This document shows positions 1 through 64,000 of a stretch of 64,000 nt of DNA, one piece after another (position 1 is the stretch's first letter; every line of letters begins with the position of its first letter). The stretch lies in the NCBI GenBank assembly GCA_029262115.1, contig JAJCZZ010000027.1, forward strand, positions 1 through 64,000, written 5' to 3'. Both the position numbers and the translations under genes were made by a program. This DNA is from Gemmatimonadota bacterium (GTDB taxonomy: Bacteria; Gemmatimonadota; Gemmatimonadetes; Longimicrobiales; Gaopeijiaceae). Under the pieces are notes generated by a model, which was not told where the DNA came from, did no database searches, and saw only the letters and a list, made by a program, of their open reading frames with translations.

Positions 1-403
1 GTGCATAGAGCATGCGCGAGAGCGTCGGCTGCGAGCACAGGCCGTCGGGGACGTCCGCCCCCCCGTCCTTCGCGGAGCGCAGCGGACCATCGCCACGGCG
101 CAGCGACACCGCCAGCCGGAAGACCGGATCGTCGTGCAGGAGCTCGACATCGTTCTGGTCGTCCCAGCCCTGCACCAGAAGGAGCACCCACGTGCGTACA
201 AGCTCCAAGAACGGGTGCAGCGTCCGCCCCCGATCCCTGGGGTCGTCGAGGTGCTCCTCGATCAGCTCGGGCAGCCCCAATCGATCCGTGAGTTCCCGCA
301 TCAGCAGCACCCCGGCGTCGGCGCTGAGGCGCTCCGGTCGTGCCTCCACCACCACGGAACGGTTGAACTCCAGCGGAAACAGCGTACTTTGAACTTCACC
401 CAT
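1..403 (-). CDS. IS1380-family transposase, N-terminal part (cut by left edge)
   Basis: Reading the minus strand from an ATG at 403 gives 134 codons open to the window edge. The residues match the start of IS1380-type DDE transposases: a LSADAGVLLMREL segment near residue 27, a G(W/Y)DDQND..LLHDDPVF segment near residue 80, and a SQPTLSR segment near residue 125. These enzymes cut and paste their own insertion sequence. The catalytic DDE residues would lie beyond the edge, so intactness cannot be judged. No clear ribosome site precedes the ATG. Its position next to the HET-C pair suggests the island was or is mobile. The terminal inverted repeat should lie between 404 and 633, but I could not identify it without the other end. 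Confidence 0.85.
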   Translation of the reverse strand, partial: MGEVQSTLFPLEFNRSVVVEARPERLSADAGVLLMRELTDRLGLPELIEEHLDDPRDRGRTLHPFLELVRTWVLLLVQGWDDQNDVELLHDDPVFRLAVSLRRGDGPLRSAKDGGADVPDGLCSQPTLSRMLYA

Positions 404-633
404 GGCGTGTTTGTCCGCGCTCGCGAGGAAGATGTGGCTTCGATACCTGCATCTTATTGCGGCACAAGCAGATACGCCATGGGCTTTTTATGCCTCTGCT
501 CAGTTCGCGATGTTGCCTCGTCTCGGGGAGTCGTTGAAGCAATCTTCCCTATAGATTGTGTGCCGAACGCGCTTCATAAGCACGGGGAGGGGGATGTTGG
601 CCACGATTGGCTTGATCTTCAAAGGGGGCAACG

Positions 634-3567
634 ATGTCGGACGGGCTTCAAACGGTTCTTCGTCAATTCGTCGTCGGACCCGCGCAACGCTCGAGCGAGC
701 GCCGACGCAAACGATTCTATCCCGATCTTGAAGCGATCGCCGGCCCGTCCGACGTATTCGCGCACTTCCTCCGTCTAACTCAGAATTCCCCCACGCTTGA
801 GGCGCTTGCGCTCGCTTTCGCCCCGCGCGCGGCGGATGCCGAAGCTGCGATAGGCGAGGCTGCGGTCGCAGATCGGTTTCCCGCCGTCGCAGACGCCCTG
901 GTCCTGCTCGACGGCGGCCGGTTTGCCGAAGCCGTAATTCTGTTGTGCGAGCATGCCGGCGACATCGAGCGTCTTCGCGCCGAGCGCGACGCGCTCCATG
1001 CCGCGCTGCTCGCCTATGTCGCCGAGGGCCGGAGTTCGCCGGTCGGCGAATATGCACTCAAGCTGCTTAAGCTGATCTGGGTGGCGGTCCCGCCCGAGGA
1101 CGGGCGGGAGGACGGGCCCGCTCAGGGCGACGACCGGGAGGCATTCGCTCACGAGTTCTGGAAGATTGGCGCGCCGTCGCTGCAGGTCGAACTGCCGCGC
1201 TCGGCCGAGGATGTCTGGGCTGCTGTAGGTCCGGCGGCGGACCGCGCGCGCCGTGCCAAGGAGCCCCCGGCCCCCGACGCAGCACCGCCAATGACGCCGC
1301 CGCCTGCCGAACTCGCCGCGGCACGCCAGGAGATCGCGTTCCTCAAGCAGGTGCAAACGCTCGCGGCCATCCGCGAGCGCCCGCCGGCGTTGCTGCCCGA
1401 GCCGCCCGCGCCCGAGCCACGAGGGCTGTTCAACGCGATTCGGAAATTTTGGAGCGACCCGCCGATGCCCTCCGTGCAGGCTCTGCCCTCCGAACCGCCC
1501 GGGAAGCTGGGCGCCGAGGAGCAGCGGCGGCTGTCCAAAGCGAGCCGCGAGACGCTCCGCCGGATCGGCTTCGATCCGGCCGTACATACCGCACATTCGA
1601 TGATCGAAGGAATCGATGCGGCGATGCGCCTCCACCCTAGAGTCATCGATCAACCGACGGACGTGAGCCTGGTTCTCCTCGGTGGAAACCGCGTTGAGGT
1701 CGGTGCAGAGCTGTTCGGCGCGGCGTTGTGCGAGGAACCGGAGCCCGATTGCCACTGCGATCTGCTGGTGGATCTCGACGACCGGCATGGCGTAAAGCCG
1801 CGCATCCACTTGCTCGGCAGCGGTCGCGCCTATCGCATCGACCAGACCCACGAGCAGTATTTACCGGGCATGATCGTCCACACCGAGAACCATGAGGCCG
1901 GCGCGAAGCGCAACATGTCGTTCCGTCGGCTCGAGCGAACCAAGCAGACCGACGAGACCGAGACCGAGAAGGAAGAATTCCGCGAGGCGGAAACCGCGAG
2001 CCACGACCAGTTCGAGGTCTCAAAGGAGATCGCTACCGCCGCGCAGCAGCAGGCGGAGATGACAGCGGGCATTTCCGCGACGGCGAGCTACGGCTATACC
2101 GGTGGCTCGGCGTCGCTCTCGGGCCATTACGACGTCTCGTCGGCCAACGCCGCCCAAGCCTCCGAGAAGATCGCGACGCGCCAGGCCAAGGAGATCATCT
2201 CGCGCGCCGTCGAAAGCGTGACGCAGAAGAGCCGGACACGCCGTATCGTCACCAGCCTCACCGAAACCGAGCGGCTCGAGAGCTTCGAGATCGACAATAA
2301 GGGGTCGCCGTCGCGCACCGATTTCTACCGCGCGATCGACCAGGAATACCGCAACCAGCTCGTCACCGTCGGCGAGCGGCTGATGGTCCGAATCACGCTC
2401 CAGGAGCCGATGGCGTGGCTGCTTTATGCGCTTGCGCAGCGGACGGCGGACGGGAAGGTCCTCGTCGAGCCGGTCAAGACCACGGTCACGCCGAGCGAAA
2501 TTAATGCGGGGAACTATGCGGCGCTCGCCGCTATGTATGGCGCCAAGGGCGTCCGTCCGCCGCCAACCGATGTGGTGGTTTCACACAACCTCCACCAGCC
2601 GCTTTCCGAGGCGGGCTGGATCAACCTGTCGGGCGCTATCGATCTGCCTGAGGGCGTGATGGCGCAGCAGGTCGATGTCAATTTGCTGCGGGGCTCGGGC
2701 GGGCTCTCCTATTGCTCCATCGCTGTCGGGAAGGCCGCGTGGACCTGGTACGGACCGAGCAGCCTCATTTCGTGGCCTCTGAACCAGGAGCAGGAAAAGC
2801 TCGCCTACGCCGTTCGCGCGCGCGACAATGAATTCTCGCTCACCTTTACTGTCTATTGCCAACCCACGCCGGCGGCGCTTGCGAAGTGGCAGATCGAGGT
2901 CCATGAGGCGATCATGTCGGCCTATCGCGCCCAGCGGGATGCCTATGATGCGCAGCTTCAGGCGGCGGAGTTCGCCGGTGGCCCTGGCATCGACGAGCGC
3001 AACCCGGCGATCAACCGTGTCCTGATCGAGCAGGAGCTGCAGAAATTCGTGGTCGGCGCGACCTATCCGCCGACCTATTTCCGTGGCTTCGATTCGATGA
3101 AATTCGCCAAGGACTGCAAGAATCCCAAGGGCGGGACGATCCCCGAGCCCGACTTCATCGACGCCTGGGGCGAGGCGCCATGGTTCACCTTCCTCTCGCA
3201 GCTCTACGAGTGGAAGAACATGACCTATCAGTTCCTGCCCTACAGCTACGGCAGGCGCAGCCACTGGCGCACGCTGCGCGGGCGCACGAGCAACGATCCC
3301 TATTTCGAGCGCGCGATCGGCGCGGGCGCGGTGATCATCGACTTGCCGGTGGCACCGCACATGACCGAGCCCTTCCTCTTCTTCCTAGAGACCGGACGAA
3401 TCTGGAGCGGCGGCGACATGCCGATCATCGGCGAGCCGGGGTATCAGGATCTCGCGATTGCGATCCGCGACAGCGAGGTGAAGGACGGCGACCCGGTTGG
3501 CGATCCCTGGTTCACGCGGGTCCCGACGTCGCTCGTCTATATCGACGGCCGGCCGCCGGCGCTCTGA
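634..3567 (+). CDS. Large protein of unknown function (977 aa), convergent partner of a HET-C-like protein
   Basis: I do not recognise a named family. The start is an ATG with a strong AAAGGGGGCAACG leader. There is no signal peptide. Residues 1-200 look helical. Proline-rich linkers lie near 210-225 and 250-262. A highly charged, probably coiled-coil stretch spans about 430-476, followed by a Gly/Ser/Tyr-rich patch (about 485-505). Near 566-595 there is a motif of the form YRAIDQEYRNQL...GERLM...EPM, which recalls uncharacterised bacterial proteins of about 1000 residues with a YR-hD-xYR / G-RLM pattern (from memory, unverified). The C-terminal third appears globular and rich in Trp and Tyr. 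The gene ends 15 bases from the stop of the opposing HET-C gene, so the two form a tail-to-tail unit. Its role could be a structural or effector partner, but this is speculation. Confidence 0.85.
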   Translation: MSDGLQTVLRQFVVGPAQRSSERRRKRFYPDLEAIAGPSDVFAHFLRLTQNSPTLEALALAFAPRAADAEAAIGEAAVADRFPAVADALVLLDGGRFAEAVILLCEHAGDIERLRAERDALHAALLAYVAEGRSSPVGEYALKLLKLIWVAVPPEDGREDGPAQGDDREAFAHEFWKIGAPSLQVELPRSAEDVWAAVGPAADRARRAKEPPAPDAAPPMTPPPAELAAARQEIAFLKQVQTLAAIRERPPALLPEPPAPEPRGLFNAIRKFWSDPPMPSVQALPSEPPGKLGAEEQRRLSKASRETLRRIGFDPAVHTAHSMIEGIDAAMRLHPRVIDQPTDVSLVLLGGNRVEVGAELFGAALCEEPEPDCHCDLLVDLDDRHGVKPRIHLLGSGRAYRIDQTHEQYLPGMIVHTENHEAGAKRNMSFRRLERTKQTDETETEKEEFREAETASHDQFEVSKEIATAAQQQAEMTAGISATASYGYTGGSASLSGHYDVSSANAAQASEKIATRQAKEIISRAVESVTQKSRTRRIVTSLTETERLESFEIDNKGSPSRTDFYRAIDQEYRNQLVTVGERLMVRITLQEPMAWLLYALAQRTADGKVLVEPVKTTVTPSEINAGNYAALAAMYGAKGVRPPPTDVVVSHNLHQPLSEAGWINLSGAIDLPEGVMAQQVDVNLLRGSGGLSYCSIAVGKAAWTWYGPSSLISWPLNQEQEKLAYAVRARDNEFSLTFTVYCQPTPAALAKWQIEVHEAIMSAYRAQRDAYDAQLQAAEFAGGPGIDERNPAINRVLIEQELQKFVVGATYPPTYFRGFDSMKFAKDCKNPKGGTIPEPDFIDAWGEAPWFTFLSQLYEWKNMTYQFLPYSYGRRSHWRTLRGRTSNDPYFERAIGAGAVIIDLPVAPHMTEPFLFFLETGRIWSGGDMPIIGEPGYQDLAIAIRDSEVKDGDPVGDPWFTRVPTSLVYIDGRPPAL

Positions 3568-3582
3568 GCCGTTGCGGGAAGG

Positions 3583-5937
3583 TCAGAAGCCGGTATAGCC
3601 CCATTCGACCTTTTTGACGTCGCCGCCGGGGAAGGCCGCGGGAAACAGGGTCATGGTGATCGTCTGATATTCGCCGAGCATCTTGGCGCCTGTCGCGCTC
3701 GTCTGCGCCACCGCGGCCCTCACCCGCTCGCGCGTTTCCCGGACCAGGCAGGCATCGAGGTTCGCCTCGCCCTTGAAATAGATTTCGCTGCGCCAGTCCA
3801 GGAACGGCGGGACCGTCGCATTGACGCGCCAGCCGCGGCCACTCGGGATGACGTCGAGCGGCAAGAGGATGTCCTGCACCGAGATCCCGCTCCCGAAGGC
3901 GAACTTTTTGTTCTTGAGCATGACGTGGGGGTTGTAGTTGAGCACCTCGACCTCATAGCTCGTCCGGACCTTGGAGGAGAATTTCGAGCCGGCCCTGATC
4001 CGCCCGTCAAGGTCGGCGTGGCTGACGGTGACCATGGTGAGCCCCGGACTCATGCCAAGCGTGGGGGTCACGCCCCCATAGATTTTGACCGGATCGGTGA
4101 AGATCTCGAGCAATGTGGCGTCCCAGCGGATCGCATCACTGCCCACCGCCCCGGTCGGCGTGGCTCGCAGCAGGTTGCGCAGCACGAGCTGGTCGACCGC
4201 GACCGCGAAGTTCTCGGCCTTCTGGTAGAAGCCATTCTGGCCGAGCCGATCGTCCTTGGCGATCGACGAGTGGCTGCACACCAAAGGCGCGTCCATCATG
4301 TTCTTCTTCAATTTGGTCAGCAGCGAGTCGGTCAGCGACGCCAATAGCTGCATCGCCAGCTCGTCGAGCAGCTTCTCGTACAGCCAGCACAGGATGGGCG
4401 TCAGCGCGCGGATTAGATAGACGAGTTTGCGCCGCGCGCTGAACACGATCCGGACAATCTGGATGACCGTCTTGATGACCTTGACCATGTTTCGGATGGC
4501 TTCGGTCGCCTGCCACACATCCTTGCCGACCGAAATTCCAATCATCACGCCGATCACGCTGTTCGCAAGCTTTCGCAGCACATCGACGGCTTCCGGGGGC
4601 GCATCGGGGTAGGTGCGTCGCAGCAGGCGGCGAATGTCGCTGTCATCGACGAAAATCCGATGTTCCTTGGTGACCTGGGTCGCCTTGTCGGCGATATTGG
4701 TGAGGCTCTCAAGCTGTTTGGCGGGCTCGTTGACAAGCACCTGCTCGAACACGTCGAGGAGGCTCAGCGTCGTGCCGTCCTCCATCTGTTCGCTGAAAAT
4801 CGAGAGGATTTTGTCGGCGACGAGATTGTAGATCGAGAGCTTCGCGTCCGCGCCGGTGAAGAAGCCAGTGACGAGATGCGGCTCCCAGGGGAAGCCCTGC
4901 TTGCGGTGCTCGAAATCGGCGGCCGGGGTCTTGCGGTCGGGGCAATTCAGCGCGGCGTGGCAGACGTTCGAGGTTCGCAGCTTGCCCAGCTCGATCAGGC
5001 TGAGGCCGTCGAGCCACTCCTTGTCGCTGCCTGGGCCGGTCGCAACCAACCGCTCGATGAAGTTGGAGTGCGAGAAGAAATCCTCGAGCGCGTGCAGCGA
5101 GTGGCCGAGTTTGACCAGATCGTCGTTGGTCATCGCGCTAGCGTCGCTCAGCGACAGCTCGTTGAGGAATTGGGCGGCGATCTCCACGCCGCCGCGCAAA
5201 TAGTCCTTCATGCCATGGGGCTCGGCGCGCAGCGCCTCGAAGGCGACGATGCACGGATAGTCCTCTTCGATCTCCTCCGGGCTCTTGCCCGAGGCGAGCG
5301 CGAAGGAGACGTGCCGATCGAGGTGCTGATGGGGCTTGTAGGTGCCGTAATGCGCTTCGAACAGGCGCAGCACCTCGCCGGGCGGGATATCATGGTCTTC
5401 GTCAAGCGGATTCATGCCGAACTTGAACAGGCACATCGCCATCGCGGCGGTGTGGAGAAGGTCCATGATCTCCCCAACCGCCTTGGGATTGGCGGGATAT
5501 CCGGCCAGCTCTTCCAGGCCTTCGCGCAGACTGTTCTGCAACGGAATCAGCTGCTGGACCAGCTCGTGGAGCGTCTGGGCAGCCTCTCGCTGGAGCTTGC
5601 TCTTGAGTTGCCACTTCAGCGGGATCCGCGAAACACCGATCTGGCCGAACTCGGCGTTGCCCCGCGGCGGGGGCAGGGCCTTCTGGGCGACGTCGTCCAG
5701 CCCCTTCAGCGTAACGATGGCCTCGTCGAAGGTGTCCAGCAGGGCCTTGAAGAAGTCGGAATCAGACGGGAGTTCGAGTATTTGGCTGGCGATCGACGGA
5801 TCGTAGATCTGCGACATATCGGTCATCCAGTTGCCAAGATAGACCGCATAGGGCCGCGCCGACCCGGAGCCCGCGAGCATCGCCTTGATCGCGGGGAGAT
5901 TGCGCTTGTAGATCGCCTCATGCTTGTTTGCGATCAT
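3583..5937 (-). CDS. HET-C-like domain protein (784 aa)
   Basis: The N-terminal half shows hallmarks of the HET-C (heterokaryon incompatibility C) fold: AVYLGNWMTDMSQI at 31-44 and LGHSLHALEDFFSHSNFIE at 277-295, with His279, His282 and His290 as likely metal or structural positions. In fungi HET-C controls self/non-self death; bacterial relatives have been proposed as toxins, some linked to secretion systems. Residues of roughly 470-560 are rich in hydrophobic and amphipathic helices that could insert in or contact membranes. The C-terminal about 200 residues look beta-rich. I chose ATG 5937 because AAGAGG lies just upstream and the HET-C homology begins right after it; an in-frame extension to 6162 has no family character. 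No signal peptide is visible. No obvious immunity gene lies beside it, unless the convergent 977-aa protein serves that role. Confidence 0.78.
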   Translation of the reverse strand: MIANKHEAIYKRNLPAIKAMLAGSGSARPYAVYLGNWMTDMSQIYDPSIASQILELPSDSDFFKALLDTFDEAIVTLKGLDDVAQKALPPPRGNAEFGQIGVSRIPLKWQLKSKLQREAAQTLHELVQQLIPLQNSLREGLEELAGYPANPKAVGEIMDLLHTAAMAMCLFKFGMNPLDEDHDIPPGEVLRLFEAHYGTYKPHQHLDRHVSFALASGKSPEEIEEDYPCIVAFEALRAEPHGMKDYLRGGVEIAAQFLNELSLSDASAMTNDDLVKLGHSLHALEDFFSHSNFIERLVATGPGSDKEWLDGLSLIELGKLRTSNVCHAALNCPDRKTPAADFEHRKQGFPWEPHLVTGFFTGADAKLSIYNLVADKILSIFSEQMEDGTTLSLLDVFEQVLVNEPAKQLESLTNIADKATQVTKEHRIFVDDSDIRRLLRRTYPDAPPEAVDVLRKLANSVIGVMIGISVGKDVWQATEAIRNMVKVIKTVIQIVRIVFSARRKLVYLIRALTPILCWLYEKLLDELAMQLLASLTDSLLTKLKKNMMDAPLVCSHSSIAKDDRLGQNGFYQKAENFAVAVDQLVLRNLLRATPTGAVGSDAIRWDATLLEIFTDPVKIYGGVTPTLGMSPGLTMVTVSHADLDGRIRAGSKFSSKVRTSYEVEVLNYNPHVMLKNKKFAFGSGISVQDILLPLDVIPSGRGWRVNATVPPFLDWRSEIYFKGEANLDACLVRETRERVRAAVAQTSATGAKMLGEYQTITMTLFPAAFPGGDVKKVEWGYTGF

Positions 5938-6689
5938 TAGCCAATCGCCTCTTGAGACCGCGGTGGAAACAGTCCTCCGCTCGTAATACCACAAGTGGAT
6001 CGATGCACAGGTTGGAACGCTCAGGAAACGTTCAAATACGACAATGGGATCAGGGCCTGGTTCCTCGGCCGAACTGATGGAGTGCGACTGGCATTCGCTG
6101 AGCTTGCATTTGGCGCTTCTGTCGCCCGCGTTCCCAAGTGCCGGATCTAAGCTACTGGACAATGCCCGATTCTGTCACGCCGCAAGCCGCTCCGGTTTGA
6201 TCCACCGCAGGGCCCATGCCGGGGTCGATGTTCTCGCAGATCATTTTGCAAAGCAAGCTGGTTCCACGTGCGCGAAGCAGATATTCAGGAGGGGCTTGCC
6301 TGAGGGCGTCGGCGACCACGTCCTCGCTTGGCACTGCGGTCGTGTCCATGGTCCGCATCCAGCTTCGGAAGTCCTTCCAGACCGCATCGGGGAAGTCCAT
6401 CGCCAAGTGCAGCAGCAGGCCGTGGGCGGCGGACAAGTGCTCCAAACGGCCTCCCGAGCTCGCCTCCCGAGCTCATCGCGTTCGTACTCCCGATTCCCGG
6501 CAGGCGACAGAACCGCCAGTTCCCGGACGCTCGCGACCTCTCCACTCCACTCCACCGGACGACGGCCGCCGGTCCGCCGGTCCGCCAAATCGATCATCAA
6601 GAAGATCGAACGTGGGCTAAGGACTTTAGAGGCAGTCACTAGATTAGTCTGGGCTCACCATCCGGACCCCGACCTCCTGTGGATCTACG
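5938..6689. other. Decayed intergenic stretch between the HET-C gene and a kinase remnant
   Basis: No complete gene is convincing here. A minus-strand reading frame at 6152-6445 (97 codons, only GTG/TTG starts) looks protein-like (segment [18 protein letters not shown]), but it has no ribosome site, no family I recognise, and a stop directly upstream. A 13-base unit (CCTCCCGAGCTCG) is tandemly duplicated near 6450-6476. I read the stretch as debris at the island border. Confidence 0.45.
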
Positions 6690-6874
6690 TCCGCCCCCAC
6701 CATCTCTTCCGAGCGGGACACGGCCTGGCCATCGTCAAGGAGATCATGGAAGCGCACGGAGGCCGGGTCTGGGTGGAGAGTAGCCCGAACTACGGCTCGA
6801 TCTTCACGTTCAGCCTGCCACTGCCGAGCGGGAAAGACGCGCCGAGCGAGGCGTGGGAACCGGCGGGTCGGTGA
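6690..6874 (+). pseudogene. Histidine kinase C-terminal (HATPase) remnant
   Basis: In the plus frame ending at the stop at 6872-6874, the residues [20 protein letters not shown], followed by GGRVWVES and [11 protein letters not shown], match the end of a sensor histidine kinase ATPase domain: the region between the F box and G2 box (usually [17 protein letters not shown]) and the final beta strands. The N box, G1 box, dimerisation domain and sensor are missing; upstream sequence in the frame bears no family resemblance. The remnant is therefore a truncated pseudogene, probably what is left of a host gene broken when the island to its left arrived. Confidence 0.7.
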
Positions 6875-6929
6875 GGCGATGGGACGCCGCCGGCGCGCGC
6901 GACGGCGCTGGCGGCCTTGACGCGAGACT

Positions 6930-8017
6930 TCAGGGCCGTTCGTACGTCACGGCGACGTAGCGGATCAGCGTGGCCAGCTCTGGCTTGGTGGCGACGAGTC
7001 CGTTGGAGACCATACGCCGGACCAGCGCCGCGGCATCGGGCGGCGGCCGCTCCTCCACGCGTGTGGGCTCGTGGCACTGCGAGCATTTGGACAGGAACAG
7101 TTCGCGCGCTCGGCCCGGGTCGTAGGCGAGGGAGGCTTCGCCCGCGTCCTGGGTTCGCCTCGGCCATCGCATCCCGGGCGGTTTCCTCCTCCATGGAGAG
7201 GCGTCTGCGCTGTTCCAGGGTCCGCTGCGGCGTCGGTGAGATCGCGATGAGGTACGCAGCCACGCGAAGCTGCTCCGACTCGGAGATGGGGTTCAAGACG
7301 GTGGAGCGGTCCGCCATCCGCGCCACCGTCTGTCGCCAGGCGGCGGGGGTCCGAGGCTGAGCCAGCGCCGTCCGCAGGTCGTGGCACTGCGTGCACTTTT
7401 CCTGGAGCACTTCCTGCCCTTCCATCAGAGCCGTAGGCGTGGCCAGCGCGTCGAGTTGCTCCGGGTCCGTGATGCCGGCAAGCGGAAGCACGGAGCGGAC
7501 ACGCTGGGTCCGCTCCTCACCGAACGCGTCGCTGTTGAGCGCTGCGCGGCGGAGCAGGGTCTCGCGCAACGCAACGAGCAGGGTCAGCCCCACCAGCAGG
7601 ACCGTGCAGAAGATGAACAGTATAGTGCCCAAAAACGGGACGAGCGTGCCCTCGAGGTGCTTAAAGAACCGGACGACCAGCACCTTGACGATGAGGACGG
7701 CGCCGATCGCCATCCCCAGGCTCAAATGCACGACCGTCCGCGCCGGAAGCTCGATCTGGTAGGTCCAGAGCCGCGGCACCATCTGCCACATGAAGTAGAC
7801 GTAGACGTAGACGGCAACGTACAAGATAGTCCAGCAGCCTGTGGAGTCGCATCAAGCCGGGCGGGGCGGCGCTGGTGTGGGTCTCTTTGTCGTGCGGAAA
7901 GCCCCACAGGTGGAACATGAGGAAGGTGGCCGCGCCTCCGAGGCTGAGCCGGACGGAAGCGGGATACGTGAGGCGGGCGGGGCGCGGTCCTGTCGCTACC
8001 CCCGCACGGCGTGGCAT
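6930..8017 (-). pseudogene. Membrane-anchored di-heme c-type cytochrome, two frameshifts
   Basis: Three overlapping minus frames join into one protein. The first part (from an ATG near 8017, overlapping the end of the upstream lipoprotein gene) contains SLGGAATFLMFHLWGFPHD. After a +1 shift near 7824-7828 it continues YVAVYVYVYFMWQMVPRLW, two more hydrophobic helices and a CTQCH heme site. After a second shift near 7148-7156 it ends with LFLSKCSQCHEPTRVEE and a stop at 6930. The joined product would have four transmembrane helices followed by a periplasmic domain with two CxxCH hemes, suggesting an electron-transfer role. Both breaks are repaired by removing one base, so assembly indels are as likely as true decay. 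Confidence 0.7.
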
Positions 8018-9192
8018 ACCGTTCCGGGCGTGCCGCCGGCCTGCCACCAGACGAGGTGGATGCGGCCCACTCCATCGACGGCCACCTCCGTCTGCTGCCC
8101 GAGCGGAGAGCCCGGTCGGGCCTGGAAGCGCCCAAGTTCTTCGATCGCGCCGTCGTCCACCCGGAATACGAGCGTCTCGGCCGATGTCTGAACGGCCACG
8201 ACGGCCCGGCCTTCCCGGTCGAGGGCCACGGTCGCGAGGTCGCGCGCGCCGCTGAAGCCGATGGTGAAGTCCCCGACGCCGACGACGTCGAGAAGCTCGA
8301 AACCGCTGGGGCCGCCACGACCGTAGCGCACGGTGCCGCTTCCCGTGCCGGAGCGCGCCAGGTAGACGAGGTGGAGCGTCGAGCCGTCGGCGTCCAACGC
8401 GAGGTCCGGAAAGCGCCCCGCTTCGACCATCCCGCCCCGGGACTCAGGGGTGACGACGCTCCACGCTCCGCCGGGCGCCCGGGTGGCGAGACGCCCTTCT
8501 CCCGCGACATCGTCGAAGAACGCTACGTGGAGCGTCCCGTCCGCCGCCGCCTCAATCGCCATCCCCCCGGGATAGTCGAAGTCCCCTGCGACGGCGACCT
8601 CGGTGGTCCAGGCCGCGCCATCCCACGCGCCATGAATCACGCCCCGCCCATTGAATCCCACCGGATCGTACGTAGCGGTGTGGAGCACGCCGTCGGGACC
8701 GAAGACGCCCCGGTTGTACCAGCCGTCGTGCCCACTGCTTACCATCCGCGACAGCGTCCATCCTCCCCCATCGCGCATGCCCAGAACCTGGTCGGTGCGG
8801 TCGTGGTCGTGATACAGCACGGCCGGCGCTCCGGTGGGATCCAGCAGCAGGTCGATGGGGCCGTAGAAGTAGCCGGTCGCGACCGTTTCCGGGGCCGATG
8901 GAGCCGCACCCCCCGGCGACAGACTCGCGTAGCGAACCCACCCTGGCTGCGCCTCCGACATGAACGCGGCGTGCGCCGTCCCGTCGGGCGCCAAGGCCAG
9001 GGCCGGCTTGGTGCCGTCGCCCAGCACCGTGAAGCTCCAGCCCGCGCCGCCCGACGCCGGCAGGCAGGCCTGGGCGTCCGCCGGCGGACCGACGTCCGGA
9101 CCCGCGGGATCGTTGTCGTCCCCGCACGCGGACAGGACCACCATCCCCACCACGGACCACGCTCGGCTGCTGCACCGCCCCCGCTCGACCAT
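7996..9192 (-). CDS. Secreted lipoprotein with sialidase/propeller-like repeats
   Basis: A perfect AGGAGGTAGGGG leader precedes ATG 9192. The N-terminus is a lipoprotein signal with lipobox LSAC (Cys22), so the 398-residue protein should be lipid-anchored outside the inner membrane. The mature part has repeated segments of the type PALALAPDGTAHAAF, FPDLALDADGSTLHLVYL and QTEVAVDGVGRIHLVW, spaced by about 50-60 residues. This is the pattern of BNR/exo-alpha-sialidase-like or other beta-propeller folds. No catalytic set can be assigned, so a binding or scaffold role is as likely as hydrolysis. The cytochrome gene downstream overlaps its last codons. Confidence 0.8.
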   Translation of the reverse strand: MVERGRCSSRAWSVVGMVVLSACGDDNDPAGPDVGPPADAQACLPASGGAGWSFTVLGDGTKPALALAPDGTAHAAFMSEAQPGWVRYASLSPGGAAPSAPETVATGYFYGPIDLLLDPTGAPAVLYHDHDRTDQVLGMRDGGGWTLSRMVSSGHDGWYNRGVFGPDGVLHTATYDPVGFNGRGVIHGAWDGAAWTTEVAVAGDFDYPGGMAIEAAADGTLHVAFFDDVAGEGRLATRAPGGAWSVVTPESRGGMVEAGRFPDLALDADGSTLHLVYLARSGTGSGTVRYGRGGPSGFELLDVVGVGDFTIGFSGARDLATVALDREGRAVVAVQTSAETLVFRVDDGAIEELGRFQARPGSPLGQQTEVAVDGVGRIHLVWWQAGGTPGTVCHAVRG

Positions 9193-9207
9193 CCCCTACC
9201 TCCTATT

Positions 9208-9453
9208 GAGTGGTGTTACGAAAGTGTCTCGGCCATTCGAGAGGACCACGCTTCGCGAGGTGCCCGCATCCGGCCCTGGGTCGTTGCTTCTCGACCCACG
9301 CCTTCGGCGCGGGTACCCCATAGCGGTGCTATTCCTCGGGGGTACCCGAGTCCGCAGGACTTGGGTCGCGCCTACCAGGGGGTACCCGGGTCCGCAGGAC
9401 CTGGGTCGCGCCTCGGCCCTCTCGGTGGCTCGCGAACTTTCGAAACACCACTC
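9208..9453. repeat. 246-bp element bounded by 18-bp inverted repeats
   Basis: The left end (9208-9225, GAGTGGTGTTACGAAAGT) and the reverse complement of the right end (9436-9453) agree at 17 of 18 positions. The interior has no coding sequence and includes two 36-base direct repeats. The layout resembles a miniature inverted-repeat element, but I see no target-site duplication in the immediate flanks. Alternatively it is a large structured intergenic repeat native to this genome, since related stem sequence occurs near 24.4 and 24.9 kb. Confidence 0.6.
9338..9413. repeat. Two 36-base direct repeats, period 40
   Basis: Copies at 9338-9373 and 9378-9413 share 34 of 36 bases (unit begins GGGGGTACCC and ends GGGTCGCGCCT), separated by 4 bases. 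They lie inside the inverted-repeat-bounded element. Only two copies and a 4-base gap rule out a CRISPR array. Confidence 0.85.
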
Positions 9454-9771
9454 CCGAATCCCGCGCTCCGGCGCGGCTGACGGGAGAAGCCGGAGGGGGG
9501 GCGGTGGGTTCCCCTCTCACGGCCGTGCGTGATCCGACCTGACCTGGGCTACGACCCCAGGCGGCGGGTGTAGATCGACCAGAAGCGCGCCGCGGCTTTC
9601 CCGAGCCACCACAGCATCTCGGACTCGGCGAAAACGGTGCAGGTGGTGCTGATCTTCATGGGACGCTCGCCCTGGAGCGCCGTGGGCCCGAGTCGGTCGA
9701 GGGGGAATGTCGAGGGCCCGCAAGGCGGCGCCCAGGAAGCGCCCGCGCGGCTCAAGCCCGCCGCCCCAGCT
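9454..9771. other. Intergenic stretch with a doubtful 36-codon frame
   Basis: Between the inverted-repeat element and the small lipoprotein gene I see only a minus-strand ATG frame at 9549-9659 (36 codons, [20 protein letters not shown]...), without a clear ribosome site or family. The rest has no feature I can support. Confidence 0.3.
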
Positions 9772-9942
9772 TCACCGGAACCGCGCGAGACCCCGTTTGA
9801 ATTCCCTATACATACGCGAATGACTCCGTGCGTCGGCATGCTCGGCGACATCTCCGGCCTCCAGCGCATCCACCGCCCGAACTCCGTCGTCCACGCCGCA
9901 TCCGAAGAGCGCGACTCCCGCCATCATCACGAACCGTTTCAT
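9772..9942 (-). CDS. Very small lipoprotein (56 aa)
   Basis: ATG 9942 is preceded by AAGGAG at ideal spacing. The first residues [16 protein letters not shown] form a lipoprotein signal with lipobox LFGC, which leaves a mature peptide of about 42 residues. The mature part is polar ([20 protein letters not shown]...) and ends in a basic stretch. I recognise no family. It could be a genuine small envelope lipoprotein or the 5' stump of a longer lipoprotein gene truncated by the repeat element downstream. The strong translation start argues it was at least once expressed. Confidence 0.55.
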
Positions 9943-10032
9943 CCCGGGTCGCTCCTTCTTCGTCAAGCAGCGAACGGACGGCCTCTACCTTCTTGTCCAA
10001 ACGACGACGGGTGAGTGGGGTTCCACCTGGCC

Positions 10033-11367
10033 ATGAGTCTACCCCGTCTCCTCTGGGTCAACGCGTTCATCCGCGTCGCCGCTGCCGGCTCGGGTCAGCT
10101 CTTCGCGTACCTCCTCGCAGAACGGGTAGGTGCGCGCATAGGTAGCGGAGCGATGTGGGTCGGGGTGATCGGCGGGGCCTTCTTCTTTACCGAGATCGTG
10201 GGCGCGCCCCTGGCCGGTCGGGTCGCGGACAAGGTGGGACAGCGGTCCGTCATGCGCTGGGGTCCCCTGTTCGGCGTCGCGTCGGCGCTGGTCGCCGTCT
10301 TCGCGGCCCTCGGCCCGATCGGCGGTGCGGCTCTGGAGGCGACGGGACGAGCGTTACCGGGAATGGGGATTACGGCGGTGGGGCTGCCGGAGTTGTGGCT
10401 TCTGGGGTCGGTCCTTTTCCTCGCTCGACTTGCTGAAGGCGCCAGCGCCGCGGCGACCGTTCCCACCACGCTGGTCTTGCTGGCGCGGGGCACGGAAGGC
10501 GACGTCGAACGACGCGCTCGGATGATGGGTGCCTTCGAGGCGACGTCACTCGTAGGAATGATCGCAGGATACGTGCTTGTCGGAGTGGGGTGGGCGGCCC
10601 TCGGTGCGTGGGCGTTCCTCGCGCTCCCTCCGCTGTACGCCGCCGCCTGGCTACTCATCCCGGGCGGGAGCGAGCCCGGCGTGTACGACGCCGCCGCGCC
10701 GTACGAGGAGCCGGCCCGCCCTCGCCCGTCCGGCGTCCGGGAGACGCTGGGCAAGCTTGCGGCGCGGCCGGGAGCCGTAGGATTCGGCGTGGCGTGGCTG
10801 GCCGTGAACGCCGTGGCGGGACTCTGGATCCAGCAGGCTCCCTTCCTGTTGAGCTTGCCGGAAAGAAGCGCCGATCAAGCACTCGTGGGGGGCTTCTCCG
10901 GCACCGAGGTCGCGGCCGTCTTCGCGGTGTGGGGCGCCGCCCTGCTCGTTGGCATCGGCGTGTGGAGCACGCTGGCTGCCGCATGGCCGAGGCGCCGTCT
11001 GATGACGTGGGCGCTCGCCGGTATGATGGGCGTCACGCTGTGCCTCACCCTCGTCAACCACGGTGCATCACCCCTCTTCCTCTTCCTCGCCGTGGCGCTC
11101 GTGGCCGTCGAGGCGGCCTTCGCGCCGGCGGCCTTCGCCCACCTGGCCGACCTGAGTGAACCGCTGGACGAGAGTCGCGGCCTGGTGCTGGGGCTGTACG
11201 CGCTCGCGCTCGCGGGAGGCCAACTTCTCGGCAACGTACTGGGCGCCCCGTTCGCCGCGTGGTGGCGCATGGACGGGGTCCTCGCACTCACCGCGATCCT
11301 GGCGGTGGTGGCCTGGGTCGGTGTGAGGGGCGTGGTCGACGGCTCGCACGACGTGGACCGAAGCTGA
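10033..11367 (+). CDS. MFS permease
   Basis: The 444-residue product consists of about twelve hydrophobic helices with a central polar loop near residues 200-220, the normal size and layout of a major facilitator superfamily transporter in the inner membrane. Between helices 2 and 3 the segment GAPLAGRVADKVGQRSVMRWG matches the G-x3-D/(R/K)-x-G-(R/K)-R loop signature. I place the start at ATG 10033 rather than the in-frame GTG at 10015, because MSLPRLLWVNAFIR leads directly into helix 1; neither has a strong ribosome site. The substrate cannot be read from sequence. It runs convergently with the flavin reductase gene, 93 bases apart. Confidence 0.85.
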   Translation: MSLPRLLWVNAFIRVAAAGSGQLFAYLLAERVGARIGSGAMWVGVIGGAFFFTEIVGAPLAGRVADKVGQRSVMRWGPLFGVASALVAVFAALGPIGGAALEATGRALPGMGITAVGLPELWLLGSVLFLARLAEGASAAATVPTTLVLLARGTEGDVERRARMMGAFEATSLVGMIAGYVLVGVGWAALGAWAFLALPPLYAAAWLLIPGGSEPGVYDAAAPYEEPARPRPSGVRETLGKLAARPGAVGFGVAWLAVNAVAGLWIQQAPFLLSLPERSADQALVGGFSGTEVAAVFAVWGAALLVGIGVWSTLAAAWPRRRLMTWALAGMMGVTLCLTLVNHGASPLFLFLAVALVAVEAAFAPAAFAHLADLSEPLDESRGLVLGLYALALAGGQLLGNVLGAPFAAWWRMDGVLALTAILAVVAWVGVRGVVDGSHDVDRS

Positions 11368-11460
11368 CGTTCCGATGCGACGCGCGCGGTGCGTGGCCCC
11401 GAGCCGTTCTTGGGATTCGACCCCTCGCTCGTCGAGTGCGCCGGCGGCGTATCCGCCGAC

Positions 11461-12870
11461 TCAGCGATCCTTCAGCCCCGAGAGCTTCCGCACGACGCGG
11501 CCGAGCAGGCTCGAAGCGAAGTGCTTGACGGCATGGTCGGCAGCCATCCGCTGCAGACCCGTGGACCAGGTCGGATACGCGTGGAGCGCTCCCGCGAGAT
11601 CCCCGACCCCGAGGTCGTGATGCATTGCCAGGGCCACCTCGTTGATCATTTCGCCCGCGCGTTCGGCAACGATCGTCGCACCGACGATCTTCCCCTTTGG
11701 GCCCAGGAGAAGCTTGATGAAGCCGTCCGTCGCGCCGTCGGTAACGGCCCGGTCCTGTCGATCGAGCATTCGCTTCAGCACCGTGAGATCGTTCCCGAGT
11801 CGCGCGCGCGCTTCGTCTTCCGGCCGCCCGATAGAAGCGATCTCCGGATCGAGGAAGGTGACGCGCGGAACGGCGATCGAACGGCCATCATCGCTCCCGG
11901 GAAGGAGCGCGTTCCGCGCGGCCGTGTGGCCCTGCCAGCCGGCGTAGTGCGTGAACTGGGGTCCTCCGGTCACGTCACCCGCGGCGTAGACGTGACGGAC
12001 GTTGGTGCGGAGCTTGTCGTCCACCGTGACGCCGGACGCGTCGAAGCGGACGCCCGCGTCTTCGAGACCCAGGTCGTGAACCCTCGGCGCACGCCCTGTG
12101 GCGACGAGCAGCGCATCGCCACACACCTCGCCGCCCTTCCACCGTACCACCGTGCGCCCTGCCTCGCGCCCCACCCCCTCGACCGAAGCTTCTACGATGT
12201 CGACACCCTTTGATTCGAGCGCGCGGTCGGTGATCTCACGCGCGTCGGCGTCCTCGCCCGGAAGGATCTCGGCGCCGACGACCGTGACGCGCGCTCCGAG
12301 CGCGGAGTAGGCCGTCGCGATCTCGAGCCCGACCGGCCCACCACCCACGATCACGAGACGGTCGGGGAGGACGTCGTTCTCGAAGATGGTCTCGTAGGTG
12401 GTGTAGTCGACGTCGTCGAGCCCGTCGATCGCCGGTACGCTCGGGCCCGCTCCGGTGCAGATGACGATGCGGCGCGGTAGAAGCCGTCGCCCCGCGACGT
12501 CCACCTGTCCGTCGCCTCTCAGCCGCGCGCGCCCTTCGATGACCTCGATCCCTTCTTCGCGAAGTGCTTGAGGATCTTCGTACCGATAGACGTGGGCGAT
12601 CGCGGACCTCACGTGCCGGCGGACGGACGCCATGTCGATCCGCGGCGCGGCGGCTTCGACCCCGAAGCGCCTCGCATTCCGAACCTCCGCGGCGGCCCGT
12701 GCGGCTCGCAGGAGCGCCTTGCTGGGGACGCATCCGGTCCACGTGCAGTCGCCGCCGAGTCTGCCCGACTCGGCCAGCGCCACGCGCGCGCCTACGCTCC
12801 GGGCGAAGCGAGCCGCCACCAGTCCAGCCGAGCCCCCTCCGACGACGAGCAGGTCGTGGGAGGACTTCAC
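11461..12870 (-). CDS. FAD-dependent pyridine nucleotide-disulfide oxidoreductase, MerA/Lpd-like
   Basis: The product (469 aa) has the FAD-binding VVGGGSAGLVAA motif (9-20), a redox-active GGDCTWTGCVPSK site (Cys42/Cys47), the NAD(P) Rossmann IVGGGPVGLEIA (about 170-185), the second FAD motif VYAAGDV, and a dimerisation domain. In lipoamide dehydrogenase and glutathione reductase the dimer domain supplies a catalytic His-Glu pair (HPT-x2-E). Here the aligned stretch reads HAYPTWST, with Tyr and Thr instead, closer to mercuric reductase, although the MerA N-terminal domain and C-terminal cysteine pair are absent. The GTG start at 12870 overlaps the TGA of the GTPase-methyltransferase gene (GTGA), so the two are translationally coupled. 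The substrate is probably a disulfide, metal or metalloid linked to that pathway. Confidence 0.88.
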   Translation of the reverse strand: MKSSHDLLVVGGGSAGLVAARFARSVGARVALAESGRLGGDCTWTGCVPSKALLRAARAAAEVRNARRFGVEAAAPRIDMASVRRHVRSAIAHVYRYEDPQALREEGIEVIEGRARLRGDGQVDVAGRRLLPRRIVICTGAGPSVPAIDGLDDVDYTTYETIFENDVLPDRLVIVGGGPVGLEIATAYSALGARVTVVGAEILPGEDADAREITDRALESKGVDIVEASVEGVGREAGRTVVRWKGGEVCGDALLVATGRAPRVHDLGLEDAGVRFDASGVTVDDKLRTNVRHVYAAGDVTGGPQFTHYAGWQGHTAARNALLPGSDDGRSIAVPRVTFLDPEIASIGRPEDEARARLGNDLTVLKRMLDRQDRAVTDGATDGFIKLLLGPKGKIVGATIVAERAGEMINEVALAMHHDLGVGDLAGALHAYPTWSTGLQRMAADHAVKHFASSLLGRVVRKLSGLKDR

Positions 12871-14891
12871 GCCGACTTCTCGGGGGGCGTCGTGCACGGG
12901 TCTACGGGGTCACCCGCATGTGCGCTCGCCACCTTCTTCGCGAGAAAAACCCCGTAGCTGAGCACCCCTTCCTCGACGGCCTCCCCGGCCTCGCGTAGTG
13001 CGGAACGGGCCGCGCGCACATCGACTCGCATGTCGCCGGGTCCGAACGCGCTACCCTGACCACCGCCCTCGACACCGAGTCCCCCCCTACCGGCCGTACC
13101 ACCCGCACCGAGGCCGCCCGCCGAGGCGGCCAGCGCCAGCCCGACGAGGTTGCGTTTGATCCGACCGAGGATCTCGGTGATCGCCGCCGGCTCCTCCCAC
13201 GAAGCCGTGATCTCGAAGCCAGCCGCCTCGATCAGCCCACGGTACGAGGCCAGGGTCCGCGCCCCCGGCAGACACGTGCCCAACTCGTCCCACGCCGCCA
13301 GCGATGCAGGGAGCGAACCGTTTACCACCACGTCCGTGACCGCCAAACGTCCTCCGCCCCTCAGAACACGCGCCATCTCCGACAGCGCCAAGGCCGGTGC
13401 GCCGAAGGTGCTCAGTGCGCATTCGCACAGGACGGCGTCGAAACCGTCGTCCGGGAAGGGCAGCGCGTGCGCGTCGCCGTGGTGGAGACTCGTGTCGTCT
13501 ACGGGTCCCGGCTGCGCCTCGTGGACGAGGCCATGCACGGCGCCGTCTGCCGCCCCGTCATCGAGGGCGGCCGCGGCCACGACGCTTTCGTCCAGCCCCA
13601 CGCCCACGATTCCGTGACTGTTACGAAGCGCGACGAGACTCTCGCCCGTACCGCAGGCCACGTCGAGGAGGCGTGCTCCGGTCTCGAGTCCCATTTCGTC
13701 CGCGACGCGTCGGGTGAGGGCGGTACCTCCGGGATGGAACGACTCGCCGAGAAGGAGCCTCACGTCGGGTCGATCGTAGAACGCGGCGCAACACGCGCCG
13801 ACTTCGGGTGCACAGCAGCGAATCCGGTGGCGATACGTCGGCACGGGAGCCGCCGGACTGAAGCACTGCAGTCGATCCCACACCACGTGGATCGGCGCGG
13901 CGCCCGAAGGCGTGGGGCCCGCGCCTGCCCGCGCCACACCGGCCGCGCGTGCCGCCGCCTCGACCGCGCGCACGACGCTGTCCTCGACGTCCTCCGGCTT
14001 GCGGGCGATGCGGGCGTTGATGCGCGCGCATAGCCGCGCGACGCTCTGTGGCAGCTTCGTAGTGTGCGTGCGTGGTTCCCCTCGCCCTCCGACGAGCGCA
14101 CCGTACCCGCCCTCCGGGCTCGTCGACACGAGCTTCACGTGCGCGACCGGCTCACCCGCGAACGCGTTCAGGAAGGCTTCGAGAATCACCTTCGGAGCGA
14201 ACGCGTCTTCGGACGAAAACGTTACCTCCGCGTTGGCCCAACCCAGCTCCGCCTCCGCTCGCGCATACCGCTCGTAGTCGATGTCCAGGGTCCGTGAGGG
14301 CGACGACGGCTCCGCCCCGTACCAGGCCTCGATACCGGATCCGTCCTCTCCCGACACCGGCACCACCACGGCGTCGGGGCTGAGCTCGGCGACTTTGGCG
14401 CGTACGTCCGGTGGATCCAGGTCGGCCCGCGACAGGAGCACGATGTCCGCCTCCTCGATCTGCTTGCGGAAGAGATAGGCCAGATCGCTCGAGCCGCCGC
14501 CCTCCAGCGCGTCGCTCAACCGCAGCGGGTCGACGACCACGCTCAGTGGGGCGACTTGAACGTCGGCGGAGCGGGCGCACAGAGGAGAGAGCACCGTCGC
14601 CACGAGGTCCGTGCAGCTCCCCACGGCCTCGGCGAACACGACCGTCGCGCCGCCCGCCTTTGCCGACTCGAGGGCCCGTTCGAGTTCACCGTACCGGCAG
14701 CAGAAGCAACCCCCCGCCACCTCGAACACGGGCGCGCGGTCGGCGCACAGGGTCGTGTCGACGAGCCCCTCGGCCTGGTCGTTCGTGATGATCGCGACCC
14801 GCTCACCCCGCTCCGTCAGGTAGTCGGCTGCCGCCCGGATGAACGTCGTCTTTCCCGCCCCGAGGAAACCGCCGAAGACGTGCACCCTCAC
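12867..14891 (-). CDS. Fusion of CobW/G3E GTPase domain and ArsM-like SAM methyltransferase
   Basis: Residues 1-320 are a G3E-family metallochaperone GTPase: Walker A GGFLGAGKT (7-15) and metal-binding GGCFCC (60-65), but the NKxD base-recognition motif is SRAD (154-157). Residues from about 355 form a class I methyltransferase with LLDVACGTGES (408-418) and MARVLRGGGRLAVTDVV (506-522). A CC-x6-CC cluster (359/360, 367/368) precedes it; Cys489/491 (CECALSTF) and Cys540 (CLPGA) fall where arsenite methyltransferases have conserved cysteines (SNCV and C-x-GA motifs). This suggests methylation of arsenic or another soft metalloid, with the GTPase domain handling metal delivery. The start is GTG 14891, 63 bases after the radical SAM gene. 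A Gly-rich stretch (590-620) precedes the tail. Confidence 0.85.
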   Translation of the reverse strand: MRVHVFGGFLGAGKTTFIRAAADYLTERGERVAIITNDQAEGLVDTTLCADRAPVFEVAGGCFCCRYGELERALESAKAGGATVVFAEAVGSCTDLVATVLSPLCARSADVQVAPLSVVVDPLRLSDALEGGGSSDLAYLFRKQIEEADIVLLSRADLDPPDVRAKVAELSPDAVVVPVSGEDGSGIEAWYGAEPSSPSRTLDIDYERYARAEAELGWANAEVTFSSEDAFAPKVILEAFLNAFAGEPVAHVKLVSTSPEGGYGALVGGRGEPRTHTTKLPQSVARLCARINARIARKPEDVEDSVVRAVEAAARAAGVARAGAGPTPSGAAPIHVVWDRLQCFSPAAPVPTYRHRIRCCAPEVGACCAAFYDRPDVRLLLGESFHPGGTALTRRVADEMGLETGARLLDVACGTGESLVALRNSHGIVGVGLDESVVAAAALDDGAADGAVHGLVHEAQPGPVDDTSLHHGDAHALPFPDDGFDAVLCECALSTFGAPALALSEMARVLRGGGRLAVTDVVVNGSLPASLAAWDELGTCLPGARTLASYRGLIEAAGFEITASWEEPAAITEILGRIKRNLVGLALAASAGGLGAGGTAGRGGLGVEGGGQGSAFGPGDMRVDVRAARSALREAGEAVEEGVLSYGVFLAKKVASAHAGDPVDPCTTPPEKSA

Positions 14892-14954
14892 CGGCGACCC
14901 CGTGCGTCTCCGGCACTCACCGCACGCCGTCCCGCGTGTCGCCGCGCCTGACGT

Positions 14955-16259
14955 TCACAGCATCCCTTTCGGCCGCCGGACCGCGTTGTATTCGCAGAAC
15001 GAGACCGGCGTGCCCGAGCGATCGACGATATGAACGCAGCAGCGGTCGATGCGGTCTTGATCGTAGCTGTGGGCGTCCATGAACGGCTTGATCGCGACAA
15101 CGAGAAAGTTGTGGTAGTCGGACCAATCGACCGAGTCGTCGTCCTCGGCCAGGAGATCGAGTAGCGAATCGACGACCGCGTGGTCCCCGATGTCGTCGAA
15201 CATGTGCTGGGGAAGGCGGTCCGCGAAACGCTCCACCAGTTGCTCCACGCCCGGCTGCTCCCACGATTCGAACTTCGGAAAGTAGCGCGACACCGGGATC
15301 GCTTCGCCGTCCCTCATGAGCGCCACCGCCATCGCGAAGCAGTTCGGGTGGGAGCAGGGGATGGGGGTGAAGTCCTCGAGGGTGAAGAGTCCGCCGCTCT
15401 GCCGGACGACCTCGCCCGCGACTTCGGACATCGTCAGGTGCACCGACTTCTCGTTGTCGTATCTGCCGGAGTAGAACGCGGGCTGGAGCATCAGCGTCGT
15501 CATGCGTGGGTGGTTGCCCCGGACGAGGTCCAAGACCGAACCCACTTCGTGCAGGTTGATCTCTCGGGCCACGGTCATGACGGGCATGACGAAGAGCCCG
15601 GCCTCGAGCGCATTCTCGATCGCCCGTCGCTTCATCGGCAGGAGTCCCTTCGCACCGCGGATCTCGGCGTACGTGGCGTCTGCGAAGCCGTCGAACTGGA
15701 GATAGACCTGGATCCGGTCGCGCCCGCCGTCGATCTCCGCCCACCTCCGTGCGCGCCCCGGTTCGGTCGCCAGCCGAATGCCGTTCGTATTGACGTACAC
15801 CTTCTTCACATCGCGTTCCAAGCAAATCTCGATCATCCGCTCGAGGTCGGGGTGGACCGTCGGCTCACCGCCGGAGAATTGTACGATATCGGCGTCACCC
15901 TTTCCCTGAGCCCTGAGCCGGTCGAGGCGTTCGGTGAAGTCGTCCACCGACAGCATCCACGTGTGGTGGGTTGAGGAGCCCGCGAAGCAGGTCGGGCACG
16001 TCAGATTGCACCGCTCGGTGATCTCGAAGATCAGAGTGCAACTGTGATTGACGCTGCAGCACCCGCCGGCGCCGCAACCCGGTCCCGCCTCGGCGCCGCT
16101 GTTCCAGTACAAGCCGGCGTCCTTTTCGACGAGCGCCGACTCCGCTCCGTGTGTCGGGCAAATTTTTTCCAACCACACCGCGCCTTCGCGCCGCCGGACC
16201 TCGGCGGGTACCGGGTCGAGGCAGGTGGAGCACAGACTCGTGGTGGACTTCAGTAGCAT
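14955..16259 (-). CDS. Radical SAM enzyme of the MJ0619/Tes-like type
   Basis: The 434-residue protein has the 4Fe-4S radical SAM triad Cys84-x3-Cys88-x2-Cys91 in ERCNLTCPTC, the GGEP motif at 130-133, and extra cysteines N-terminal to it: Cys10/Cys13, Cys34 in CPTHG, and a GCGAGGCC cluster (61-68) with Cys74. An N-terminal cysteine domain with 'LC..C' and 'CP.HG' preceding the radical SAM core is typical of the family that includes archaeal MJ0619 and the tetraether lipid synthase Tes, which join unactivated carbons. Bacterial members are mostly uncharacterised. It is the first gene of a minus-strand operon with the GTPase-methyltransferase fusion and the flavin reductase. The substrate is unknown; lipid or metalloid-bearing compounds are both possible. 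Confidence 0.85.
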   Translation of the reverse strand: MLLKSTTSLCSTCLDPVPAEVRRREGAVWLEKICPTHGAESALVEKDAGLYWNSGAEAGPGCGAGGCCSVNHSCTLIFEITERCNLTCPTCFAGSSTHHTWMLSVDDFTERLDRLRAQGKGDADIVQFSGGEPTVHPDLERMIEICLERDVKKVYVNTNGIRLATEPGRARRWAEIDGGRDRIQVYLQFDGFADATYAEIRGAKGLLPMKRRAIENALEAGLFVMPVMTVAREINLHEVGSVLDLVRGNHPRMTTLMLQPAFYSGRYDNEKSVHLTMSEVAGEVVRQSGGLFTLEDFTPIPCSHPNCFAMAVALMRDGEAIPVSRYFPKFESWEQPGVEQLVERFADRLPQHMFDDIGDHAVVDSLLDLLAEDDDSVDWSDYHNFLVVAIKPFMDAHSYDQDRIDRCCVHIVDRSGTPVSFCEYNAVRRPKGML

Positions 16260-16614
16260 GCGCTATCTCGGAGTGCCATGATGAACAAGCCAGCCTAGTG
16301 TGGAGTGAACGATCCAGGAGTGCGAGGGGTGAACGAGCGGGCCTGGCTTGGGGTGAATTCGTGGCGTGTAGCCTCGACGGGTCGGACCCGGCATCACCAA
16401 CGGCCGCGCCCTGCCCTCAGAACCCACGGAAGTGAAAACGGGATCCTCGCCGCTCGCCACTCGAATCCGATGGGAGCGAACATGGAACGCGTCTGGCGCC
16501 GCGGCGCGATCGCCGCGTCGCTGAGGGCTGGCGTCGCCCAATGGTGCAGGCGTGGAGTATCCGACGAAGATCATTGGGGGTCCAAAAGGCTCCCGCGACC
16601 CAGGAGCCAGGACC
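16260..16614. other. Divergent intergenic region
   Basis: This separates the minus-strand radical SAM operon from the plus-strand channel gene, so it should hold both promoters; I cannot pick convincing -35/-10 boxes. Near 16299-16370 there are three degenerate copies of a GGGTGAAC-like unit about 24-30 bases apart. A short stem (CGCGGCG/CGCCGCG) lies near 16499-16516. No coding sequence is supported. Confidence 0.4.
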
Positions 16615-17437
16615 ATGCCAACCGAGCGACCCGAAGCCAGATACATCCGTGCAGAGCACGTCGTCCGCGCGATGGGCGACTTCGGCGCCGAAAGGCTCGA
16701 CCGTCTCGGTCCCGGCAAGGAAATGGCGCTCGCAGTCATGGGGGGCGGCTTCATCACCGTCGGCGCGATCTTTTCAGTGCTCCTCGCTTCGGGAATCGAG
16801 GTCGAAGGGACGAAACGTCTCCTCGAGGGACTCGGCTTCAGCACGGGCTTCTTCTTCGTCGTCCCTCTCCGAGGCCGTGCTCTTCACGGAAGCCAACGCG
16901 GTCTTACCTGCTGTCATGCTGCGTACCCGTGTGATCTGCTTCCGCGTGGTCCGCTTCTGGGCTCTGGCATGGGTCGGGAACTTCGTCGGAGCTCTCCTCG
17001 TGGGCGCGGCGATTACTGGAACGCGGAGTTACGGTGAGGCCGAGCGGGCCCTCCTCGTAGAGCTGACCGACGCAAAGATGCAGTGGATGCATCGGGGTGG
17101 CGCCGGATCGTGGTTCTCGGTGGTGCTGTCCGGCGTGCTCGCCAACTGGCTCGTGGGGATGGCCGCCGTCTTCGCGACAATGGGGCGCACCATCATCGGA
17201 AAGTACATACCGGTCCTGCTCGCGGTGAGCGCCTTCGTCGCGGCGAACTTTCAGCACAGCCCCGCGAACATGGCGTACTTCGCGCTCGCGCGGGGGCTCG
17301 ACATCGGCCCCGGATGGGTCGACGCCCTCCTCTGGAACGTCGTGCCTGCGGGGATCGGCAATCCGGTCGGAGGCGCCGTACCGGTGACGTTGCTGCTCGC
17401 CTACGGCTTTTCCGGGCTCAGCGACGAGAAGCGTTAG
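16615..17437 (+). pseudogene. Formate/nitrite transporter (FNT) family channel, one frameshift
   Basis: From ATG 16615 (AGGAG upstream) the frame encodes RYIRAEHVVRAMGDFGAERL and the first helices, ending LGFSTGFFFVV. A C-run at 16863-16865 then carries one base too many: removing it gives LSEAVLFTEANAVLPAVM and the remaining helices to the stop at 17437, about 273 residues in all. FNT hallmarks are present: the conserved His in FQHSPANMAYF and the second pseudo-repeat GIGNPVGGAV. FNT proteins form pentameric inner-membrane channels for formate, nitrite, hydrosulfide or similar small anions. A homopolymer indel from sequencing is a serious alternative to a real pseudogene. Confidence 0.78.
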
Positions 17438-17658
17438 CCCACGGCCCCTCCGGTCCCGCGCAGGCTGACGCGAAAGATCCATCCGTTGCCGTGCACGTGG
17501 TGGGTTCCGAACTCCGACGTCAACGTGACCCTGACGGGTCGACTCGTGCGACTCCTGGCGTCGGCGTCGGTGCCCGGGGCTCGGACACCTCTACGGCCTC
17601 CCTCCCGAATCCCCGCTCACGTCGGTCCGGCCCTCGCTCGAGGGTCGTGTCTCCGACC

Positions 17659-18846
17659 TCATCCGGCCCGGATAGGAACCGACCAGCGGGTCGTGTCCCA
17701 GTCCAGGTGAAGCATGCCGTCCGAGATCGAAATCATGAACCGCTCACCGGCCTCGTCCAACGATGAGCGGGTCAGCGCCGTGCGTCCCAGATCGCGCGCC
17801 TCGTCGTACTGCGTGCCCCACTGCTCGGTTTGTTCGTTGACGATGAGCGTCCCCCGCCCGCCCTCGAAGAGCGACCAGAGCGTGTAGGTGCCGGCCGGCA
17901 TACGCACGTCTCCGATTCGCAAGGTGCGGTTGGTGGTGAGGTGCGTCGCGGCGTTTGCGCCCGTCCGCCACACCGCGCCTTCCGGGACCAGATTCCCCCA
18001 GATCTCGCGGCCCCGCTTCGCGGGACGTGAGTATCGGATTTCCACCTCGGCGCCACCGACTGAAGCCGTGGCGGTCGCGGCCGGTGACGGCGTGCCCAAC
18101 CCCTCGCCCCGCGCGTCCATCGCCGCCCACGCGTCCGGAAGGGCGTCGACGTCCGGCTGAGTCGTCGCAAGCCTGACTTCCTGCCTCATGGTGGTCTCGG
18201 CCCCACTCACACCCACGACGGTGCCGTCACGTGTCCACACCTTCATCGGGTTGCCGAAGTAGCTGATGGACACCGTGTCACCAGCCACCACGGTCACGGC
18301 GTTGTCGGCCGCACGGGGCCGGTGCGACACAAACTGGACGGGGTGGGTCTCGTGGCTCGTGGCGGCCGCTTCACGAATCGCCTGCTCCATCGCGAAAACG
18401 GACACCGGCGCCCTACCCAAAGACGCCACAGCCGAACTGTCGATCGCGACCTCGTGCGTGCCGGCGTTCTCGCCGTCGTGGCGGGTCACCGTGGCGACGC
18501 CCTCCCCTACCTCGACGGTCCAGCTCTCGCGACTCCACCCACCCGCCGAATCCGCTCGCGACATCTCGGCGTCGAGCCGCCGGATCCTCCCGGTGGCCTC
18601 GTCGAGCTGCGCCGTGTAGGTCACGGTGTGCGTATTGGGGTTCCGGGAGATCAGCGTGCCCTCGATCGTGGACTCGGTGCGGGTGAAGCGCTCTATGCCC
18701 AGCGTGTCCTCGCCGAGCATCGAGACGTAGGTGCGTGCGTCGTTCGCGCCCTCGTCGCCGCTCTCGTCTCCCGCGCACGCTCCCAAGCCGAGGACCGCGA
18801 CGGTTGCTGCGACGATGGATCCGGGGATCCGAAGCTTGAGTCTCAT
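17659..18846 (-). CDS. Lipoprotein with C-terminal DUF2911 domain
   Basis: The 395-residue product starts with a signal peptide ending in lipobox LGAC (Cys24). The C-terminal part (about 259-395) matches DUF2911: VEIRYSRPAKRGREIWG, a VWRTGANAATHLTTN segment, MPAGTYTLWSLF, and WGTQYDEARDLGR. DUF2911 proteins are secreted beta-rich proteins of unknown function common in Bacteroidota and Gemmatimonadota. The N-terminal half (40-250) has no family I recognise. The ATG lies 3 bases after the dehydrogenase stop, with GGGAG inside the end of that gene, so it is the last gene of a three-gene operon. Confidence 0.82.
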   Translation of the reverse strand: MRLKLRIPGSIVAATVAVLGLGACAGDESGDEGANDARTYVSMLGEDTLGIERFTRTESTIEGTLISRNPNTHTVTYTAQLDEATGRIRRLDAEMSRADSAGGWSRESWTVEVGEGVATVTRHDGENAGTHEVAIDSSAVASLGRAPVSVFAMEQAIREAAATSHETHPVQFVSHRPRAADNAVTVVAGDTVSISYFGNPMKVWTRDGTVVGVSGAETTMRQEVRLATTQPDVDALPDAWAAMDARGEGLGTPSPAATATASVGGAEVEIRYSRPAKRGREIWGNLVPEGAVWRTGANAATHLTTNRTLRIGDVRMPAGTYTLWSLFEGGRGTLIVNEQTEQWGTQYDEARDLGRTALTRSSLDEAGERFMISISDGMLHLDWDTTRWSVPIRAG

Positions 18847-18849
18847 AGG

Positions 18850-20154
18850 TCACTCCCAGATCGAGGTTGGGGACAGCATGAGGTGGGGGACAGGATAACA
18901 GGACAACGGTGTAGCACGCGCTTCCGGAGCGAGCAACCCGGACGCTGCGGGCGCGGACTGCTCTACCGGTCCTCTTCCGGACGCCGGATCGAAATTGCCG
19001 ATCAGCTCGGGGGCCACCGTGAAGTGACCGTTGAACCAGATCCGCCCGCTGGCGTCCAGGTCGCCTCCTCTTCCACGCTGCTCCGCGCGGGCCCGAGCGA
19101 GCACCCGTTCCACCCGGGCCCGCGCTGCCTCGACGGGTGAGCGACCGGACTCATCCGCCTCCACGAAGATCGCCGACAGTGTGCCGCCGATCCCTTCGAC
19201 GCGGGCGTCGAGTGCCGGACCCGGCTCGCGCCCCAGCGCCATCAAGCCGAATGCCATCGCCCCACCCGCGTTGATGATGTAATCGGGCGCGTACACGATC
19301 CCGCGCTCGCGCAGACGTTCGCCGTCCTCCGGACGTTCGAGCTGATTGTTCGCAGACCCTGCCACGATCGCGCATTTCAGCTTCGGGATGGTCCGCTCGT
19401 TCAAAGTCGCACCGACAGCCGAAGGCGCGTACACATCACACGGCGTATCGTACACGTGATCAGGGGCGACACGGCTCGTCCCGACCGCCTCGGCCACCTG
19501 CCTCGCCCGGGCCTCGTCCACGTCACTGACGAGCACCTCGGCGCCCGCTTCGGCCAGAAGGTACGCGAGCGGAGCACCGACATCGCCCACGCCCTGGATG
19601 AGGATCCGACGCCCGCCCAGATCGGTCGAACCGAACCGGTGCCCCACCGCCGAACGGATGCCCGCGACCACACCGAGGGCCGTATACGGACCCGGATCGA
19701 CCGGCCGGTCCGAGCCTTCGGGAGGTAGCCCCACGACGCCCTCCGGAGAGACCCGCTCGATCTCACGGATGTCCGCCGGGGTCGTCCCGAGGTCCTCACC
19801 CGTCCCGTACGCACCCTTCAACGAGTTGAGAAGCTGTCCAAACCGCTGCAGCAGGCCGCGGCGCTCATCCCCCTGCATGGGACGAGGGACCGCGAGGACC
19901 GACTTTCCCCCACCGTACGGCAAGTCCATTGCGGCCCACTTGTGCGTCATGCCCTCCGCGAGACGTAGCGCATCGTACAGACCGTCCTCCTGACGCTCGT
20001 ACTGCTTCATCCTGCATCCGCCCACCGGCCGGCCGAGCGTGTCGTCGTGGAGGGCGATAAACATCCACGTGCCGGTCGGGGCATCCAGGGACGTGACGAC
20101 AGCGAGCCCGTCCCACCCCCTGATCAAGTCCGTCAGGGACGACCCGTCACCCAC
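18850..20154 (-). CDS. Leu/Phe/Val dehydrogenase (Glu/Leu/Phe/Val DH family)
   Basis: The product matches branched-chain amino acid dehydrogenases, which reversibly deaminate amino acids with NAD. Visible are DDTLGRPVGGCRM (38-49), the substrate and catalytic lysines in GMTHKWAAMDLPYGGGKSV (Lys72, Lys84), YGTGEDLGTT (117-125), and the Rossmann GVGDVG (188-193). At about 434 residues it exceeds the usual 350-370; the extra length is a C-terminal tail after FNGHFTVAPELIG with no known domain. I chose GTG 20154, which overlaps the end of the peptidase gene by 8 bases; an ATG start is not available nearby. The neighbouring peptidase suggests use of peptide-derived amino acids. Confidence 0.82.
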   Translation of the reverse strand: MGDGSSLTDLIRGWDGLAVVTSLDAPTGTWMFIALHDDTLGRPVGGCRMKQYERQEDGLYDALRLAEGMTHKWAAMDLPYGGGKSVLAVPRPMQGDERRGLLQRFGQLLNSLKGAYGTGEDLGTTPADIREIERVSPEGVVGLPPEGSDRPVDPGPYTALGVVAGIRSAVGHRFGSTDLGGRRILIQGVGDVGAPLAYLLAEAGAEVLVSDVDEARARQVAEAVGTSRVAPDHVYDTPCDVYAPSAVGATLNERTIPKLKCAIVAGSANNQLERPEDGERLRERGIVYAPDYIINAGGAMAFGLMALGREPGPALDARVEGIGGTLSAIFVEADESGRSPVEAARARVERVLARARAEQRGRGGDLDASGRIWFNGHFTVAPELIGNFDPASGRGPVEQSAPAASGLLAPEARATPLSCYPVPHLMLSPTSIWE

Positions 20155-21175
20155 CCGCCCCGCCCACGATCTCGTCGTAGCTCGCCTGATTCCACTGGGG
20201 TCGCTCGTCCGCGTTCGCAATCTCGACGCCCAGATAGAACAGGAGTTGGCTGATGCGCGCCGCCTTGTCAGTATCGATCCGATCGACCTCGTCGTCGCGG
20301 CCGTGATAGTCGTCGTGGACGCCGTTGAAGAAGAACAGAATCGGGACGCCCTTCCGAGCGAAGTTGTAATGGTCGGAGCGGCTGTAGAAGTTCTCGTCGG
20401 GCCACAGGTCGTCGATGGCCGTCATGCCCAATTCCGGGTGCGCGGCGTTGACGCGCTCCAACGTCGCGCCCAGATCCGAGTGCTCCTTGCCGATGGCCAC
20501 GATCGTGTCCGGCCAGTTCCTGCCGACCATATCCGCATTCAGATTCGCGACGATCTGTTCAACGGGAACGGTGGGGTTGTCCGCATAATACTCCGATCCC
20601 CACAAGCCTCGCTCTTCTCCACTCACCAGGAGGAAGATCACGGAGCGCCGGGGCGCCGTAGGCAGCGACGCGAACGCTTCGGCAACCTCCATGACGGCCG
20701 TGGTGCCCGAGGCGTTGTCATCGGCGCCGTTCCAGATGCTGTCTCCCGACTCGTCCGCGGCCCGGACGCCCACGTGGTCCATGTGGGCGGAATACACGAG
20801 GTACTCGTCCTTCAAGACGGGGTCGCTCCCCTCGAGGACGGCCACGACGTTGGGTGCGTTCCCGTCACCGCGCGGAAGGTCGTAGCGCTGGATGTAGCTC
20901 CCATCGGCGGCCCCGGCGGTCAGGCCCATGGCCTGGAGCTCCGAGGCGATGTAGCTGGCGGCCCGCTCGAGACCGGGGCTCGGGGTCAGCCGACCCTCCA
21001 TCGAGTCGTGCGCCAACACCCCGATTCTCCGGGCGTAGTCGGCCGAGGTGATGGTGGCGGCCGCCGTTTCAAGCGGATCGACGGCTGACCCCGGAGCCTC
21101 GGCGTCAGAAGACGACGAGCAGGCCGCTACGCCGAGTCCAACGAGAACCGACGCGGTGATGAGGGACGAGCGCAT
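20147..21175 (-). CDS. M28-family metallopeptidase lipoprotein
   Basis: Start ATG 21175 gives a lipoprotein signal with lipobox VAAC (Cys19). The mature domain has the M28 zinc aminopeptidase ligand pattern: YSAHMDHVG (His131/His134), NGADDNASGT (Asp152), VSGEERGLWGS (Glu187/Glu188), LNADMVG (Asp215) and DDYHGRDDE (His291). These enzymes remove N-terminal amino acids from peptides and here should act outside the inner membrane. At 342 residues it is a normal size. It heads the operon with the Leu dehydrogenase and the DUF2911 lipoprotein. Confidence 0.9.
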   Translation of the reverse strand: MRSSLITASVLVGLGVAACSSSSDAEAPGSAVDPLETAAATITSADYARRIGVLAHDSMEGRLTPSPGLERAASYIASELQAMGLTAGAADGSYIQRYDLPRGDGNAPNVVAVLEGSDPVLKDEYLVYSAHMDHVGVRAADESGDSIWNGADDNASGTTAVMEVAEAFASLPTAPRRSVIFLLVSGEERGLWGSEYYADNPTVPVEQIVANLNADMVGRNWPDTIVAIGKEHSDLGATLERVNAAHPELGMTAIDDLWPDENFYSRSDHYNFARKGVPILFFFNGVHDDYHGRDDEVDRIDTDKAARISQLLFYLGVEIANADERPQWNQASYDEIVGGAGG

Positions 21176-21274
21176 GGCAACCGACTTGAAAGGTGTGGGC
21201 AATGGGCCGGATCCACCCGGCCGGGGCGCACAAGCTGGCCACCCGGAAGGACGAGCGAAAGGCGCGCCTTGCCC

Positions 21275-22453
21275 TCAGCTTCCCTGCAACCGCTCGAGGA
21301 GCACCCTCAGCCGCGCCGGGTCGATGTGGGAGCGAAGCACGCGCCACCCTTCGGGCCCCTCGGCCTCGAGCCGGGCACGCCCGTCATCGGAGTCCGGTAA
21401 CGCCTCGGGTCCCACCCCGAACGGAAGGTGCACGACCTCGACCGTGTCGCCGGATTCCGCCATTTGCAGGACGCGCACAGCCGCCTCGTCGGCGCCCGCG
21501 ATCTCGAACCAAGACACCGAGATCACAGTGAGCCCGGGCACGACCAGCGAGCCCATCGTAGAATCGATCTGACGTCGCTCGCCCTCGTCGGAGGCGCGCA
21601 TCGGGCGGGAGAACTGACCGCGACCGGCCCTTCCCTCACCGCTCACCAGAGGGAGGGGGGGCGCCAGGTCCTGTCCGGTACGACTGGGGCGATCCGCCTG
21701 AGGCGCGCGCGCACCCGCCGACAGAAAGATCGGAGCGGCGGTAGGAGCGGGCGGCCGCGTCACGGCCACATCGACCACTCGGTCCGACACGGTGGGTAGG
21801 ACCGTCGGGGAGGCCGCGACGGTCGTAGCGGACCCTGTCGGCCCGATCCCGACGTCGACCTCACGTCGTAGCGAAGTCGCCGACCCACCCAACTCGGACT
21901 CGGCCGCCACCGTCCCGGTCGCGACCACGGCTCCGGGACCGGCAGCTCCAGTGGGACCATCTCCGGAATCGAAACGTTCCGCCACGGACCGAGGTCCGGC
22001 CTGCTCCGCCGCATCCCCTACAACCGCCACCGGCGCCTCGTCCAGAACGACCTCCGGAACCTGGGGGGCGACCGCCTCCATGGACGACTCGCCAGAGAAC
22101 GCATCAGCCGGCAGGTCCACCGTCTGCCCGCGCAAAACCCACCCGATGCCCAAGGCCAACACAACGGAGGCCGCCCAGTGGAAGTGCCGGATACGGGGGC
22201 TTTGAGCCGGCGCACCCGAGACGGCCGCTCGCCGCCTCAACTCCTCCCACGGTGGCATGGCCGACGCGACCGGTGCGGTCGCCCCGAGGATCTCGGCGGC
22301 CCGATCGCGCATGAGCCGCGCCTGGTCGAGCCGTTCGCCGCAGTCGTGGCACACCTCCAGATGCACTCGCACCTCGGCCGCCTCCACAGCGGGCAAAGCG
22401 TCGAGCGCGCCGTCGAGGTACGCATGAAGCTGGCCCTCATCCACGTGCGACAT
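21275..22453 (-). CDS. Anti-sigma factor with zinc-finger head (partner of the ECF sigma factor upstream)
   Basis: The first 45 residues contain a His31-x3-Cys35-x2-Cys38 zinc anti-sigma (ZAS) motif in VRVHLEVCHDCGERL. A single hydrophobic helix (about 88-107) would cross the inner membrane, and the long Ala/Pro/Val-rich periplasmic part (110-300) leads to a C-terminal domain (about 300-392) with beta-strand character of unknown function. ZAS domains bind ECF sigma factors and release them on an envelope signal. The ATG at 22453 has GGAGGGAG upstream and overlaps the sigma gene by 17 bases, so the two are co-translated. Confidence 0.87.
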   Translation of the reverse strand: MSHVDEGQLHAYLDGALDALPAVEAAEVRVHLEVCHDCGERLDQARLMRDRAAEILGATAPVASAMPPWEELRRRAAVSGAPAQSPRIRHFHWAASVVLALGIGWVLRGQTVDLPADAFSGESSMEAVAPQVPEVVLDEAPVAVVGDAAEQAGPRSVAERFDSGDGPTGAAGPGAVVATGTVAAESELGGSATSLRREVDVGIGPTGSATTVAASPTVLPTVSDRVVDVAVTRPPAPTAAPIFLSAGARAPQADRPSRTGQDLAPPLPLVSGEGRAGRGQFSRPMRASDEGERRQIDSTMGSLVVPGLTVISVSWFEIAGADEAAVRVLQMAESGDTVEVVHLPFGVGPEALPDSDDGRARLEAEGPEGWRVLRSHIDPARLRVLLERLQGS

Positions 22454-22973
22454 CGTCACTCCCTCCCTCCTCACTCTCGTATGCTTCAGCGAGCCTCGTA
22501 CGGGCCCGCGCCAGCGTCGTTCCCACCGCCCCGACCGAGAGTCCGGTCTGGCGTGCGATCTCCGGATAGCTCTGCCCCGCGTCCCAAAGGAGAAGCACCT
22601 CGCGGTCCCGCTCCGAGAGGCGATCCAGCGCCGCTCGAACCATGGCCCAGACCTCGGCGTCCTGCACCATGTCCGACGGGTCCGGGCGCGAGTCGCGCAG
22701 GCGCTCGGTCTCACCCTTCAAAAGCGTGAGGTGGCGCTTCCGCCGGACGACGGTCCTCGCCTCGTCACGCGCGAGATTGGCCGCCACCTGGAAGAGCCAG
22801 GCCCTCGGTCGCCGGGGATCGTTGCGGAGCGCTCGGACGAACGCCTCCTGTGCCAGATCCTTGGCGCGCTCCACGTCCCACACCTTGCGGGTCAGGAAGC
22901 GCACGAGGTCCGGATAGGTGCTCCGGTAGACTTCGGCCCAGTCGTGATTCACGCGTGCCTCGTCGGCGAACAT
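22437..22973 (-). CDS. ECF-type RNA polymerase sigma factor
   Basis: The 178-residue protein has region 2 (YPDLVRFLTRKVWDVERAKD and LAQEAFVRALRN) and region 4 (LSERDREVLLLWDAGQSYPE, then a helix-turn-helix ending SVGAVGTTLARARTRL), the complete layout of a group IV sigma factor without region 3. It should direct transcription of an envelope or nutrient regulon when freed by the anti-sigma factor encoded next. I chose ATG 22973, where homology begins; an upstream extension to 23162 lacks family character. The start has no obvious ribosome site, which may mean a leaderless mRNA. Confidence 0.9.
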   Translation of the reverse strand: MFADEARVNHDWAEVYRSTYPDLVRFLTRKVWDVERAKDLAQEAFVRALRNDPRRPRAWLFQVAANLARDEARTVVRRKRHLTLLKGETERLRDSRPDPSDMVQDAEVWAMVRAALDRLSERDREVLLLWDAGQSYPEIARQTGLSVGAVGTTLARARTRLAEAYESEEGGSDDVARG

Positions 22974-23176
22974 GAGGGGTGCGGGTGCCAGACTGCTGCA
23001 CTCCGTTCGAACCGCACCGTCGTGCCGTACACCGCACGAGCCCGGTGCGAGCCCTACAGAGGATGGGACGGCCCACGAACAGGGACTTGCACACGATGCC
23101 CGCATTTCGCTCATTCCGTGACCGGTACGCCTGCGGACTCGACAGGTGGACCGCACCAACACTTCGGAGGATCCTG

Positions 23177-24310
23177 GTGAAGATCGTCGTTCTAGGAGGT
23201 GGACGGGTCGGTGGCGCCATCGTCCGTGACCTCGCCTCGGTAGAGGACTTCTCGGTCGTGGTGGCCGACGTGGACCCGGTCGCCCTGTCTCAACTCGAAG
23301 CGGCGGGGGCGGACGGCATCCCGATCGACCTGTCGAGTGGATCCGCGGTCGACGAGGTCGTATCCGACGCGGACCTGGTCGTGGGGGCGGTGCCCGGGTT
23401 CATGGGGTATCGGACCGTGGAGCGGGTCCTCGAGGCCGGAAAGCCCGTCGTCGATATTTCGTTCTTCGAGGAAGACGCGTTCGGACTCGACCAGGAGGCG
23501 CGTGAGGCCGGGGTCCCGTGCCTCGTCGATTGTGGCGTGGCGCCGGGGCTCAGCAACATGATCCTCGGCAACCTCGAGGAGAGCCTCGACGAGACGCACT
23601 CCTTCCACTGTCTGGTCGGCGGCCTTCCCGTCGAGCGGACGTGGCCCTGGAACTATAAGGCACCCTTTTCCCCGGGGGATGTCATTCAGGAGTATGTCCG
23701 GCCTGCGCGGCTTCGGCGCAACGGCGCCGACATCACGCTACCCGCGCTCTCAGAGGTCGAGCTCGTCGACTTTCCTGGTCTCGGGACGCTCGAAGCGTTC
23801 AACACCGATGGTCTCCGGTCGCTCCTGCAGACCTCGAAGACGCCGACGATGGTCGAAAAGACCATGCGGTATCCGGGCCACGCCGAGCGGATGAGGATGC
23901 TCCGTGATGCGGGCTTCTTCTCCAATCGTGAGATCCAGGCGGAGTCCGGCGCGGTGCGGCCGCGCGATGTGACGGAGGCGCTACTGTTCGATCAATGGCG
24001 CTTCGAGGAGGGCGAACCGGACCTGACCGTCATGCGGATTACGGTGGAGGGCGTGAAGGACGGCAGCAGGGTGAGGCACGTCTACACGCTCCTCGACTAC
24101 TACGACCCCGACACCGAGACCTCGTCCATGGCGCGGACGACCGGGTACACGTGTACCGCGATGGTGAATCTGGTCGCGCGCGGCACGTGGTCCGAGCCAG
24201 GCGTCGCGCCGCCGGAAGTGGTCGGCCGGGACGGACCCTGTTTCGATTCGGTCGTCAGCCATCTGGAGGACCGCGGCGTCCACATCTTCCACCGCACGGA
24301 GGAGTTGTAG
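23177..24310 (+). CDS. Saccharopine dehydrogenase-like oxidoreductase
   Basis: The N-terminus MKIVVLGGGRVGGAIVRDL is a Rossmann fold with GxGxxG-type glycine motif, followed by a DVDP acidic loop and VVGAVPGFMG, as in saccharopine dehydrogenase / homospermidine-synthase-like proteins. The signature VPCLVDCGVAPGLSNMILG (about residues 113-131) is typical of the family (usually D-G-x-APG). The 377-residue length is normal. Such proteins reduce or oxidise lysine-pathway or related imino compounds with NAD(P). The GTG start at 23177 has GGAGG seven bases upstream. The gene is divergent from the ECF sigma gene with about 200 bases between. Confidence 0.83.
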   Translation: MKIVVLGGGRVGGAIVRDLASVEDFSVVVADVDPVALSQLEAAGADGIPIDLSSGSAVDEVVSDADLVVGAVPGFMGYRTVERVLEAGKPVVDISFFEEDAFGLDQEAREAGVPCLVDCGVAPGLSNMILGNLEESLDETHSFHCLVGGLPVERTWPWNYKAPFSPGDVIQEYVRPARLRRNGADITLPALSEVELVDFPGLGTLEAFNTDGLRSLLQTSKTPTMVEKTMRYPGHAERMRMLRDAGFFSNREIQAESGAVRPRDVTEALLFDQWRFEEGEPDLTVMRITVEGVKDGSRVRHVYTLLDYYDPDTETSSMARTTGYTCTAMVNLVARGTWSEPGVAPPEVVGRDGPCFDSVVSHLEDRGVHIFHRTEEL

Positions 24311-24360
24311 GAGAGGGCCATCGGAGCGGCACCGCACCGGCGGCCGCTACCGAATCGGGG

Positions 24361-24398
24361 GTGTGCGGTAGATCGGCATCCGCTCCGTAGCACCACAC
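24361..24398. repeat. Imperfect palindrome, related to other GTGGTGCTACG stems
   Basis: The left arm GTGTGCGGTA and the right arm TAGCACCACAC (24388-24398) pair imperfectly around a GC-rich loop, shortly after the saccharopine-dehydrogenase-like gene. The reverse strand reads GTGTGGTGCTACGGA, sharing its core with the hairpin at 24844 and the repeat end at 9208. It may serve as a terminator or be a dispersed palindromic repeat. Confidence 0.4.
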
Positions 24399-24447
24399 TA
24401 GATTCCGCGCTCCATCCCCATCCCACCCGCACAAACGACAACCGCCC

Positions 24448-24840
24448 GTGGGCCATTCCCTCCCAATCTTCTACGACTGCCTCAACTGCCCCGCCTATTG
24501 CTGCTCGTATCCGCGGATCGAGGTGACCCCCAAGGACATAGGTCGGCTCGCACGCCACTTCGGTGTCGACACGCAGACCGCCAAGCGGCGCTTCACGAAG
24601 AAGGGGGGCGAGCCCGGTGAGGTGATTCTCCGGCACCAGAAAGACGAGGTCTACGGCTCGGTCTGCAGGTTTCTCGATCGCGAGACACGGGGATGCACCG
24701 TCCACCCGGCCCGTCCCGAGATCTGCCGGGCTCATCCAGGCGCGCCGACCTGCGCGTACTACGGGTTCTTGATGGCGGAACGGCGCTATCAGGACGATCC
24801 GGACTTCGTGGCCCGGGCCTACAACGTGCCCGGGGAATAG
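24448..24840 (+). CDS. YkgJ-family cysteine cluster protein
   Basis: The 130-residue product has the cysteine pattern of the YkgJ/zinc- or iron-chelating family: Cys11-x2-Cys14-x3-Cys18-Cys19 in DCLNCPAYCCS, then single cysteines in SVCRFL, RGCTVHPARPEIC (the diagnostic C-x-V/I-x-P-x-R-P-x-x-C motif) and GAPTCAYY. The family is thought to bind a metal or Fe-S cluster; function is unknown. The GTG start at 24448 is followed by the usual LPIFYDC opening. A strong hairpin lies directly after its stop. Confidence 0.88.
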   Translation: MGHSLPIFYDCLNCPAYCCSYPRIEVTPKDIGRLARHFGVDTQTAKRRFTKKGGEPGEVILRHQKDEVYGSVCRFLDRETRGCTVHPARPEICRAHPGAPTCAYYGFLMAERRYQDDPDFVARAYNVPGE

Positions 24841-24843
24841 GTG

Positions 24844-24886
24844 GGGTGGTGCTACGAACCTGTCCCGATCGCTCGCAGCACCACCC
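24844..24886. terminator. Bidirectional hairpin between convergent genes
   Basis: A perfect 10-base stem GGGTGGTGCT / AGCACCACCC, with further partial pairing inside, lies between the YkgJ gene stop (24840) and the ABC ATPase stop (24912), which converge. There is no long T-run, so it may act by structure alone or with Rho. Confidence 0.6.
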
Positions 24887-24911
24887 TACCACTTACGCGC
24901 CTAACCACCCC

Positions 24912-25643
24912 TTACGCGAGGTCGAAGCCCGCCTCTTCCAGTTCCTGGGCGCGCTTCACGTCGTCCTCGCTGACCACCTGGCCATCGAACAGATGGATCG
25001 AGCGGTCGGCCTCGTGGGCGTACCGCGGATCGTGCGTCACCATGCAGATCGTGGCGCCGTCCGCGTGCAACTCCTGGAGAAGCTCCATGACCGCGTTGCC
25101 GTTCTTCGAGTCCAGGTTACCGGTGGGCTCGTCGGCCAGGAGGATCAGAGGCTTGCCGACGATGGCGCGGGCGACCGCGACGCGCTGCTGCTGACCACCC
25201 GAGAGCTGGCTCGGGTAGTGGCCCATCCGGTGGGCCATCCCGACGCGCTCGAGCGAGGCCTGCACGCGCTCCTTCCGCTCGGAGCCGGGCATTCCCCGGT
25301 ACGTCAGCGGCAGTTCGACGTTCTCGTAGACGGTCAGGTCGCCGATCAGGTTGAAGGCCTGGAAGATGAAGCCGATGGCCTGGTTGCGGATCTTGGCCCG
25401 CTGGCTCGCGGACAGATTCTCCACGGGCTCGTTGTCCAGCAGGTACTTCCCACCGGTCGGGCTGTCGAGCAGCCCGAGGATCGACAGGAGGGTGGTCTTA
25501 CCACACCCCGACGGCCCCGCAATCGACACAAACTCGCCGGTGCCGATCTGCAAGTTGATGTTCGAAAGCGCGTGGGTCTCCACTTCCTCCGTGTAGAAGA
25601 CCTTGCTCAAGCCTTCCAGGTGAATCAGCGCGTGATCGGCCAT
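24912..25643 (-). CDS. ABC transporter ATP-binding protein, MacB/LolD type
   Basis: The 243-residue ATPase has Walker A GPSGCGKTT (about 43-51), Q-loop FQAFNL, signature LSGGQQQR and Walker B LILLADEPTGNLDS, followed by the switch His in MVTHD. The LD-x(L)-S-x-SQ-RA-IRN-IGF-FQ pattern and the Leu-rich N-terminus are those of the MacB/LolD/FtsE group, which power FtsX-fold permeases in lipoprotein or efflux systems. No permease is adjacent; the FtsX-fold proteins at 40-45 kb in this window are possible partners in trans. ATG 25643 is chosen with GGAGG upstream. Confidence 0.9.
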   Translation of the reverse strand: MADHALIHLEGLSKVFYTEEVETHALSNINLQIGTGEFVSIAGPSGCGKTTLLSILGLLDSPTGGKYLLDNEPVENLSASQRAKIRNQAIGFIFQAFNLIGDLTVYENVELPLTYRGMPGSERKERVQASLERVGMAHRMGHYPSQLSGGQQQRVAVARAIVGKPLILLADEPTGNLDSKNGNAVMELLQELHADGATICMVTHDPRYAHEADRSIHLFDGQVVSEDDVKRAQELEEAGFDLA

Positions 25644-25764
25644 GGGGTCCGTGCCTCCGGTTGCCCGCAATGGGTACATACATACGGGTATAGACGGTGC
25701 CAAGCTGCGAATCGTTGCACTTGGTAATCCTGCGTCACCTACGTGATCTTCGCCACCCGAGGTT

Positions 25765-26841
25765 TCAACGTCGTCGGGGGTACCGCCTCGATTCGAACGG
25801 ACGCGCGGGCATTGCTACCTCCACCGCGTGCGAGATTCCTACCGCCAGTTGCGGGCCGATTGCGTGGGAGATCGTCTCCCCCAGGTGGGCACCCAGCGCC
25901 TCCCCCAACCCCAGGCCGATCGACTCGGACGTCCAAGCCGGAATCCACCCGCCTGCCTCACCCCTCTCGCGAGGCGCCGGAGGCGTTCCGCCTTCCGTCC
26001 CCTTCCGTACGACGCGGATACGACCGCCGAATGTCTCGACCTCCACGACCGCGCCCCCGCCTCCGACCGTGAACGAATTGCGCTGCCCCTTCTCGAAACG
26101 CTCGGGTGCTCCGGGAAGATTCGAAGTGATGCTTCCGTAGATCGTCGAGAGGGTCATGGAGGCGGCCACCCGCTCGTCGAGTGCGAGCGTGACCGAGCCC
26201 CCGTGCGATCCGAAGAAGTAGCTGCCGGTCGAGGCGAAGGTGCCGTCGAAGTAGACGCGCCCGCCAACGGTCCCGGCATCCACCAGGGTGGCCCGCACGC
26301 CCTCCATGATGATGTCGCCCCCGGCACTCTCTGCCAGGATCTCCCCGCTCGCGTTTCGGATGCGTATCTCCGAGGCCGCTGTCTCGACTTCCACACGGCC
26401 TCGCGAGCCCTCGATGAGGACTCGACCCTGCACCGATCCCGCCTTCACGACGCCCCGCCCTCCGCGGATCGTCACGTTGCCCCGCATGCTCTCGGCCTCG
26501 ACTTCACCGTCCGAGCCTTCGATCAGGATGTCCGTGTACATGCCGTCGGCCTCGATGTCGAACGAGCGGGGAACCGTGATCGTGAAGTCGACGATATTTG
26601 CGGGACCGCGTCGGGCCTCCGCATCGACGTCGATGGTCGAGCCCCGGCGGTCGATATCCACGTAGGTGCGGCTGGAGTGCTCGCCCTGGACCCGGACGGA
26701 CGGACGGTCCCACACCCCGATCGTGATGCTCCCACCCGGGGAGTCGACTTCGAGCCGGGTCGCCCCGTTCACCGCGAAGGTGGTATCGGTCTGCTGGACC
26801 ATGCTGAGCGCCACGAAGGCGCCGATGACGAGACCGTTCAT
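25765..26841 (-). CDS. DUF4097-type secreted beta-helix protein
   Basis: A short hydrophobic N-terminus (MNGLVIGAFVALSMVQQ) is followed by a run of roughly 20-residue beta repeats (such as IEADGMYTDILIEGSDGEV, VTIRGGRGVVKAGSVQGRVL, EIRIRNASGEILAESAGGDI), the pattern of DUF4097/adhesin-like proteins that fold as a beta-helix. The C-terminal 60 residues are low-complexity and basic. GGAGTG precedes the ATG. It is the third gene after an ECF sigma and its anti-sigma factor, 54 bases downstream, so it is probably an effector or sensor of that module. Its function is not known. Confidence 0.82.
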   Translation of the reverse strand: MNGLVIGAFVALSMVQQTDTTFAVNGATRLEVDSPGGSITIGVWDRPSVRVQGEHSSRTYVDIDRRGSTIDVDAEARRGPANIVDFTITVPRSFDIEADGMYTDILIEGSDGEVEAESMRGNVTIRGGRGVVKAGSVQGRVLIEGSRGRVEVETAASEIRIRNASGEILAESAGGDIIMEGVRATLVDAGTVGGRVYFDGTFASTGSYFFGSHGGSVTLALDERVAASMTLSTIYGSITSNLPGAPERFEKGQRNSFTVGGGGAVVEVETFGGRIRVVRKGTEGGTPPAPRERGEAGGWIPAWTSESIGLGLGEALGAHLGETISHAIGPQLAVGISHAVEVAMPARPFESRRYPRRR

Positions 26842-26895
26842 TCTATCACTCCATTCATCGTTTCTTGTGGGTCCAACCGAAGCGAAAAGAGTGCC

Positions 26896-27615
26896 TCAGC
26901 TTCGGGATTCGATCATCGTGGCGGCGCGCCGGAGCACCCGCATTCTTGCGGTCTGGTGGCTGACCATCATGCTCATCAACAACTCGCTCGAAGGGTCGGC
27001 CGCGAGCGCTTTGCGCACGTCCGCCACGGCGTCGTCGATCGCGGACAGGGACTCCTCGAGCGCCCGCACCGTTTCCGGCCGCATGACCTCGCGTCCCTGG
27101 GCGACGAGGGCCTCGAGCTCCAGGACCGCCTGGTCGTATCCCGCCATCGACGTGCCGGCGGCACGAGCGGCCGCGCCGAGCACGAACGTCGACTCGTTCG
27201 CACCCCGTTGGGGCGTAGGCGCAACGACCATTCCCGGCTGGATTGCCAGCCACATTCCTCCCGCCGAGACGATCGCCACCGCGGCGGCCGCAGCGGCCAT
27301 CTGCGGCAAAGAGAGCGTCCAACGCCGACGCCTCGATCGGGCCAGCGGCCCGGGAAAGCGAACGACCGTCGCCGCTTCTGGCTCCGGAACCTCCTGGCTC
27401 CCGAGTCGTCCTTCGATCCCCGCCCAACTCCCCTCGGGGGGTCGACCGCCTCGGGGCAGTCCGCGAAGGCTGGACACTGTTTCGGACAGTACGGCATACT
27501 CCTCGCGGCACACCGAACACGACTCGAGGTGCGCCCGGACATCGGCGACGATCGTCGAAGGCAGACTTCCGTCGACCAGGTCGTTCATGCGTTCGATCGA
27601 GGGGTGCTCGCTCAT
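26896..27615 (-). CDS. Zinc-finger anti-sigma factor
   Basis: The start is a ZAS motif, His29-x3-Cys33-x2-Cys36 in RAHLESCSVCREE. A central hydrophobic helix (about 102-124) should span the inner membrane. The remaining periplasmic part carries helical segments (VLELEALVAQGREVMRPETV, ALEESLSAIDDAVADV) that could form a sensing coiled coil. It should sequester the ECF sigma factor encoded immediately upstream; the genes overlap by an ATGA, ensuring matched synthesis. Confidence 0.88.
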   Translation of the reverse strand: MSEHPSIERMNDLVDGSLPSTIVADVRAHLESCSVCREEYAVLSETVSSLRGLPRGGRPPEGSWAGIEGRLGSQEVPEPEAATVVRFPGPLARSRRRRWTLSLPQMAAAAAAVAIVSAGGMWLAIQPGMVVAPTPQRGANESTFVLGAAARAAGTSMAGYDQAVLELEALVAQGREVMRPETVRALEESLSAIDDAVADVRKALAADPSSELLMSMMVSHQTARMRVLRRAATMIESRS

Positions 27616-28184
27616 GCGTCCAATGCCGCCTTCACGAGCCCGCGAGCCCGATGGATTTGTGCCTTGACCGTTCCCAGACTCACCCCCGTCATTTCCGCGA
27701 TCTCGCCGTACTTGTACCCCTGGACGTCTCGCAGCACGAGAACCTGGCGGGCCTTGGTCGGTAGCGCGGCGATGGCGCGCTCCAGGTCGACGCGTGTTCC
27801 CGGCATCGACCGCCGTGCCGTGCGCCCGTACGACTCCAGATCGGGCGCCGTAAACTCACGGGCGCGCCGCCTTCCGAGCGATCGGCGCTCCTGAAGGATG
27901 TGGTTCACGGCCAGGCGGTGGAGCCAGGTGGTGAACAGGGCATCTCCTCGAAACGACTTCAGCCGCTCCCACGCCCTCACGTAGACGTCCTGAACGAGCT
28001 CTTCGGCCCGCTGCGCGTCTCCGCTCATCCGCAAGCAGAGCGCGTAGATGCGCTCGCTCGTCCGATGGTAGACCGCCTCGAACGCCTTCGCGTCGCCGTT
28101 CCCGGCGCGCTCCACCAGGGCCTCCACGGACTCTCCGTCGCCGGAGTTCACCCCTCGGTCATTCCATATCTCAAATGCGCCCAT
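27612..28184 (-). CDS. ECF-type RNA polymerase sigma factor
   Basis: The 190-residue product has sigma region 2 (YHRTSERIYALCLRMSGD, AEELVQDVYVRAWERL) and region 4 (AIAALPTKARQVLVLRDVQG, YKYGEIAEMTGVSLGTVKAQ), with a basic linker between. It is the standard partner of the anti-sigma factor encoded next. GGAGACC lies just before the ATG at 28184; a GTG at codon 12 is an alternative start. The operon sigma, anti-sigma, DUF4097 protein is common in Gemmatimonadota-like genomes. Confidence 0.92.
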   Translation of the reverse strand: MGAFEIWNDRGVNSGDGESVEALVERAGNGDAKAFEAVYHRTSERIYALCLRMSGDAQRAEELVQDVYVRAWERLKSFRGDALFTTWLHRLAVNHILQERRSLGRRRAREFTAPDLESYGRTARRSMPGTRVDLERAIAALPTKARQVLVLRDVQGYKYGEIAEMTGVSLGTVKAQIHRARGLVKAALDA

Positions 28185-28309
28185 GGTCTCCGCATCGTCG
28201 TGAAGAAGCGTCCCGGGAGACCCCTGGGGTCATTCGGCGGGAAGCGAGTCCACGCACGTGCCGGTCGTCTCACTACCTTGGATGCCGGCAGAGGGTCGGA
28301 AGGTTTGGA

Positions 28310-28756
28310 TCAAGGTCGGTTCTCTTTTCGCACGACGAAGCGGAGACCGGACCAATCCGCGTCCACCGCACAGATCTTGTTGTCTACGAGGCCCGTTGAG
28401 AGACCGTGAGCCCGGACGTCCGCCCCCCGGAATTCGCTTGCCAGCGGAGATGACTGCTTCGGCCACGCGACCCAGAGGCCACCGTTCGATCGGAGTCGGG
28501 CGGCCCCCCACGCAAAGCGGGCCGCGAGCGGACCGGCGTCGGGAACGAAGGCAACGATGACGTCGTAGGGTCCCTCGTCGCCAGGGCCGGCGGCGACCTG
28601 AACGCCGATGACATGAGCGGCCGTGACCTGAACATCGGGAGGCAGAGGATCGAGGAGCGCAGGGAAGTGGTCCGGCGCTGCGATCGTTGCCACCCGGTGG
28701 CCTTCCTTGATCCCGAGTTTGCGCGCCAGCGGTGTGCCCGAGTATCCGGCCGTCAC
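28310..28756 (-). CDS. DUF3052-family protein
   Basis: The 148-residue product opens with TAGYSGTPLARKLGIKEGHR and continues with LPPDVQV, a VIVAFVPDAGPLAARFAWG strand-helix, and LWVAWPKQSS, the pattern of the DUF3052 family (small cytoplasmic proteins of unknown function; members begin '(T)AGYS-TPL-KKLGIK-G'). The family C-terminus VDNKICAVDADWSGLRFVVR is also present. The GTG start overlaps the stop of the SRPBCC gene (GTGA), so the pair is translationally coupled. Confidence 0.86.
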   Translation of the reverse strand: MTAGYSGTPLARKLGIKEGHRVATIAAPDHFPALLDPLPPDVQVTAAHVIGVQVAAGPGDEGPYDVIVAFVPDAGPLAARFAWGAARLRSNGGLWVAWPKQSSPLASEFRGADVRAHGLSTGLVDNKICAVDADWSGLRFVVRKENRP

Positions 28757-29286
28757 GAAACGCCCTCGATGTCCGTGTCCATGGCGCCCCCGAAGCGGTC
28801 GACGAGCGCGCCGAGATACCGTTCCAACGAGCCCTCGTACCCGAGGATGAACTGCGAGACGAAGCGGTACACAGGGCTGTAGATCTGACCGTTTTCGGTG
28901 ATCGTCACGCGGGTTTCCGAGCCGGAACGTTCCAGCCGGTACACCCACACCCCGCCGAAGGGCAGTCCTTCGTCCGCGATCCGGGTCACCAGATCATTCG
29001 GTCGACTCCACCGCGTTACTTCGAACGTCAGCGCCTCTCCGGACGCGACCTCCCGCCACGACGGGCGCCCCTCCACGGCCGGGAGGACCTCCACCTCGGT
29101 CACGTCCGCCCGCCACGACGGGAACTCGTTCGGCGTGGAGATGGCCCTCCACACCGAGTCGATGGGAGCGTTGACCCGTGCCCATCGGGTCACCGTGTGA
29201 TCCTGCGAGATCGCCAGCCCGAAACCGAACACGACGCCGACAGCCAGGAGCACCACGGTGAACAGGAAACCGAGCACAGCCTTCAT
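28753..29286 (-). CDS. Membrane-anchored SRPBCC-fold protein
   Basis: One N-terminal hydrophobic helix (residues 3-27) is followed by a START/SRPBCC-like domain: HTVTRWARVNAPIDSVWRAI, FPSWRADVTEVEVLP, FEVTRWSRPNDLVTRI and a C-terminal helix SLERYLGALVDRFGG. SRPBCC proteins bind hydrophobic ligands in a deep pocket. At 177 residues it is normal plus anchor. ATG 29286 is where the signal anchor begins. It is coupled to the DUF3052 gene and lies 40 bases after the MarR regulator gene, so it may be under MarR control. Confidence 0.8.
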   Translation of the reverse strand: MKAVLGFLFTVVLLAVGVVFGFGLAISQDHTVTRWARVNAPIDSVWRAISTPNEFPSWRADVTEVEVLPAVEGRPSWREVASGEALTFEVTRWSRPNDLVTRIADEGLPFGGVWVYRLERSGSETRVTITENGQIYSPVYRFVSQFILGYEGSLERYLGALVDRFGGAMDTDIEGVS

Positions 29287-29326
29287 GGGCGATGCCTCCA
29301 GAGGTGGGTGTGGGAGAGCGTGCGTC

Positions 29327-29806
29327 TCACGAGGTGGCCTCCGCGGCCGGGGAAGACGGCGTCGACCGGCGCTGCCGGATGGCTGCGTCGGCCGCCTCCG
29401 CCAGGAGAACCAGCCCGCGGAGCGCATCCGCACGGTCGTATGGGGACATCAGGTGCAACACGCGATGCACGCGCTCGGGATCGAGCACCGTCTGCGCATC
29501 ACGGACCCGCTCGCCCGCCTCGGTAAGGCGGACGTTGGTGACCCGGCGGTCGGAAGGGTCGCGTGTCCGCATCACATATCCGTGGCGTTCGAGGCGCTTC
29601 AAAGTAAGCGACATCGTGGACGGCGTGACGCCCATATGGTCCGCCAACTCACCGACCATGGTGGGGTCCAGGCTGTCCAGATGGCTCAGGATGCTCGCCT
29701 GGTGGGCACTCAAGACGGTATCGCTGTGCGGATCCCGGACATGCCGAGCGTGGCAGGCGAAATAGATACGCGGGTACGCGGACAGAACCGTTTCGACGTC
29801 GGACAA
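29327..29806 (-). CDS. MarR-family transcriptional regulator
   Basis: The 159-residue product is a winged helix-turn-helix of the MarR type: LSAHQASILSHLDSLDPTMV, the recognition helix in GVTPSTMSLTLKRLERHGYV, and the wing RDPSDRRVTNVRLTEAGERV. The first in-frame start is a TTG at 29806; a TAA lies four codons further upstream, which limits the start choice. MarR dimers typically repress their own and adjacent genes and respond to phenolic or oxidant ligands. A near-perfect palindrome just upstream is the likely binding site. The downstream SRPBCC and DUF3052 genes are probable targets. Confidence 0.88.
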   Translation of the reverse strand: MSDVETVLSAYPRIYFACHARHVRDPHSDTVLSAHQASILSHLDSLDPTMVGELADHMGVTPSTMSLTLKRLERHGYVMRTRDPSDRRVTNVRLTEAGERVRDAQTVLDPERVHRVLHLMSPYDRADALRGLVLLAEAADAAIRQRRSTPSSPAAEATS

Positions 29807-29821
29807 GGACTCGGCATTTTA

Positions 29822-29837
29822 ATTTGATTCGTCAAAT
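29822..29837. promoter_or_regulatory. Palindrome ATTTGA-TTCG-TCAAAT, likely MarR operator
   Basis: A perfect 6-base inverted repeat with a 4-base centre lies 15 bases upstream of the marR start codon, in an AT-rich island (TATATATTG follows at 29841) that stands out in this GC-rich sequence. The half-site TTTGA is typical of MarR/OhrR-type operators. Its position over the promoter suggests autorepression. Confidence 0.65.
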
Positions 29838-30015
29838 CAATATATATTGTCGGAGTGGAGGCGGTCAATCCGTGATGGCTCGCCATGTGGTGCGCCTCGG
29901 ATCCGAGGCGGAGCGAGTTCGAGGCACCGCCGGCGGAGGCCAGCTGGCGGAGGTACAGCTGTCGGGAGCCACCGTGTCCGCTGAGAGGCTACCCCGTCCA
30001 ATACCGAAATCGAAA

Positions 30016-30047
30016 ACGGGGCCGACGCCTGATGGCGCCGACCCCGT
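30016..30047 (-). terminator. Rho-independent terminator after the SusCD locus 1 operon
   Basis: A 14-base stem (ACGGGGCCGACGCC / GGCGCCGACCCCGT, two wobble pairs on RNA) with a TGAT loop is followed on the minus strand by TTTTCGATTT. It lies 23 bases after the SusD-like gene stop. Confidence 0.8.
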
Positions 30048-30070
30048 CCCGACCTACCGGAAGAACCCGA

Positions 30071-31384
30071 TCAGGTGATGTTCGGGTTCGTCTCCTGCTC
30101 CGCCTCCGAGATCGGGAAGCAGAAGTCCCGCGTCGTCAGATGCGAGCCCTGGTCCAAGGCACCGCTTACCTGCTCGAGCGGCTGAAGATCACCTGGAGTG
30201 GAGTTGAGTTCCCATCGCCGAAGAGCCGGAAGCCGCCGACCCTCCAACCATGTCTCAATGGCGTGCTCGCGCTTGAACTGTGTCCACGCCTCCGACATCG
30301 AGGCCGGTGCAATCGGCGCGACACCCGCACCCGTACGCAACTCGTTGATCAGTTGCACAGCGGTCGCCATGTCGCTGTTCATGAGCGCGTTCTCGGCCTG
30401 AAGTAGCCGCATCTCAGCGCCGGATGAAAGCTCGATGGGCGAATCGTCCTCGTTGTGCTTCTCCTCAGGGAACCACGGCACGAGCCCGCAGCACCCGGTC
30501 GAGGCGTCGCCCGTCTCTTCGGTCGTACGGAACGGGACCCGCGGGTCGCCGTTCGGGTTGATGTCACTCTTCCCGTAATCCTCGAGCCACGTCCCCCACA
30601 CGGAGTGCGCCTTGTAGGGCTCCGCCTTCGTCGACACGAAGATCCGGTTGGACTGTGTGTCGTCTCCGATGTCGAAGTACGGCATGTCATAGCTGAAGCC
30701 GGTCGGTACGGTCGCGGCATCCTGGACCGCACCCGCCCAGTCGCCCAGGAACGCCTTGACCGACGCGCGTCCCGCGATGGCCGCGGTGCGCACGTCCCCG
30801 GCTCCCAGCGAGGCGGCCTGGTCGAACAGCGTCAGGGCCTGCTGAAGGTGGACGGTGTAATCCTGCGGCGCACCTCCGTCGATCACCGCCTGGCACATGC
30901 TTTCACCCAGCAAACGGTTCGAGTACCCTCCCCACAGGTACAGTTGCGCCAACACCTCCTGGTCCTGCTCGCCCGCCTCCAGCGCGTTGATGCGACGCAG
31001 TCCGTCATCCACCAGGAAGCGCGCCCGATGGGCGTTCTCCCAGTGGGTATTGACCTCGTCGTCGTTCAACTCACCCCTCTGCTGCTCGGGAGTGATCCCG
31101 AAGCTGCCGGTCGAACCTGACGGGTGGATCTCACGGGCCACTGCTCCGCCCGTGTATGCAATCCAGTTGAGGGCATCCGCGAGCGCCCGGCCGGCCCCAT
31201 TCGTGATTGCCTCCTGGGACTCCGGCGCATCGAGGAAGTCGGCATCGATGGGTCCAGGGTTCACCACATCGGTGTCACACCCGGACAGCGCCAGGAAGGC
31301 GGCTGTCGCAATCGACCCCATCCTCAGCGTTCTGAACTTCGACCCCGCGAAGAGGCGGGCGTCATTTTGGTCGTTCTGTCTCAT
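30071..31384 (-). CDS. SusD/RagB-like outer-membrane nutrient-binding lipoprotein (locus 1)
   Basis: The 437-residue protein has a lipoprotein signal with lipobox LSGC, then the helical TPR-like arrangement of SusD family lids: WGGYSNRLLGESMCQAVIDG, AGRASVKAFLGDWAGAVQDA and the conserved C-terminal ETWLEGRRLPALRRW, finishing with FCFPISEAEQETNPNI. SusD proteins sit on top of SusC channels and capture oligosaccharides, peptides or other polymers. Start ATG 31384 has GAGGAGG upstream and lies 14 bases after the SusC stop. The C-terminal C-FPIS-E-NPNI ending recurs in the second SusD of this window. Confidence 0.9.
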   Translation of the reverse strand: MRQNDQNDARLFAGSKFRTLRMGSIATAAFLALSGCDTDVVNPGPIDADFLDAPESQEAITNGAGRALADALNWIAYTGGAVAREIHPSGSTGSFGITPEQQRGELNDDEVNTHWENAHRARFLVDDGLRRINALEAGEQDQEVLAQLYLWGGYSNRLLGESMCQAVIDGGAPQDYTVHLQQALTLFDQAASLGAGDVRTAAIAGRASVKAFLGDWAGAVQDAATVPTGFSYDMPYFDIGDDTQSNRIFVSTKAEPYKAHSVWGTWLEDYGKSDINPNGDPRVPFRTTEETGDASTGCCGLVPWFPEEKHNEDDSPIELSSGAEMRLLQAENALMNSDMATAVQLINELRTGAGVAPIAPASMSEAWTQFKREHAIETWLEGRRLPALRRWELNSTPGDLQPLEQVSGALDQGSHLTTRDFCFPISEAEQETNPNIT

Positions 31385-31398
31385 AATCTCGCCCCTCC

Positions 31399-34383
31399 TC
31401 AAAAGACGACCCGAAAGGCCAGCGTCCAGACCGCCGGCGGCGGAATGTGCTCGCTGATCGACGTGACGAGGAAGCTGCCTGGCTGCTCGCCGTCTCGGCT
31501 GATCGGGTTGTTGTCGTTGTTTCCACCCATCTCCGGATCGAAGTGGGTCCATTCGTCGTTCGTCCACCGCCAGATGTTGCGGCCGGACAGCGTGAACGTG
31601 GCTGCGTTCGCACCCGGCATCAGACCCTCGGGCACCGGGAGCTGCAGCGACACTTCACGGAGCTTGAAGAAGTTCGCCTTCTCCGCCCAGAACTCGCTCT
31701 CCACGATACCTGCCGTGCAGCGCGCCCGCTGAAGCGCGGTCAGCGCGTCGCGTCCCTGGGTTTCCTCGATCGTGTACTCGTCGAAACAGCCCGGCCACCG
31801 GACCGACCGGCCGATGGCGTTGCTCGCCACGCCAGCGGTGATGTAGTGGCCTCCCTGATACTCGCCACGAGCGCTGAGGCGAATGCCTCCGGGCAGAGAC
31901 ACCAGGGTGTTGGCGCCAATGACGTGCGTGGGTGAGTTCGGGCCGTAGATGCAGTCGTCCTCGATGATCGGGTCCGCGAGGGCGGTCGGGTTCGTCACGC
32001 ACTCGCCCCGGATGACCGGCACGGGCTGACCGTCGATGATCCACCCGTTGCCGCCGACCGAGATTTCAGCAAGGTCCACCGGAAGGCCGACCTCACTGTC
32101 GTTCGTGAAGAGCGACCCGCCGAGGTCCCAGCTCCAGCCGTCGCCCTCGATGATGACGGCGTTGGCGGTGATCTCGACACCCTTGTTGTTGATCTCGCCG
32201 ACGTTCTCCAACTGCGAGGACGATCCGTTGATGTCCGTGAAGCCTTTCGACGGGATCTGACGGACGGCGAAGAGCGCGTCCGTGGTCTTCTGGTCGTAGT
32301 AGGTGAAGTCCAGAGACAGCCGGTCGCCCAGGAAGCTCCCATCGAATCCGAACTCGAACTCGGACGTGCGCTCCGGACCGAGTTCCGAGTTTCCGAGAAC
32401 GCGCGGGTAGAATGCCGGGCTGGAGCCCCAACCCACACCGTCGTACGTCCGCACGGCATCGAAGGCGCCCGGCGCTCGGCCGGACTGACCCCACGCCGCC
32501 CGCAGCTTCAACTGCCCGATATCGTCGTTCCAGAACGACTCGTCGGACATGACCCAGGAGCCACTCACCTTCGGGTAGACCTGGAGGCCGAAGTCGTCTC
32601 CGAACGCGCTGTTTCCGTCGACGCGCACGCCCCCGGTAATGAAGTAGCGGTTGTTGATGTCGAAGACGTTCTGAGCGAACACGCCTGCGTTCACCACGCG
32701 CTCACGCAGTTCGAACCCGAGTCGGGTACCCGCCGTGGACACGGTCGGGTCACCCGGACCGGGGAAGTCCTCACCGAGCGCCACGGTCTGCTCGGTCTCG
32801 GACGTCACGCTCTGGCCACCGAAGGAGAAGTTCGAGCGAACTCCCTCGGTGAGGCCGAAGTCGACGCTACCCACGTAGTCGAACGTGAGGGTCGCGAACT
32901 CGCTGCGCCCGTCGGCAAGAATGCCGTTCGGTGCCCGCACGAACCCGAACGGACGGAGGTTCCGGTTGTCCTGCTGTGCCAGGTCGTACCCGACGCTCAG
33001 GCGGTTCGTGAAGTTGGGAACGGGCGTGTAGGTCGCCGTCCCGCCCGTGACGAGGTGGTCGATCTGCGTCGTGATCTCCTGATTGAGCAGGGGATCGATG
33101 GCCGACCGCTCCTCACTTCCGAGGTAGTTCGCGGTCCGGCGGTACACGTTCAGGGTCAACCCGTGCGCGTTGTTGCCGGCCGCGGTGTTGCTGAAGAAGT
33201 CGTCCGTATACGACGTGTTCCACTGGAACTGGAGGTTCTGCGCCGGCGAGAAGGTGAAGTTACCCCGGACAACCGACGTCTTCTGCTGATCATTGGGAAG
33301 CACGCCCTCGTCGTCCGAATACGATCCGGACACGAAGTACCGGAGGGCATCGCCGCCCCCGGCCACGGACGCAGAGTAGCGCTGCTGCCAGGCGTTGCGA
33401 AGCCACGGGTCGATGAACACGAAGTCCGACGTGCCACCAGCGGACGTCGTGGCGGGCTCCGACGGAGGCCTCAGGCTCGACGACACTCCGAACGGGCTCA
33501 TCTTGGCCACGCCCTGTTCGATCTCTGCGGTCCACCGTGCGGAACCCTGGTGGCCACGCTTCGTGAAGATCTGGATCACGCCGGCCGCGGCTTCCGTCCC
33601 GTACAGGGTGGTCGCGGCCGCGCCCTTGATGACCTCGATACGCTCGATGTCGGACGGGTTGATGTTGTTGATCGGGCTGGCCACGTCGTTCCCGCTACGG
33701 CCGGGGTACCCGGTCGGCGGGACATTCTTGTGGAACGCGTCGCCGCGCAGCCGCACACCGTCGACGTAGATGATCGGCTGGTTGCTCATCGCGACCGATA
33801 CATTGCCGCGCAGCCGGATCCGCGCCCCGCCGCCGGCGTTGCCGGAACTCTGCATGACCGTCATCCCGGCCACGCGGCCCTGGAGCAGCGCATCCACGGA
33901 CTGAGGCGGCTCCACCAACTCGGCCACGTTGACCTGGCTGATGGTGTTTCCGATCTCACGGCGACGCGCTGCCCCGGCGGTACCGGTGACCACCAGCTCG
34001 TCCAGGCCGAGCGCCTGACCCATCAGGCGGAAGTCCTGGGTTACCGTTCCGCCTGCCGTCACCGTGACCTGGACATCCTGTGTCGCGTGACCGAGGCGCT
34101 CGGCGCGCAACGTGTGCGTGCCCGCGGGAACGTTGAGGATCAGGTACCGACCGTTCGTGCCCGAAAGCGTCCCGAGACCGGTCCCGACGACGTACATCTG
34201 GACCGACGACAGGGGGGTACCCCCCTGACCGTCGAAGACCGTCCCGGTGATCGTGCCGGTCTGCTGAGCCTGAAGCGGCGCAACCGACGTAACGGCCGCG
34301 AGTGCCAGCGCCAAAGCCCACGCCAGGCCTCTCGCCCCCTCCCCTCCCTTTCCTGCCCTTCTCACAGACAAGTACCGCTTCAT
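31399..34383 (-). CDS. SusC/RagA-like TonB-dependent outer-membrane transporter (locus 1)
   Basis: The 994-residue product begins with a signal peptide ending APLQAQ, an N-terminal carboxypeptidase-regulatory-like domain (GTITGTVFDGQGGTPLSSVQ; about 40-120), a plug domain with LDELVVTG, RGNVSVAMSNQPIIYVDGVR and the SusC hallmark IERIEVIKGAAATTLYGTEA, then a beta-barrel ending WTLAFRVVF with a terminal aromatic. It imports substrate with TonB energy, capped by the SusD partner. The upstream leader AAGGGGGAACT precedes ATG 34383. Substrate cannot be told from sequence. Confidence 0.93.
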   Translation of the reverse strand: MKRYLSVRRAGKGGEGARGLAWALALALAAVTSVAPLQAQQTGTITGTVFDGQGGTPLSSVQMYVVGTGLGTLSGTNGRYLILNVPAGTHTLRAERLGHATQDVQVTVTAGGTVTQDFRLMGQALGLDELVVTGTAGAARRREIGNTISQVNVAELVEPPQSVDALLQGRVAGMTVMQSSGNAGGGARIRLRGNVSVAMSNQPIIYVDGVRLRGDAFHKNVPPTGYPGRSGNDVASPINNINPSDIERIEVIKGAAATTLYGTEAAAGVIQIFTKRGHQGSARWTAEIEQGVAKMSPFGVSSSLRPPSEPATTSAGGTSDFVFIDPWLRNAWQQRYSASVAGGGDALRYFVSGSYSDDEGVLPNDQQKTSVVRGNFTFSPAQNLQFQWNTSYTDDFFSNTAAGNNAHGLTLNVYRRTANYLGSEERSAIDPLLNQEITTQIDHLVTGGTATYTPVPNFTNRLSVGYDLAQQDNRNLRPFGFVRAPNGILADGRSEFATLTFDYVGSVDFGLTEGVRSNFSFGGQSVTSETEQTVALGEDFPGPGDPTVSTAGTRLGFELRERVVNAGVFAQNVFDINNRYFITGGVRVDGNSAFGDDFGLQVYPKVSGSWVMSDESFWNDDIGQLKLRAAWGQSGRAPGAFDAVRTYDGVGWGSSPAFYPRVLGNSELGPERTSEFEFGFDGSFLGDRLSLDFTYYDQKTTDALFAVRQIPSKGFTDINGSSSQLENVGEINNKGVEITANAVIIEGDGWSWDLGGSLFTNDSEVGLPVDLAEISVGGNGWIIDGQPVPVIRGECVTNPTALADPIIEDDCIYGPNSPTHVIGANTLVSLPGGIRLSARGEYQGGHYITAGVASNAIGRSVRWPGCFDEYTIEETQGRDALTALQRARCTAGIVESEFWAEKANFFKLREVSLQLPVPEGLMPGANAATFTLSGRNIWRWTNDEWTHFDPEMGGNNDNNPISRDGEQPGSFLVTSISEHIPPPAVWTLAFRVVF

Positions 34384-34520
34384 AGTTCCCCCTTGTTGGG
34401 TACCCACGACCGCCCGGACCAGCCCGGCAGCGTTCGCGATTGGCGGCCAGGCCGCCGGAGTTTACTTCGTCCGTCCCTCGGATCCGATGAGATCCCCTCC
34501 GTGGTAGGTATGGGTCCCCC

Positions 34521-34883
34521 TCAGGGGACGACCGTCACTGAAACATCGTCCATTGTATCCCCTTCGATCGCATCCTGCACCCGCCCCGTAACCAGGAAAT
34601 TCCCGGCGGAACCGTACTGATGTGCCACCCTCCCGGCGGCCGACTGGGCGCCGGACAACGCGATGGAGTCCACCGAGCCGTCCGCGAAGTCCAGAATCAG
34701 CCCGATCAACTGCCGCCCGACGACGTCGAACTCGACCACGACGCTGTCCTGCACCCGGACCGGTGACGACGCCGTCAGCGTAAGCTCCAGAGGCCCACCG
34801 AGAGTCACGCTCGACTCGGAGCAGGACGCGGCAACGACCGCCACCACGAGCGCACCCGTGACAGAACCCAGAGCCCTTTTCAT
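34521..34883 (-). CDS. Small lipoprotein with PKD/Ig-like domain
   Basis: The 120-residue product has a lipoprotein signal with lipobox VAASC, then a single beta-sandwich with PKD character: LTASSPVRVQDSVVVEFDVV, LILDFADGSVDSI (the D-x-G-D-like turn) and AGRVAHQYGSAGNFLVTGRV (H-Y...G-Y/F-V). Its ATG overlaps the stop of the upstream lipoprotein gene (ATGA). It lies 137 bases before SusC and probably belongs to the same surface system, perhaps as an accessory binding protein. Confidence 0.78.
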   Translation of the reverse strand: MKRALGSVTGALVVAVVAASCSESSVTLGGPLELTLTASSPVRVQDSVVVEFDVVGRQLIGLILDFADGSVDSIALSGAQSAAGRVAHQYGSAGNFLVTGRVQDAIEGDTMDDVSVTVVP

Positions 34884-35380
34884 CGGCGGATGAGCCCGAA
34901 AATGCCGGCCAGGATCGCTTCGACGGGTCCGGGCCCCCCGAAGTCCGGCTCGCCACCACTCCTTCCGTTCAACTGCTGGAGCACGAACGCGCCCGCGGCG
35001 ATCGCGACGACACCGGCCGCCATACCGGTCCTGCGACGATCCAGGGTCTTCAGCTCGAGCTCGAGAAAGGCCGCATCCGGGATCTCGACTCGCTGGTTGA
35101 GGGCGCCGGGCGTCCGGGCGCCCCCCTCCACATGAATCGGGATCTCCATGAGGAGCGCGGAGCCACGGTCCTCCACAACGGTCCCCTCGAAGATCCGTGC
35201 GTCGCGTTGGATGACCGCGTCGAGCGAATCCGCCCACGCACCCGCCACCCGCGCCCGCACCGTCTGACCGACGGTCAGATCCGTGGCCGATGTCGGCTGG
35301 AAGGTGTAGCAACCCGCTGTCCCGAGAAGACACATCGAGACGAGCGTGAATTGCCGCGTATGTAGACGGCGACTTTTCAT
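34880..35380 (-). CDS. SusCD-associated small lipoprotein (166 aa), locus 1 copy
   Basis: A signal peptide ends at lipobox TAGC followed by YTFQP. The mature domain opens TDLTVGQTVRARVAGAWADS and has the segments GTVVEDRGSALLMEIPI and FLELELKTLDRRRTGMAAGV, ending with a glycine-rich hydrophobic stretch (VVAIAAGAFVLQQL). The same architecture (Cys-x-(S/T)-(Y/F)-x-P, V-x-(P)GQxVR, a small beta domain, then R(T/G)...A...GV..hydrophobic tail) occurs in the 157-residue lipoprotein of SusCD locus 2 at 54430. I know no name for this family. It is the first gene of the locus. Confidence 0.75.
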   Translation of the reverse strand: MKSRRLHTRQFTLVSMCLLGTAGCYTFQPTSATDLTVGQTVRARVAGAWADSLDAVIQRDARIFEGTVVEDRGSALLMEIPIHVEGGARTPGALNQRVEIPDAAFLELELKTLDRRRTGMAAGVVAIAAGAFVLQQLNGRSGGEPDFGGPGPVEAILAGIFGLIRR

Positions 35381-35536
35381 ATACTAACGCGACGGAGGAA
35401 AGCGGCGCGGCGACTCTGATAAAGACGCACGGGAGGATGGAGAAGTTGCAGGGCTCGAGCGATTCGCGCCAATGGGTCGCTGGAATCCCACGCGAAAAAC
35501 CTCGTATTCTCCCTGGACCCCAACTCGGCCAACGTG

Positions 35537-37255
35537 ATGAATCGACCAATCCCGATCGAACGCTGCCCGGCGCGCCGGGTGCCGGGAAGAACCGGGGTGA
35601 CGTTCGGTCTGGTCCTCGTCTTGTCGACCATCGGCGCACGCGTCTGGGAGCCGACGACCTACGCCGACGACGTCGCGCCCATCCTCCGCGCAAAGTGCGT
35701 CGGTTGCCACCGGCCGGCAGGGGCAGCCCCCTTCAGCCTGGTCGAGTTCCAGGACGCCGCACGGCGATCCGCACGGATCGCCCTGGCCGCCCGCGAGGGA
35801 CGGATGCCACCGTGGCTGCCGGCATCGGACGGCCCCTCCTTCGTCGGTGCTCGCGGACTGACGGAGAGGGAGATTCGGATCCTGGAGCTCTGGAAAGAGG
35901 GCGGGGCACCCCCTGGCGACCTCGAGTCGCTCGCCCCCGTCGACCTGCCGACCGATAGCTGGGACCTCGGCGAGCCCGATCTGATCGTACCGCTCCCCCC
36001 CTTCACACTCCCGGGCGGAGCGAGCGACGTCTATCGGAATCTTGTGGTTCCGGTCCCGGTCGAGGGTCAGAGATGGGTGGCCAGCGCCCAACTGCGGCCA
36101 GGGTCGCGCCTCGTCCACCACGCCCGGATCATGGTCGACGACACCCGGTCGTCGGCCGTTCTCGCAGCCGAGGACGAGAGCGGCCCCGGCTTCGACGGGA
36201 TGTCCCTGGAGAGCGACGCCCGAAACCCCGATGGCCACTTCGTCGGGTGGACGCCAGGGCGTCGGGTCCTCCCGCCCCTCGAGGGGATGGCGTGGAGCGT
36301 AGACTCCGGGACCGACCTGGTCGCTCAACTCCACCTCAGGCCGACCCCCACCGATCAGCTCATCGAGGCCGAGGTCGGCTTGTGGTTCGCGGACGCCCCA
36401 CCCACCCGCCACCCCGTCGTCCTCGTGTTGACGTCCTACGACATCGACATCCCCCCGGGCGAATCCGAGTACGCGGTCACGACCGCGTATACCCTGCCCG
36501 TGCCGGTGGAGCTACTGAGCGTCTATCCGCACGCCCACTACCTTGGAAAGTCACTTCGAGCGATCGCGGTTCTGCCCGGGGGCAGGGAAGTGGAGTTGAT
36601 CGACATCCCGAAGTGGGACTTCGACTGGCAGGACGACTACCGGTACGAGGACCCGATCCGGCTTCCCGCGGGTGCCACCGTCGTCATGCAGTACACGTAC
36701 GACAACTCGGCGGACAATCCGAACAACCCGTCCGACCCGCCCCTGCGGGTGAGGTACGGATCGCGGGCGGTCGACGAGATGGCCGATCTGATCCTGCAGG
36801 TGCTTCCCCGGAACGGGACGGATCGGACCCGACTCGTCGAGCACCAGGCACTCGTCCACCGCTCCCAGGACCTCCAGTGGATCGCGTCCGCGTCCCTTTC
36901 CGAGGGGCGCGCCATGCTCCAGGAGGGTCGGCCCGGTGAGGCGGTTGAGCTCTTTCAGGACGCTCTGCAGGCCAGGCCCGACGATATCGAGGCCCTGCTG
37001 CTCCTGAGCCAAGCGTTCGGCGAGTCCGGTGATCCCAACGCTGCGCTCCTGATCGCCCAACGGGCCCTGAACGTGGCGCCCGCTCCCGATCCGCGCGTCG
37101 TGTCGGCGCTCGCGCAGGCGTGGTTCGGCAAAGGGGAAACCGACCGCGCCGTGGCATTCGGGCGGGAGGCGCTTCGGCTCGCAGAGGACACCGGCGACGC
37201 GGTGCTGGTCGCCTTGTTGGACGAGCGGTTGCGGAGCTACCTCGGCGGCCGATAA
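35537..37255 (+). CDS. Cytochrome c / copper type II ascorbate-dependent monooxygenase-like / TPR fusion
   Basis: After an N-terminal signal anchor, one heme site CVGCH sits at residues 54-58 in a cytochrome c-like domain ('YADDVAPILRAKCVGCHRP'). A two-lobed domain resembling peptidylglycine hydroxylating monooxygenase follows: His194-His195 (VHHARIMVDD), His266 (AQLHL) for the first copper and His332-x-His334 (YPHAHYLGK) with Met384 (VMQYTYDN) for the second. The C-terminal about 100 residues are TPR repeats (MLQEGRPGEAVELFQDALQA, EALLLLSQAFGESGDPNAAL). The combination suggests a periplasmic copper oxidase fed electrons by its own heme. The start is ATG 35537 (GTG 35534 possible). Confidence 0.82.
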   Translation: MNRPIPIERCPARRVPGRTGVTFGLVLVLSTIGARVWEPTTYADDVAPILRAKCVGCHRPAGAAPFSLVEFQDAARRSARIALAAREGRMPPWLPASDGPSFVGARGLTEREIRILELWKEGGAPPGDLESLAPVDLPTDSWDLGEPDLIVPLPPFTLPGGASDVYRNLVVPVPVEGQRWVASAQLRPGSRLVHHARIMVDDTRSSAVLAAEDESGPGFDGMSLESDARNPDGHFVGWTPGRRVLPPLEGMAWSVDSGTDLVAQLHLRPTPTDQLIEAEVGLWFADAPPTRHPVVLVLTSYDIDIPPGESEYAVTTAYTLPVPVELLSVYPHAHYLGKSLRAIAVLPGGREVELIDIPKWDFDWQDDYRYEDPIRLPAGATVVMQYTYDNSADNPNNPSDPPLRVRYGSRAVDEMADLILQVLPRNGTDRTRLVEHQALVHRSQDLQWIASASLSEGRAMLQEGRPGEAVELFQDALQARPDDIEALLLLSQAFGESGDPNAALLIAQRALNVAPAPDPRVVSALAQAWFGKGETDRAVAFGREALRLAEDTGDAVLVALLDERLRSYLGGR

Positions 37256-37296
37256 CCGACCCGGCCGTCCTCACGACCGAGTCGGCTGCCCGCACC

Positions 37297-39873
37297 TCAG
37301 TCACGGCGGCTCCCACCGATCGGGTCACCGGCCGGCAACTGAAGCGCCGGGGCCAGCATCGCGTTCTCCGGCCGCTCCTGCCACCGCCGGATGTCCTCGG
37401 CGACCAACCGCTGGTGATCGGACGCTCCGCCCATCCCTTCGAGTCGACCCGCCAGGTCGTCGAGTCGGGCCGCCAGCACCGCCCGCACCTCCGCGGGATT
37501 CCCGGCGGAGCCACCCTGGCGCATCATCTCGTCGACCACGGCCCGCTGGATGACGTTGAGAACCCTGCCTCGATACTCGCCCGCCGGCGCGGACGCGTTC
37601 CAGGTCGCGGCCATGACCCGGTCGGTGACCTCCGCCAGATCGGGGTAGTCTCCCATGGCGCCGTAGTTCACGAGACGCGCCATACGCGCGGGATGGAAGA
37701 TCTCGCCCACACTGAACGCCGCGGACGCCTCCACCGCCCCCAACGGGTCGAAGAGGAGCTGGGTGTTGCCCGGGAACGCCTCGCCCTGGTTGTACCGGTA
37801 CGCGGCCGGCGGCAGAAGGTCGAGCACCCGCTCCGGAATGGTCAGGAAGTCCACCGTCAGGGTGGACAGCACGGTCTCGAGCGCGTCCCGCTGCTCCTCA
37901 CCCGGAATGATCGTGATTGGCGTCTGGCCATCGCCTTTGACCGCGTTGCGATAGTCGGCACCTCCGAGGGACTGCACGGCCGACCGGAGTTGGAACCGGT
38001 GGTGCATGTACAGCGGAAGGAAGACGTACTCGAGCACCGAAATCGGCTCGCCCGTCCGGATCATGTCCGTGCCGAAGCGCTGCAGTCCGATGTTGCGGAC
38101 ACGGATCTCGTGCTTGAGGTGGTCCACGAGGTTCGAGCCGTTGTCCCACACGGAGGCGTACTGGTGGCCGGCACCGATGAAGTTGTTGTTGTTGTGGCCC
38201 ATGTAGATGAGGCCGCGGTCGACGCCGTCCTGCGCAATCCGCTCGAGCGCGGCCGGAACGTCCGTGCCAGCAGGAAAGTCGCGGTACAGCCAGTTGACCG
38301 ACAGTTCGTCGTACTCACCGATGCGCTGGACGTAGGCGTTCGACAGGTCCAGGTCGCCGTTGCCGTCGATCTCGACCAGAGGCGCCGGGTAGTCCATGAC
38401 GCTCTCCCGGTCGTACGCGCTGGCCATGTAGTTGTGCGGGAAGCCGAGCGTGTGGCCGACTTCGTGGGCGGAGAGCTGCCGGACCCGGTCCAGCGCCATC
38501 TCGACCGCATCGGACCCCTCAGCCACCTGGGCCAGGTATTCGAAGACCGGGGCGCCGGCGAGGTCACAGTCGCCATCGCCTTGCCACCGATCGCACGACG
38601 GGATCTCGAAATAGCCCCCGCCGTCGTCCGAGGCGATCCCTCCGGGGAAGGGAGCGACCATGCCGGAACCCATGAGGTAGTCCTGGCGCAGCCGGAGACT
38701 GCCGAGGTTCACCACGCCGCGGACGATCTCACCCGTGCGTGGATCAATGATCGAGTTGCCGTAGCTGTACCCGCGCGTGCTCCGGTGCGTCCAGTGGATG
38801 ATGTTGTAGCGAATGTCCTGCGGGTCCACCCCGGGAGGAAGGACCTCGACTAGGAACCCATCGATGTATCCGGCGGCCTCGAAGGCGTCGTTCCACCAAC
38901 TCGCCCCCTCGATCAGCGCGCTGAGAATCGGCTCGGGTGTACCCGGGTCGACGTAGTAGACGATCGGCTCGACCGGCTCGGACATGGCCGCACCCCGGTT
39001 CCGTGCCTCGATGCGGTGGCGGGCCGAAAGGCGCACCCGGAGGTCTTCGTCGATGGGCGTCGCGTAGTCCTGAATCGTGGGGCCGTTCACGCCCACGCGG
39101 GGATCCGCAAGGCGAGTCTCGAAGCCCGGCTCCGGCATCTTGATGAAGGAGTGGTGCTGACGAAGGCTCACCGCATCCGCGCTCGCTGCCACACCCCGTA
39201 CGAGGGATCCGGGTTGATCGCTGGTGAAGGTCAAAAGGGCCTCCACCTCGGTGTTCTCCGGAAACGACTGCGTGGCGGGGAGGTGGATCGCGCTCCGGCT
39301 CTTTTCGAGCTGGAAGCGACCCTGATTGCGCTGGGCGAGTGTCTCGATGACCCCGCGCGCGTCACGGAGGAAGAACGGCGTGGCGTCGACCAGTACGCTG
39401 CCGCCCGACTCGGCGGCGATGTCGAAGCCCCACTGTACCGAGGGGGCAAACGCGTCACGAACGGCCTGCACCTCGGTCGGGTTGTCGCTCTGCGCCCGGA
39501 ACTGGTAGTTCGGCTCCATGAGGAGGACACGTGGTCCCACCCGACGCGCTTCCAGAACGTGCGTGCCCCGAAGCTGACCGCGGTCGATGCCGACCGGGTT
39601 GGAGCCGAGCCCGGAACCCATCGAGATCTGGTAGAGGAACTCCGTGTCGAGTTGATCGATCTCCCAGAACAGCGACCCCGTCGACGCGTCCCAGTAGAGA
39701 TCGAAAAAGCCTCGGATCGCCTGCATCCCGGCCGTCTTCTCCGCGATGCTGGGAATGGAGGGTGTTTGGGCAGCGGCGGGCGCGGGACCGTCACCGGCCG
39801 TGAGGGCCAGCACCGCCGCCACGGCAGTGGCTCCAAAGCGCATCAGGCTCCACAACAAGCTCACTCGGGACAT
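37297..39873 (-). CDS. Secreted zinc metalloprotease (DUF5117/DUF5118 type)
   Basis: The 858-residue product has a signal peptide ending PAAAQ and a central metzincin-like zinc site HEVGHTLGFPHN near residue 470. Flanking segments (FDLYWDASTGSLFWEIDQLD, YYVDPGTPEPILSALIEGAS, GYSYGNSIIDPRTGEIVRG, LGGADYRNAVKGDGQTP) match large secreted metalloproteases with DUF5117, DUF5118 and DUF4953 domains found in Bacteroidota and Gemmatimonadota. It probably digests proteins outside the cell. ATG 39873 has AAGGAG upstream. The gene ends 41 bases from the convergent monooxygenase-fusion stop. Confidence 0.9.
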   Translation of the reverse strand: MSRVSLLWSLMRFGATAVAAVLALTAGDGPAPAAAQTPSIPSIAEKTAGMQAIRGFFDLYWDASTGSLFWEIDQLDTEFLYQISMGSGLGSNPVGIDRGQLRGTHVLEARRVGPRVLLMEPNYQFRAQSDNPTEVQAVRDAFAPSVQWGFDIAAESGGSVLVDATPFFLRDARGVIETLAQRNQGRFQLEKSRSAIHLPATQSFPENTEVEALLTFTSDQPGSLVRGVAASADAVSLRQHHSFIKMPEPGFETRLADPRVGVNGPTIQDYATPIDEDLRVRLSARHRIEARNRGAAMSEPVEPIVYYVDPGTPEPILSALIEGASWWNDAFEAAGYIDGFLVEVLPPGVDPQDIRYNIIHWTHRSTRGYSYGNSIIDPRTGEIVRGVVNLGSLRLRQDYLMGSGMVAPFPGGIASDDGGGYFEIPSCDRWQGDGDCDLAGAPVFEYLAQVAEGSDAVEMALDRVRQLSAHEVGHTLGFPHNYMASAYDRESVMDYPAPLVEIDGNGDLDLSNAYVQRIGEYDELSVNWLYRDFPAGTDVPAALERIAQDGVDRGLIYMGHNNNNFIGAGHQYASVWDNGSNLVDHLKHEIRVRNIGLQRFGTDMIRTGEPISVLEYVFLPLYMHHRFQLRSAVQSLGGADYRNAVKGDGQTPITIIPGEEQRDALETVLSTLTVDFLTIPERVLDLLPPAAYRYNQGEAFPGNTQLLFDPLGAVEASAAFSVGEIFHPARMARLVNYGAMGDYPDLAEVTDRVMAATWNASAPAGEYRGRVLNVIQRAVVDEMMRQGGSAGNPAEVRAVLAARLDDLAGRLEGMGGASDHQRLVAEDIRRWQERPENAMLAPALQLPAGDPIGGSRRD

Positions 39874-40009
39874 CGACGTTCTCCTTCGCGTGGTACCGAC
39901 CGAGCCGCCCCCTTCCTGAGACGACCCGAAGCTGGCCGAATCGGCCGGCGGACAAAGTATCCACCGGCCGTTCGTTCGACCATTGCCGTGCGAAGGCCGC
40001 GGCCTCGTC

Positions 40010-42424
40010 TCAGTCGCGCAGGGCCGAGGCCGGCGACACACCGGTGGCCCGACGGGCGGGCAACCATGTGGCAAGGACCGCGGCAGCCACGAGCGACGAG
40101 GCGATGGCGAGCGGATAGCCGAGCCCGAGGTCGGTTTCGAAGAGGTTCAGCGCGTTTCGCACTCCGGTGTACATCAGCCACGCCAGCGGGAGTCCCGCCG
40201 CCAGGCCGGTCCCCGCGAGGCCAAGCCCCGTACGTGTGACCATGCGCACGACGTTTCCTCGGCCGGCGCCCAAGGCCATCCGGATGCCAATTTCCCGGCG
40301 TTGCTGCGCGACGGCGTGGGCGAGCACCCCATAGATTCCGAGCGCGGCCAGAATGACCGCGATGCTCGCCAGCACCACCAGGAACAGTTGGATCGCGCGC
40401 GGTCCAGCCAGCGACTCCGCCACATGCTCGTCCAGGCTGCGCAGCGCCGCCACCGGCTGATCGGCCTCGACGGACCACACGGCCCGGCGAACGTCGGGGG
40501 CGAGCGCATTGGGCTCGCCCACCGTGCGGAGGGCAAATGCTACGCTTGCGCGGGGCGCCTGGCCGTTGGGCACGTAGAGTGCCTCGCCGCCGTTCCCAGC
40601 AAGTGCAATGCGGTCCTGCAGGATGTCCGAGACGACGCCCACGATCACCCGGGTGTCGTCCCGAAGGTGAAGCGTCCGGCCGATGGCGACCTCGCCCGGA
40701 AACTCGCGCTCGGCAAGGGCTCGGCTCACCACCACGACGGGCTGACTGGCCAGGTCGTCGGATGGGTCGAAAAGCCTCCCGGCCAGCAGAGGGATCTCCA
40801 TGGCGGAGAAATAGCCCGGGTTGACGACCTGGAGCGAAGCCCGCGCTTGTTCTTCCGGGGCGAGTTCGGGTCGACCGTCCACCGTGTACCGGGTGCCGGG
40901 ACTGAATTGGCCACGCGGGAGCGAGCTCATGAGCGCGACCCCCTCGACACCAACGACGTCCGCAAGAACGGCCTCCAGGTCACGCTGGTAGGCCGCGAGG
41001 GCCTCGGGTTCGTCATACCGACCGTCGAGGGCATTGATCTCGAAGGTCAGCAGGTGGTCCGCGCGGAAGCCAGGATCGTCTCCCGTAAGACGTTCGAACG
41101 CCTGGATCATGAAGCCCGCACCGGTCAACAGCGCCAGGGCCGCGGCGAATTCGCCAATCACGAAGATGTTCCGGAGACGCTTTCGACTACGCCCCACGGT
41201 ACCTCCCCGGCTTCCCTCCCCCAACGACTCCCGCAGGTCGCCTCGGGCCGCGTGCGCCGCCGGCGCCAGACCGAAAAGGAGTCCGGCCGCGAGGGCCACT
41301 CCTACCGACACGGCAACCACGGGAAGGCTGAGGACCGGAACCATGCTCCGGGGCATCTGGGGTGGCATGACCCCCTGGAGCCACGCGACGACGTAGTAGG
41401 CGAGCCCAACGCCCACCACGCCAGCGATCAGCCCGAGCGTCACGCTTTCCGTCAGAAGCTGCCGTAGGATACGCACCCGGCCGGCGCCCAGCGCGGTCCG
41501 CACTGCCATCTCCTTCTGTCGCCCCTCGGCGCGTCCCAGGAGGAGGTTGGCCACGTTCGCACAAGCGATCAGGAGTCCGAAAAGGGTGACGAAGGTGAGG
41601 ATCTTGACCAACTGCCGATCCGTGGTTCCCGGAAAGAACTCGGAGATGGACATCAAGCGGAGATCCCGACCGCGCTTGGCGTCGGGATACTCCGCCTGGA
41701 GCCGGGAGGACACGCCCGCGAGTTCCTGCTGGGCCACCTCGACGCTGGCCCCCGGCCCGAGACGCGCGAAGGCAAGGTACTGGTTCGCTCCACGCTGCTC
41801 CTCCTGATCCGAGAAGTCCGACGGACGAATCGCTTGGACGTCCGCGGGAACCATGTCGAAGGCTTCGGGCATCACTCCGATGACCGTGAAGGGCTGCCCG
41901 TCGAGCATAAGCGTCTGCCCCAGTGCGTCCCTTCGCCCGAAAAAGGCCCGCTGCCAAAAGGCATGGTGGAGTACCAGCACGTTCCCCCGCCCCTCGGCGC
42001 CCTCCTCCGGCAAGAAGCCCCGGCCGAACTCCGGGCGGGCTTCGAGCACGTCGAAAAGGCTCGGCGTGGCCACCGCCACGGTCACCCGCTCGGGCACATC
42101 CCGCCCCGAGAGGTTCGCGGTCTCGGTCGTGTATGCCGTCGCCGACTCGAAGGACGTCGACGCCGCCGCGTAGTCGCGGAAGTTGGGAATCGAGACACCT
42201 GCGGCGAGGTCCATGTTCTCGCCGGGTCGTGCTTCCCGAAGGACGACGAGCTCGTCCTGATCCGGGTACGGCATGGGTGAGAACAGGAAGCCGTCCAGGA
42301 TGGCGAACATCGAGGCGTTCGACGCAATGCCGAGGGCCAACGACAGCGCGGCAACGGTCGATACGACAGGAGTCCGCGCCAGCATGCGGAGACCGTACTT
42401 GAGATCGAGCAGGAGCGTGGACAT
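40010..42424 (-). CDS. FtsX-fold 'orphan' permease of ADOP type (804 aa)
   Basis: The protein has the duplicated MacB architecture: an N-terminal helix (ALSLALGIASNASMFAILDG), a periplasmic MacB_PCD-like domain, an FtsX triad of helices with LFGLLIACANVANLLLGRAE, a second helix and periplasmic domain (about 430-680), and a final FtsX triad with AVILAALGIYGVLAHAVAQQ and RREIGIRMALGAGRG. No ATPase is encoded beside it, matching the 'acidobacterial duplicated orphan permease' group. Its partner may be the MacB-like ATPase at 24.9 kb. The start lies divergent from a second ADOP. Confidence 0.88.
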   Translation of the reverse strand: MSTLLLDLKYGLRMLARTPVVSTVAALSLALGIASNASMFAILDGFLFSPMPYPDQDELVVLREARPGENMDLAAGVSIPNFRDYAAASTSFESATAYTTETANLSGRDVPERVTVAVATPSLFDVLEARPEFGRGFLPEEGAEGRGNVLVLHHAFWQRAFFGRRDALGQTLMLDGQPFTVIGVMPEAFDMVPADVQAIRPSDFSDQEEQRGANQYLAFARLGPGASVEVAQQELAGVSSRLQAEYPDAKRGRDLRLMSISEFFPGTTDRQLVKILTFVTLFGLLIACANVANLLLGRAEGRQKEMAVRTALGAGRVRILRQLLTESVTLGLIAGVVGVGLAYYVVAWLQGVMPPQMPRSMVPVLSLPVVAVSVGVALAAGLLFGLAPAAHAARGDLRESLGEGSRGGTVGRSRKRLRNIFVIGEFAAALALLTGAGFMIQAFERLTGDDPGFRADHLLTFEINALDGRYDEPEALAAYQRDLEAVLADVVGVEGVALMSSLPRGQFSPGTRYTVDGRPELAPEEQARASLQVVNPGYFSAMEIPLLAGRLFDPSDDLASQPVVVVSRALAEREFPGEVAIGRTLHLRDDTRVIVGVVSDILQDRIALAGNGGEALYVPNGQAPRASVAFALRTVGEPNALAPDVRRAVWSVEADQPVAALRSLDEHVAESLAGPRAIQLFLVVLASIAVILAALGIYGVLAHAVAQQRREIGIRMALGAGRGNVVRMVTRTGLGLAGTGLAAGLPLAWLMYTGVRNALNLFETDLGLGYPLAIASSLVAAAVLATWLPARRATGVSPASALRD

Positions 42425-42604
42425 AAGGTGCCGGGGGTTTGGGTCGTATGGGCGCCACTACGTCCCGCCACCCCCAATGGATTCGTGTGCCCCTCGCGAT
42501 CGTATGCGGCCCACATGTCCGGAAACCGTCGGCTCATACTCCCCGTAAGGCTTGCGTCAGCGTACGATTTCTCAATCGACCCTCCGCGAGTCCACAAGGC
42601 GCCA

Positions 42605-44986
42605 ATGGATCGTTTCCGACAGGATTTCCGACAGGCCCTCCGATCGCTGCGCACCAGTCCAATGCTGACCGCGGCGGCTCTCGCCTCCCTGGCCCTCGGT
42701 ATCGGCGCGTCCGCCGCCATCTTCAGCGCGGTCGACACCTTCCTGCTCAAGCCCCTTGAGTTCGAAGACTCGGACCGGCTCGTGTTCGTGAACTCGACGC
42801 ATACGGAGCGGGGATGGACGGGGATGTCCGTCTCCCCGCTGGACTTCCAGGACTTCCGCCGGGAGGCCCGCACCATCGAACTGGCAGGGATCGCGGGAGG
42901 TGGCGTCGACATGACGGTCGAGGACGGGGCCGTGCGCCTCGACGGATCACGAGTATCCTCCAACTTCTTCGACATCCTGGGCATCTCACCTCAGATGGGG
43001 CGTGGCTTCGTCATGGAGGACGAAGCGGTGGGCGCGGCTCCGGTCGCGGTCCTTTCGCACGGCGTATGGAGTCGGCTCTTCGGAGCGGACCCGAGCCTGA
43101 TCGGGCGGACGCTTCCGCTCGAAGGTGTCGGGACCGAGATCGTCGGGGTGATGCCCCCCGACTTCATGTTCGGATCGCCCGAAGACATCTGGCGGCCCCT
43201 GGCGTTCACGGGTGAGGAGACCCGCGGAAGTCGGTACCTGACCATACTCGGCCGTGTGTCACCCACCGCGACGCTGGACGGCGCGCACTCGGAGCTCGCG
43301 ACTCTGGCGGCCCGCCTCGCGGAGACGTTTCCCGAAGCGAACGCCAGCATCGGGGTCAACCTTCAGCGCGTCCGGGACGAGTGGTTCGACGAGGGATTCC
43401 GGGAAGGCAGCTTCATTGCCGGCGCCGCGGTATTCTTCGTTCTGCTGATCGCATGCGCCAACGTCGCCAACCTCTTGCTGGCACGCGGGGCGGACCGGGA
43501 ACGGGAGATCGCCCTCCGATCCGCGATCGGAGCGGAGCGGTCCAGGATCGTCCGGCAGTTGCTGACCGAGAGCATGGTACTGGCCGTCGTGGGTGGTCTG
43601 CTCGGCGTCGGGATCGCGTATCTGGGTGTGGAAGGAATCCGTACCCTCTTCCCTCCCGGCGTACCCGGCGTCAATCGGCTGGCCCTGGACGGGCGGGTCC
43701 TGGCGTTCACGGGTCTCGCGACGATGGCCGCCGGCCTCCTGTTCGGTGTTGCGCCGGCGCTCCAAACCAGCGTGAGCGACCTTCGCTCCGCGCTCGTGGA
43801 TGGCGGCCGGGGCGGTTCGGGGCGACGGGGCGGCCGACTTCGGTCGGGGCTCGTCATGGCGGAGGTGGCAATGTCCGTCGTCCTGCTCGTCTCCGCCGTC
43901 CTCCTGGTCAAGTCGTTCACCCAGATGCGCACCGCCGACCTGGGCTTCGACATCGACGGCGTCGCGGTGATGCGCATGTCGCTTCCCGAAACGCGCTATC
44001 CGGAGGTCGGCGACGTCGAGAACTTTCGCCGCAACGTCGTGGCGCGTGTGGCCGCGCTTCCCGGCGTTTCCGGTGCGGCCACGACCAACATCCGGCCGAT
44101 GTGGGGCAACACCAGCAGTAGCTACGTGATCCCGACGGAGGAACGTCCACAGCCGGGGTCGGAACCCTCGGTCAACGTTCGCTATGTATCGCCCGACTAC
44201 TTCGAGGTCATGGGGATGCCGCGACTGGCGGGGCGGCCGTTCAGTGATCTGGACCAGGAGGGCGCCCCCCCGGTCGTGATCATCAACGAACGGATGGCGG
44301 AACGACACTGGTCGGGTGGGTCGCCCATCGGGGAGCGCATCGAGATCTGGGGAGAGGAGCGCGAGATCGTCGGGGTCGTGGCCGACACCCGTGAGTGGGG
44401 CCCCGACTCGGATGTCGCGCCCCTGCTCTACGCTCCAGCCGGCCAGCGCATGACCCGGAACCCCTTCCTGATGGTGGCGTCCAATCGCGACATTGCGGAC
44501 GACGTGAGGGACGTTGTCCGCGCGGAGGACGCCGATCAGGCCGTCTACGACTTCGCCTCCATGCGGCAGGTTCTCGAGGACGACATGGGCGGGAACGAGG
44601 CCATGGTCAAAGTGCTCGGAACGTTGGCGCTCATCGCCTTCCTCCTGTCGGCCCTCGGCGTGTACGGCGTGCTCTCGTACACGGTATCACGCCGCACTCA
44701 GGAGTTGGGAATCCGCCAGAGCCTGGGGGCGGGACGGCGACATGTTCGCTCGCTGGTTCTTCTCCAGGGGATGAAGCTCGCAGGAGCTGGCGTGCTGGCC
44801 GGCCTGGCTGTGGCGGCACTGTCCACACGGCTTCTGGCGTTCTTCCTGTTCGGCGTGTCGCCGTTCGATCCGTTCGCCTTCATCAGCGTGCCCGTGGCCC
44901 TGATGGCGACGGCGTTCGTCGCAAGCCTGATTCCCGCCATCCGCGCCACGCGGGTCGATCCGATCGTGGCCCTGCGCGCGGAGTAG
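42605..44986 (+). CDS. FtsX-fold 'orphan' permease of ADOP type (793 aa)
   Basis: A second member of the same family: FRQALRSLRTSPMLTAAALA leads into helix 1, ASLALGIGASAAIFSAVDTF, a periplasmic domain, FFVLLIACANVANLLLARGA, EREIALRSAIGAERSRIVRQ, then the repeated half with FLLSALGVYGVLSYTVSRRT and QELGIRQSLGAGRRHVRSLV and the C-terminal RATRVDPIVALRAE. ATG 42605 is chosen because the family N-terminus begins there. The two ADOP genes share a 180-base divergent promoter region. TerC follows after 10 bases, probably in the same transcript. Confidence 0.88.
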   Translation: MDRFRQDFRQALRSLRTSPMLTAAALASLALGIGASAAIFSAVDTFLLKPLEFEDSDRLVFVNSTHTERGWTGMSVSPLDFQDFRREARTIELAGIAGGGVDMTVEDGAVRLDGSRVSSNFFDILGISPQMGRGFVMEDEAVGAAPVAVLSHGVWSRLFGADPSLIGRTLPLEGVGTEIVGVMPPDFMFGSPEDIWRPLAFTGEETRGSRYLTILGRVSPTATLDGAHSELATLAARLAETFPEANASIGVNLQRVRDEWFDEGFREGSFIAGAAVFFVLLIACANVANLLLARGADREREIALRSAIGAERSRIVRQLLTESMVLAVVGGLLGVGIAYLGVEGIRTLFPPGVPGVNRLALDGRVLAFTGLATMAAGLLFGVAPALQTSVSDLRSALVDGGRGGSGRRGGRLRSGLVMAEVAMSVVLLVSAVLLVKSFTQMRTADLGFDIDGVAVMRMSLPETRYPEVGDVENFRRNVVARVAALPGVSGAATTNIRPMWGNTSSSYVIPTEERPQPGSEPSVNVRYVSPDYFEVMGMPRLAGRPFSDLDQEGAPPVVIINERMAERHWSGGSPIGERIEIWGEEREIVGVVADTREWGPDSDVAPLLYAPAGQRMTRNPFLMVASNRDIADDVRDVVRAEDADQAVYDFASMRQVLEDDMGGNEAMVKVLGTLALIAFLLSALGVYGVLSYTVSRRTQELGIRQSLGAGRRHVRSLVLLQGMKLAGAGVLAGLAVAALSTRLLAFFLFGVSPFDPFAFISVPVALMATAFVASLIPAIRATRVDPIVALRAE

Positions 44987-44996
44987 CGAACTGCCT

Positions 44997-45776
44997 GTGG
45001 AATGGATCGGCCACCCCGAGGCCTGGGTCGCGCTCCTGACCCTGACTATCCTCGAGATCGTACTGGGAATCGACAACATCATCTTCATTTCGATCCTCGC
45101 GGAGCGGGTCGAAGAGCAGAAACGGCCGCTCGCCCGGCAAGTCGGGCTCGCGTTGGCCATGTTCACGCGGATCGCGCTGCTGTTTTCGCTCGTCTGGATC
45201 ATGAGGCTGACCGAGCCGCTGTTCTCGGTCCTGGGGCACCCGGTGTCGGGTCGCGACCTGATTCTGCTGGCGGGAGGGATGTTCCTCCTCTGGAAGTCGA
45301 CTCGCGAGATCCACCACAAACTCGAGGGCGAGGAGAAGGAGGGAGGCGTCCCGAAGGTGGCCTCGTTCGTGTCGGTGGTCGTTCAGATCGCACTACTCGA
45401 CATCGTCTTCTCGCTCGACTCGGTCATTACGGCGGTGGGCATCGCGGACGACCTCGCCGTCATGGTCATCGCGGTGGTGGTGGCGGTCGGCTTCATGATG
45501 GCGGCCGCGGGTAAAGTGAGCCGGTTCGTCAACCGTCACCCCACGGTCAAGATGCTGGCGCTCTCGTTCCTCCTACTGATCGGTATGTCACTGATTGCTG
45601 AAGGCATGGGACACCACGTTCCCAAGGGATACATCTACTTCGCCATGGGATTCAGCATCTTCGTCGAGTCCCTGAACCTCGTGATGACGAAGAAGGGTCA
45701 GCGCCCCCCGGTGGATCTGCGAGGACCGCGATATGTCGACGAACCCGCGCCTCCGGGGCCGTCCGCCCCGGGTTGA
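44997..45776 (+). CDS. TerC-family integral membrane protein
   Basis: The 259-residue product has about seven to eight membrane helices with the family signatures LEIVLGIDNIIFISIL near residue 20-35 and LLDIVFSLDSVITAVGIADD near 135-155, each with the conserved acidic residue in the membrane. TerC proteins export metal ions such as manganese, often serving secreted metalloenzymes. The GTG start follows the ADOP stop by 10 bases. The C-terminal tail after residue 235 is Pro-rich and cytoplasmic. Confidence 0.92.
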   Translation: MEWIGHPEAWVALLTLTILEIVLGIDNIIFISILAERVEEQKRPLARQVGLALAMFTRIALLFSLVWIMRLTEPLFSVLGHPVSGRDLILLAGGMFLLWKSTREIHHKLEGEEKEGGVPKVASFVSVVVQIALLDIVFSLDSVITAVGIADDLAVMVIAVVVAVGFMMAAAGKVSRFVNRHPTVKMLALSFLLLIGMSLIAEGMGHHVPKGYIYFAMGFSIFVESLNLVMTKKGQRPPVDLRGPRYVDEPAPPGPSAPG

Positions 45777-45826
45777 CCCGACGAAAAGGACCGCCCTCCG
45801 GACCGTCAGACATGCTGAGCACACAT

Positions 45827-45869
45827 ACGAAACGGCGACGCCCGGAGCATCCGAGTGCCGCCGTTTCGT
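45827..45869. terminator. Bidirectional hairpin between terC and sulfocyanin genes
   Basis: An exact 11-base stem ACGAAACGGCG / CGCCGTTTCGT with further pairing inside the loop lies between two convergent stops (45776 and 45893). No strong T-run is seen on either side. Confidence 0.65.
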
Positions 45870-45892
45870 CGACCCGTGGGTCGAAGTCCTGC

Positions 45893-46471
45893 CTACATCA
45901 TCGTCTGGACGCCGGCGTCGCCGTCCGCGGAGACATTGAAGTGGATCCACATACCGGTGGCGGCGTGCCCCGGCACGTAGCAGAGGATCGCGTACTCACC
46001 CGGCGAGTCCGCCACGAACGTGATGCTCTCGCTCTGTCCGTTCATGGTCGACTCCATCATCGAGGTCGGGTTCGACGTGATCGCGCCCTCGAACACCGGG
46101 GTCGCCGTGGGCATGGCACCCGGCGTCCCCGCCAGCTCGGACACACCCAAGCTGTGGCCCATGTTCGGATCCTGGTTCGAGAAGTCGATCGTCACCGACG
46201 CGCCCTGGGGCACCGTGATCGTCATGTTCCCGTCCGTGGCGCCGTTGAAGTTCCAGTAGTTCTTGGCGTTCGTCTGCCCGGCCACGATGGCGATGTTCAC
46301 CGACTGACCGTCGTCCCCCACGGTGTACCACTCCGGCATGGACATCTCGCTCAGGGTCGGGGCGGCTGGAGCCGGAGCCGGAGGAGCCTCTGCCGGCTCT
46401 TCGGCTGCGTCACCGCCGCAGGCGGCCGCGGCCGCCAGGAACGCCATCACTGCTACACGCTTCATCATCAT
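45893..46471 (-). CDS. Sulfocyanin-like blue copper lipoprotein
   Basis: A lipoprotein signal (lipobox AAAC, Cys18) and a Pro/Ala-rich spacer precede a cupredoxin domain. The copper ligands are visible: His106 (MGHSLGV), Cys164 (ILCYVPGH), His169 and Met174 (GHAATGMW). NYWNFNGATDGNMTITVPQG and the long insert before FEGAITSNPTS are typical of sulfocyanins, which shuttle electrons in respiratory chains of archaea and some bacteria. It probably feeds or drains a terminal oxidase at the outer face of the inner membrane. It lies 66 bases after argJ, without obvious functional link. Confidence 0.88.
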   Translation of the reverse strand: MMMKRVAVMAFLAAAAACGGDAAEEPAEAPPAPAPAAPTLSEMSMPEWYTVGDDGQSVNIAIVAGQTNAKNYWNFNGATDGNMTITVPQGASVTIDFSNQDPNMGHSLGVSELAGTPGAMPTATPVFEGAITSNPTSMMESTMNGQSESITFVADSPGEYAILCYVPGHAATGMWIHFNVSADGDAGVQTMM

Positions 46472-46537
46472 CGAACAAACCTCATGTAGTTGAAGATTCG
46501 GAGGCGGCCGAGTCGTCTCAGGAGCGTCGCGACCTCG

Positions 46538-47707
46538 TCATGACGAGTAGTACGCGGCATTCTCATCGACGTAACCGTGGGTCAGGTCACACCCCCATGC
46601 CCGGGCGCCGTGCGTACCTACCCCCAGAGCCACTGCCAGGTCCACCGAATCCGATCGCAGAAGGGCACGGATGGCGGCCTCGTCGAAGGCGACACGAGTT
46701 CCCTGCCTCAGGACTTCGACGCCGCAAATCGATGCGTCGATGGTATCGGGGTCGATCCGAGCCTCGAAGCACTTGCCCACCGCCATGAGGATCCGCCCCA
46801 CGTTCGGGTCGCCCCCGAATACCATGGTCTTGACCAGCGGTGACCGAACGACGGAGCGGGCAACCGCCCGGGCATCGTCGTCCGAGGCCGCACCGTCAAT
46901 GGTCACGCGAATCATCGTGGTCGCTCCCTCTCCGTCGCGAGCGAGCGTCTCGGTCATGCGGACGAACGCCGTGCACAGGGCGTCGGCGAAGTCCTCCATG
47001 ACCACCGGGCCGGCATGCCCGTTCGCCAGGATGGCACAGGTGTCCGACGTGCTCGTGTCCGTATCGATCGACAGCATGTTGAGCGTGTCGTCGACGGTCA
47101 CGCGCAGCAGCCGATCGAGCGAGGTGGCATCCAACTGCACGTCGGTGAAGGCATAGACCAGCATCGTTGCCATGTTGGGTTCGATCATGCCGGATCCCTT
47201 TCCCACGAGGGTCAGCGTGCCGCCGCGGCCGACATCCATCGACACCGCCTTGGGGTGGGTGTCGGTGGTCATGATGCCACGGGCTCCGTCGAGGGGGTCC
47301 GAGCCGAGCCGTTCGACCATCCCAGGGAGCGCCGCCTCGATTTTCGCGATCGGGAGCGGCACTCCGATGACCCCGGTCGAGCTCATGAGCACGAGCCCGG
47401 GATCGATGCCGAGCGCTGCGGCCGCCGCTCGGCCCATCGTTCGGGCCCGATCGACACCCTCCGTGCCTGTACCCACGTTCGAGACCTTCGAGTTGACCAC
47501 CACGGCCTGAAGGACCCCACCACGGATGATCTCGCGCCCCACGATAATCGGGGCGCCGGGAACCTGATTCCTGGTGAACACCGCCGCCGCGGCTGCGGGT
47601 ACGTCGGACACGAAGAGCGAAAGATCGGCGCCCGTGGGCTTGAGTCCACAGTTGACCGAAGCCGTGCGGAAGCCACGAGGAAAACGAGGAGGGTCGTGGA
47701 AGGGCAT
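46538..47707 (-). CDS. argJ: ArgJ-family ornithine acetyltransferase / N-acetylglutamate synthase
   Basis: The 389-residue product matches ArgJ end to end: FRTASVNCGLKPTGADLSL at the start, SSTGVIGVPLP (109-118), the autocleavage/nucleophile site EPNMATML with Thr181, and the C-terminal ARAWGCDLTHGYVDENAAYY. ArgJ transfers acetyl from N-acetylornithine to glutamate in the cyclic arginine pathway. One family motif is altered: NSGNAN-CTG is here NSKVSNVGTG (72-81), so the Gly-Asn-Ala-Asn and the usual Cys are lost although the TG of the oxyanion hole remains. No other arginine genes are adjacent. ATG 47707 is chosen by homology. Confidence 0.88.
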   Translation of the reverse strand: MPFHDPPRFPRGFRTASVNCGLKPTGADLSLFVSDVPAAAAAVFTRNQVPGAPIIVGREIIRGGVLQAVVVNSKVSNVGTGTEGVDRARTMGRAAAAALGIDPGLVLMSSTGVIGVPLPIAKIEAALPGMVERLGSDPLDGARGIMTTDTHPKAVSMDVGRGGTLTLVGKGSGMIEPNMATMLVYAFTDVQLDATSLDRLLRVTVDDTLNMLSIDTDTSTSDTCAILANGHAGPVVMEDFADALCTAFVRMTETLARDGEGATTMIRVTIDGAASDDDARAVARSVVRSPLVKTMVFGGDPNVGRILMAVGKCFEARIDPDTIDASICGVEVLRQGTRVAFDEAAIRALLRSDSVDLAVALGVGTHGARAWGCDLTHGYVDENAAYYSS

Positions 47708-47762
47708 GGGGTGGCGGAAGAGCGGGTCGCAGGAAGGAAGGCGGATGCTACCCAATCGACCG

Positions 47763-47794
47763 AGGCCCGGCCACCGAGTACGGTGACCGGGCCT
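47763..47794. terminator. Strong hairpin between the 58-aa gene and argJ
   Basis: A 14-base stem AGGCCCGGCCACCG / CGGTGACCGGGCCT with an AGTA loop and one wobble pair follows the stop of the small gene at 47818 on the minus strand. There is no T-run after it, so it could be a terminator or a processing or leader structure for argJ. Confidence 0.6.
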
Positions 47795-47817
47795 GGTTGC
47801 ACCTATCCAAGTACGTG

Positions 47818-47994
47818 TTACGCGAGTCGCTGAACTCCAAATGCACAGTCCAACGCGGCAACGATTCCGTTGCAGTCCAGAGGACGCACTTCCTCGGCCA
47901 TTCGGCGGAGATTCCGCGCAATCCGAAGATTGCCTTCTCCCTCTGCTCGGGTGGCCGCCCGAAGCAGAAACCGAACTCGCTCATCCACGTTCAT
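47818..47994 (-). CDS. Small soluble protein of 58 residues, unknown
   Basis: On the minus strand ATG 47994 is preceded by GGTGAGGGGGAAGTACG, a good ribosome site. The frame reads MNVDERVRFLLRAATRAEGE..., then GNLRIARNLRRMAEEVRPLD and CNGIVAALDCAFGVQRLA to a TAA. The composition is charged and helical with no signal peptide and two cysteines in the C-terminal third, quite unlike a random frame. I know no family. A strong hairpin follows at once, so it looks like a free-standing small gene upstream of argJ. Confidence 0.65.
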   Translation of the reverse strand: MNVDERVRFLLRAATRAEGEGNLRIARNLRRMAEEVRPLDCNGIVAALDCAFGVQRLA

Positions 47995-48153
47995 CGTACT
48001 TCCCCCTCACCCTGGTAGGATCGGTGCGGAGGCCGTCGCGGCCCTCGTTCCTTCCTTACGGACAGAAACCGGATCCGTTTCGCCTCATCCCGTCTGACGC
48101 TCTGAAAACGCGGGGGGTTGCCCGCTGGTTCCCGGTCACGCTTCGACGAGGAG

Positions 48154-49851
48154 TTACCGCTGCCACCCGGTCCACCCCGGACCGCGAACCACCCGCCCGG
48201 GCATCGCGCCCGTGTGCCGGCCGTTCTCCCAGACGGCGGTCCCGTTCACGAGGACGTGGTCGATCCCGACCGACAGCTGATGGGGCTTCTCGTACGTGGC
48301 ACGATCGCTGACCGTCTCCGGATCGAACACCACGATATCCGCGAAAAAGCCCTCCTCGATCAAGCCGCGATCACGAATGTGAAGGCGGGTGGCCACCGCC
48401 GACGACATCTTGCGGACCGCCTCCTCGAGCGTGGTCGCGCCTTCTTCCCGCACGTATTTGCCGAGGATTCGAGTGAAGGTCCCGTACGCCCGGGGGTGCG
48501 CGAGGCCGTCCGCGGTGACGGGATCGATTCCGCCCGCATCGGTCCCGAACTTCATCCATGGCTGGCCGATCTGCATGGCCACGTTCTCTTCGCTCATCAT
48601 GAAGTAGATGGTCCCGATCCGCTGCCGCTCGTCGAGCACGAGGTCGAACGCGGTGTCGATCCAGTCCTTGCCGACCTCGTCCGCCACGTCGGCGAGGTAA
48701 CGGCCCATGTACTTCCGGTTCTCCGGCTTGTCGAAGCCCAGCAGGAGCACGCCTTGGGGCGTCGCGAGGTTGCACAGGTTCTCCCACTCCTCCGTCTGGT
48801 TCTCGATCTCGCTGCGGATGCGCTGCCGCGTGGCCGCCTCCGCCAGGTTGTCGAAGAGCTTCCCGTCCGCGGATGCCCAGGGTGGGAAGCAGGCGGTCAG
48901 GCCTGTGCCGCCCGCTGTGTACGGATACATGTTGGCCTGAACGTCGACCCCGGCCGCACGAGCAGAATCGATCTTGGCCACTGCCATGGCGGCCTTGTGC
49001 CAGTTCCGTCGTCCTCCGGCCTTGAGGTGGAAGATCTCGACCGGCACTCCGGCACGAACGCCGATGTCGATGGCCTCGTCGATGGCCTCCAGGAACTGGT
49101 CGGCCTCCGAGCGCATGTGGGTGATGTACACCCCACCGTGCCGCGCCGCCGCCTCGTTGATGGCTACCAATTCGGCGGTCGACGCGAAGTTGCCGGGCGG
49201 ATAGATGAGGGCCGACCCTATGCCGAAGGCGCCGTCCTTCATGGCGTTGTCCACCGCCTCCTGCATCCGAACCATCGCGAGTGGGTCGGCCGGCCCCATC
49301 GTCTCGTTCATGCCGAGCACACGGATCGTGGTGGCGCCCACGAACGAACCCATGTTCACGCTCCCGCCGTGGCTCGCCATGGCGTCGAGCCACTCCCCGA
49401 ACGCGCGGGGTCCCGAGAAGCGGCGTCCGGGCTCGGCGAATTCGTCCGCGACCGGCGCGTTCGTACTGGCCTCGCCCATGATCTCCGTGGTGACGCCCAT
49501 CGAGACCTTGCTCACCACACGACCATCGCCATCCCCCAGGAAATTCCCGCGCGAGTGGCTCTGGATGTCGATGAAGCCGGGCGCGACCACTCGGTCGGAC
49601 GCGTCGATGCGCCGGGTCGCACGCGCTCCTCTCAACATGCCGGCGGGTGTGACGGCCGCGATACGATCTCCGCGGACGCCGATGTCGCCCGGGTACCACG
49701 CGTTGCCGGTCCCGTCAATGATGCGACCGCCTTCGATGATGACGTCGAACGGTTGCCCTGGAGTGGGCGAGACAGAGGAAGAGGAGGCGGTCGCACCGCC
49801 GCATGCGGACAGGGCAAGACCGATGAGAAGGCAGGCTATGGAGCGGGTCAT
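48154..49851 (-). CDS. D-aminoacylase-like amidohydrolase lipoprotein
   Basis: A lipoprotein signal (lipobox LSAC) precedes a 565-residue N-acyl-D-amino-acid deacylase/amidohydrolase domain: FDVIIEGGRIIDGTGNAWYP, VVAPGFIDIQSHSRG, YITHMRSEADQFLEAI, IFHLKAGG, KFGTDAGG and the C-terminal DIVVFDPETVSDRATYEKPH. The usual HxH metal motif after PGFID reads Q-S-H here, so the first His appears replaced by Gln, although His (THMRSE), His (FHLK) and Asp (TDAGG) are retained. It should hydrolyse acylated D-amino acids or a similar amide outside the inner membrane. It is divergent from a creatininase-family hydrolase. Confidence 0.85.
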   Translation of the reverse strand: MTRSIACLLIGLALSACGGATASSSSVSPTPGQPFDVIIEGGRIIDGTGNAWYPGDIGVRGDRIAAVTPAGMLRGARATRRIDASDRVVAPGFIDIQSHSRGNFLGDGDGRVVSKVSMGVTTEIMGEASTNAPVADEFAEPGRRFSGPRAFGEWLDAMASHGGSVNMGSFVGATTIRVLGMNETMGPADPLAMVRMQEAVDNAMKDGAFGIGSALIYPPGNFASTAELVAINEAAARHGGVYITHMRSEADQFLEAIDEAIDIGVRAGVPVEIFHLKAGGRRNWHKAAMAVAKIDSARAAGVDVQANMYPYTAGGTGLTACFPPWASADGKLFDNLAEAATRQRIRSEIENQTEEWENLCNLATPQGVLLLGFDKPENRKYMGRYLADVADEVGKDWIDTAFDLVLDERQRIGTIYFMMSEENVAMQIGQPWMKFGTDAGGIDPVTADGLAHPRAYGTFTRILGKYVREEGATTLEEAVRKMSSAVATRLHIRDRGLIEEGFFADIVVFDPETVSDRATYEKPHQLSVGIDHVLVNGTAVWENGRHTGAMPGRVVRGPGWTGWQR

Positions 49852-50058
49852 GGCTGGGCTCTCCAAGGGGATCCGTGTCGATGATCCAACTACGTGTTCG
49901 ACCCCGCTCCGTCAACGGTGGCGCTAGGTCCAGTCGGAAAAGGTGGTGTGGTCGGTCGCACGGCATGGGTTCGAATGGGGGACGTGCGTGGGTCGGAACG
50001 GCAACCGACATTGAACGGCTACACCCTTCCGCACACGCCAACGTTCCGGAGAGCCGTC

Positions 50059-51006
50059 ATGCGCCAAGGTCGTCACACGCTCGTCGCGACTGTCGTCGCC
50101 CTCATCGTAGCAACCGCCGCTCCGTGCCCACCCGTTGCGGCGCAGGCGTCGATCGGCCCGGAGAAGGAGCCGAACTTCCTTCCGCATATGACGCGACCCG
50201 AGGTCGAGACACTCCTCGAGCGCACCGACATGGTCATCATTCCGGTGACGTCGCTGGAGCAGCACGGTCTTCATCTTCCGATCGGTACCGACTACTACAG
50301 CGGTGTGGAGCGTGCCAAGCGTATCGCGCGACGGGTCGACGTCTTGGTGGCGCCGATCCTCTTCCCCGGCCAGTCACCGTACCACATGGAGTTCGCGGGT
50401 ACGGTCACACTGCCGTCGACGCTGATCCAGGAGGTCTACGTCGAAGCGGCCAAAAGCCTGATGCGGCACGGATTCAAACGCTTCCTCATCCTCAACAGCC
50501 ACGGAGGCAACGCCGCGACCTCCACGTTCATCGTGGATCGGATCAACCAGGAGACCGAAGGCATTGCCGTGGACCTGGGAAGCGCGGTCGGCCCGTTCGC
50601 CGACCGGGCCGCAATCAATGCGTTACCTCGCCCCGCCGAGCCCGTCTTCGACCGCCACGGCGGCGTCGGAGAGACCAGTCGGGCACTCTACCTGTTTCCC
50701 GACCTCGTGGACCTCGAGGCCGCACGACCGGCCGCGCTCACATTTCCACCGACGTTGGCGGCCATGCTGCCCGCTGTCCTGGACGGAGACCGCACCGCGC
50801 TCACCGTGCTGTTGGCGGAGGGCCTCAAGGACGAATCGACCGGGAAGGGATCGTCCGCCGCGCAGATGTCGAGTACCGGCGTGTGGGGCACCCGCGACCC
50901 CCGCGAAGCCACGGTCGAGGAGGGCCGCGTGGTCACGGAAGCGTTTATCGACGCAGCCGTGGCCTTCATCCGGCGGTGGGAGGAGTTGAGGCCGTCGGGC
51001 CGGTGA
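50059..51006 (+). CDS. Creatininase-family amidohydrolase, secreted
   Basis: A signal peptide (ending PPVAAQA) precedes a creatininase domain: VTSLEQHGLHLPIGTDYYSG (Glu67, His69, His72, Asp78), ILNSHGGN (His148) and HGGVGETSRALYLFP. Family members bind two metals and open cyclic amides such as creatinine or act on formamide-type compounds. The 315-residue length is family-normal plus signal. ATG 50059 is chosen because the signal peptide starts there; no strong ribosome site is seen. Export is unusual for creatininases but fits this genome's many secreted hydrolases. Confidence 0.86.
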   Translation: MRQGRHTLVATVVALIVATAAPCPPVAAQASIGPEKEPNFLPHMTRPEVETLLERTDMVIIPVTSLEQHGLHLPIGTDYYSGVERAKRIARRVDVLVAPILFPGQSPYHMEFAGTVTLPSTLIQEVYVEAAKSLMRHGFKRFLILNSHGGNAATSTFIVDRINQETEGIAVDLGSAVGPFADRAAINALPRPAEPVFDRHGGVGETSRALYLFPDLVDLEAARPAALTFPPTLAAMLPAVLDGDRTALTVLLAEGLKDESTGKGSSAAQMSSTGVWGTRDPREATVEEGRVVTEAFIDAAVAFIRRWEELRPSGR

Positions 51007-51098
51007 GGCCGAAGGGCCCTTTGGGGTGTAGTATTGGGCGTCGGTGGGTGCTCGCGTCCCACTCGACGCGCTCGTCCCGTTTCGGTCGGTGAGGGTCA

Positions 51099-51308
51099 AT
51101 GAAAGAAGTCGCCGAAGGTCCCCGGGTTCGCATCGTTGGAAAAGCTGATGCATCGGATCGGGGCGATGTTTCGGACCTCGACCCCGCGCAGCGGATCGAG
51201 ATGATGTGGCAACTGGCGATGGACGCGTGGACTTTCAAGGGAGAAGCAGAGCGTGCTCAATCCCCATTTTCGCGACATGTTGTCCGCATTCATCGAGGGC
51301 GACGTTGA
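51099..51308 (+). CDS. Small protein (69 aa) paired with a nucleotidyltransferase
   Basis: The frame begins with GAGGG-preceded ATG 51099 and encodes a polar protein with the core DPAQRIEMMWQLAMDAWTFK, then a basic tail RHVVRIHRGRR. Short proteins with a (T/D)-(P/A)-E/Q-R-I/L-x-M-M/V-W-x-L-(T/A)-x-x-A-W motif are often encoded just before nucleotidyltransferase genes of the AbiEii/MNT type (recollection of genome neighbourhoods, not verified here). The gene overlaps the start of that nucleotidyltransferase by 56 bases, which supports joint expression. Confidence 0.7.
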   Translation: MKEVAEGPRVRIVGKADASDRGDVSDLDPAQRIEMMWQLAMDAWTFKGEAERAQSPFSRHVVRIHRGRR

Positions 51309-51729
51309 GTTCCTGATCGTCGGTGCGTACGCGCTCTCAGCGCATGGCCTTCCAAGGGCCACTGGAGATCTCGACTTCTGGATCCGACGCACGTCGGCCA
51401 ACGCAGAACGAGTCCTCCGTGCTCTCAGGCGATTCGGTGCTCCCGTCGCCGAGATAACCGCCGCCGACCTCAACCAACCCGACGTTGTGGTCCAGATCGG
51501 ACTCGAGCCGAGCCGGATCGATATTCTCACGGAGATCGACGGGGTGGCGTTCGAGTCCGCGTGGACTCGTAGAATGGTCATCGAGGTCGATGGCCTTTCG
51601 ATTCCCGTCCTGAGCCTGGACCACCTGCTCGACAACAAGAGGGCGGTCGGCCGCCCCCAGGACGTCGCCGACGTGGCCGCCATCGAGGCCGAACAGGAGC
51701 GCCGGCGCCAGTCCGCCAACGAGTGCTAG
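51253..51729 (+). CDS. AbiEii/MNT-type minimal nucleotidyltransferase (DUF6036-like)
   Basis: The 158-residue product has the nucleotidyltransferase core FLIVGAYALSAHGLPRATGD followed by LDFWI, with the D-x-D metal pair Asp39/Asp41, and a C-terminal LSLDHLLDNKRAVGRPQDVADV typical of this group. Such proteins are toxins (AbiEii) or antitoxins (MNT of HEPN-MNT) that add nucleotides to RNA or proteins. No HEPN partner is adjacent, only the 69-residue protein upstream. The GTG start at 51253 has AGGGAG upstream. Its stop overlaps the opposing DUF5916 stop through a shared CTAG. Confidence 0.82.
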   Translation: MLNPHFRDMLSAFIEGDVEFLIVGAYALSAHGLPRATGDLDFWIRRTSANAERVLRALRRFGAPVAEITAADLNQPDVVVQIGLEPSRIDILTEIDGVAFESAWTRRMVIEVDGLSIPVLSLDHLLDNKRAVGRPQDVADVAAIEAEQERRRQSANEC

Positions 51730-54065
51730 AACACCAGCGTGTGCGTATATTTCATGGTCAGCGTACGCGCGTCCTCGAACGGAAGACGCGGTAGCCCGAG
51801 TACGGTGCGCTCGAGGTTGAGCCCCTCGTTCCACACCAACCAGAGGTCCTGTCCCTCCCTGAAGTTGTAGCGGAAGCGGGCGTTCGTGGTGAGCCGGTCC
51901 GACAACGAGTTGAACTGCAAGAAGGCGTCGATCGAGAAGGCCGTGTTCACCGCGCCCCGCGCCGTGAGGGCGAACAGGTGCGCATCGAACGCCTGCCCGC
52001 GGTCGTCGAAGCGGATGCGGTTCCACTCCCAGCCACCGATCAGCTCGATATGCCGGTTCGCCGCCCAGTTGACGCGGTTGTCGAGCGAGAGCCTCCGCCC
52101 GTCGAAGAACTGTCCCGCCGTGACCTTCACGTTCGGTCGGACCGTCCACCCGCGGGGCGAACGGAAATCCACCGAACCCTCGCTGGCCCAGTAGCTTCCG
52201 ACGGGGATGCCGGCGTCGTCACCCAGGTCGAACGCGGTCACGACGTCCTCGTACTGCGTGTTGGACACGAACGTTATCGTCAGGCCGGGCTTGGTCTCCA
52301 GGGTCAGAAAGCCGCGAAGCCGCCCGGTATCCACGTGATCGTCCGCGTTCCGGTACCACGCGTTGCTCTCCACTCCGAGCCACACGCGGCGGTAGCGGGA
52401 GCCCTCCCCGGGGTACCATTGGTAGTTCCAGTCACTCTGCGCCCGGCTGAAGTTCTGGCGGAGTTCGAAGCCCACGCCCGGATCGTACCCAGCCCCCGAC
52501 CAGACGAAGACGTTCTGATAGCTGAAGCCCTGCAACCGACGCCGCGTCCAATCCGCCACAACCCGCCCGGCGTCCAGACCGGACGGCGCCCTGTCCCGGA
52601 CGTCCGACCCACCCTGTACCGTCTGAAGCCACTTGAGCGTGAGGTACTCGTCGCCGAAGAGGCGCAGTTGGGAGTCGACACCGTACGTCACATTGTAGAC
52701 CCCGTCCGTGTCGACACGGCTCGTTGCCATCCCCCCCAGGAAGGAGCTGGTGTTGAGGACACGTCGGCGGAGTCTCAACACCCCGAAGTTCTCCGAGCGC
52801 AGACCCCGGTCGGCTTCGGTCTGCATCTCGATGAGGCCGAGGTCCCAGGAGCCGACGCGACCGACCAGGCGGGCGCCGCCGAGGATCCCGATGGGCTGAC
52901 CGTCGGCGAGACCGATGCGACGTGAGTAGAACAGCGTTCCCCGTTCCGCTCCGGTGTCGAAACCGAAGATCCCCGCCCTTTCCTGGAAGAAGGGGCGCTT
53001 CTCGTCGAAGAACAGGGAGAACCGCGTCAGGTTGACCTGCTGCTGATCCGCCTCCACCGCGGCGAAGTCGGTGTTGACCGTAAGATCCAGCGTGAGGTTC
53101 GGCGTCGGGTTGAGCTTCAGGTCGCCGCCGACCTGATAGTCGGGATCGGTGACCGGGAAATACGCGGTCCCCGCTTCGTTGAGCGTGGCGGTGCGTGCGC
53201 GGCCGGCAAGGACGTACGGGCTGACGTAGACCGGATTGCGCGGGGTCACCCCCTGGAGCCGGATGTCCTGGAACGCGGAGACTTGCGTGTAAGGGGCCGT
53301 GGACGGGATGGCCGGGAAGGTCCATCGGTTCCCCTGTGCTGGCTCGTACGCGTACACCATGGCGCCCATCACCACGGAGCCATCTTCTGCGGCTTCGAAA
53401 CGGAGGCTCGAAAAGGGGATGCGCATCTCGGCGAACCAGCCCTGATCGGTAATCCGGGTCTCCAGATCCCAGAACGTGTTCCAGGAGGAGCCCCGGGGCC
53501 CCCCGCTCTGACCGTTCTCCTGCTGGCCGTCGCCTGTGATGCTCATGTCCATCCGCGCCCCGAGAGGGAGCCCGACGAACCGCATCGCGTTCTCGTCGTC
53601 GTTGAACGTGTCGAGCAGGACGCCAAAGCCGTCGTCACCGCTCCATCGGTCACGGGTCAGAGAAAACGCCCGGATCTCGTCGGGGTCGTCATGGAAGAAG
53701 CGCGCGGCCACGTAGATGGCGTCATCGTCGTGCCCCATGAGGAGTTGGATCTGGCGATCGCTGCCTCCTCGGAAGGACGGCTCGTACATCACGAGTGGCA
53801 GGGGCTTGATGGCGCTCCAGGCCGCCTCGTCGCTGACTCCGTCCAGAGTGATGGGGCCGGTGAGGCGCGCGACATCGACGACACCCCGAGCTTCGGGAGA
53901 CTCACGGGTGGAGCTGAGGACCCCCGGGGAGGGAGCGGCCAGGTTCTGTGAGGCAGCCGGCGCGGGACCGAGGGCGACGGCGGCCCAGATTGCGAGGGCG
54001 GCGGCGTGGCGGCTTGAGCCAGGCCGACCGATGGGGGTGTTGAACAAGGGGCAGTCGTTGATCAA
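51726..54065 (-). CDS. CBM9-like / DUF5916 outer-membrane protein
   Basis: After a signal peptide (AALAIWAAVALGPAPAASQ) comes a carbohydrate-binding family 9-like domain (ITLDGVSDEAAWSAIKPL ... DRWSGDDGFGVLLDTFNDDENAMRF ... WFAEMRIPFSSLRF) and then a DUF5916 beta-barrel-like region with DEKRPFFQERAGIFGF and FYSRRIG, ending MKYTHTLVF with a terminal Phe. This family is common in Bacteroidota and Gemmatimonadota and probably resides in the outer membrane; its job is unknown. The start is uncertain: TTG 54065 or 54047 give a sensible signal peptide, and a longer frame to 54335 looks non-coding. Confidence 0.82.
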   Translation of the reverse strand: MINDCPLFNTPIGRPGSSRHAAALAIWAAVALGPAPAASQNLAAPSPGVLSSTRESPEARGVVDVARLTGPITLDGVSDEAAWSAIKPLPLVMYEPSFRGGSDRQIQLLMGHDDDAIYVAARFFHDDPDEIRAFSLTRDRWSGDDGFGVLLDTFNDDENAMRFVGLPLGARMDMSITGDGQQENGQSGGPRGSSWNTFWDLETRITDQGWFAEMRIPFSSLRFEAAEDGSVVMGAMVYAYEPAQGNRWTFPAIPSTAPYTQVSAFQDIRLQGVTPRNPVYVSPYVLAGRARTATLNEAGTAYFPVTDPDYQVGGDLKLNPTPNLTLDLTVNTDFAAVEADQQQVNLTRFSLFFDEKRPFFQERAGIFGFDTGAERGTLFYSRRIGLADGQPIGILGGARLVGRVGSWDLGLIEMQTEADRGLRSENFGVLRLRRRVLNTSSFLGGMATSRVDTDGVYNVTYGVDSQLRLFGDEYLTLKWLQTVQGGSDVRDRAPSGLDAGRVVADWTRRRLQGFSYQNVFVWSGAGYDPGVGFELRQNFSRAQSDWNYQWYPGEGSRYRRVWLGVESNAWYRNADDHVDTGRLRGFLTLETKPGLTITFVSNTQYEDVVTAFDLGDDAGIPVGSYWASEGSVDFRSPRGWTVRPNVKVTAGQFFDGRRLSLDNRVNWAANRHIELIGGWEWNRIRFDDRGQAFDAHLFALTARGAVNTAFSIDAFLQFNSLSDRLTTNARFRYNFREGQDLWLVWNEGLNLERTVLGLPRLPFEDARTLTMKYTHTLVF

Positions 54066-54429
54066 GGGAGGGTTGGGAGCCCAGAAAACTAACGGCCACG
54101 ACCCTAAGGACCGACGGGACGGGAGGAATGCTGGGGAACACGTCGGCGTTGCCGGGGGTCGTCGTCGTTCCTCGACCCGTCTCGCCGTCCGCAATGTCCA
54201 ATGCTCGATACGGTTCGAAGGGGCCATAGCCTCGGTGGAACTCACTCCTCCACACCAACACTGCTCGCGTAGACCCGCGAAGCAATCTCGGAGGGCCTCG
54301 AACGTGCTTACGCCGCGCCCAGCTCCGCTCGTCAACCAATTGCGGGCCTACGGCACGGATAGGCCGTCCAAAGGGCTTCGGTGGGAAGGGGAGAGAGGTG
54401 GGCTTCGCACAAGCGCGACGAGTGCTCCC
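54066..54429. other. Intergenic region upstream of the DUF5916 gene
   Basis: I see no coding sequence, tRNA or strong hairpin. It should contain the promoter of the DUF5916 gene (minus strand), and the true start codon of that gene may lie within the last part. Confidence 0.4.
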
Positions 54430-54903
54430 TTAGCGCCCAACTCCGAACAATCCCACCCCCGGCTGGAACGCGTCTGTTCCACCTTCGCCGTTGTTGCCGG
54501 ACGAGGACAGATCCGCAACCTCCAGGATCGCCCAGGCCAGGACACCGGCCAGCGCGGCTCCCAGCGCGGTTCGCCCCGGGTTGAACCGCTTCTCTTCCAC
54601 GCCGACGACCTGATCCCAGGGCAGTTCCAGGTAGTCGTTGAGGCGCACGACGTCGGCGGCGCTTGCGGCTCCCGATCGAATCGTCAGGCCCAGCGCCTGC
54701 GCGGGGGAGTCGACGACCGCTCCCTCGATCGAGGTTCGGATGGAACCCAGCCGTTCGACCTGACGGATCGCCTCTTCGCGTTCGATCTCGACCCGAACGG
54801 ACTGACCGGGCCGGACGGCCGCCCGTTCAATCGGCGCGTAGGAGTGACAGGCGGCCGACGAGACAGCTAGAGCCAGGAAGATGCCACGCTTCAAAATAGT
54901 CAC
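54430..54903 (-). CDS. SusCD-associated small lipoprotein (157 aa), locus 2 copy
   Basis: GTG 54903 with AAGGAG seven bases before gives a lipoprotein signal ending SSAACHSYAP. The mature domain opens AAVRPGQSVRVEIEREEA, continues with SIRTSIEGAVVDSPAQALGL and LELPWDQVVGVEEKRFNPGR, and ends in a hydrophobic TALGAALAGVLAWAILEVAD and a Gly-rich tail. The architecture parallels the 166-residue lipoprotein of SusCD locus 1, though identity is low. It lies downstream of the SusD terminator, so it may have its own promoter or be reached by readthrough. Function unknown. Confidence 0.78.
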   Translation of the reverse strand: MTILKRGIFLALAVSSAACHSYAPIERAAVRPGQSVRVEIEREEAIRQVERLGSIRTSIEGAVVDSPAQALGLTIRSGAASAADVVRLNDYLELPWDQVVGVEEKRFNPGRTALGAALAGVLAWAILEVADLSSSGNNGEGGTDAFQPGVGLFGVGR

Positions 54904-54952
54904 GATGTCACTCCTTGAGGTCGGGCGGGTCGAGAAACATCGCCCCAATAAA

Positions 54953-54981
54953 GCGGGGGCGGCCGCCTCGGCCACCCCCGC
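54953..54981 (-). terminator. Rho-independent terminator after SusCD locus 2
   Basis: A 12-base stem GCGGGGGCGGCC / GGCCACCCCCGC with a GCCTC loop and one wobble is followed on the minus strand by TTTATT. It lies 22 bases after the SusD-like stop. Confidence 0.78.
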
Positions 54982-55003
54982 CCACATGTCGATGCGGTTG
55001 GTG

Positions 55004-56242
55004 TCAGCCCCCGATGTTCGGGTTCACCCGCGCCTCCTCGTCCGAAATCGGGAAGCACGTGTCGCGGTCCGCCGCGTACGGGTCGGCGACGACTCCGCCG
55101 TCCTGCTTCCAACGGTGGAGGTCCCACAGTCGGCGGCCCTCCAACCACAGCGTGGCTCCGCGCTCCATCCGCATGACCTCCCACGCGTCGGCGTTCGATG
55201 CCGGCGTGGAGATCGGATCCATTCCATAGAAGTCCCGGGCGGCGTTGAGGTGACCGGTCATACCCGCCAGGTCGCCCGCACGCAGGGCGGCCTCGGCACG
55301 CAGCATCAGCGCCTCGGTCCCCTTCGTGAGCGGGATATCCGTGTCCTCGTCGAGGAACTTCCGCTGCTGATAGAAGTCGGTCTCACCGTCCTGGCCCTTC
55401 TCGATCTGGCCTGCCTGGTCCAACACGATCCGCCAAGGTACACGCGGATCATCCGTAACGTCGTCCCAGATTGTGTTGAATACGGTGTGCTCGCGACGAT
55501 CCGTCGTCTCGTCGACGAGATCGTTGGCCACGGCTCCCGCCGTCGTGCTGAAGACGGCGTCGTACGAGAAGTCGACCGGCACCTGCGCGGCATCGGCCGC
55601 GGCCTCGGCCCACGCACCCGTCCAGGCCCGAACCGAGGCTCGGCCCCCGTACGCCGCCGTCACGACATTACCGTTTCCGGCCGCGCTGCCGATCTCAATG
55701 GCGCGTGTGAACTGATCGACGGCACGGTTGAAGTGCTCCGTGCGCGCCACGACCGGTCCACCGTCGATGGTGGACTCACACTGCACCTCGCCAAGTAGAC
55801 GGTTCGAAAATCCTGCGAGCAGATACGCTCGGGCCACGTCGGGATCCTTGGCGAAGAGGTCCGGGGCGTAGAATTCCTGGATCCTCGCGATCCCGTTCTC
55901 GGCCACCCAGCGGGCCTGCTGCATGCTGCCGTACTCGCCGTCCCAGTCCTCGGGCTCCTGAAGCAGGATCCCGCGAGGATAGGTACCGAAGTCGTAGCTT
56001 CCGGAATGCCAGAGATCTCCGGAGGCCAGGGCCAGATCCTGGTACGCGCCATCGATCGCCTGCGTGAGGTCGTACGACATGCCCGCCACGAGGCCCGAGA
56101 TGGACCGTTGGGAGTTGAGGTCGTCATCCGCGATCCGTCCGGGTGCCTCTACGTCGAGAGAGAGCACCTCGTCACAGCCCGAGAGCGGGAGGATGGCCGC
56201 CACGGCGAGCAACGGCATCCATGTGTTGGTCCGTTTCCTCAT
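55004..56242 (-). CDS. SusD/RagB-like outer-membrane lipoprotein (locus 2)
   Basis: The product (about 412 aa) has a lipoprotein signal with lipobox LSGC, the SusD helical segments AYLLAGFSNRLLGEVQCEST, YGGRASVRAWTGAWAEAAAD and MERGATLWLEGRRLWDLHRW, and ends TCFPISDEEARVNPNIGG, closely matching the ending of the first SusD. It should cap the SusC transporter encoded just upstream. I prefer ATG 56242 with GGAGAG before it; ATG 56257, overlapping the SusC stop as TGATG, is the alternative and would couple translation. Confidence 0.88.
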   Translation of the reverse strand: MRKRTNTWMPLLAVAAILPLSGCDEVLSLDVEAPGRIADDDLNSQRSISGLVAGMSYDLTQAIDGAYQDLALASGDLWHSGSYDFGTYPRGILLQEPEDWDGEYGSMQQARWVAENGIARIQEFYAPDLFAKDPDVARAYLLAGFSNRLLGEVQCESTIDGGPVVARTEHFNRAVDQFTRAIEIGSAAGNGNVVTAAYGGRASVRAWTGAWAEAAADAAQVPVDFSYDAVFSTTAGAVANDLVDETTDRREHTVFNTIWDDVTDDPRVPWRIVLDQAGQIEKGQDGETDFYQQRKFLDEDTDIPLTKGTEALMLRAEAALRAGDLAGMTGHLNAARDFYGMDPISTPASNADAWEVMRMERGATLWLEGRRLWDLHRWKQDGGVVADPYAADRDTCFPISDEEARVNPNIGG

Positions 56243-56256
56243 CGTTTCTCTCCGCA

Positions 56257-59200
56257 TCAGAATGTCACCCGGAAGCTCAGGAGGAAGGTCCGGGGCGACG
56301 GGAGGTTGTAGTACTCACGGCGGCCGTAATCCGTGGCGCCGTCGTAGATGGAGCCCTCCGCGCGGTCGAAGAAGTCCTCGACCTCGGGATCGAGTCCCGT
56401 GTAATCCGTCCACAGGAAGAGGTTCGATCCGGCCACGGTCACGCTCGCCCGGTCGGCGAAGCTCCCGACCAGGTTGCCCGGAATCTGCCACGTCACAGCG
56501 AGCTGACGCAGCTTCCAGAAGTCGGCCGACTCGACCCAGAAGTCCGAGTTGAATCCACCCACGCCGTTCAGGCGGCACTTCCCGCGCTCCTCGGCCGTGT
56601 ACTGGCCGATCAGCGAGTTGTCCCCGTTTTCCTGAGCGACGATTGCAGCCTGCACGTCGAAGCAGGGGAACCAGACCCCCCGGCGACCGTTCTGATAGCC
56701 GGTGTAGTTGGGCAGGGCGTGTCCACCCTGGTGCTCGAAGAGAACGTCCAGGGTCAGCGACTCGCCGATACCCAGCGTCGAGCCGAGACCGATGATCCGA
56801 GTCGGGTTCACCGCGCCGAGGAACTGGTCGGACTCGATTTCGGGCTCGGCCAACTCGTCCGGGTTCATGATCTTCGCGCCGAAGTACGACGGAACGGGGA
56901 AGCCCTCACGGACTCCACCCTTGTTGTCGACTGCGATTTCCTGGCCATCGAGATCAATGGCCTCGTTGTCGTTCCAACCGAAGTTGCCGCGGAACGTCCA
57001 GTCGAACATGTCGGACCGAAGGACGTTCGCCGTGAGTTGCAACTCCTTCCCGCTTCCCTGGATCTCACCAACGTTCTGGATCGACTCGGTGAGGAAGCCG
57101 TTGGACGGGGGAAGCGTGACGGGCACGAGCGCGTCGGTCGTCTTGGTGTCGTAGTACGTCGCCTCGACACCCAAACGCCCATTCCAGAAGGACGCGTCGA
57201 ATCCGAATTCGATTTCGCGGGTGCGTTCCGGACCGACCGCGGAGTTCCCCACATCGCCCGGCGTAAAGCCACCGGAGCCGGCCTCCTCCGTGATCGGCGT
57301 CCATGTCCGGAGCTTGGTGAAGACGCCAGGCGCCTTACCGGACTCACCCACGGCTGCGCGCAGCTTGAAGGTGTCGAAGAAGTCCGTCGGCCAGAAGTCG
57401 TAATCGGAGACGATGTACGACATGCTCAGCTTCGGATAGTACTGGAGGCCGAAGTCGTCACCGAACGCCGAGTTTCCATCGACCCTCAGACCACCGGTCA
57501 GGAAGAGCATGTCGTCCCAACCCACGACTTCCTGCAAGAAGAATCCCGCGTTGGTCACGCCGATGATTTCGTCGTCGATGTCGGGCGATGCCGAACCCGA
57601 CGTCAGAATCGGGCGACCCGGACCCGAGAAGTCCGCCGTGCTCACGAAGCCCTGACGAGCGCGGTCACGGAAGACCTGTCCACCCCAACTGAAGGTCGAA
57701 GAAACCCGCTCGCCGAACATGTTCTGGAACGACCCTGCGTAGTCGAGCGACAGCTTCTCGCGGCTATCGTTCGTCAAGCTGTAGTTGCCGAGTGGGGTAC
57801 GCAGGTACCCGAACGGTTCCCACTGCTCCGAACCGACACGGAGGTAGTCCCACCCTACGGACAGCCGGTTCGACCATGAATCCGTGGGGTCGTAGTTCAC
57901 CACCAGTCCGGTTGTGTACCGGTCGCTGACGGCGGTGTTCTCCGAATCAAACAGGTAGCCGTTGGAGACACAGAGCACGTCGACGGTCGCACAATCTTCG
58001 CCCGTCCCGCCCTTGAAGTTTCCGTTGGTACCGCGGCCCACGTTCAGAAGGAAGCCGTCCCCGTTGTTGCCGTCCTCCACGAAGCGGGAACTCCGGCGCG
58101 TGTACGCCGTGTTCAGAGCCATGCCGAGGTCTTCCACCGGCCGGAAGTCCAGATTCGCGCGGAACCCGCCGTCGCGAGAGCCCTGTGTCGGCAAGGTACC
58201 CTCGGCGTCGCTGTAGTTGGCCGAAACGAAGTACGAAACGTTCTCCGAGCCACCGCGGACGGAGAGCCCGTACCGCTGTTGGAGTCCTGCATCGAAGAAC
58301 GAGCCGGACGCCGGGCATGTCGGATCCTCGAAGAACACCTTCTCTCCCAGAGAGCTGCTGCTCTGCGACAGTCCGAACAGCTCCTGATTGCACTGTGTGT
58401 ACAACTGCGTCGGGTCGTTCGGGTCACCGATATGGCCCATCTTGCTGAAGCCCGTTGTGATTTCGCCCGTCCAGATCGGCGCGCCGGCTACGCCGCGCTT
58501 GGTGAAGATCTGGATCACGCCGCCGGCCGCTTCCGTGCCGTACAGCGTGGTCGCCGACGCACCCTTGATGACCTCGATGCGCTCGATGTCCTGCGCCGAG
58601 ATGTCCTGAAGTGGACTGAAGGAGACCCGTGCACTACTGCCCGCCGAAATCGGCAGGTTGTTGACGCGCACACCGTCGATGTAGATGAGCGGCTCCGGCG
58701 TCTGGGACGCGGTGTTCTGGCCCCGGATACGAATCGTTCCCCCCGAGCCCGGCTGGCCACCGGCGGGAAGGACCGTCACGCCCGGAATCCGGCCGCTGAT
58801 GATGCTCTCCGGATTGATGACCGGAAGGTTCTCGAAGTCGCGCGAGGTGATCGCGTCCAACGAGTTCCCGATCTCGCGGGCCCGGACTTCGGCCGCGGTT
58901 CCGGTGACCACCAACTCCTCCAGAGCGACGGCCGTCTCTTCGAGCGCGAAGTCCGCCGTGACGGTACCACCAGGTGTGACGGCAACCGTGCGGCGAGCCG
59001 TCGCGTATCCAATGCTCTGGATACGGACCGTGCGCTCACCGGCCGGGACGTTGGAGATCTCGTACCGCCCCTGCGCGTTCGCGACCGATCCGATGTTCAG
59101 TCCCTCGACAAGCACCTGGGCGCCGGCGACCGGCCCCCCCGACGAGGCCGATATCACCTGCCCGATGATCTGCCCCGCCTGCTGCGCCTGAAGACCCGGC

Positions 59201-59268
59201 GCAGCGAGGGCCAGCACTGTTGCGACGATCCCAAGGGACCACCTCTTCGTAGACACTCGAAAGTTCAT
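56257..59268 (-). CDS. SusC/RagA-like TonB-dependent outer-membrane transporter (locus 2)
   Basis: The 1003-residue product has a signal peptide (LALAAPGLQAQ), a carboxypeptidase-regulatory-like domain (IIGQVISASSGGPVAGAQVL), a plug with LEELVVTG, PEPLIYIDGVRVNN and IERIEVIKGASATTLYGTEA, and a 22-strand-type barrel ending FLLSFRVTF. AGGAG lies eight bases before ATG 59268. It is clearly homologous to the locus 1 transporter but differs through the barrel and loops, suggesting a different ligand. Confidence 0.93.
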   Translation of the reverse strand: MNFRVSTKRWSLGIVATVLALAAPGLQAQQAGQIIGQVISASSGGPVAGAQVLVEGLNIGSVANAQGRYEISNVPAGERTVRIQSIGYATARRTVAVTPGGTVTADFALEETAVALEELVVTGTAAEVRAREIGNSLDAITSRDFENLPVINPESIISGRIPGVTVLPAGGQPGSGGTIRIRGQNTASQTPEPLIYIDGVRVNNLPISAGSSARVSFSPLQDISAQDIERIEVIKGASATTLYGTEAAGGVIQIFTKRGVAGAPIWTGEITTGFSKMGHIGDPNDPTQLYTQCNQELFGLSQSSSSLGEKVFFEDPTCPASGSFFDAGLQQRYGLSVRGGSENVSYFVSANYSDAEGTLPTQGSRDGGFRANLDFRPVEDLGMALNTAYTRRSSRFVEDGNNGDGFLLNVGRGTNGNFKGGTGEDCATVDVLCVSNGYLFDSENTAVSDRYTTGLVVNYDPTDSWSNRLSVGWDYLRVGSEQWEPFGYLRTPLGNYSLTNDSREKLSLDYAGSFQNMFGERVSSTFSWGGQVFRDRARQGFVSTADFSGPGRPILTSGSASPDIDDEIIGVTNAGFFLQEVVGWDDMLFLTGGLRVDGNSAFGDDFGLQYYPKLSMSYIVSDYDFWPTDFFDTFKLRAAVGESGKAPGVFTKLRTWTPITEEAGSGGFTPGDVGNSAVGPERTREIEFGFDASFWNGRLGVEATYYDTKTTDALVPVTLPPSNGFLTESIQNVGEIQGSGKELQLTANVLRSDMFDWTFRGNFGWNDNEAIDLDGQEIAVDNKGGVREGFPVPSYFGAKIMNPDELAEPEIESDQFLGAVNPTRIIGLGSTLGIGESLTLDVLFEHQGGHALPNYTGYQNGRRGVWFPCFDVQAAIVAQENGDNSLIGQYTAEERGKCRLNGVGGFNSDFWVESADFWKLRQLAVTWQIPGNLVGSFADRASVTVAGSNLFLWTDYTGLDPEVEDFFDRAEGSIYDGATDYGRREYYNLPSPRTFLLSFRVTF

Positions 59269-59493
59269 GTCGTCTCCTGAACCGAGTATTGGTTTGACTC
59301 CACGTCGTCCTCCGTGCGGAGGACTCCACCCATCCCACCGCTCCAACAACTTCGAACAACAATCAACTCATGAAAACATACGAGACCGACGGCCCCGTTG
59401 TTTACGACCGGACCCGATCGACTCGATCGAGACGGAGCCGAAGTCCGGACCAACCTCCACGGCCCGATCCTGTTCCACAACTCGATCTTGCGA

Positions 59494-60528
59494 TCAACCA
59501 CCTCCTTTCCTGGTGATCTTGGCACTCGGGAGCCGCTCGGGCACCAACTCGATCGTCCTGGGAACCCCGGGTCCATCCGCGCCGATGGCGTTTTCATAGG
59601 GTCGGGAAATGAAGGGACGACCCTCCAGCGGTTGCTCCGATAGATCGAACGCCGGCTCGATCGTGATTACATGATGCCACAGCGCGTTCCCGGCGTCGTC
59701 TTCGGTGTCGACCAGCAGCGGCGTCGTGAGCCCTTCCGGCAAGGCGAATCCCAACTGCTGAGCCACGCCGGAAGTCGTCCATTCCTCACCCGGCACATCT
59801 TCTACGCCCGCGTTCCGGTAGTCCTGAGCCCCGGAGAAGGGCCCGGTTCCGGAATCGTCTCGCGAGCTGAGCAGCCCCAGTTCATCGGGTCGGAATTTGC
59901 CGTACGAGATCCACAGCCGGGGCTCGTTCTGTCGCACGATCCAGCCCTCGTACGTCCATCCCGGCTCAAGGGGCGTCAGACGCACCTCACGCGTCCCGTG
60001 GGCGTTGCGCGAGGGCGTGAGCGTGAAGAGCCACAGCCCGGCGCCTTCCGCAGACGGGTACCCCAACTCCGCGTTGTTGCTCGTCGTGAAGAGCGAATGA
60101 GCGCCCGGATTCGGCTGGAGCGGCCGTCCGTCGGTCTGCGCTCCTTCGAGCGATAGGGTGGCCACCCCTCCCGAAAATTCTCCGTGTAGGAAGACCGACC
60201 GCGACGGTCCGGGGTCCGTGTCTCCCGGCGGCTCCAACGTCACCAGAGCGCCGACCGCACCCTCGAGCGGGAGCCGAAACGTGAAGGGCGGCGGCGGCTG
60301 CCCCGCGGATGCCCGAAGCCGCCCGACGGAAACCGTATCCGTGCCGTCGTACACCCACACCTCGAAAACGCCCTGGTCCGCGGGCACCCCGATCGTGTTG
60401 GCGAACACCAGTTCCAGCGAGGCGTTCACCGGGGGCGCGACGACGTCGTCGCCACATCCACCGACGCCAATTCCGACAGACGCGAGCAGGAGGAGCTGGA
60501 GGGATCGAAAAGTGGAGCGGCGGGTCAT
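59494..60528 (-). CDS. Lipoprotein of unknown function with an RskA-like C-terminal fold
   Basis: The 344-residue product has a lipobox VGGC. The first half has ASLELVFANTIGVPADQGVF and FEVWVYDGTD; the middle contains LWLFTLTPSRNAHGTREVRL and LTPLEPGWTYEGWIVRQNEP, which recalls the periplasmic domain of anti-sigma-K (RskA) proteins (pattern L-x-L-x-P...Y-x-x-W-V). I do not assign a function. It overlaps the upstream di-heme protein gene through ATGA and is thus co-translated with it. Confidence 0.65.
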   Translation of the reverse strand: MTRRSTFRSLQLLLLASVGIGVGGCGDDVVAPPVNASLELVFANTIGVPADQGVFEVWVYDGTDTVSVGRLRASAGQPPPPFTFRLPLEGAVGALVTLEPPGDTDPGPSRSVFLHGEFSGGVATLSLEGAQTDGRPLQPNPGAHSLFTTSNNAELGYPSAEGAGLWLFTLTPSRNAHGTREVRLTPLEPGWTYEGWIVRQNEPRLWISYGKFRPDELGLLSSRDDSGTGPFSGAQDYRNAGVEDVPGEEWTTSGVAQQLGFALPEGLTTPLLVDTEDDAGNALWHHVITIEPAFDLSEQPLEGRPFISRPYENAIGADGPGVPRTIELVPERLPSAKITRKGGG

Positions 60529-61739
60529 CGCGGAATGATCAGTCCACTGGGTACGGAGTCCGGTGCGTCGAAGAGAGGTCCCTGAATCGTTACGGTGTCG
60601 GACAGCGTCTTGAGGAACGCGATCAGGTCCGCCATCTGGCCCGCGGTGAGACCGAGGGGATGCACGCCGTCGGCCAGGACCGCGTTCGGTACCGACGTGT
60701 GTTCGCTGACCCCCGCGTTCTTGAACCGAAGCACCTCAGCGAGGGTCTCGGCAGTGCCGGCGTGTAAGTAGGGTGGCGTATCCGCAACGAAGCGAAGCGG
60801 AGGCGTTCGAAAAGAGTACGGAGTCCCACCGTGCTCACCCCACCCGAGATCGTCCCCGGGAACCGTGTCCCGTCCGAGACCCTCCTGCGCGGCACCCAGG
60901 ACGTGCATTTGGAAATCGCTCAGTAGAGGTCCCGAATGGCAGCTTACACAGCCGGCGTCCCCGACAAAGAGCTCCAGGCCCCGCTCGGCCGAAGCCGATA
61001 TGGCCACCTCGTCACCACGCAGGAAGTGGTCGAACGGGGCGTCCGGTGTGACGAGTTCGCGGATATAGGCGGCAAGCGCCAATCGAAGCGTGGTCGGTGT
61101 AACGACCGCCTCGGGCGAGGCGCTGGTGACCTCAGGAAACGCCGAGCGGAACCGCGCCACGTAGGAGGGCAGGCTCCGCAACCGCAGCAGCACCGAGTCC
61201 AGCGCGACTTCTTTCCCAAAGGTCAGGCCACGAAGCTCGTTGTCGGCGGCAATGGGGTTGAGCACCTGATCTTCCAGCCCGAAGGCGCTCCCACTCCAGA
61301 ACATGGTCCCGTTCGTTGTCGGATCCGGCCCGCCGCGACCGTACAACCCCGCGTTCAGGACGGTGGGACTGTTACGCGGCATGAGGCGTAAGGGCGGAGG
61401 ACCGGGCGCGGTTCGGTCCGGACCGAGTCCATGCCCGCCCGCGCCGCTTGGGAACTGGCGACCGTCGGTGAACGCACGGTCGGGCAGATGGCACGTGGAG
61501 CATGCCACATCCAGCGGACCGGAGAGGATCGGATCGAAGAAGAGCGTGTGGCCGAGATCGACCTTGGCTTCCAGGTACAGGTTCTCGACCGGACGAAGGG
61601 GCTCGGCGGGCAGCGGAGCCAGCCCCGCGGCCAGGGTGCGCTCTCGTAGCGACGGCGTGAGATCCGGCTCGATCACGCCGTCGCCTCCGCTGCACGCGAA
61701 CGTGCCAGCGCCGAGCATGGCTACGAAGCTCCGCCTCAT
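60525..61739 (-). CDS. Di-heme cytochrome c peroxidase / MauG-like lipoprotein
   Basis: A lipoprotein signal (lipobox TFAC, Cys16) precedes the two-domain di-heme fold: CSTCH at 80-84, LYLEAKVDLGHTLFFDPILS, NSPTVLNAGLYGRGG, and CVSCH at 264-268, then the C-terminal TPPLRFVADTPPYLHAGTAE and AEVLRFKNAGVSEHT. These enzymes reduce hydrogen peroxide or modify a protein partner by long-range electron transfer. The 404-residue length is typical. The gene sits between two lipoproteins; the one after it is translationally coupled and is a candidate partner or substrate. Confidence 0.88.
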   Translation of the reverse strand: MRRSFVAMLGAGTFACSGGDGVIEPDLTPSLRERTLAAGLAPLPAEPLRPVENLYLEAKVDLGHTLFFDPILSGPLDVACSTCHLPDRAFTDGRQFPSGAGGHGLGPDRTAPGPPPLRLMPRNSPTVLNAGLYGRGGPDPTTNGTMFWSGSAFGLEDQVLNPIAADNELRGLTFGKEVALDSVLLRLRSLPSYVARFRSAFPEVTSASPEAVVTPTTLRLALAAYIRELVTPDAPFDHFLRGDEVAISASAERGLELFVGDAGCVSCHSGPLLSDFQMHVLGAAQEGLGRDTVPGDDLGWGEHGGTPYSFRTPPLRFVADTPPYLHAGTAETLAEVLRFKNAGVSEHTSVPNAVLADGVHPLGLTAGQMADLIAFLKTLSDTVTIQGPLFDAPDSVPSGLIIPR

Positions 61740-61776
61740 CCACCCCCCTCTCCGTCCACTTCCACGAAGCTCCGCC

Positions 61777-62433
61777 TCACCCTTCCCCCTCGAAATCCAC
61801 TTCCACGAACTGCCCACGGAGGACCGACACCACACGGATCGCGTCCGTCAGCGTGCAGGCGTCCGTTTCAGCGAAGACCGAGTAGTGACCGGGCGGCAGA
61901 TCCAACGCCGCGTACCGTCCCTGCATGTTCGTAGACACCGTCTTGTCTATGGATCCCCCGACCAGACGAACCGTTGCTTGCGACGGAAGGCCGCGTTCAC
62001 ACATCACGTCGCCCACGATACGCGCCGGCACCAGTCCCACGACCGCAAAGATGACGTCGTCGACTACGCCGTCGCCCACTGTGACCCTCGCTACCGCCGG
62101 TTCGACGACGTCGAAAAGCGGATCGATGCCGGCAGCTTGGAGATTGGCAAGGAAGACCTCGTAGGTCCCGGTGGGAATTCCGTCGAAGTCGAAGGAGCCG
62201 TCGAGATCGGTGAACGTGGCGCCGACCACCTCGCCGCCGGTCGTCCGGACGGCAACGACGACGTTGGCGAGCCCTACGCCGGTCTTCTGCCGCGCGACCA
62301 AACCCCCGAGGACCCCGTCACGATCGGAGACAGGAAGCTCGACCGGGTCGTCACTGCACGCTGACGACAGCGCGAGCACCGCTGCGCATCCGATCGTACG
62401 CCCGATTCTCTGGAGGGGTGACGCTTTGGCCAT
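61777..62433 (-). CDS. Lipoprotein with tandem carboxypeptidase-regulatory/Ig-like domains
   Basis: The 218-residue product has a lipobox SSAC and two beta-sandwich units: VLGGLVARQKTGVGLANVVV to FDFDGIPTGTYEVFL, and RIVGDVMCERGLPSQATVRL to AALDLPPGHYSVF. The G-x-(Y/F)-x-(F/L)-x2-(I/L)-P-x-G-x-Y pattern is the carboxypeptidase D regulatory-like repeat. It heads a three-gene operon with the di-heme enzyme (37 bases on). It may help anchor or present the enzyme outside the cell. Confidence 0.8.
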   Translation of the reverse strand: MAKASPLQRIGRTIGCAAVLALSSACSDDPVELPVSDRDGVLGGLVARQKTGVGLANVVVAVRTTGGEVVGATFTDLDGSFDFDGIPTGTYEVFLANLQAAGIDPLFDVVEPAVARVTVGDGVVDDVIFAVVGLVPARIVGDVMCERGLPSQATVRLVGGSIDKTVSTNMQGRYAALDLPPGHYSVFAETDACTLTDAIRVVSVLRGQFVEVDFEGEG

Positions 62434-62728
62434 TCCACTACCGCGCGGTTGGTGCGGACCGACGGACCGCATGAGTGAAATGTAGGGGCTCGGCGACGTC
62501 CGGCAATCCGTTCACCGAATACAGACGGTGGCGGATCCGGTCGCCGCTCCCGTCACGATCGGGGGACGGCGGTCGATCTCACGTAAAGAGACCCACCAAC
62601 CGGCCGATCTCGCATTCTATCCGCGACCGAAGGAGCTACCGGATCGGCAATGAGTGCTTCGAGGATCTGGGGGTGGGGTGACGGGGAAGGAGGCGGCGGT
62701 TGTGCCGGATGTTTTGCCGCGAGGCCGT

Positions 62729-63988
62729 TCAGATCATCCGCCACCATGGGGTGCTCAGGACGCGATCCGACACCCATTCCGTCCGCTCGCCGGCGTGGAG
62801 CAGGACGCCACCCTTCACCATGTCACCGTGACGATTCCGGAACTCCACCAGGTTGGCCCAGTCGCGGGGACGCGGACGATCGGTCGACCTCACCTCCACC
62901 GCGATCACGGTTCCCTTCGATTCGATGACGAAGTCGACTTCCCGACCATCATAGGTCCTCCAGTAGAGCACCTGCGTGGTGCCTGGTCGGGTGTCCTTCC
63001 ATGCCTGCAAGTCCGTAAGGACCAGGTTCTCGAGGTGTCCCCCCCGGGGCTCGGTCTCGCCGGCGATGCGCATGGCGAGCCCCGTATCATTCCAGAAGAG
63101 CTTCGGCGACTTCACAACCCTCTTCGTCCGATTCCCCGCAAAGGCCGGAACGCGCACCATCTGGAACGACGTCTCGAGCAGGTTCAGGTACCGGCGCGCC
63201 GTGCTATGGGGCAGGTCGGCGTCGCGCGCAATCTCCGACTGAACCGAGAGGCCGCCCACGCGAAGGGCCGCGATGCGCATAAGGCGCCTGAAGTCCACCA
63301 GACCATCGATGGAGGCCAGTTGCTGGAGATCGCGTTCGAGGTACGTCCTCAGATAGCCATCGAACCAGATACCGGCCGCCTCCGGGTCCGCCAACTCGTA
63401 GGATGGCGTCGGGTACCCCCCAAGGCGGACCACGTCCTGCCATTGCGCCGAAGGTAGCTCGGCAGCATCGAGGCCTTGGATCCAGGCATCGGGCGATCGG
63501 TCCATGAGCACGTCCCACGCCCCCGTACTTCCCCACCCTAGCAGTTCACCACGACTGAACGGCCACAAGTTGACGTAGGCGGCGCGCCCAGCGAGGGACT
63601 CTGCCACGCTCTCCATGAGGAGGAGGTTCGCCGACCCGGTCAGCAAGAACCGGCCGGGTCTCCTCGGGCGATCCTCATCGACGGCGTGCTTGATGGCGAG
63701 CAGCAGGTCCGGCATTCGTTGGACTTCGTCGACGACCATGTGCTCGGAGCGGGCCAGAAGGCCCGCCGGGTCGGTTTCCGCGACCGCGCGCACATCCAGG
63801 TCGTCGAGGCTCAGGTAGGGCCGAGCGTCATCGCTCGCGATCTTCCGGGCCAACGTACTCTTCCCGGTCTGGCGTGCGCCCATCAACACGACCACCGGAA
63901 AAACGTCCATCACCCGACGGACCCACGCCTCGGCGGCTCGCGGAAGCAGAGGCGCCGCATCGTTGTCTTCTACGCGGATGTTCGTCAT
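62729..63988 (-). CDS. AAA ATPase with DUF4143 domain
   Basis: The 419-residue product has a P-loop GARQTGKST (37-45), Walker B VVDEVQ (85-90), a sensor LLTGSANLL, a winged-helix segment ALRVGGLSVQSEIARDADLP and the C-terminal DUF4143 region with FWNDTGLAMRI and YWRTYDGREVDFVI followed by an E-V-R in place of the usual E-V-K, a PD-(D/E)xK-like pattern. Such proteins are widespread, mobile-linked ATPases of uncertain role; some may act in toxin-antitoxin or defence systems. The start ATG is 12 bases from the right edge. Confidence 0.88.
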   Translation of the reverse strand: MTNIRVEDNDAAPLLPRAAEAWVRRVMDVFPVVVLMGARQTGKSTLARKIASDDARPYLSLDDLDVRAVAETDPAGLLARSEHMVVDEVQRMPDLLLAIKHAVDEDRPRRPGRFLLTGSANLLLMESVAESLAGRAAYVNLWPFSRGELLGWGSTGAWDVLMDRSPDAWIQGLDAAELPSAQWQDVVRLGGYPTPSYELADPEAAGIWFDGYLRTYLERDLQQLASIDGLVDFRRLMRIAALRVGGLSVQSEIARDADLPHSTARRYLNLLETSFQMVRVPAFAGNRTKRVVKSPKLFWNDTGLAMRIAGETEPRGGHLENLVLTDLQAWKDTRPGTTQVLYWRTYDGREVDFVIESKGTVIAVEVRSTDRPRPRDWANLVEFRNRHGDMVKGGVLLHAGERTEWVSDRVLSTPWWRMI

Positions 63989-64000
63989 GTGGCGAACATT

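Follow-up and report, generated by a model that had tools for sequence, protein, structure and literature searches.

What chemistry is encoded by an operon in which a radical SAM enzyme, a GTPase fused to a methyltransferase and a flavin disulfide reductase follow one another on the minus strand? The operon lies in a 64,000-nucleotide stretch of Gemmatimonadota DNA (contig JAJCZZ010000027.1), referred to here as the window. A reading made from the sequence alone had taken it for an undescribed pathway, either of organometalloid synthesis or of an unusual lipid modification. The answer we favour is that the operon serves to synthesise an organometalloid, perhaps as a means of detoxification: a small molecule in which a soft element, for example arsenic, is bound to carbon. 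We hold this tentatively, as a proposal that falls a little short of being probable. The tight packing of three genes on one strand that the sequence-only reading described is confirmed, all three ORFs being found at the expected minus-strand positions (Table 1). The gap between the radical SAM gene and the fusion is 63 nt. The fusion itself, as had been proposed, is one continuous ORF (12867-14891, 674 aa) in which both a cobW domain (residues 3-162) and a DVU_1556 methyltransferase domain (residues 384-577) are matched; no such fusion was found among the other loci examined. Its stop codon TGA (12869-12867) overlaps the GTG start of the reductase (12870-12868) in a GTGA, and from this start the reductase is 469 aa long, not 478 aa.

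Table 1. The operon and its flanking genes in the window.
Feature	Position	Strand	Basis or remark
Radical SAM protein, Tes/TrsS superfamily, 434 aa	14955..16259	-	PF04055 and PF23545 Zn-ribbon, NCBIfam, structure model
GTPase half of the fused gene, residues 1-345, COG0523/CobW-type	13857..14891	-	GGCFCC motif; subfamily includes arsinothricin-type cluster GTPases
Methyltransferase half of the fused gene, DVU_1556/TrsM-like class I	12867..13856	-	Invariant CC, CEC (ArsM C174) and C203 of the alignment (ArsM C224)
Flavin disulfide reductase, 469 aa from GTG at 12870	11461..12870	-	GGDCTWTGC redox motif; without MerA-type C-terminal Cys pair
MFS transporter, convergent with the operon	10015..11367	+	Possible exporter
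Formate/nitrite transporter homologue, divergent upstream, broken frame	16541-17437 and 16552-17037	+	Profile match

The radical SAM protein is Tes/MJ0619-like, as had been suggested. Its best NCBIfam match is TrsS (NF045646; 252.3 bits, E 6e-75) and the second is Tes (NF045702; 203.6 bits), the scores lying below the curated cut-offs of 490 and 450, respectively. The structure model matches Tes (7tom) with a Z of 43.5 over 388 residues, and the next entry has a Z of 20. The rubredoxin-like motif C10-X2-C13-X20-C34-X2-H37, the radical SAM cluster motif C84-X3-C88-X2-C91 and the C-terminal auxiliary cysteines C302/C307/C407/C408/C422 are all present, and by comparison with the ligands described in the Tes structure paper (PMC9433317) the protein keeps the Tes cofactor ligand set. 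While these motifs and the full-length fold are common to Tes/GDGT-MAS (MJ0619, 7tol/7tom), the window protein differs from it in length (434 aa versus 526 aa, at 30% identity), in an N-terminal auxiliary motif altered throughout the window's clade (GCGAGGCCSVNHSC) and in having an ArsM-like methyltransferase as its partner. Against ArsL it gave no BLAST match at E 1e-3; the ArsL compared scores 705 bits with NF040542.

The methyltransferase half scores 128.7 bits with the DVU_1556 family (NF045667), below the cut-off of 155, and 58.6 bits with ArsM (NF008823), below the cut-off of 263; it also matches ArsM in a profile-profile comparison. Its model (pLDDT 76) has an ordinary class I methyltransferase fold. 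ArsM chains are not among the 50 entries listed in the fold comparison, and the ArsM likeness may lie beyond them. The arsenic site of CmArsM is formed by C72, C174 and C224. An alignment of TrsM-like sequences places a cysteine at the C174 and C224 positions (CmArsM numbering) in 18 of 18, and at the C72 position in 0 of 18, an FHPGG motif standing there instead; all 18 proteins also share a CC pair at the methyltransferase N-terminus. The earlier claim of ArsM-like cysteine positions therefore stands for C174 and C224 and fails for C72, and the same alignment, read as a check for a metalloid site, finds two site positions invariant and the third replaced. Fusion to a GTPase is a further difference from ArsM. 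In most ArsM enzymes, four conserved cysteines are required for catalysis (PMC8552651).

For the GTPase half, which carries a GGCFCC motif, a comparison with 72,556 plasmids gave 17 matching records at E 2e-25 or lower; the general COG0523 proteins that were sampled reach no better than E 2e-8. Seven of these records were opened, and six proved to be arsinothricin-type clusters, while one (Leptolinea) did not. The GTPase subfamily is thus present in 6/6 of the arsinothricin-type plasmid clusters inspected, where it supplies the strongest plasmid matches to the window GTPase and where neighbouring genes are annotated as ArsL, AST-type ArsM or ArsN1. In a tree, the subfamily is separated from CobW/YjiA/ZigA with 100/100 support, but the branching within it gives no firm grouping of the window GTPase with the arsinothricin copies. 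Four other copies of the subfamily in the window's class sit in other contexts, three of them by sugar-metabolism-like genes as judged by eye. Since the tree does not place the window copy with the arsinothricin ones and other copies occur in other contexts, the connection of the GTPase to organoarsenical clusters is suggestive, short of diagnostic. As for the arsinothricin clusters themselves (the arsQML type and the plasmid type with GTPase, ATP-grasp and MFS), they resemble the window in combining a radical SAM enzyme, an ArsM-type methyltransferase and a transporter, and the plasmid type also in having a GTPase of the same COG0523 subfamily. They differ in that the window's radical SAM enzyme is Tes-like rather than ArsL and the window has a flavin reductase, whereas no ArsR, ArsN1 or ATP-grasp homologue was found.

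The idea of a GTPase dedicated to arsenic was rejected, as the same subfamily adjoins sugar-metabolism-like genes in three loci. By eye, the subfamily gene in loci L251, L252 and L253 is divergent from sugar-isomerase-like and ABC-transporter-like genes.

The reductase is MerA/Lpd-like and coupled to the fusion by the GTGA overlap, both as had been proposed, and has a CxxxxC redox motif. It scores 350.5 bits with MerA (TIGR02053), below the cut-off of 454, and lacks the MerA C-terminal Cys pair, its C-terminus ending RVVRKLSGLKDR. Copies from related clusters with the motif in hand likewise read GGDC....C and are without the C-terminal pair. Six cluster-bearing genomes were compared, and in five of them (G403-G406 and G408) no protein in the genome matches the window reductase better than the copy in the cluster. 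G407 is the exception: its cluster copy is a fragment at a contig edge and is outscored by a second such fragment, the two perhaps being parts of one gene. A related reductase is also found near ArsS in 2 of the 15 ArsS loci examined: in an ArsM-ArsS locus (L202), where it is the genome's best match to the window reductase and is accompanied by DUF547 and a TVP38-like gene, and as a fragment in L205. DUF547 lies between the radical SAM and methyltransferase genes in L032 and L035 and beside the radical SAM gene in a third Trs-type locus, so one arsenosugar locus has both the related reductase and the DUF547 of Trs-type loci, although ArsS belongs to a different radical SAM family from the window protein. 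No match to TIGR04167 at E 1e-60 was found in the window's genome. PF07355 gave no match there either, but as the controls also stayed silent this negative carries no weight.

Does this set of genes recur? We scanned one genome per species (84,980 species) with the radical SAM alignment and took the best 80 loci. A TrsM-like methyltransferase follows the radical SAM gene, mostly directly, in 16 of them, and these come from Verrucomicrobiota, Planctomycetota, Pseudomonadota, Chloroflexota, Thermomicrobiota, Acidobacteriota, Myxococcota and Nitrososphaerota. With the additional pairs in L032, L017 and a Mycolicibacterium plasmid, the adjacency is seen in about 20 loci, in at least seven phyla and at three places on the radical SAM tree. 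The reductase is present in the same locus in 7/16 methyltransferase-bearing loci versus 0/64 others (Fisher p = 4e-6), or 6/16 if the distant copy in L097 is left out (p = 3e-5), and in L098 both the gene order and a 4-bp methyltransferase-reductase overlap are as in the window. On a tree of 55 radical SAM proteins the methyltransferase label requires 5 changes, versus 17 in shuffles. In the reductase count and the tree test, L037 and L038 were counted as lacking the methyltransferase, and the conclusions are unchanged by this. Homologues that failed to cluster elsewhere would have told against the sequence-only reading; in fact the radical SAM enzyme, methyltransferase and reductase are grouped in several phyla, and the operon grouping is therefore more than chance. 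Viral contigs scanned with the fusion and with the radical SAM protein gave no relatives.

Among 395 genomes of the window's own phylum there is one close relative (L029). Its radical SAM protein is 68% identical to that of the window, and behind it lies a truncated GTPase piece with 58% identity. The GTPase homology there (L029:713-2946) ends at residue 237, and frames judged by eye to be phage-like follow; the break is either an insertion or a chimeric contig. In two loci of the archaeal Nitrososphaerota (L039:3458-3766 and L045:3471-3770), a small thioredoxin-like gene lies directly after the methyltransferase gene.

The wider family also bears on the proposal that the operon belongs to a lipid-modifying pathway, in which the Tes-like enzyme would join or alter alkyl chains and the methyltransferase and reductase would decorate the product, giving, for example, an arsenolipid or a methylated lipid. 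The fold match to Tes and the conserved Tes cofactor ligands speak for it, as does an lgt homologue near 59 of the 68 radical SAM relatives that lack the methyltransferase; the CDP-alcohol phosphatidyltransferase genes near L056, L068 and L098 are a faint sign in the same direction. However, lgt is near none of the 22 loci of the methyltransferase set (19 with the gene in hand and three, L029, L037 and L038, placed there by clade because contig ends or a cut-off gene leave the methyltransferase out of hand), and the p-value of 4e-14 for this split, like the others given here, overstates the independent evidence, the loci being related and some contigs short, although the split extends across phyla. 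The lipid-type partner is therefore a feature of the branch without the methyltransferase. The NCBIfam Tes score, 204 against a cut-off of 450, is a further point against a lipid pathway, and the lipid half of the sequence-only reading, weakened in this way, is now quite improbable. In the other branch, Tes-like radical SAM genes that have lgt nearby and no methyltransferase (L041-L113 and the window-order relatives L002 and L003) were seen in Bacteroidota, Pseudomonadota, Bacillota and others, and are apparently one half of a widespread lipid- or lipoprotein-linked pair.

Two further readings keep the methyltransferase at the centre. If the substrate were a thiol or selenol (a small molecule, a cofactor or a protein cysteine), S- or Se-methylation would be followed by radical SAM formation of a C-S, C-Se or C-C bond, and the ligand of the CEC and C203 cysteines would be zinc or the thiol instead of arsenic. 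This is consistent with the selenoproteins among the nearest named families, TrsS and the CobW-related protein (NF041053, with which the window GTPase scores 41.7 bits, below the cut-off of 180), with an apparent GrdB-like selenoprotein gene in the L094 cluster, with DsbA- or thioredoxin-like neighbours in L029, L039, L045 and L055, and with a search for ars genes nearby that, with the queries used, found none. We nevertheless judge it unlikely, if a serious contender, as the two invariant cysteines sit at ArsM arsenic-site positions and both the GTPase and the reductase have relatives in organoarsenical clusters. The L094 frame in question (12286-13020), just downstream of the radical SAM-methyltransferase pair, has an in-frame TGA in the context VPV-TGA-PFC. 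Some 5-9 kb from the pair, the same locus also encodes an HMA-domain MerA and a protein with a MerT domain. Together with the MerA-like profile of the window reductase, this could indicate that the genes respond to stress from mercury or another heavy metal, or detoxify it, and do not form a biosynthetic pathway. Such a role seems very unlikely: mer genes were recognised in that one locus only, and the window reductase has neither the MerA C-terminal Cys pair nor a score (350) that reaches the MerA cut-off.

We favour an organometalloid product because of the cysteines at C174 and C224 in all 18 sequences, the GTPase in all six arsinothricin-type clusters and the reductase match in an ArsM-ArsS locus, and also because of the radical SAM-methyltransferase adjacency, the reductase co-occurrence, the shared DUF547 and the content of L094. 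There is published precedent for a radical SAM enzyme and ArsM producing an arsenical (PMC8552651). The expected ars neighbours, however, did not appear: with one or two queries per family, the window and 22 related loci yielded none. The organometalloid proposal is thus supported in part, by the clustering and by two ArsM-type cysteines. Also against it are the FHPGG replacement of the C72 equivalent, the sugar-isomerase-type and other contexts of the GTPase subfamily, the lack of BLAST similarity to ArsL, the scarcity of the related reductase at ArsS loci, the phosphatidyltransferase genes near three Trs-type loci, and a canonical ArsM encoded elsewhere in the host genome.

Were the product an organometalloid, the flavin reductase would keep the element or its thiol carrier reduced, and the GTPase half, which carries the GGCFCC motif, would deliver the element to its fusion partner, the methyltransferase. 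The latter would put one or more SAM methyl groups on the element by means of its two ArsM-type cysteines, and radical chemistry by the Tes-like enzyme would then attach the methylated element to a carbon skeleton. A more specific claim, and one that we consider somewhat unlikely, is that the operon represents a new class of organometalloid biosynthesis: a fused GTPase carrier would supply an ArsM-like methyltransferase, and a Tes-fold radical SAM enzyme, and not ArsS or ArsL, would form a C-As (or C-Sb, C-Se) bond on what the methyltransferase makes. If the metalloid proposal is true, this would be a third radical SAM route to carbon-arsenic compounds, beside ArsS and ArsL, with representatives in many bacterial phyla and in some archaea. 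In either case the split in neighbourhoods, lgt on one side and an ArsM-like methyltransferase with a flavin reductase on the other, offers two testable chemistries for Tes-fold enzymes.

How new is the pathway? The sources consulted gave no function for the TrsS and DVU_1556 families, in keeping with the view that it is undescribed, but the families themselves are already named in NCBIfam, and a review lists TrsS, placing it among selenoproteins (PMC13188914). They are the best-scoring curated families for their respective domains, and radical SAM-methyltransferase adjacency is a feature of the related loci. As the scores fall below every curated cut-off tested (252 versus 490 for TrsS and 129 versus 155 for DVU_1556), the window proteins are best classed as relatives, and not as members, of the TrsS, DVU_1556, Tes and ArsM families; the GTPase fusion and the altered N-terminal cluster motif also set them apart from TrsS and DVU_1556.

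Two transporter genes flank the operon. The divergent one, previously called an anion channel, is indeed a divergent formate/nitrite transporter homologue, but its frame is broken: it is split in two near 16865 (FFFVV versus LSEAVLFTEAN), through either a sequencing error or a pseudogene, and nothing ties this transporter to the operon. The neighbouring MFS protein may export the product; it is 31% identical to an MFS protein that adjoins the related reductase in L094, a weak link.
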